Positions 1 to 21,220 of a stretch of 21,220 nucleotides of DNA are shown piece by piece. Each line of letters begins with the position of its first letter. The first letter of the stretch is position 1. The notes under the pieces were generated by a model that saw only the letters and a program-made list of their open reading frames with translations, did not search any database and was not told the origin of the DNA. A program made the translations under genes and the position numbers. Source of the DNA: a virus; IMG/VR virus record IMGVR_UViG_3300042905_002955, positions 1 through 21,220 of that record; one strand, written 5' to 3'.

Positions 1-199
1 TTCTTTTTCCACGAACCATATTCAACGATTCAAATTCACTCTTGAGTTTTTCACGGATAGGTTTTGAGAGCAACTTTGCAGCCGACTCAGGCTCAATACC
101 ATACTTTTCACATAAATCCATAACTGACTCCATATAATCACCCTTTCTTGATCTAGCAAGTTCCTCAACCTCCCTTGAGAAGTCGTGGTTAATATTCAT
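1..199 (-). CDS. 33: gp33-like late transcription co-activator (partial, C-terminus beyond window)
   Basis: The reverse strand encodes 66 codons from ATG 199 to the window edge. The protein begins MNINHDFSREVEELAR and continues through a segment with YMESVMDLCEKYGIEPESA, then SKPIREKLKSEFESLN. This helical pattern (a 'D/E-ahead-of-C-E/D-K-x-x-I-E' segment followed by 'akll.kpikeklk.E...ln') matches the short gp33-type late promoter accessory proteins of marine T4-like phages. In T4, gp33 bridges RNA polymerase (beta flap) and the gp45 sliding clamp and works with the gp55 sigma factor at late promoters. The start overlaps the stop of the upstream 75-aa gene as ATGA (199-196), which implies translational coupling. 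A gp55 homologue lies at 6099-6686 and late-type boxes precede several genes here, so the call fits its context. The C-terminal clamp-binding tail is outside the window. The match is from memory of the family, not from a search. Confidence 0.7.
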   Translation of the reverse strand, partial: MNINHDFSREVEELARSRKGDYMESVMDLCEKYGIEPESAAKLLSKPIREKLKSEFESLNMVRGKR

Positions 200-423
200 A
201 ATTGATCCCATTCAGTATCTCCTTCTCCCTTTAAGTTTTCATTTATTGGCATGGTTTCAATGGTTTGAGTCCATCGAAAAATTGCTCTTTCAAATTCTTC
301 TTGTGTCAGTAAAAGACCAAGTTGTTCACCCTTTTCGGTCATGAAACGGACACAATGATACTTTTCAATTTTTGCTGGCGGCAACACTTCATCCGAACTG
401 AATAGTCGCTTGATGAATTTCAT
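196..423 (-). CDS. Hypothetical protein, 75 aa
   Basis: I do not recognise this protein. It has a basic N-terminus (MKFIKRLF), a middle section rich in beta-type residues (KYHCVRFMTEKGEQLGLLLT) and an acidic C-terminal tail (GEGDTEWDQL). It has no membrane segment or metal motif. A strong Shine-Dalgarno (AGGAG, 8 nt before ATG 423) supports the start. The gene begins inside the last codons of the exonuclease gene (35-nt overlap) and its TGA overlaps the gp33-like ATG. It is therefore the fourth gene of a tightly packed minus-strand operon and is likely made together with the exonuclease and gp33. Confidence 0.75.
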   Translation of the reverse strand: MKFIKRLFSSDEVLPPAKIEKYHCVRFMTEKGEQLGLLLTQEEFERAIFRWTQTIETMPINENLKGEGDTEWDQL

Positions 424-1069
424 TTGCTATCTCCTGTACTTCTCTGAATGAGTATTTATCCCAATAAGTCTTGATTGTGCCAAACATGGACTTCTTATAA
501 TTCGAAGGCGATTCAACGAATTCCTGTAATGTTCCATCGTCAGTAACAATCAAAATGACCACTCTCTCAATCAAATCCTCTTTCTCATGAGATTGATTCC
601 ACATATATGCATATGCAGTTGTCTGATGAAAATAATTAAGAATCTGATCTTTAGTCTTATCTTTGCCTGCTGTTTTAAAATCAACTACAGCCAACTTACC
701 ATCGTATTCTGCAATACAATCTACTCTTCCTGCAAGAAGAATATTGTCTGACCACATTGGAATTTCGATTGCTCGGATGCTAGTAATTTTATCTAGACAA
801 GGCTTCAGTAAATCAAACTTCATCCTATCAAATGGATCTTTTGGTACTATTTTCTCACCAAGATAATCTTCCATCACCTGATGTAGACGATTGCCTCTTG
901 CTAATGCTTTTTTTGAAATGGCAAGATTTTGCGGATTTTTCCTCCACTCTCGCCAAAAGTCTTCCATTTCATGATTGACAACTGTGGTAACCGATGGATA
1001 CCAACGAAAAGTTGTTGGGGATTGATAGTATCTACCTTTACCCTCTAATTCGACAGATTTCAACTTCAT
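389..1069 (-). CDS. PD-(D/E)XK exonuclease, MGME1/RecB-like
   Basis: This 226-aa nuclease has the RecB/Cas4/MGME1 core. R58-G-N-R-L-H63 supplies the upstream histidine, E102 lies in IEIPMW, D117 in AGRVD, and D130-F-K132 gives the D-x-K catalytic pair. Q149-x3-Y153 completes the RecB-family motif. The N-terminal 'YPSVTTVV...W' stretch resembles mitochondrial MGME1 and the single-strand exonucleases annotated in marine T4-like phages. The likely role is processing of ssDNA ends during phage replication or recombination. The start is ATG 1069, three bases after the FmdB stop. No Shine-Dalgarno is visible, so translation probably depends on re-initiation from FmdB. The family is confident; the exact polarity and substrate are not shown by the sequence. 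Confidence 0.85.
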   Translation of the reverse strand: MKLKSVELEGKGRYYQSPTTFRWYPSVTTVVNHEMEDFWREWRKNPQNLAISKKALARGNRLHQVMEDYLGEKIVPKDPFDRMKFDLLKPCLDKITSIRAIEIPMWSDNILLAGRVDCIAEYDGKLAVVDFKTAGKDKTKDQILNYFHQTTAYAYMWNQSHEKEDLIERVVILIVTDDGTLQEFVESPSNYKKSMFGTIKTYWDKYSFREVQEIANEIHQATIQFG

Positions 1070-1072
1070 TGC

Positions 1073-1330
1073 TTAATAGTCACGCATTTTATGCCGTGGG
1101 TGTGCTTTCTTTATTTTAGATAAAACTTCCCTGAAACCGTTATCCACCTTGCCTACGCTGCCAACCCGAATAGGGTCGCAAGCAGATGGAGCCTCTTTAA
1201 TGATCTGTTCTACTTTCTTCTGACCACATTTTTCACAAGGCTTTTTGGTTGGCTTCTTGCGATCATCAATACGAAGCATCTCTTCGAATTCATGGTTGCA
1301 AGCCCTACAGATGTAGTCATAGAATGGCAT
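1073..1330 (-). CDS. FmdB-family zinc-ribbon protein
   Basis: An 85-aa protein beginning MPFYDYICRACNHEFEEM, with a four-cysteine zinc ribbon (C8-x2-C11 and C32-x2-C35) typical of the FmdB regulatory-protein family (PF09723), which is common in phages. The C-terminal half is basic (IKKAHPRHKM) and could contact nucleic acid. The function of phage FmdB proteins is not established; a role in transcription is a family-name assumption. No Shine-Dalgarno precedes ATG 1330, but a CTAAATA box ends 11 nt upstream, so the gene may have its own late-type promoter besides read-through from the 76-aa gene. Confidence 0.85.
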   Translation of the reverse strand: MPFYDYICRACNHEFEEMLRIDDRKKPTKKPCEKCGQKKVEQIIKEAPSACDPIRVGSVGKVDNGFREVLSKIKKAHPRHKMRDY

Positions 1331-1341
1331 AGTACTAGTTG

Positions 1342-1348
1342 TATTTAG
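1342..1348 (-). promoter_or_regulatory. CTAAATA late-type promoter box for the FmdB gene
   Basis: On the minus strand CTAAATAC lies 11 nt upstream of ATG 1330. It resembles the T4 late -10 element TATAAATA. Its TAA is also the stop codon of the 76-aa gene. The same box precedes four other starts in this window. With T4-like spacing, transcription would begin about 6 nt before the ATG, consistent with the absence of a Shine-Dalgarno. Confidence 0.5.
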
Positions 1349-1575
1349 TCAACATCTGAATCGGAATTTGATGGACTTCCCTTAGCCGTCGTAATCGGTT
1401 GAACATCGCTACTCTTAACCCAAAAGAATTCCGGCCCCCACTCTCGGGAATAAGTGCTAACGAAATACTGCGTCCCCCAAACAGGATCTTCTTCGACCTT
1501 GCGAACGGTCGCAACCTTATCCAGCGAGTTAACATAAACCTTCTGAGGAACAACGCCCTGATGATTCTTAGACAT
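1345..1575 (-). CDS. Hypothetical protein, 76 aa
   Basis: A 76-residue protein starting MSKNHQGVVPQKVYVNSLDK. The core looks like a small beta-barrel, with alternating strands 'KVATVRKVEED', 'GTQYFVSTYSREWG' and 'EFFWVKSSDV'. A low-complexity acidic tail (SNSDSDVD) follows. It is not recognised as a named family. It is the first gene of the minus-strand operon, behind a strong promoter (-35 at 1663-1668) with a leader of about 57 nt and an AGGA Shine-Dalgarno 6 nt before ATG 1575. A slightly shorter ORF in another frame here (1335-1553) is rejected because it lacks those signals and has shadow-like composition. Confidence 0.7.
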   Translation of the reverse strand: MSKNHQGVVPQKVYVNSLDKVATVRKVEEDPVWGTQYFVSTYSREWGPEFFWVKSSDVQPITTAKGSPSNSDSDVD

Positions 1576-1610
1576 TTTCTATCCTATTTTCTATCTTGAA
1601 ACTTTACGGC

Positions 1611-1632
1611 ATCCCAACATCCAAATTGGGAT
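1611..1632 (-). promoter_or_regulatory. 5'-terminal hairpin in the leader of the minus-strand operon
   Basis: ATCCCAA (1611-1617) and TTGGGAT (1626-1632) form a 7-bp perfect stem with an 8-nt loop. The predicted transcription start of the minus-strand promoter is about 1633, so the hairpin would lie at the extreme 5' end of the mRNA, where such stems commonly protect against 5'-end-dependent decay. Confidence 0.5.
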
Positions 1633-1639
1633 TTCATGT

Positions 1640-1668
1640 AATATACACCCATATTTAATCCCTGTCAA
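1640..1668 (-). promoter_or_regulatory. Sigma70-type promoter, minus strand (76-aa gene operon)
   Basis: On the minus strand a perfect -35 TTGACA (1668-1663) is followed by a 17-nt spacer and -10 TATATT (1645-1640). The predicted start is near 1633, giving a leader of about 57 nt before ATG 1575. It should be read by the host housekeeping sigma factor, as for early phage genes. Confidence 0.75.
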
Positions 1669-1677
1669 GTCTTGACA
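1663..1677. repeat. 15-bp palindrome supplying both divergent -35 boxes
   Basis: TGTCAAG-T-CTTGACA is a perfect 7-bp inverted repeat around a single T. Its right arm holds the plus-strand TTGACA (1672-1677) and its left arm the minus-strand TTGACA (1668-1663). The two promoters are therefore back to back with -35 boxes three bases apart, so two polymerases could not occupy them at once, and the palindrome could also be an operator. Confidence 0.7.
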
Positions 1678-1699
1678 ACTTAAGTTTTGTCTGTATACT
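1672..1699 (+). promoter_or_regulatory. Sigma70-type promoter for rnh, nearly leaderless
   Basis: TTGACA (1672-1677), a 16-nt spacer and TATACT (1694-1699). The ATG of rnh at 1707 lies 8 nt after the -10 box, which is where transcription normally starts. No Shine-Dalgarno is present between the -10 box and the ATG. Confidence 0.75.
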
Positions 1700-1706
1700 A
1701 TTCGGT

Positions 1707-2546
1707 ATGATCCTTTTGGACATGAACCAAATCACTATTGCTAACTTGATGGCTGAGTCAAAGGGTAAGCCCAATATGGATATTGGTCTTATTCGTCATA
1801 TGGTAGTCAATAGTATTAGACTTATCAGACTTAGGTTCTCAAGTGAATATGGTGAACCTGTTTTGTGTTATGACTCCCGTGTACGGGCGTGGCGCAAGGA
1901 TATCTTTCCACAATACAAGGCCAATCGAAAAAAGGTTAGGGAAGAGTCCGATATTAACTGGGATCAGTTATGGGACATTCTGCGTCAGATCAAAAAAGAG
2001 TTGAAGGATGTCTTCCCCTATAAACTGATGGAAGTTGATTCGTGTGAAGGTGATGACATCATTGCAGTCCTTTCAAAGAATCTTGAAGGGAAGCATCTGA
2101 TTGTATCATCAGACCACGACTTCTTCCAACTACAGAGCCTGCCGAATGTGAAACAATGGTGTCCTCGGACGAAAGAATTCATCGTCTGCGAAAATCCTAG
2201 AGAGGAACTTATACGCCATATCATGAGGGGAGATAGTGGCGATGGAGTTCCCAATTTCCTATCGGACGATTCTGTTTTTGTCGAAAGTAAACGACAAAAA
2301 CCTATTTACGAGAAGAAACTTGTCGAATGGATTCAAGTTCCGCTAAATACATTCTGCACAGATGAAATGCTTCGCAACTACGAACGCAACAAGACCATGA
2401 TCGATTTTTCACGAATTCCGAATAGAATTGAAACCGCAATTATGAGTGAATTCGAAGTCCCTTCTGAAGGCAATCGATCAAAGATATTACCGTATATGAT
2501 AGAAAACAATATGCGTTTGCTTATCGAACACTTACAGGAGTTTTAA
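1707..2546 (+). CDS. rnh: T4-type RNase H (5'-3' FEN-1-family nuclease)
   Basis: A 279-aa homologue of T4 RNase H (305 aa), the flap-endonuclease-family enzyme that removes RNA primers and adjacent DNA from lagging strands. Acidic metal ligands are visible in the expected order: D5 (ILLDMNQ), D56 (LCYDSR), E114 and D116/D117 (SCEGDDI), D136 and D138 (IVSSDHDFFQL), D176/D179 (GDSGDGVPN). YKANRKKVREE (about 70-80) matches the T4 'YYKKNRGKAREE' bridge region, and PNVKQWCPR matches PNVKQWSP. The start at 1707 is required because the first catalytic aspartate is residue 5. No Shine-Dalgarno is present; the promoter places the transcript start at the ATG. DUF6433 follows 2 nt later. Confidence 0.95.
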   Translation: MILLDMNQITIANLMAESKGKPNMDIGLIRHMVVNSIRLIRLRFSSEYGEPVLCYDSRVRAWRKDIFPQYKANRKKVREESDINWDQLWDILRQIKKELKDVFPYKLMEVDSCEGDDIIAVLSKNLEGKHLIVSSDHDFFQLQSLPNVKQWCPRTKEFIVCENPREELIRHIMRGDSGDGVPNFLSDDSVFVESKRQKPIYEKKLVEWIQVPLNTFCTDEMLRNYERNKTMIDFSRIPNRIETAIMSEFEVPSEGNRSKILPYMIENNMRLLIEHLQEF

Positions 2547-2548
2547 AC

Positions 2549-2986
2549 ATGTCAGCGAATTTAACTATTGCAGAGATTCTAATTGATATTAAGAACAAGG
2601 CCAAAGGACCGCAAGATATTGTTCGTGGTCTTCAAGCAAATAACACAATAACCATGCGAGAACTGTTGAAATATGCATTCGATGGAACTGCCTGGTATAG
2701 AAAGACTCTACCGGATTTCACCGAAGACGGCAGTCCTGATGGATTAGCACCATCTTCTCTTTGGGCGGAAGTTCGAAGACTTTACATTTTCAAAGAAGAA
2801 TACAACCTTTCCGCTAAACGAAAGGATGAAATCCTGATTCAGATTCTTGAATCCATTTCCAAAAAGGAAACAGAAATGCTCAAGTCTATGTTTGAGGGAT
2901 CTTTCAAGTATTCATACGGAATCGATAAGGAAATGGTTGAAAAGGCTTTCCCTCAAATCTACACAACAAGATCTATGGCCGTATGA
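2549..2986 (+). CDS. DUF6433 family phage protein
   Basis: A 145-aa protein beginning MSANLTIAEILIDIKNKA, with the family features ALLR-like 'GLQANNTITMRELLKYAFDG', a proline-rich bridge, 'LWAEVRRLYIFKE' and a helical tail 'IQILESISKKETEMLKSMFEG'. I recognise this as the DUF6433 family found widely in T4-like marine phages, usually among replication genes; its function is unknown. AGGAG 9 nt before the ATG supports the start. It is two bases behind rnh and co-transcribed with it. Its last 28 bases overlap the end of the convergent RuvC-like gene. Confidence 0.8.
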   Translation: MSANLTIAEILIDIKNKAKGPQDIVRGLQANNTITMRELLKYAFDGTAWYRKTLPDFTEDGSPDGLAPSSLWAEVRRLYIFKEEYNLSAKRKDEILIQILESISKKETEMLKSMFEGSFKYSYGIDKEMVEKAFPQIYTTRSMAV

Positions 2987-3546
2987 TTAGCCCATTTGGC
3001 TAAGTAAAACGAGTCAACCACATCCGAAACTGGACTGATACAGTCCTTGGCATTAGGGGTCATCTCTTTCATGAGATCGACCCCTGTGTCTTTAATAAAG
3101 TGAGCATGCATGATGTCTTTATTAGAATTGCCTTTACCTGTAGCGAATTTCTTTAAAGATGTTGGTGCGATTGTCTCAAACTTGAAACCCTCACTCCACA
3201 GTTTGTGTTTCAACAAGCCGCAATTTTCTGCTATGTGGAAAACTTTACCTTTAGACCCCATGGCATAATCCTCTATCACGATTTTAGCACGAACATCATC
3301 AATACAAGCCATCGCCCATTCTGAAATATCATGAAATCTATGCTCTTGAGTTTTCCACAATTCCTTGTGTGGGTCTCCAACGATACTAATCTTACCCATT
3401 AAAGTTTGAAATTGATATTCTTTCACATGTCGTGAAGTTGAAGTCAAGTATCTCACAGACCACTCCTCACCATCAAATAAACAGATGGCTGGAGAAGTCA
3501 TAGAATAATCTATTCCATAAACTCTCATATTATTATGTATTGACAT
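2959..3546 (-). CDS. RuvC-like Holliday junction resolvase
   Basis: A 195-aa RNase H-fold resolvase. The first strand 'RVYGIDYSMTSPAI' carries D13, 'KIVIEDYAMGSKG' carries E92, and 'PVSDVVDSFYLAKW' carries D175 and D178, the usual RuvC acidic set. T4 itself uses the unrelated endonuclease VII (gp49) for this job, so this may be its functional replacement; other marine T4-like phages also carry RuvC-like enzymes. It is the only minus-strand gene within the replication block, convergent with DUF6433 and divergent from uvsY. ATG 3546 is used here; ATG 3528 (MRVYGIDY) is a good alternative. Neither has a clear Shine-Dalgarno. A weak promoter-like pair (TTCAAT-N17-TATCCT) would give a very short leader. 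Confidence 0.85.
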   Translation of the reverse strand: MSIHNNMRVYGIDYSMTSPAICLFDGEEWSVRYLTSTSRHVKEYQFQTLMGKISIVGDPHKELWKTQEHRFHDISEWAMACIDDVRAKIVIEDYAMGSKGKVFHIAENCGLLKHKLWSEGFKFETIAPTSLKKFATGKGNSNKDIMHAHFIKDTGVDLMKEMTPNAKDCISPVSDVVDSFYLAKWANHTAIDLVV

Positions 3547-3567
3547 TTCAAGATTTTAGGATACAAT
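3540..3567 (+). promoter_or_regulatory. Sigma70-type promoter for uvsY, leaderless
   Basis: TTGACA (3540-3545), a 16-nt spacer and TACAAT (3562-3567), with the uvsY ATG starting 8 nt after the -10 box (3575). Spacer and -10-to-ATG distance are identical to the rnh promoter. No Shine-Dalgarno is present. The -35 box overlaps the first codons of the divergent RuvC-like gene. Confidence 0.75.
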
Positions 3568-3574
3568 TTACGCA

Positions 3575-4012
3575 ATGAATATTGAAAGAATCCGTGAAAT
3601 GGCCGAAACCGACCTGAAAATGGACGGAACTGAACTTGCAGATGAATCTGTTCGAATTCCTCAACTGCATGGAAAGTATCTTAATATTTTCCACGACGAA
3701 TCTCTCATATTGAGAAAGTATGAGGCTGATTACAAAATTCTTCGAAGACAGAAATGGGAGTACTATTCGGGCAAGATGTCAAAAGACGAACTTACCGCTT
3801 TAGGTTGGGAGCAGTTTGACCACAGAATTCTTCGGCAAGATATGGATGTTTATCTTGATTCAGATGCTGATTTGATCAAGATCCAAACGAAAATTGACAT
3901 GCAAAAACAAAAAGTTGACTATCTAGATTCTATTCTCAAAGGAATCAACAATCGTCAATGGGTCATTCGCAACGCCATTGAGTGGCGTAAGTTCATGTCT
4001 GGTGTAACCTAA
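3575..4012 (+). CDS. uvsY: UvsY recombination mediator
   Basis: A 145-aa protein similar in length to T4 UvsY (137 aa) and matching the marine-phage form: 'ESVRIPQLHGKYLNIFHDE' (about 24-42), 'ILRRQKWEYYSGKMS', 'LGWEQFDHRILRQDMDVYLDSD' and the C-terminal 'VDYLDSILKGINNRQWVIRNAIEWRKF'. UvsY loads the UvsX recombinase onto gp32-coated ssDNA. UvsX and gp32 are not in the window, but UvsW and gp46/47 are just downstream. The start matches a leaderless promoter. The stop codon TAA lies inside a CTAAATA box that precedes uvsW. Confidence 0.92.
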   Translation: MNIERIREMAETDLKMDGTELADESVRIPQLHGKYLNIFHDESLILRKYEADYKILRRQKWEYYSGKMSKDELTALGWEQFDHRILRQDMDVYLDSDADLIKIQTKIDMQKQKVDYLDSILKGINNRQWVIRNAIEWRKFMSGVT

Positions 4013-4015
4013 ATA
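4009..4015 (+). promoter_or_regulatory. CTAAATA box immediately before uvsW
   Basis: CTAAATAC ends 7 nt before ATG 4023 and contains the uvsY stop codon. It is identical to the boxes before late genes on the other strand. uvsW has no Shine-Dalgarno, and a T4-like late start here would give a leader of about 2 nt. T4 uvsW is expressed late, which fits, but this single plus-strand case could be chance. Confidence 0.4.
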
Positions 4016-4022
4016 CGAATGA

Positions 4023-5546
4023 ATGAATGTGATAGGTGTTCGTCATGTAAACTCTGCGTTTATCCGTGTCCTTGCAGACAATGGAATCGCATATGAGTTG
4101 CAAGACTATTTTACTTATGATGTTCCAGGTGCTAAGTTCACTCCTGCCTTTAAGAACAAGTACTGGGATGGTAAAATCAGGCTATTCAACGCACACTCGG
4201 GACTTCTTCCTGCGGGACTAATTGAATATCTTGCCTCGTTCTCGCAGCAGCGTGGGTACACAATGGAAGTGGACTCACTACTAGCAAGTCCCGAAATCAA
4301 AATAAATTGCGAAAAGGCCAAAGATTTCATCAGGAGCCTCAAACCCAAAGCAGGAGACCAACCTCTTGATCCACATGACCACCAAGTAGATGCGTTTTGT
4401 CACGCTATCAATAAGTCTCGTTGTGTGCTTCTGTCTCCAACTGCTAGTGGTAAGAGTCTAATCATCTATAGTCTATGTCGCTACTATCAAAATGTAATTA
4501 ATCCGTCGAGAAAGATACTCATAGTTGTTCCCACAATCTCGCTAGTTGCACAGATGTATGCAGACTTTGATGACTATTCAAAAAACTCGGGATGGGAAGT
4601 TCACAAAAACTGTCACAAAATTCATGGTGGTGTGGCTAAACTAACAGATCGTCAGATAGTCATCTCCACATGGCAATCTATTTACAAAATGCCCCGTGCT
4701 TGGTTTGACAATTTTGAGGTTGTTATAGGCGACGAAGCGCATCTATTCAAGTCGCAATCGCTAACAACTATCATGAACAAGTTGGTTGATTGTCCCTACA
4801 GAATTGCTCTTACGGGAACACTCGACGGAACGAAGATCCACAAGTTGTGCATCGAAGGTTTATTTGGACCTGTCAACAAAGTTGTATCCACAAAAGAACT
4901 CATGGAGAGGGAACTATTAACGGCGTTGAAGATCGAATGCGTACTGTTCAAATATCCACAAGAGATTCGTGAAGCCTTAAGAGGTCTAGATTATCAACAT
5001 GAAATTGATTGGATTGTCAACTGTGAAAAACGCAATTTCATGATCTCTAAACTCGCAACATCCGTAAGAGGCAACACTCTTGTTCTGTTTCAGTATGTCG
5101 AGAAACACGGTAAGCCTCTATATGAGATGATTCGTAAGATGGCTCCTATTGAAATAGAAAACCGTAAAGTGTTTTTCGTAGCAGGAGAAACTGATGTGGA
5201 TGACCGTGAGCAAATTCGCCACATTGTAGAAAAAGAAGACAATGCAATTATTGTTGCTTCATATGGGACATTTTCCACAGGGATTAATATCAAGTCTTTG
5301 AAAAATTTGATCTTCGCTAGTCCATCCAAGAGTAGGATTCGAATCCTTCAGAGCATCGGTAGACAACTTCGTAAATCAGAAAACAAAGATATCGCAAAGT
5401 TATACGATATAGCGGACGATTTACACTGGGAAGATGAAGTAAACTATACCTTCAAACACTTCTTATCCCGAATGAAATTATACGACGAAGAAGGGTTTCC
5501 GTACAAAATTGTTAAGTTGCCTGTTTATGGAAAGGACAAACCATGA
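4023..5546 (+). CDS. uvsW: UvsW ATP-dependent DNA helicase
   Basis: A 507-aa SF2 helicase close to T4 UvsW (about 500 aa). The N-terminal domain shows 'DYFTYDVPGAKFTPAFK...YWDGKIRLFN...LLPAGL', as in T4. Helicase motifs are Walker A PTASGKS (139-145), DEAH (237-240), TGT (264-266) and motif VI QSIGRQLR (443-450). UvsW unwinds R-loops, regresses forks and branch-migrates recombination intermediates, driving the switch from origin-dependent to recombination-dependent replication. It follows uvsY by 10 nt and overlaps the Sm-like gene by ATGA. Two other ATGs (4019, 4027) are out of frame; 4023 is the only in-frame start there. Confidence 0.95.
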   Translation: MNVIGVRHVNSAFIRVLADNGIAYELQDYFTYDVPGAKFTPAFKNKYWDGKIRLFNAHSGLLPAGLIEYLASFSQQRGYTMEVDSLLASPEIKINCEKAKDFIRSLKPKAGDQPLDPHDHQVDAFCHAINKSRCVLLSPTASGKSLIIYSLCRYYQNVINPSRKILIVVPTISLVAQMYADFDDYSKNSGWEVHKNCHKIHGGVAKLTDRQIVISTWQSIYKMPRAWFDNFEVVIGDEAHLFKSQSLTTIMNKLVDCPYRIALTGTLDGTKIHKLCIEGLFGPVNKVVSTKELMERELLTALKIECVLFKYPQEIREALRGLDYQHEIDWIVNCEKRNFMISKLATSVRGNTLVLFQYVEKHGKPLYEMIRKMAPIEIENRKVFFVAGETDVDDREQIRHIVEKEDNAIIVASYGTFSTGINIKSLKNLIFASPSKSRIRILQSIGRQLRKSENKDIAKLYDIADDLHWEDEVNYTFKHFLSRMKLYDEEGFPYKIVKLPVYGKDKP

Positions 5547-5908
5547 TGTATCCAATCAGGATTGTTCGACTTGTTAGTAACGAAACTTTAATCTGTGGTA
5601 TAGCCAAAACCAATGCGATTTATCAACTAGAAAGACCCATGTCTATATCATTTGTATCTACAATAGACAAAAGGGGCAAACCAGCAGAACCAATGATGTT
5701 ACTAAAACCTTGGATGGAATTTTCAAAAGACGAGATGTACATTGTTCCTGAAAAAATGGTAGTTTGCATATCCAATCCATACAATGATGTCCTAAAGGAC
5801 TATAATGAAGCAAAAATCAGATTTGATCTATTCAATGCAAATGATGATCTTGAAGATGCAAAAGATGATTTTTTCGATGATGAGGATGAAGGCGAAGAAC
5901 TCGCCTAG
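5543..5908 (+). CDS. Sm/LSM-like small protein with acidic tail (paralogue 1)
   Basis: A 121-aa protein whose first 75 or so residues look like an Sm-type beta barrel: 'IRIVRLVSNETLICGI', 'ERPMSISFV', 'MLLKPWMEF' and 'EKMVVCISNPYNDVLKDYNE'. An extremely acidic tail follows (DDLEDAKDDFFDDEDEGEEL). The pattern 'h+hVRLVSNEt-hhGh...P...PWM...VP.K.VV...P..D...-YN' recurs in the protein at 9538-9846, so the two are paralogues. Sm folds usually form rings that bind RNA or act as scaffolds; the specific role here is unknown. It is translationally coupled to uvsW (ATGA) with GGAC/AAGGA upstream. The second ATG (5546) is an alternative start. Confidence 0.65.
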   Translation: MMYPIRIVRLVSNETLICGIAKTNAIYQLERPMSISFVSTIDKRGKPAEPMMLLKPWMEFSKDEMYIVPEKMVVCISNPYNDVLKDYNEAKIRFDLFNANDDLEDAKDDFFDDEDEGEELA

Positions 5909-5920
5909 TACTTAAGTACT
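5907..5920. repeat. 14-bp palindrome, copy 1 (AGTACTTAAGTACT)
   Basis: A perfect self-complementary 14-mer starting in the stop codon of the Sm-like gene. An identical copy lies 47 bp downstream, and flanking T residues extend the identity to 16 bp. The lack of a loop makes an RNA hairpin unlikely, so a dimeric protein-binding site is the better reading. Confidence 0.75.
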
Positions 5921-5953
5921 TGATACTTTATATCTTACTTAATAGGGTAATAT

Positions 5954-5967
5954 AGTACTTAAGTACT
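5954..5967. repeat. 14-bp palindrome, copy 2 (AGTACTTAAGTACT)
   Basis: The second exact copy, in the 190-bp gap between the Sm-like gene and gp55. TATAGT (5951-5956), a possible -10 box with a poor -35 (TTTATA, 5927-5932), overlaps its left edge. This arrangement would suit an operator controlling gp55-gp47-gp46, but the promoter is weak by eye. Confidence 0.7.
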
Positions 5968-5972
5968 TTGGT

Positions 5973-5989
5973 TCCTTGTAACCCAAGGA
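5973..5989 (+). other. Small inverted repeat upstream of gp55
   Basis: TCCTTG and CAAGGA form a 6-bp stem with a 5-nt loop just after palindrome copy 2. No T-run follows, so it is not a convincing terminator. The remaining gap to 6058 is AT-rich, with repeated TTTACAAAA(A)TGAA motifs (about 6036 and 6059). No ORF is apparent in the gap. Confidence 0.35.
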
Positions 5990-6058
5990 TATGTAGCACA
6001 CAAAAACAGTTCTTTACATTATAATCCTAAAGATTTTTACAAAAATGAAACTAAAGTC

Positions 6059-6086
6059 TTTACAAAATGAATATTCAGGTTAAACT
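6059..6086 (+). promoter_or_regulatory. Probable promoter for gp55
   Basis: TTTACA (6059-6064), a 16-nt spacer and TAAACT (6081-6086). ATG 6099 lies 12 nt after the -10 box, so the leader would be about 5 nt with no Shine-Dalgarno. The 16-nt spacer matches the rnh and uvsY promoters, though both boxes are weaker. Confidence 0.45.
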
Positions 6087-6098
6087 ACACCCAATAAC

Positions 6099-6686
6099 AT
6101 GGCTAAAAGAAAAAAAGAAAATCACTATATCGACAATCAAAAGTTCCTAGAGGAACTTATTGAACATAAAAAATTACACACCAAAGCAAAGAAAAATGGA
6201 GAAAAGCCTCCAGGTGTGTCCAATTATATTGGACAGTGCTTTTTGGATATCGCACTCAACTTAGCGAAGAAACCCAATTTTGCTAATTACATTTTCAAAG
6301 AGGAGATGATATCCGATGGCATTGAAAATTGTATAATGTACACCACAAATTTTGACGAAAAGAAATCAAAGAACCCTTTTGCCTTTTTTACTCAAATAAT
6401 CTACTATGCCTTTCTTCGTAGAATAATGAAAGAGAAGAAGCAACTATTCGTCAAGATGAAATGCTTTGAGAACTCAGATAAAACGGGAAAGTTCAGAAAT
6501 AGAATGATGGAAGATAGTAAGTTCTCAGACTCAGAACCTAGAAGCGAAAATCCTTACGCCGATTACTTCTCCCTTAGCGATAACGACATCCAAAATTTCG
6601 AAGGAACTTCAGAAAACAAAATAATCAAGAAGAAAAAGCGTAAGAAGAAATCATCCAAAGAAAACCTAGAAGGCTTGATGGAGTGA
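6099..6686 (+). CDS. 55: gp55-type late-transcription sigma factor
   Basis: A 195-aa homologue of T4 gp55 (185 aa), the minimal sigma-70-family factor that directs RNA polymerase to late promoters. 'IALNLAKKPNFANYIFKEEMISDGIENCIMYTTNFD' (about 50-85) followed by 'NPFAFFTQIIYYAFLRRIMKEKKQ' (about 92-115) is the region 2-like core that recognises the -10 element. The C-terminus has a lysine-rich patch (KKKKRKKKSSK) and ends ENLEGLME, a short hydrophobic/acidic tail that may be the clamp-binding epitope known for gp55. It starts the gp55-gp47-gp46 transcription unit; gp47 follows by 1 nt. Its probable targets are the CTAAATA/NATAAATA boxes listed here. Confidence 0.95.
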   Translation: MAKRKKENHYIDNQKFLEELIEHKKLHTKAKKNGEKPPGVSNYIGQCFLDIALNLAKKPNFANYIFKEEMISDGIENCIMYTTNFDEKKSKNPFAFFTQIIYYAFLRRIMKEKKQLFVKMKCFENSDKTGKFRNRMMEDSKFSDSEPRSENPYADYFSLSDNDIQNFEGTSENKIIKKKKRKKKSSKENLEGLME

Positions 6687-6687
6687 A

Positions 6688-7758
6688 ATGGGTAAGATAG
6701 CAATCATAAACGACACACACTTCGGTGCTCGTAACGACAATCCAATTTTTCTAGAACACTTCATGCAGTTCTTTGAGAAAGTGTTCTTCCCATATATGCG
6801 TATGCATGACATACGAAATGTCATTCACTTGGGTGATCTTATGGATCGTCGCAAGTATGTTAATTTTCACACATTGAATGTCGTTCAGAAGAGGTTCATT
6901 ACTCCTTTGTTGGAATTGGGAATCACTATAGACATCATTCCAGGTAACCACGATGTTTTCTATAAGAACACCAACGAAGTCAACTCCATTCAAGAGTTGT
7001 TTTACCATTCGGGCCTTTGCCACAATTGGAATTTCTATTTTGAACCAAGAGTTGTCGAAATCAAGGGACTTCGAATTGGAATGGTTCCTTGGATAACTAC
7101 AGCAAATGAGAAAGAGTGCCTAGATTTCATTGCAAAGAAAGATGCAAAGATTCTCATGGGCCACTTTGAGTTGTCGGGATACGAAGTGCTTCGTGGTGTT
7201 GAACACCATGATGGTATGGATCCTGGTATTCTTTCGGGATACGATGCTGTTTACAGCGGACATTTCCATTGCAGACACAGTAAAGGCAACATCCACTATC
7301 TTGGTACACAATATCAGATCACTTTTGGTGACTTGCATGAGCCTAAAGGATTTCATGTAATTGATACTGATACTGGTGAGGTTGAATATATTCAGAATCC
7401 AATTCGTCTTTTCACACAGTTTACCTACAACGATGAAGAACATAAAGACTTCTTCGATGGTTCAATTGATTGGAACTATTTCAAAAACACATTTGTCAGA
7501 CTAGTTATTGAGAAGAAGACGAACCCATTCATGTTGGATCGTGTGATTGATAAATTGAATGAAGAAGGTTCACATTCAATTTCGATATTGGATCAAACTC
7601 AATCCAACAAGACTGTTAATACGGTAGAGAAAGTTGATTTGACCAAAGACACATTGAGTTTGATTTGCGAAGAGATTGATAGGACAGAGGGGATTGAAGA
7701 TCCGACTAGACTAAAGAACATCATTCGTGAACTGTACATGGAGGCGCAGTCTGTATGA
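6688..7758 (+). CDS. 47: gp47 recombination endonuclease subunit (Mre11/SbcD-like)
   Basis: A 356-aa metallophosphoesterase (T4 gp47 is 339 aa). The two-metal motifs are in order: D9-T-H11-F-G, G49-D50-L-M-D, G86-N87-H88-D, M-G-H159-F and G-H192-F-H194. With gp46 it forms the SbcCD/Mre11-Rad50-type complex that resects double-strand ends for UvsX-dependent recombination and recombination-dependent replication, and in T4 it helps degrade host DNA. GGAG 5 nt before ATG 6688 is a close Shine-Dalgarno embedded in the end of gp55. The stop overlaps gp46 as ATGA, as expected for subunits made together. Confidence 0.96.
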   Translation: MGKIAIINDTHFGARNDNPIFLEHFMQFFEKVFFPYMRMHDIRNVIHLGDLMDRRKYVNFHTLNVVQKRFITPLLELGITIDIIPGNHDVFYKNTNEVNSIQELFYHSGLCHNWNFYFEPRVVEIKGLRIGMVPWITTANEKECLDFIAKKDAKILMGHFELSGYEVLRGVEHHDGMDPGILSGYDAVYSGHFHCRHSKGNIHYLGTQYQITFGDLHEPKGFHVIDTDTGEVEYIQNPIRLFTQFTYNDEEHKDFFDGSIDWNYFKNTFVRLVIEKKTNPFMLDRVIDKLNEEGSHSISILDQTQSNKTVNTVEKVDLTKDTLSLICEEIDRTEGIEDPTRLKNIIRELYMEAQSV

Positions 7759-9461
7759 TTACTTTCAAGAAAATTCGGTGGAAGAACTTTATAAGCACAG
7801 GAAATAATTTTACAGAACTATCTCTAACGGATGCATCAACAACCCTAATCAGCGGTGAGAATGGTTCAGGTAAGAGTACTTTGCTCGACGCTTTGACATT
7901 TGCTCTTTTCAATAAGCCATACAGAAATATCAACTTACCACAGTTAACTAACTCAGTCAATGAAAAAGATTGTGTTGTTGAATTGGAGTTCTCGGATGAA
8001 AAGAACGAATACAAAATCGTTCGTGGGCAGTCACCCAAGATCTTTGAGATTTGGAAAGACGATAAACTCCTAGATCAAGAAGCAAAAGCACGGGACGGGC
8101 AAAAGATTCTAGAGGAACAGATTCTCCACATGTCTTATAAGTCTTTTTGTCAGGTAGTTATACTAGGTTCTGCCAATTATATCCCATTCATGCGATTACC
8201 CGCAGCAGAGCGTAGAGCGGTCGTAGAGTCGATTCTAGACATCGGAGTGTTCTCCGTGATGAATACCCTTCTCAAGGAAAGAACCAGCCAGATCAAGGAA
8301 GAGTCGGTACAGATTGACACTCAGTTGGCTATTGCTAAGGAGAGAGTCAAGAACCAACGAAAGATCATCGAAGACGAAAGAAAAAGAACTCTATCAGATA
8401 AAGCGTGGGAAACTCAAGAGGTAGACCGCACAAATGAAGAGATAGAAAAGCATCGAAAAGAAATTGAATCGATGACTAAAACCATTGAAACCATGTTCGA
8501 AAGTATATCGGATAAAGATTCAATATCTAAGAAGCGTGAGGAGTGTATTGCTTTGAGAGGCACAATTGAAAAGAAAATTGCATCTCTCAAGAAAGAGGTG
8601 CAGTTCTACGAAAGCAATAACAAGTGTCCGACATGCTCACAGTCAATTGATGAAGAGTTTAAGAAGTCAACTGTACAATCAAAGCGCAATAAGTCTGAGA
8701 ATTTGAATGATGGACTATCAGAACTGATGGTCAAATACAAAGAGGTCGATGACAGACTGAACACCATCACGGATGTCCTTTTAGAAATTTCTTCATTACA
8801 ATCCCTAATTCATAAAAAGACATCGGACATCGATTCCCTTAATGACTACATTGGAAAAGTTAGGGGTCGTGGGGGGGATACCACAAAGTTGATTCAAGAG
8901 GAAAATGAACTTTCTCGACTTGAAACCGAGGAATCAGAGGTTCTTGATTCAAAGCGAGAACTTGTAGAGGACAATCATTACTTGGGCCTTGCGTCTATCC
9001 TGCTGAAAGATGGTGGAATCAAGAAAAAAATTATCAAGCATTATATTCCAGTCATCAATAGAACGATCAACAAGTATTTGAGTATGATGAATTTCTTCGT
9101 CAACTTTAATCTTGACGATGAATTCAACGAAACCATCAAGTCTCGACATCGTGATGTATTCACATATGCTTCTTTCAGCGAAGGTGAGAAGCGGAAGATC
9201 GATCTGGCACTTCTGTTTGCTTGGAGAGCCATGGCAGAGATCAAGAACTCACTCTCCACTAACTTGCTGATTCTAGATGAGGTTTTAGATGGATCGCTAG
9301 ACGATACATCGACAGAAGCGTTCTTAGAGATCATGAATGGCATGCGTGGTCACAATGTAAATGTTTTTGTCATCAGCCACAAGTCCAAGGAAGTTCTTCA
9401 AGATAAGTTTGAGCGGCATGTTCAACTATCCAAGAAGGGCAATTATAGTAAGATGTCGTAA
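7755..9461 (+). CDS. 46: gp46 recombination endonuclease subunit (Rad50/SbcC-like)
   Basis: A 568-aa SMC-type ATPase (T4 gp46 is 560 aa). It has Walker A GENGSGKST (34-42), the Q-loop region 'SFCQVVILGS', long charged coiled coils flanking a zinc hook C291-P-T-C294, the ABC signature SFSEGEK (473-479), Walker B LLILDEVLD (504-512) and the H-loop histidine H542 in VISHK. The zinc hook dimerises two complexes across DNA ends. Start ATG 7755 overlaps the gp47 stop and is preceded by GGAGG 10 nt upstream. A G7 tract within the second coiled coil (around 8870) leaves the frame intact. Confidence 0.96.
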   Translation: MITFKKIRWKNFISTGNNFTELSLTDASTTLISGENGSGKSTLLDALTFALFNKPYRNINLPQLTNSVNEKDCVVELEFSDEKNEYKIVRGQSPKIFEIWKDDKLLDQEAKARDGQKILEEQILHMSYKSFCQVVILGSANYIPFMRLPAAERRAVVESILDIGVFSVMNTLLKERTSQIKEESVQIDTQLAIAKERVKNQRKIIEDERKRTLSDKAWETQEVDRTNEEIEKHRKEIESMTKTIETMFESISDKDSISKKREECIALRGTIEKKIASLKKEVQFYESNNKCPTCSQSIDEEFKKSTVQSKRNKSENLNDGLSELMVKYKEVDDRLNTITDVLLEISSLQSLIHKKTSDIDSLNDYIGKVRGRGGDTTKLIQEENELSRLETEESEVLDSKRELVEDNHYLGLASILLKDGGIKKKIIKHYIPVINRTINKYLSMMNFFVNFNLDDEFNETIKSRHRDVFTYASFSEGEKRKIDLALLFAWRAMAEIKNSLSTNLLILDEVLDGSLDDTSTEAFLEIMNGMRGHNVNVFVISHKSKEVLQDKFERHVQLSKKGNYSKMS

Positions 9462-9467
9462 ATAGAA

Positions 9468-9523
9468 AAGGACACCCAAAAGGTGTCCTTCTCAGAAGGA
9501 CAGATTCTGCGAAATCTGTCCTT
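9468..9523. terminator. Double-hairpin bidirectional terminator
   Basis: Two perfect stem-loops in tandem between convergent genes. The first is AAGGACACC/GGTGTCCTT (9468-9476/9482-9490, loop CAAAA). The second is AAGGACAGATT/AATCTGTCCTT (9496-9506/9513-9523, 6-nt loop). On the minus strand the first hairpin is followed by TTCTATTT, a good terminator tail; on the plus strand the tails are weaker. Both stems share the arm AAGGACA, so alternative pairings between them are possible. Confidence 0.8.
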
Positions 9524-9537
9524 ATTAGACGGTCAGA

Positions 9538-9846
9538 TTACTCGACCAAAGTCAGTTTCGGTGATGCAACACTCTTGTCAGGAACGATGAGACCGCTGTT
9601 CATCGTGTTGTATTCATTGACCAAATCAATCTTGGGAGTGACTTGGAAAGCAACCACCTTAGACGGAACTTCCATGTTTTCCGTTTCCGCATAAGGCATC
9701 CAAGGAACTAGAGCGAGTCTACCCTGACCAGCAGGAAGCAGAATGCATGGGTTCTTGAGAACAAGTCCACCATCTTGAGTTTCATCAAGTACCTTAGCAA
9801 TCACTTCTTCACCCGAAACCATTCTAATTAGTTTAACATTGTCCAT
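9538..9846 (-). CDS. Sm/LSM-like small protein (paralogue 2, late)
   Basis: A 102-aa protein starting MDNVKLIRMVSGEEVIAKVLDE. The run 'hKLIRMVSGEEVIAKV...LKNPCILL...LVPWMPY...VPSKVVAFQVTPKIDLVNEYN' aligns segment by segment with the 5543-5908 protein (IRIVRLVSNETLICGI...PWMEF...VPEKMVV...YNDVLKDYNE), but lacks its acidic tail. 'VSGEEVIGxV'-type openings are typical of Sm-fold barrels in phages. The function is unknown; RNA binding or a structural role are both possible. It has its own CTAAATA late box and an AGGAG Shine-Dalgarno, so it should be made late, while its paralogue lies in the replication operon. Confidence 0.7.
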   Translation of the reverse strand: MDNVKLIRMVSGEEVIAKVLDETQDGGLVLKNPCILLPAGQGRLALVPWMPYAETENMEVPSKVVAFQVTPKIDLVNEYNTMNSGLIVPDKSVASPKLTLVE

Positions 9847-9867
9847 GCTATTAATCTCCTGTGTTCT

Positions 9868-9874
9868 TATTTAG
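9868..9874 (-). promoter_or_regulatory. CTAAATA late-type promoter box (Sm-like paralogue 2)
   Basis: CTAAATAAG on the minus strand, two bases after the stop of the 1141-aa gene and 21 nt before ATG 9846. The AGGAG Shine-Dalgarno lies between the box and the ATG. This is a late promoter with a normal leader, in contrast to the near-leaderless ones. Confidence 0.6.
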
Positions 9875-9876
9875 CA

Positions 9877-12800
9877 TCACTTCAAGAACTCTTTTTCATA
9901 AATGTGAGGTCCGGGACCATGTTTTGCTTTAAATTTTTTCGATTGTATTGGTTCATTTTCATTTTCTGAATTAGGCAATTTGGGATTGGGATTTTGCATT
10001 TCTCCAAAAAGCGGAGAATCTTTTATAACTTGTTTGTTGCATTTGTATAATCCACTGACCCCATTCTCCAAATTAAATTTATCCAATATTTTATAAAATA
10101 TGTCGGAGGGAGTTCCGAAATAGTAATATTTATTTACTATATCGGATGGATTTGCTCTGTAGTAGATTTTTTGATCAGACAAGAAAGTCCCAATATTGTG
10201 ATAGTTGTAACTTTGCTCCCAATATGAGCCTAGATCATGATCAAAATTTTCACTTAATTCATGAGTGGACAAACTTGGTTTACTTTGTGTAAATTCACAA
10301 GCATAATTTCTTGCGAATGAAATTTCGGAGGTATCTTCAATAACAGATGAAACACTGGATTGTAAAAGGTACGAAAATCCAGAAAAAAATCTTGGCCCAC
10401 CACGAATAACTTCAAGATATTTTCCAGATGAATCATATAGGTATCCCTTTTTATTACCTATTTGATGTTTAACTCCATAACTAATTGGATTTAGACAAGG
10501 ATTATCTGTGATGTCTAAAGTAGTTTTAATGTATCCTGTACCACCATAAAATCCAAATATTGTATTATTGCACGAATCTCCTCCGGAAAGAACCTCGGTC
10601 GGCAATATTAAGTTTCCACTTGATTGTCTTGGTGAATACAAAGTAAGAACACCATTATCTTTAGAATGCTTATAAACTTTCCATTTAGGCTGTAATTCTG
10701 TAAAAGAATCCCCTCCCCCAATTGTTCCATCAAAATTTTGCCAAACTTCCGTCCCTTTAATCCACTCAAAATCTTCACTGTGCCCTGTAACTAAACATGT
10801 TAATGCAGCAACTTGTTCATAGTTTTTATTAGCAGAAATAAATTCACTGCCCATAATCATGTCTGTCATAATTGGAATTTTATTTTCGTTGTAAGTAAAT
10901 AGTGGAGCGGGAATATCCGATGATCCATCAGGTCTTTCACTATTATAATTACTTAAAGAAAAATCTAGTAAAATATCATCAGGTAAAGAACCAGTGGGTA
11001 TTTTTTTTGTCAATGCAGTCACAGGTTCGTCATCACAAACGAAACACGCATTTCTTTTTGTTTTTTCAGTATCGTAAATGCCTTGTGGTTTATAATGAAC
11101 TCCGATTTCAACTCCGCTTCTAATTCCTGGTTTGGTTGGTGCGGCACCACAATTTATACCGTATAATCTCCATTTACATTTTGTACCTGAAGATGATTCA
11201 CCGATCTCATCACAAGACTCTAAAAATCCCTGTGGATATAAATTATCACAGTTTCCTATTCTTGTCATATTAAAAGTTATCATGGAAGATTTTAATGGAT
11301 TTTGATATGTATTGATTGAAGATGCAACTGCATATCCTTCACCTATAGTGTGGGCAAATATATGGGGTGAAGGCGAACACCTGTTTAAAATAAATCCACG
11401 ATCAGAATTGTCTAAGAACATTGAAAATTTGTGAGTTTCTGATCTTCTTGTGTCGAGAAATGCAATAGGGGTAACACCATCGGGAAGATCTTCATTTAGT
11501 AAGTGTATTGCACACTTCGCATCGAGAATTGCTTTAAAATGGCTTACAATATATTGCCATGTGCATGAATTTTTTGTGTGATCATTTGTGTTGAAATATC
11601 CATAAAAAATATTGTTAAGCCCGTATGGGAAAAACTCCCGAATAGCATTGATTGCAGCAGTAGGAAGCCCCGACAAAGAACCTTCTAATGAATTAGACGG
11701 TACAGTTGGGTCTTCGTCCATCGGGGGCAAATTCGACAAAATCGATTTTTTTATTTCTCTTATTTTTTCATTTCTAAAGAGTATTTTGTAGATTTTTTTA
11801 TTCTTTGAAGTATTAGAAGTAAATTGTTTTTTGTCTAAACATGTTCCTATTGGAGTTTTAAAATCATCGATTAAAACATCTTTTAGATGAATAAAATCAT
11901 ACCAATCGAATCCTTCATCTTCGACAACACAACCCTCACAACCCTCACAAGTTGCCAACTGTGCTGCCGCTGGATTACTTGACGAACAACTAAAATTAGA
12001 ATCCAACTTAAGAAGTTGATCGTTTAGAATTTCTTTTATTGCGTTGTGTATAGTTCTTACATCGATTGGTATACTAGCAACAATATCTCTTTCTATAACT
12101 TTTTCATTGATCTTGTCCCAAAAGTGAATTTTTTGTGGGAAAGATGTGTCACTGAATGGCGGTTGGCCTGTAATAGCACTTGCATATCCAATTGGATTGA
12201 TATTCGACGGCGAATTTTCAGGGTATGAATATGAGTGAAAAGGATTTAATGTACCCAAAACATGTCGTTTTGTTATTGCGTATCCTTTTGATCTTGATGT
12301 TGCAGTTGAAATCCAAGGGTATAACTTATTGAGTCCATAATAGAAATCATCTTCGGGTAAAATCCCAACACCAGAAGATGCTCCAAGATCTATGGTAGAT
12401 TTATCATATTCCGAATACGGAACCGGAAGACTTTTTCTGTCTTTTAATCTAAATCCACTATAATTCAAATTTTCATGTGAAAATGGAGTAAATTCTAAAA
12501 ACTTAGTATTAATTGGATTTGATGAATTTAATTTCGTTTCTACTTTATAATTAAATAGATCATTTCTGCTTTCAAAACCATCTCTTCGATAAAAAGGCAT
12601 TACGAATTTAAAATTTTGGTAAGGTCCAGTTCCTGAACACGCCATATCCCCATAACTTCCCATCGAATCAAGAGTAGATGTACAGTAATTCCCAAATTCG
12701 GGGTTTGATGTGTATTGATTAATTGGTCCGATTATGAATCTTCTTGCTCCACTTCTAATTCCTTCAATTACAGATCCCAAAAGATATGGGACAAATCCAT

Positions 12801-13302
12801 ACCCAATTGTCCACAGATAATCATATGATGTCTGTGCCGCATATATGTTTTTACTTAGATGTGAAAGTTTAGATCCGACAAATGTATCGACAAAATCATT
12901 TTGATCTACAAATCTATTCAGATAAATTTTTCCGTCGATTTCATCAGAAAACACAATGCTTTGACCATCATAAAGTTTTCCTCTGTTGATATAAAGATCA
13001 GGATTGTGTTTAGCATAGGCTAAATCTAAAGGAAAATTCCAATATGCTATTTCACCAGGCTGTCCGGTATAAGGAAAGAGATTTTCTCTTTTTACTTTTT
13101 CGTCAGCAGAAGCCGGAATAGGAATTCCTTCATAAATTCCTTCTCTATCATTCATTATATTTGAATTTAATGGCAACCGTATAATTATGCCTTCATTTTT
13201 TTTAAATGGTCTTGTGTAACGATCATCACCATCAGTTTTTAATTGTGGGATTGATTTAGATATATCAAATCCAAAAGTTCCTTTCAGTCCACTAATAGCC
13301 AT
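9877..13302 (-). CDS. Large unrecognised late protein, 1141 aa (probable virion component)
   Basis: I do not recognise this protein. ATG 13302 (MAISGLKGTFGF) is preferred over GTG 13305, because AGGAG lies 7 nt upstream and the upstream TGA overlaps it as TGATG. The protein is rich in Asn, Ser, Tyr, Gly and aromatic residues, has no signal peptide or membrane helix, and looks beta-rich. A cysteine knot-like run CEGCEGC lies near residue 455, with about 20 other scattered cysteines. 'YAITKRHVLGT' (about 342-352), followed by 'KIHFWDKINEKVIERDIVASIPI', resembles the strand-histidine-strand pattern around the active site of trypsin-like folds, but the expected catalytic histidine position looks like Asn; this is weak. 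Length, late-block position and composition suggest a tail, fibre or decoration protein. It is AT-rich compared with the replication genes. Confidence 0.75.
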   Translation of the reverse strand: MAISGLKGTFGFDISKSIPQLKTDGDDRYTRPFKKNEGIIIRLPLNSNIMNDREGIYEGIPIPASADEKVKRENLFPYTGQPGEIAYWNFPLDLAYAKHNPDLYINRGKLYDGQSIVFSDEIDGKIYLNRFVDQNDFVDTFVGSKLSHLSKNIYAAQTSYDYLWTIGYGFVPYLLGSVIEGIRSGARRFIIGPINQYTSNPEFGNYCTSTLDSMGSYGDMACSGTGPYQNFKFVMPFYRRDGFESRNDLFNYKVETKLNSSNPINTKFLEFTPFSHENLNYSGFRLKDRKSLPVPYSEYDKSTIDLGASSGVGILPEDDFYYGLNKLYPWISTATSRSKGYAITKRHVLGTLNPFHSYSYPENSPSNINPIGYASAITGQPPFSDTSFPQKIHFWDKINEKVIERDIVASIPIDVRTIHNAIKEILNDQLLKLDSNFSCSSSNPAAAQLATCEGCEGCVVEDEGFDWYDFIHLKDVLIDDFKTPIGTCLDKKQFTSNTSKNKKIYKILFRNEKIREIKKSILSNLPPMDEDPTVPSNSLEGSLSGLPTAAINAIREFFPYGLNNIFYGYFNTNDHTKNSCTWQYIVSHFKAILDAKCAIHLLNEDLPDGVTPIAFLDTRRSETHKFSMFLDNSDRGFILNRCSPSPHIFAHTIGEGYAVASSINTYQNPLKSSMITFNMTRIGNCDNLYPQGFLESCDEIGESSSGTKCKWRLYGINCGAAPTKPGIRSGVEIGVHYKPQGIYDTEKTKRNACFVCDDEPVTALTKKIPTGSLPDDILLDFSLSNYNSERPDGSSDIPAPLFTYNENKIPIMTDMIMGSEFISANKNYEQVAALTCLVTGHSEDFEWIKGTEVWQNFDGTIGGGDSFTELQPKWKVYKHSKDNGVLTLYSPRQSSGNLILPTEVLSGGDSCNNTIFGFYGGTGYIKTTLDITDNPCLNPISYGVKHQIGNKKGYLYDSSGKYLEVIRGGPRFFSGFSYLLQSSVSSVIEDTSEISFARNYACEFTQSKPSLSTHELSENFDHDLGSYWEQSYNYHNIGTFLSDQKIYYRANPSDIVNKYYYFGTPSDIFYKILDKFNLENGVSGLYKCNKQVIKDSPLFGEMQNPNPKLPNSENENEPIQSKKFKAKHGPGPHIYEKEFLK

Positions 13303-13514
13303 CACTTATCTCCTAGTTGAAATCCGTGGATGCCTTTACGAGTCTTTTCTTTTTTACTGAACGGCATTTGTACGGGCTGTATTACACTTGGTTTATTTGC
13401 CTTTCTAGACAGATCGGTGCGAGTATTTAATTTAGAGGTTACTCTAGCCGTGTGAGCAGTGGGTATGGACCACTCCTTCACAGATTTAATTAGATTAAAG
13501 TAATTTTTAGGCAT
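13302..13514 (-). CDS. Small basic late protein, 70 aa
   Basis: A 70-residue, strongly basic protein (MPKNYFNLIKSVKEW...PFSKKEKTRKGIHGFQLGDK) with many Lys, Arg, Ser and Thr and no hydrophobic segment. It is not recognised. It lies directly upstream of, and is coupled (TGATG) to, the 1141-aa gene, so it may be a chaperone or partner of that protein. No Shine-Dalgarno is present; a CTAAATA box ends only 6 nt before ATG 13514, so the mRNA would begin practically at the start codon. Confidence 0.7.
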   Translation of the reverse strand: MPKNYFNLIKSVKEWSIPTAHTARVTSKLNTRTDLSRKANKPSVIQPVQMPFSKKEKTRKGIHGFQLGDK

Positions 13515-13520
13515 TTATTG

Positions 13521-13527
13521 TATTTAG
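13521..13527 (-). promoter_or_regulatory. CTAAATA late-type promoter box (70-aa / 1141-aa operon)
   Basis: CTAAATACAATAA-ATG on the minus strand: the box ends 6 nt before ATG 13514. If initiation follows T4 spacing, the first transcribed base is within one base of the ATG. The box sits just downstream of a strong terminator, so it is the only evident source of late transcription for this operon. Confidence 0.6.
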
Positions 13528-13549
13528 TAGACAATCAAATTGAATAGAA

Positions 13550-13573
13550 AACGGGGGGAGTACTCCCCCCGTT
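13550..13573 (-). terminator. 24-bp perfect palindrome terminator
   Basis: AAC-G6-AGTACT-C6-GTT is a perfect 24-bp palindrome. On the minus strand it is followed by TTTTCTATTC, giving a rho-independent terminator after the 37-aa gene. It separates the 921-aa/37-aa transcript from the CTAAATA-driven 70-aa/1141-aa operon. Confidence 0.8.
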
Positions 13574-13597
13574 GACCAAAATCTTCTATTATTTAAT

Positions 13598-13711
13598 TCA
13601 CTTATTCCACGGAAGTTTTGCTGACACCCACTTCCACATCGGTGCTCCGATCAAAGTGCCAGCGATAAACATTAAAACGCTCCACCAAGTTGTACCTAGA
13701 AATTCTGGCAT
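13598..13711 (-). CDS. 37-aa single-pass membrane miniprotein
   Basis: A short ORF with clear expression signals: AAAGGAG 8 nt before ATG 13711, 20 nt behind the stop of the 921-aa gene, and ending shortly before the strong terminator. The peptide starts MPEFLGTTWWSVLMFIAGTL and ends MWKWVSAKLPWNK, giving one hydrophobic helix (about residues 9-24) with a basic, Trp-rich C-terminal end. No cleavable signal is apparent. Its size and topology suit a phage inner-membrane peptide such as a holin-like, antiholin-like or superinfection-related factor, but nothing in the sequence selects among these. The gene fills the gap between 13574 and 13731. Confidence 0.75.
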   Translation of the reverse strand: MPEFLGTTWWSVLMFIAGTLIGAPMWKWVSAKLPWNK

Positions 13712-13731
13712 GATATTCTCTCCTTTCTTTT

Positions 13732-16497
13732 TTACATATAGGAAATTACTTTAAGAAATCTATCAAATGCAAATTCAGATTTAATTCTGTTTATTGTTTG
13801 TGTTGATGGTTTGTAATTATAATATAGTGATTTGTTTGTATTTTTTGAATCTTTGAATATACTTCCGAAGTATGATAAAGAGTTACCAACTGTACCCGGT
13901 TTTCTCATGTTGGAGTATTCGGGGAATTGTCTAAAGATATTTTCATAGAATGAATACAAAGTTCCTTTAGGATCTAAAAACCCATAAAGATCACTTATTA
14001 CTGCTTTTTTCATATCATCTGATATATATTCACTTGTAAAAAACGAAGTATTAATATTCACATAGTCACTAAATTGACATGTGCAGGATATGGAAGGTTG
14101 AATGCTGAGACATAGACCGCCCGGCACATCTCTCTCGCAACAAGATTCTTCCTGACCATTATTATCTGTCCTTTTCAATCCACAACAATCACAAAGATCG
14201 GGTTCTATTTTAACCGAGTCTGCACATGGATGTATGCAATTTTGTGATTGATTCGCTTGTGTACAAGGAGTATCGGGAATAGTCTCACCAGAACTTGTCC
14301 ATTGATTTGAAGACCGACCACATGAAGCAGCACCATATAATCCAGATCCGCTAAATGGTCCACTACCGGAACCGGAACTTGCTGCACCTTCGCCAGCCGA
14401 ACCAGCATAGCATTGTGGAGGTTTAGCATCTACATCTCCATCACTATCAGAATCAACGCAACAGCACACATTGGGATTGTTTCTATATTGTCTACACTTT
14501 CGTTGATACAAACTATAAGGACTTCCGGTGGGTGGCGGTCCTGGATTGACAGGACATGTGCCACAGGCTCCGGATTGGTCTGGCTGGTAAGCGGCATCAC
14601 AATTCTCACACTCATATTCGCAGAATTTAATTTGTATGCATGTATTATTTGAATCTGGAATAATCAGACCTTGATCATTGCAATACTGAACATATTCAGG
14701 ATTGTGTGGGCCAATTTGTGTCCAGCATCCAAAAGATCCCCCGTTTTCCGAAAGAGGACCACCAGGCAATAAAGAGGCGCAAGTTTTTGGTGTTCCGGAA
14801 GTAAATATAGGATCATTGAAGGGGATGAAGGTTCCAGAAGCACCGTTTAGATTACAATCACCTTCACATATTCCAGATCCGGGTGAATCACCCTGATAAC
14901 TATCGGAACAATATCCAATTCCTCCTTGTGAAACACAACAAACACCTTTTGGACATCCCCCTCCACCACCACAATCACATTCAATACTTCTTAGAGGAAG
15001 ATATTCGGCATTTTCCCCATCATTTGCGGGGGAAGAACAATTTGATCCACACTGTTTCCACCTAACACTTTTATATTGTTCAACCTGTAGACTATCTGCT
15101 GGAGATTGCTCTCCTCTTTGGGAAATACTTCTTAAACTCCAACCATCTCCTATTGGAATACTTTCAGCAAAAGTTCTAAGTTGATTTGCTGCCACATTCA
15201 AAGACAAATCAATAAGAACTTCATTTTTCACATTTTGCCAAGGAATTGAATTTGTATTTGATGTGTTGTATACCTTTTTAGATATATAATTTCTCGCTCT
15301 AATAACTGCTTCCACATCATCTTCGGATAAAGATGTGGATCCAGTACAAGCCAATTCAACTAACAGAGGAATATTATCTTGGTAAATAAATCCAACAGCC
15401 CCGGCGAAAGCAGCGGGTTCAAGCATACCTGCTCGTAAAAATTCTACACTTATATCCGAATCTGCTGCCCCCGAACCCCCCATTCCGGATGCGCCTGTAT
15501 ATCCAGAATAAAAGTTAACGATTTCTCCACTAGCACCAAATGCCATTCCATAAGTGTTTGTAAATTCTCCATTCGGATCATCGAAAACATTAATTTCTCT
15601 AGACCTTATCATGCTATTAACAAGCGGCATAACTTTGAAATCTCTTTCAAGTGCATGCTGTGTTTTTGCAAATGTGTTTGCAATTTTAACAAGATCTCTC
15701 GTATATCTGTGATGATCTACTACAGAATGTACATTTACACCAAATTCTGTGTTGTTTGTTGCCACAGGATTAATATCAGGACAAGCCCAACCAGAATTTT
15801 CAAGAATAGTTAGACATCTGTTAACTGAATTTGTTTTAAAATAATCTACTAGTTTACTTGGAGATTTAGACCATTCAAAAATTTGTTCTCCATAAGATGC
15901 GCCAGTTGGATGTGCTGCATCCCAATGATTATTTGTTGCACCAGGTGTATTTGTTAGCCCCTGTGTCCATGTGAAAGAGGATCCAGCAGTTGGAGCAAAA
16001 CATGTATATTTTGGTAAGAACGGAAGTCCAGCATATGCCCATTTAATTAGGGGGTATTTGTTTTTGAAATGGTCTAATATGTTTATAGCAGCAGATAAAG
16101 TATCCGTATACGCTTCATAATTTGCTGTATTACTTTGTCCAATAATTCCATCACCAACAAGATGTTTCCAAGAATCTCCCCTGAAATCTAAAAGACCAAA
16201 TCCTTCTGTTGAATGTGTAACACCAAAATCAATCGAAACGGAATTAGCCATTCCAGTAAGTTCTGCACCCGCAATTGATGTTAAACTTTTACTAGATGCT
16301 AAAAATGCAACAAGGTAGTCACAACCCGATACAGGAGTTTCGGACATTCTATTTTCATAGTAATCTTTTAGGTGAGATCCTGCTGCACTACCGTAATTTG
16401 GAATGGGATTTACTTTATTCCCTTCCGAACTTACATATACATTTGTGAATGATGGATAACAGTTGAATATTCTAAAATGTGATGTTTCAATTGACAT
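13732..16497 (-). CDS. Cysteine-rich 921-aa late protein, unrecognised
   Basis: This protein has three parts. Residues 1-480 are a cysteine-poor, alpha/beta-looking domain with alternating strands and helices ('SVSIDFG', 'IKWAYAGLPFLP', 'GVNVHSVVDHH', 'KVMPLVNSMI', 'GAVGFIYQD'), which could be a TIM-barrel or hydrolase-like fold, by impression only. Residues 483-807 hold 36 cysteines, including C-x-C, CC and CCC groups, glycine/proline/serine linkers, and a DSDSDGDVD loop (682-690) that matches the D-x-D-x-D-G-x-x-D calcium loop of dockerin and thrombospondin type-3 repeats. Residues 808-921 form a cysteine-free helical C-terminus. The gene is in the late block, so it is likely on or with the virion. 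Such disulphide-style composition is odd for a cytoplasmically assembled phage. ATG 16497 has no Shine-Dalgarno; a GATAAATA box lies 8 nt upstream. Confidence 0.8.
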   Translation of the reverse strand: MSIETSHFRIFNCYPSFTNVYVSSEGNKVNPIPNYGSAAGSHLKDYYENRMSETPVSGCDYLVAFLASSKSLTSIAGAELTGMANSVSIDFGVTHSTEGFGLLDFRGDSWKHLVGDGIIGQSNTANYEAYTDTLSAAINILDHFKNKYPLIKWAYAGLPFLPKYTCFAPTAGSSFTWTQGLTNTPGATNNHWDAAHPTGASYGEQIFEWSKSPSKLVDYFKTNSVNRCLTILENSGWACPDINPVATNNTEFGVNVHSVVDHHRYTRDLVKIANTFAKTQHALERDFKVMPLVNSMIRSREINVFDDPNGEFTNTYGMAFGASGEIVNFYSGYTGASGMGGSGAADSDISVEFLRAGMLEPAAFAGAVGFIYQDNIPLLVELACTGSTSLSEDDVEAVIRARNYISKKVYNTSNTNSIPWQNVKNEVLIDLSLNVAANQLRTFAESIPIGDGWSLRSISQRGEQSPADSLQVEQYKSVRWKQCGSNCSSPANDGENAEYLPLRSIECDCGGGGGCPKGVCCVSQGGIGYCSDSYQGDSPGSGICEGDCNLNGASGTFIPFNDPIFTSGTPKTCASLLPGGPLSENGGSFGCWTQIGPHNPEYVQYCNDQGLIIPDSNNTCIQIKFCEYECENCDAAYQPDQSGACGTCPVNPGPPPTGSPYSLYQRKCRQYRNNPNVCCCVDSDSDGDVDAKPPQCYAGSAGEGAASSGSGSGPFSGSGLYGAASCGRSSNQWTSSGETIPDTPCTQANQSQNCIHPCADSVKIEPDLCDCCGLKRTDNNGQEESCCERDVPGGLCLSIQPSISCTCQFSDYVNINTSFFTSEYISDDMKKAVISDLYGFLDPKGTLYSFYENIFRQFPEYSNMRKPGTVGNSLSYFGSIFKDSKNTNKSLYYNYKPSTQTINRIKSEFAFDRFLKVISYM

Positions 16498-16505
16498 AGG
16501 ACTAT

Positions 16506-16513
16506 TATTTATC
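16506..16513 (-). promoter_or_regulatory. GATAAATA late-type promoter box (921-aa gene)
   Basis: GATAAATAATAG on the minus strand, matching 7 of 8 positions of the T4 late box TATAAATA, ends 8 nt before ATG 16497. The predicted leader is about 3 nt and no Shine-Dalgarno is present. Confidence 0.6.
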
Positions 16514-16518
16514 AGGAT

Positions 16519-17115
16519 TCATAGAAGAGAATCTAATATTGTTTCCACATCCACATTCGTTTTTACATGGGAATGCACTCTCATAGAAGAAGGCATTTTT
16601 CTAAACACCCTCCAATCTGGTTGTTTTTTGAATTTCTTTATTCTCTTTTTTTCCATGTAATGATACATGTAAATGTAGCAGTTTGCTTCTTGAGCATAAG
16701 ACACGGGGTCAAAATCTATACCATGCTTTTGCATTATACCCATAGCCATAATTTCACATTCTCTTTCCATTGCACGATATGTTTGAAATGCCCGTTTTAT
16801 TCTTCTTTTGTCTATATTTTTATTTTCTGTTATCCATTCCTCAACTACATCAGCATAGTTGTTAGTTGGACCAAAACATTTTCTGTAAAGTTCGGTTCCT
16901 CTCTTCCATTGAATAAAATGGGAATATTCATGTGCAAGAACCTCAATCCACTTTGGATTTTTTTTGGCTACACATATTTGGCTTTCATCGAAAAATCCAT
17001 AACAAGTATATCCATTGCTCCTAACAAATTTACTATTCCTAGCATTCAATTTGAGGCCAAAATTACCTAGGCTTTTACGGACAAAGTCAACAAATGCTTT
17101 GTCTGATTTCTTCAT
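16519..17115 (-). CDS. HExxH zinc metallopeptidase-like protein
   Basis: A 198-aa protein with H62-E-Y-S-H66 in 'WIEVLAHEYSHFIQW', the zinc-binding and catalytic motif of gluzincin-type peptidases. A downstream 'ERECEIMAM' helix (about 118-125) supplies a likely third ligand, E121 or nearby. No signal peptide is present. It may be an intracellular or virion-associated protease, or an enzyme-like domain of SprT/ImmA type; the substrate is unknown. AAGGG 7 nt before ATG 17115 supports the start, which shares a base with the stop of the 102-aa gene (TAATG). It is the last gene of a three-gene unit headed by the DUF1360-like protein. Confidence 0.8.
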   Translation of the reverse strand: MKKSDKAFVDFVRKSLGNFGLKLNARNSKFVRSNGYTCYGFFDESQICVAKKNPKWIEVLAHEYSHFIQWKRGTELYRKCFGPTNNYADVVEEWITENKNIDKRRIKRAFQTYRAMERECEIMAMGIMQKHGIDFDPVSYAQEANCYIYMYHYMEKKRIKKFKKQPDWRVFRKMPSSMRVHSHVKTNVDVETILDSLL

Positions 17116-17423
17116 TAGTCAACCCTTGAAAATTCTTCTTCATTCAATTTAAAAATAATAGCACCATCAGTTCCTAGTACTTGCTTGATAGAATTGATAT
17201 TTGGATCAGTTCTAAGTTTAATGGGAATATTTACATATTGATTGACTAAATTTTGATAAACCCGGATTCCCTTTTTACAAGAACAAGTATTTGGATCTTT
17301 ATAAGACTTCATCATTCTATAAAATGAATAGATTGAATTGTGGATTTCATTATTAATCTCAATTCCACATGAATCAATTCTTTCATAAAAATCTTCTGGT
17401 CCTTGAAATGTAATTTCATGCAT
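17115..17423 (-). CDS. Hypothetical protein, 102 aa
   Basis: A 102-residue protein beginning MHEITFQGPEDFYERIDSCG; it includes a C-S-C pair within 'DPNTCSCKKGIRVYQNLV' and ends KLNEEEFSRVD. It appears mostly helical and is not recognised. AAAGGA 9-10 nt before ATG 17423 supports the start. It overlaps the DUF1360-like gene by 8 nt and the metallopeptidase gene by one base, so the three are translated together and may function together. Confidence 0.75.
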   Translation of the reverse strand: MHEITFQGPEDFYERIDSCGIEINNEIHNSIYSFYRMMKSYKDPNTCSCKKGIRVYQNLVNQYVNIPIKLRTDPNINSIKQVLGTDGAIIFKLNEEEFSRVD

Positions 17424-17775
17424 TTTTTATTTTCCTTTCAATTAATGCAAATATAGAGCAGATTAATTGCCCACCAAAATAAACTATAGGTATATTTTCG
17501 GGCGAGTTTGTTGTCATGCAGATACCAAATGATGTCCAAACACCAAAACAGTATCTACACGACAGTAATTTTATTAAAAACGAATTTTCATGATGGATCG
17601 ACATCCAATCAGAATAACTCATACCATCATTAGTTTTTTTATACTGACGAACTTTAGTCAATCTATTAAACAATTTCATCGGCCAAGATGAAATGTAGGA
17701 ATATACCGCAGATGTCTCGTATAGAATATAGAGAACAAGTCCCGACCAAAATGTTTGTATCGCTATAATATCCAT
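17416..17775 (-). CDS. DUF1360-like membrane protein
   Basis: A 119-aa protein with about three hydrophobic segments (residues 3-28 'IIAIQTFWSGLVLYILY...', about 72-88, and about 95-111). The second carries 'LLSCRYCFGVWTSF', which matches the C-x2-C-x-G/S-V-W signature of DUF1360-type small membrane proteins found in phages and Bacillus. Function is unknown. It has a CATAAATA late box and an AGGG Shine-Dalgarno 7 nt before ATG 17775. It heads the 17775-16519 operon. Confidence 0.7.
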   Translation of the reverse strand: MDIIAIQTFWSGLVLYILYETSAVYSYISSWPMKLFNRLTKVRQYKKTNDGMSYSDWMSIHHENSFLIKLLSCRYCFGVWTSFGICMTTNSPENIPIVYFGGQLICSIFALIERKIKNA

Positions 17776-17789
17776 AATATGCCCTGAAT

Positions 17790-17797
17790 TATTTATG
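17790..17797 (-). promoter_or_regulatory. CATAAATA late-type promoter box (DUF1360-like operon)
   Basis: CATAAATAATTCAGGG on the minus strand: the box ends 14 nt before ATG 17775 with a Shine-Dalgarno in between. A TTGACA (17812-17817 on the plus-strand coordinates, read on minus) in the end of nrdJ is upstream but lacks a convincing -10 box at 16-18 nt, so the late box is preferred. Confidence 0.55.
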
Positions 17798-17802
17798 CTG
17801 AA

Positions 17803-19764
17803 TTATGACGATGTCAAATCCACCAATTCACATTTATCTCCAGAACCAGCATAGGTTTGAGATCCAGCCGTTCTATCTTCCTTCTCATACTTGGAGAGAT
17901 CAGACCAGTTTACATTCTTTGGCATTTGAGCCAAAAGGGTTTCATATTCTTCCTTTGTGCAATCTTGATACGGAGCCTGCTTGTATGAGTGGTCGCTGTG
18001 GGGCAGGAAGGAAATTCCAGACACCTCATCAAAGTGTTCATACACCCAAGCACCAACATCCATCCATTCGTGTTCACGAACGGTAATGGTAATAGACGGC
18101 TTATGTTCACACCAATGTCTCTGATAGGTCAACCAAAGATTCAGATGTTCAATTGCAGTTAGATCATTGCGTGTCAAACACCCATCGGGAGACTTCATGG
18201 GGAATGAAAATACTCTAGTGTGGTCGGGACGCATTACGCAAGGCTCAGAAGGGAATCCTGCCTCCTGCATCATCTGACAGAGGGGATCTTTGATGTCTGC
18301 ACGAACCGTGCGAATGTAGTATTGACTGTGTCTTGGGTGCATTCCTGAAGCAGCATCAGTCAACTGAGAAACAGTTCCCGAAGGCTTGACACATGTAATT
18401 GCAGCAGCGGGATTGATACCAAGTCTCTTTGCCCATTCTGCATTCACTTCAATGGTTTTGTTCTTCACGGTCTCAAGAATATTTGGTAGTGAAGACGGCA
18501 AAAGAAGATCACTATTATCAGACATCGAAAGCATCATCTTGTTGTCCAACTGACCAGTCATGGAAACGCCAAGAAGTGCTTCTTCCTTACAATTCTTCGA
18601 CCACTCAGAAGAAATGTATTGGAAATTAGTGAGTGATGCTTGCATCGTACCTAGAATGGCAGCAATACGAGCCTTTCTCAGAAGATCTTCTACGGTGTCT
18701 GTTGGACGAATGATGATCTCCGTAAGATTACAGAACTCACGATCACGAAGAATGATTTCAGAGCAGGGATTCGTACCAAATTCATGGTTAGGATCACGAC
18801 GATCACCTAACTTTGAAACAGTCTTTTGTGCTGCGGCTCTATTGAAGATACCACGCTCACCACTCTTGCTGTTGTAGAGAGACAGCCACTCCTGCATGAA
18901 GGTTCCGATTTCAGGCTTTTCCTTGTATGCAACGCTATTGTTTGCGAGTGCCCGTTGTGGATTGGCTTCCCACCAAGCACCGCTCTTGGCATTACGCATT
19001 CTCTCATCGCCAAGTTCTGAAAGTGAAATGAGTGCCGAGCGACGAACGCCCCCGACAACTACGATCTCTGCGATCTTGCAAACAATGTCATGACATTCGA
19101 TTGAAGTCAACTTGCGACCCGCAGACTTTCGGAAAGTCTCCACGGTGAACTTGAATAGATCTTCAAGTGGACGAGGACCAGATGCTCTGCCACCGAATGT
19201 CTTCAGTCGAGCACCCGCAGGACGAACCTTTGACACATCCCACTTGGGGATCTGACCTACGATGAGAAGACTGATCAGTTCACGGAAAGCCTTTGCCCAA
19301 CCCTGCTTTGAATCGGCAACATTGATGAGGGTATCGCTATCGCTGAACTCTTCGGCAATGGTTGGTAACTTCTCAACAAACTGACGCTCGACAGAGAATC
19401 CAACCCCCGTACCACACATGAGAACATAGAGAATCTCATCGAATGCACGAACCCGATTGATGTGAACATAGGCACAGTTGTATCCAGCAATGTTGTCTCG
19501 TTCAAGGGCTTCGCCTGCTGTCATGAGACATCGCATTGAAGGAAGCACCTCAAGATTGAGAACTGCCTGACGAAGTTCTTCACGCTCTGACTTCGATAAC
19601 TTTCCTTTAGTAAAAATTGCGAGATGCTTATCGAAGAAGTTGAAGTAGCGATTGACTGTCTCCTCCCAAGTTTCTCTTCGTCCCTTATTTTCAAGCCATC
19701 TTGAATAGCGTGATAAGTGAATAAATTGTTGATACTCAGTCGGCAGTCGAATCTCGTCAGACAT
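17803..19764 (-). CDS. nrdJ: Class II (adenosylcobalamin-dependent) ribonucleoside-triphosphate reductase
   Basis: A 653-aa monomeric RTPR-type enzyme (Lactobacillus form 739 aa) that makes deoxynucleotides without oxygen or a metallo-radical subunit. N-terminal redox cysteine C97 lies in 'GYNCAYVHI', with 'LMCGTGVGFSV' at 115-124. The active-site loop is N332-P-C334-S-E336-I, and C345 lies in FCNLTE. 'VVGGVRRSALISLSE' is also typical. The C-terminus reads YAGSGDKCELVDL: C645 is present but the partner cysteine expected five residues earlier is G640, so the usual C-x4-C shuttle pair is incomplete. AAAGGAG 8 nt before ATG 19764 and a CTAAATA box give strong expression signals. GC content is visibly higher than in the flanking late genes. 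Whether the host supplies B12 is not shown. Confidence 0.93.
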   Translation of the reverse strand: MSDEIRLPTEYQQFIHLSRYSRWLENKGRRETWEETVNRYFNFFDKHLAIFTKGKLSKSEREELRQAVLNLEVLPSMRCLMTAGEALERDNIAGYNCAYVHINRVRAFDEILYVLMCGTGVGFSVERQFVEKLPTIAEEFSDSDTLINVADSKQGWAKAFRELISLLIVGQIPKWDVSKVRPAGARLKTFGGRASGPRPLEDLFKFTVETFRKSAGRKLTSIECHDIVCKIAEIVVVGGVRRSALISLSELGDERMRNAKSGAWWEANPQRALANNSVAYKEKPEIGTFMQEWLSLYNSKSGERGIFNRAAAQKTVSKLGDRRDPNHEFGTNPCSEIILRDREFCNLTEIIIRPTDTVEDLLRKARIAAILGTMQASLTNFQYISSEWSKNCKEEALLGVSMTGQLDNKMMLSMSDNSDLLLPSSLPNILETVKNKTIEVNAEWAKRLGINPAAAITCVKPSGTVSQLTDAASGMHPRHSQYYIRTVRADIKDPLCQMMQEAGFPSEPCVMRPDHTRVFSFPMKSPDGCLTRNDLTAIEHLNLWLTYQRHWCEHKPSITITVREHEWMDVGAWVYEHFDEVSGISFLPHSDHSYKQAPYQDCTKEEYETLLAQMPKNVNWSDLSKYEKEDRTAGSQTYAGSGDKCELVDLTSS

Positions 19765-19788
19765 ACTTCACTCCTTTGTTGTGCGATA

Positions 19789-19795
19789 TATTTAG
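19789..19795 (-). promoter_or_regulatory. CTAAATA late-type promoter box (nrdJ)
   Basis: CTAAATATATCG on the minus strand ends 24 nt before ATG 19764, with the AAAGGAG Shine-Dalgarno in between. Late-type control of nucleotide reductase is unusual, since phage nrd genes are normally early; an additional distal promoter is possible. Confidence 0.5.
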
Positions 19796-19842
19796 ACTAT
19801 GATACAGCACATTGAGATCAGAGCAATCGATATTGAATAAAA

Positions 19843-20400
19843 TTACTCACCCGACCAAAATCGAATTGAATCGCAGTGTGTTTGATATTTGTTTTGAATA
19901 AACTGTTGATAACTTTGATAACTGTCTATGTTAGATTCAGATGTCCAAGAATCAAACCAACCAAAATGCCAATGTGAATTATTCGGTAAAGTCCAGTTTT
20001 CAATATCTTCATTAATTAATGTAAATTTTCCATTTTTTGGACAATAAGGCCATACCAAATCTATAACATCTTGATTTTTTTCAATTATAGTGATTGATGT
20101 CACATTTTCATTATTCATGAGAAATTCGTTCACATATCCAACTCCAAGACCAGCAATAAGAACATCTCCAGTTGCGCCACTCCATAAAGGTTGGTGTTCT
20201 GCATATTCACTATAAGTATCAGACATTACAAATTTTATATCATCATGAAATAAAAAAGTATAATCGTCATATGGTTCTATTTTTCCCCCGCAAGGAGAAC
20301 CCAAAATATCAGTGTATATGGTATTAGAATCACCAGTGGCTTTTCTTATTGACCATTTGCCAGAGGTTCCAATTGGAATATTTACTTTTATTCTGTTCAT
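19843..20400 (-). CDS. SAM-dependent methyltransferase-fold protein in the tail-fibre cassette
   Basis: A 185-aa protein with a Rossmann methyltransferase core of the spermidine-synthase type: 'DVLIAGLGVGYVNEFL' (79-94, glycine motif I), 'VTSITIIEKNQDVIDLV' (acidic E107 at the end of strand 2), 'FTLINEDIENW' (motif III-like, D132) and 'HFGWFDSW' (strand 4). The N-terminal 70 residues are a beta-rich lead. It could methylate a fibre protein or host surface molecule, or be an inactive binding domain; the sequence does not say which. It is coupled to the glycine-rich adhesin by ATGA and has AAAGG upstream, so it is made with the fibre genes. Confidence 0.7.
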   Translation of the reverse strand: MNRIKVNIPIGTSGKWSIRKATGDSNTIYTDILGSPCGGKIEPYDDYTFLFHDDIKFVMSDTYSEYAEHQPLWSGATGDVLIAGLGVGYVNEFLMNNENVTSITIIEKNQDVIDLVWPYCPKNGKFTLINEDIENWTLPNNSHWHFGWFDSWTSESNIDSYQSYQQFIQNKYQTHCDSIRFWSGE

Positions 20401-21152
20401 CCATATGCCTTTATTCTTACTTGTCCTGCACCACCAGCACCGCCGTTTGCACTAGAACCTGATGCGTTATATCCACCACCACCACCGTTTCCGGGTTGAA
20501 CTCCTGATTCGCCCACTGGGGTTGATAAGTTTCCTCCTGCGGCAACAGTTGTATTTCCAAAAATAGCAGATCCCCCGTTGAGTGCTCCATTGCCACCGTT
20601 ACTTGATGATGCACTTGGAGCACCACCATTAGATCCGGTTCCTCCGTTTGTGTTTACATCTCCATTAGATGCAACTCCAGCAGAACCACCTGAAGCAGTA
20701 GTGTTGTATGTTGATTCTGTTTCTCCACCACCGCCACCACCAGCAGTTGGAACGCTCACAAATAATTGAGGAATGGAATCTTGAGTATGAGAATTAAGAG
20801 TTGTTGCTACTCCATTTCCACCAGAAGATGAACCGCTTCCAGCAGATCCTACTGTACCTACGGTAAAGGACAGCGTATCTCCAGTTTTAAATCCGCCGTG
20901 TAGACTACCTCTATAAGTGTATTTTACATACGCACCACCACCGCCACCGCCACCGCCATGATATCTTGTATTTCTTCCAGAAGTTAATGTTCTCCCTGCT
21001 CCACCACCACCACCGCCACCAACTATTTCAATTTCAAGATAGATTGTTCCGGCAGGAACTGTATAATTTTGTGTTCCTGTAGATGTTATATCTGTTGTTG
21101 ATATTAGGCGAGGAGTACGAATATACCCCGCCTTGAATGATGGAATTATCAT
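20397..21152 (-). CDS. Glycine-rich tail-fibre adhesin-like protein
   Basis: A 251-aa protein. After 'GTQNYTVPAGTIYLEIEIVGG' come long glycine tracts: 47-53, an eight-glycine run near 67-74, and 'AGGGGGGETES', with further Gly/Asn/Ser/Ala repeats and a final 'GGAGGAGQVRIKAYG'. The 'tVPaG...lEiEivGGGGGGG' opening and 'GGAGGxGxVri' ending are characteristic of the glycine-rich domain of phage fibre tips and collar proteins, and resemble the polyglycine-II-bearing gp38-type adhesins of T4-like phages. The likely role is receptor binding at the fibre tip. The start overlaps the stop of the upstream (partial) gene, the stop overlaps the methyltransferase start, and no strong Shine-Dalgarno is seen. 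Confidence 0.8.
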   Translation of the reverse strand: MIIPSFKAGYIRTPRLISTTDITSTGTQNYTVPAGTIYLEIEIVGGGGGGGAGRTLTSGRNTRYHGGGGGGGGAYVKYTYRGSLHGGFKTGDTLSFTVGTVGSAGSGSSSGGNGVATTLNSHTQDSIPQLFVSVPTAGGGGGGETESTYNTTASGGSAGVASNGDVNTNGGTGSNGGAPSASSSNGGNGALNGGSAIFGNTTVAAGGNLSTPVGESGVQPGNGGGGGYNASGSSANGGAGGAGQVRIKAYG

Positions 21153-21220
21153 GTGGATAGTGTTCCGGCAATGTTGTAAATATTGCTAGAATAAGATATA
21201 ATAGTTGCAGCACCGTGCTG
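21149..21220 (-). CDS. C-terminal end of an upstream gene, probably a tail-fibre protein (partial)
   Basis: The minus strand is open from the window edge for 23 codons and ends AATIISYSSNIYNIAGTLST before TGA (21151-21149). The TGA overlaps the adhesin ATG as ATGA, the same coupling seen between the next two genes. The short beta-type, Ser/Thr/Asn-rich tail suits a structural fibre protein, but only the last 23 residues are visible. Confidence 0.55.
   Translation of the reverse strand, partial: QHGAATIISYSSNIYNIAGTLST

Follow-up and report, generated by a model that had tools for sequence, protein, structure and literature searches.

Does the distance between a T4-type late promoter and the start codon behind it reflect how that gene is translated? 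The question arises at a 70-amino-acid (70-aa) gene of a viral contig, analysed here over its whole length of 21,220 bases (the window), in which a late box lies next to an ATG without a Shine-Dalgarno (SD) site. A sequence-only reading had proposed that such genes are translated from leaderless messages and genes with a more distant box through an SD, each mode being used deliberately. The locus itself comprises the following features:

13302-13514, minus strand: 70-aa gene, beginning MPK, without an SD
13521-13527, minus strand: late box CTAAATA of the 70-aa gene, 6 nt from its ATG; predicted +1 at 13515, a 1-nt leader
13550-13573, minus strand: terminator hairpin AACGGGGGGAGTACTCCCCCCGTT followed by TTCTATT, upstream of the box (-21.6 kcal/mol, z -3.7)

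The 70-aa protein had no Pfam or PHROG match, and no sigma-70 promoter was found for the gene. Read-through into it from the side of the neighbouring 921-aa gene should be blocked by the terminator; a terminator stands at the equivalent place in a diverged ortholog (L086), and an apparent 3' arm of one in the orthologs of L165 and L170. Because the gene fell below the threshold of our gene caller, it was assessed through its orthologs, and all 8 distinct upstream regions of these, extending to 44% protein identity, had a box 6-7 nt from the ATG and no SD. Just before the terminator, a previously unlisted 36-aa open reading frame (MPEFLGTTWWSVLMFIAGTLIGAPMWKW..., 13601-13711, minus strand), with the SD AAAGGAG, looks like a small membrane protein.

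The gene content of the window is T4-type (RNase H-like, uvsY, uvsW, gp55, gp47/gp46-like and nrdJ), and a gp55-type sigma factor is encoded both here and by relatives. The remaining late boxes, their genes and the sigma factor gene are:

4009-4015, plus strand: late box CTAAATA of uvsW, 7 nt from the ATG; predicted +1 at 4021
4023-5546, plus strand: uvsW helicase gene, without an SD
16506-16512, minus strand: late box ATAAATA of the 921-aa gene, 8 nt from the ATG; predicted +1 at 16500
13732-16497, minus strand: 921-aa gene of unknown function, without an SD
1342-1348, minus strand: late box CTAAATA of the FmdB-like gene, 11 nt from the ATG; predicted leader 6 nt
1073-1330, minus strand: FmdB-like zinc-ribbon gene
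17790-17796, minus strand: late box ATAAATA of the DUF1360-like gene, 14 nt from the ATG; predicted leader 9 nt, with GGG only
17416-17775, minus strand: DUF1360-like gene
9868-9874, minus strand: late box CTAAATA of Sm-like 2, 21 nt from the ATG; SD CAGGAG
9538-9846, minus strand: Sm-like 2 gene
19789-19795, minus strand: late box CTAAATA of nrdJ, 24 nt from the ATG; SD AAAGGAG
17803-19764, minus strand: nrdJ gene
453-459, minus strand: eighth late box ATAAATA, 29 nt before a 75-aa open reading frame (196-423); SD CAGGAG in the leader
6099-6686, plus strand: gp55-type late sigma factor gene (PHROG 234, E 4e-53), the expected reader of the boxes

Counted from the last A of TAAATA, the seven box-to-ATG distances of the sequence-only reading (6, 7, 8, 11, 14, 21 and 24 nt) were all exact; the eighth box was absent from its list. 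TAAATA stands no more than 30 nt before the start of 8 window genes; 200 Markov shuffles averaged 0.34 such genes and never had more than 3. C or A precedes the word in all 8 gene-linked boxes, compared with 2 of its 16 remaining occurrences in the window. Over the window as a whole, MTAAATA occurs at chance level, neither rarer nor commoner; it is the position of the word relative to genes that is enriched, not the word. The TAA of the uvsW box (4010-4012) is also the stop codon of the upstream uvsY, an overlap with the preceding gene that recurs at 11 of the 26 near genes in the window clade and at 11 of its 53 far genes (near and far referring to the distance of the box from the ATG).

The position at which RNA would start was inferred from the far boxes, 220 of which gave a purine fraction of 0.80 at the sixth base after TAAATA versus 0.46-0.69 elsewhere; the peak recurred in each group of phages, also in T4 and the cyanophages. 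T4 numbering places TATAAATA at -13 to -6 (PMC2988020). Since the purine peak at the sixth base matches the T4 late start, a box 5 nt from the ATG would start RNA on the A of AUG, and by the same geometry spacings of 6, 7 and 8 nt would leave leaders of 1, 2 and 3 nt. The leaders of 0-6 nt anticipated for the SD-less genes of the window accordingly come out, from T4 geometry and the purine peak, at 1 (70-aa), 2 (uvsW), 3 (921-aa) and 6 nt (FmdB-like), with 9, 16 and 19 nt predicted for the DUF1360-like, Sm-like 2 and nrdJ genes. The purine peak at these far boxes supports initiation about 6 bases after the box only indirectly, and at the commonest spacing in the window clade, 6-7 nt, T4 geometry leaves a leader of 1-2 nt unless the start shifts.

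The comparison covered near-identical and diverged contigs as well as complete records of relatives and of named phages. Genes were called from dicodon scores and ATG preference; because the caller used neither SD nor box, start positions were not selected to produce the result. SD strength was expressed as duplex energy with ACCUCCUUA over positions -19 to -4, and an SD was called at -4.5 kcal/mol or below. Energies were positive for all four window genes that had been said to lack an SD (70-aa, +1.5; uvsW, +0.1; 921-aa, +0.6; FmdB-like, +1.0 kcal/mol). The companion claim, that all three farther genes have one, held for Sm-like 2 (-7.4 kcal/mol) and nrdJ (-8.2 kcal/mol) but was overstated for the DUF1360-like gene, which has a bare GGG (-3.1 kcal/mol). 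The predicted relation between SD presence and box-to-ATG distance was also present when tested on the genomes of relatives: SDs accompanied 2 of 26 near and 43 of 53 far genes in the window clade, 1/12 and 17/21 in G004, 1/15 and 8/8 in the Pelagibacter phage HTVC008M, and 0/8 and 15/22 in Melnitz and G015 together.

How much of this relation follows from geometry alone was addressed by a control in which a box was written over other upstream regions at the same spacing, after which an SD remained in only 6-10%. With 2 of 26 near genes in the window clade having an SD against 10% expected from geometry, we rejected the absence of SDs as independent evidence: in about 90-94% of cases the mere placement of the box abolishes the SD, whose absence therefore adds nothing beyond spacing, and the independent evidence of intent is spacing together with conservation. 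Far genes of the window clade showed an SD excess (81% versus 59% of box-less genes, P = 0.0009). Near genes were not distinguished by A content or folding in their first 40 nt. In some far late genes that lack an SD, a hairpin separates the box from the ATG (ACAGGU...ACCUGU, kept in three genomes, or CGUAAAC...GUUUACG, ending at AUG); these hairpins are possible translational operators and precede the following genes:

L178, 16241-18478, minus strand: hairpin-bearing far late gene
L196, 5281-7506, minus strand: hairpin-bearing far late gene
L180, 951-3386, minus strand: hairpin-bearing far late gene

Across phages, spacings fell into two classes separated by a gap. In G004 (168 kb, 51% GC, with an nrdJ 79% identical to that of the window), 10 boxes lay at 5-7 nt, 2 at 9-15 nt and 17 at 17-25 nt, which under a uniform null over 5-25 nt gives P = 0.005 for the near excess and P = 0.0009 for the gap; G005 had the same pattern, with 7 boxes at 5-7 nt. 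HTVC008M had 11 genes at exactly 5 nt, 13 at 5-7 nt and none at 9-15 nt (same null; near excess P = 3e-7, gap P = 3e-4), and a box at exactly 5 nt was also found at three genes of Melnitz and four of G015. No box at 5-8 nt was found in T4, S-PM2, Syn9, phiM12, Cr30, S-PRM1, RL2RES or DLP6; VH7D had one and P-SSM4 three. Two TATAAATA-N5-ATG sites stand at positions 107303 and 172868 of the P-SSM4 record, making leaderless placement in cyanophage rare rather than absent. Column-shuffled upstream regions yielded 0.5-1.1 boxes at 5-7 nt per set, compared with 18 observed in the window clade, 13 in HTVC008M, 5 in G015, 3 in Melnitz and, in the same comparison, 0 in T4, S-PM2, Syn9 and phiM12. A 26-bp gap in HTVC008M (18917-18942; L239), between the divergent DNA end protector and head closure genes, holds one late box for each, both 5 nt from their own ATG, and is a compact bidirectional late promoter.

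The spacing class was also kept among orthologs at about 35-75% identity. For uvsW, the box lay 5-7 nt from the ATG in the 7 closest distinct ortholog upstream regions (72-100% identity) and was absent in the next three (71-72%); a uvsW tree, asked whether this arrangement had a single or multiple origins, had an unresolved backbone, with at least 3 changes forced by supported branches. Homologs of the 921-aa gene had the box at 8 nt (G003, 76% identical) and 7 nt (G001, 44%), the box of a baseplate wedge gene (799 aa in G004) stayed at 7-9 nt, and that of a 312-348-aa family stayed at 6-7 nt. HTVC008M and Melnitz had near boxes in common at cyclase and end-protector genes, the proteins of which are only 39-47% identical. 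Among the orthologs listed, those of nrdJ and Sm-like 2 had a far box and an SD wherever a box was present. FmdB orthologs mostly had the box at 11 nt (others at 7, 8 and 12 nt), and none of those with a box had a strong SD; DUF1360-like orthologs had it at 13-14 nt with only GGG as SD, except for 6 nt in the L098 ortholog, and this gene is possibly an intermediate between the two initiation modes. Neither FmdB, at 11 nt, nor the DUF1360-like gene, at 14 nt, belongs cleanly to one class; both are conserved intermediates.

A similar geometry was found at two early promoters of the window:

1672-1706, plus strand: sigma-70 promoter TTGACA...TATACT, ending 7 nt before the ATG (1707) of the RNase H/exonuclease-like gene; no SD
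3540-3574, plus strand: sigma-70 promoter TTGACA...TACAAT, ending 7 nt before the ATG (3575) of uvsY

The uvsY geometry was kept in orthologs to about 75% identity. In the window clade, a -10 hexamer ended 6-7 nt before the ATG in about 15 cases, some of them mutual orthologs, against a shuffle mean of 0.15-0.35 per set; T4 had no sigma-70 promoter at 6-7 nt spacing. The link to early promoters drawn in the sequence-only reading is thus supported by a sigma-70 peak at 6-7 nt that includes both genes, and their promoters would be the early leaderless counterparts of the near late boxes, a reading made without RNA data.

These spacings could mislead if start codons were mis-called, the box-adjacent ATG belonging to the promoter or the initial transcribed sequence and the true, SD-led starts lying downstream; a few HTVC008M proteins indeed have an N terminus 13-14 residues longer than their homologs, and four box-ATG pairs in Melnitz are out of frame with the next gene. 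Against mis-calling, the N terminus aligned in 45 of the 53 near genes having homologs, GenBank gives identical starts for every one of the 11 HTVC008M genes whose box lies at exactly 5 nt and for those Melnitz genes that were compared, and a downstream ATG with an SD occurred within the first 45 codons in only 3 of the 42 near genes examined. Every box-N5-8-ATG at a gene start was the called start (14 in HTVC008M, 6 in G003, 10 in G004 and 7 in G005), and no upstream out-of-frame pair of this kind was found in those four genomes; in Syn9 and S-PM2, the six such pairs that lie upstream of genes were all out of frame. We regard mis-calling as highly improbable. Hardly credible, in our judgement, is the idea that near boxes are chance AT-rich words or translation enhancers and not promoters: although MTAAATA is at chance frequency in the window, the spacing peak stands far above shuffles in genomes of 50% GC, far positions carry the same (C/A)TAAATA word, and several near boxes sit directly after terminators.

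Compaction and translational coupling would explain the near class differently, with boxes squeezed into short gaps and ribosomes stopping and restarting on read-through mRNAs. Indeed, 38 of 51 near genes lie a median of 14-15 nt behind a same-strand gene, so coupling could serve them too, and the upstream stop codon inside the box TAA (the 11 of 26 near genes above) points the same way. However, compaction predicts neither the sharp peak at 5-7 nt nor its match to the start position, and T4 is also compact yet lacks boxes at 5-8 nt. Among genes without a box, those behind a similarly short gap have an SD at about the frequency of the others (40/77 and 16/24), so compaction itself does not remove SDs. 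Moreover, 13 of 51 near genes have a divergent upstream neighbour or a terminator-like hairpin before the box (a few of these hairpins being weak matches), which makes read-through unlikely to supply their mRNA. Main mRNAs that read through from upstream promoters, which were to refute the two modes, are thus very unlikely for these 13 and for the 70-aa gene and remain possible, via coupling, elsewhere; as the explanation of the near class, we consider compaction with coupling unlikely.

The reading we favour, and hold to be quite probable, is that gp55-read late promoters have two placements, leaderless near the gene and SD-led far from it, together with a leaderless early set under sigma-70. 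The boxes would be T4-type late promoters read by the phage gp55-like sigma factor, whose use here is inferred. At 5-8 nt, RNA polymerase would start at the A of AUG or up to three bases ahead of it, as inferred from T4 geometry and the purine peak; the near-class mRNAs would then be leaderless, and recognition of a 5'-terminal AUG without SD pairing may drive their translation, an inference made without ribosome data. Boxes at about 17-30 nt would leave a leader just long enough for an SD site, which is usually present, and the set of sigma-70 early promoters would use the same leaderless geometry. The boxes, their spacing classes, the SD distribution, ortholog conservation, the contrast among lineages and the block to read-through at some genes are directly observed in silico. 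The SD correlation, the two spacing classes with a gap between them, the near peak at the inferred start and the conservation of class together support the two proposed initiation modes; without transcript-start or ribosome data, leaderlessness remains inferred. More speculatively, and with considerable doubt, several T4-like lineages of unrelated aquatic hosts (SAR11, OM43 and the unknown host of the window phage) may each keep a conserved leaderless set under sigma-70 and gp55, a stable, gene-specific trait that could exploit or tolerate changes in ribosomes or initiation factors during infection.

For T4-like phages, these results link the mode of translation to the placement of the promoter at the resolution of single bases, and they provide testable start sites in cultured phages; in HTVC008M, primary 5' ends on the A of AUG are predicted for the genes at record positions 6280, 7562, 11972, 16007 (minus strand), 18916 (minus strand), 18943, 31132, 49760, 75559, 75830 and 142360. 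They also affect annotation, because gene callers that demand an SD before a start will overlook or shorten near genes. Leaderless mRNAs and T4 late promoters are known already, but the literature searched yielded no systematic leaderless class built on T4-type late promoters; that search, outside the coverage of which lay many subscription papers and any Syn9 transcriptome paper, found no leaderless T4-like late transcripts.

The late promoters of T4 (gp55/gp33/gp45) share with those described here a TATAAATA-like box, a start about 6 bases after it, a gp55 homolog and the lack of a -35 element (the absence of which was checked separately only at the 70-aa gene). Genes for the gp33 co-activator and the gp45 clamp do not lie in the window. 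T4 boxes stand some 12-30 nt ahead of the ATG, with an SD in 23 of 27 such genes, and none stands at 5-8 nt, whereas the window phage has an additional class at 5-8 nt and the consensus (C/A)TAAATA. Lambda cI, the classic phage case of a leaderless mRNA, is a single gene with a host-type promoter. Cyanophage late promoters (S-PM2, Syn9: NATAAATA, PMC2984593) have the same box and the same purine peak 6 nt after it, but their boxes mostly lie 15-30 nt from the ATG, SDs are mostly absent at all distances, and spacings of 5-8 nt number none in S-PM2, Syn9 and S-PRM1 and three in P-SSM4. Late promoters of pelagimyophages were reported not to be satisfactorily detectable by the published cyanophage method (PMC7029224); in HTVC008M, by contrast, a TAAATA-N5-ATG signature is clear in the present analysis. 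The near class shares with known leaderless mRNAs (lambda cI; Actinobacteria and Deinococcus-Thermus, PMC3160421) the lack of an SD and a -10 element about 10-12 nt before the start codon; in bacteria, a -10 element lying about 10 nt ahead of the start is an established ground for inferring leaderlessness (PMC3160421). Unlike these classic cases, the class described here is mainly served by a phage late-sigma promoter, spans many genes, structural ones included, and stands beside a conserved SD-led class.
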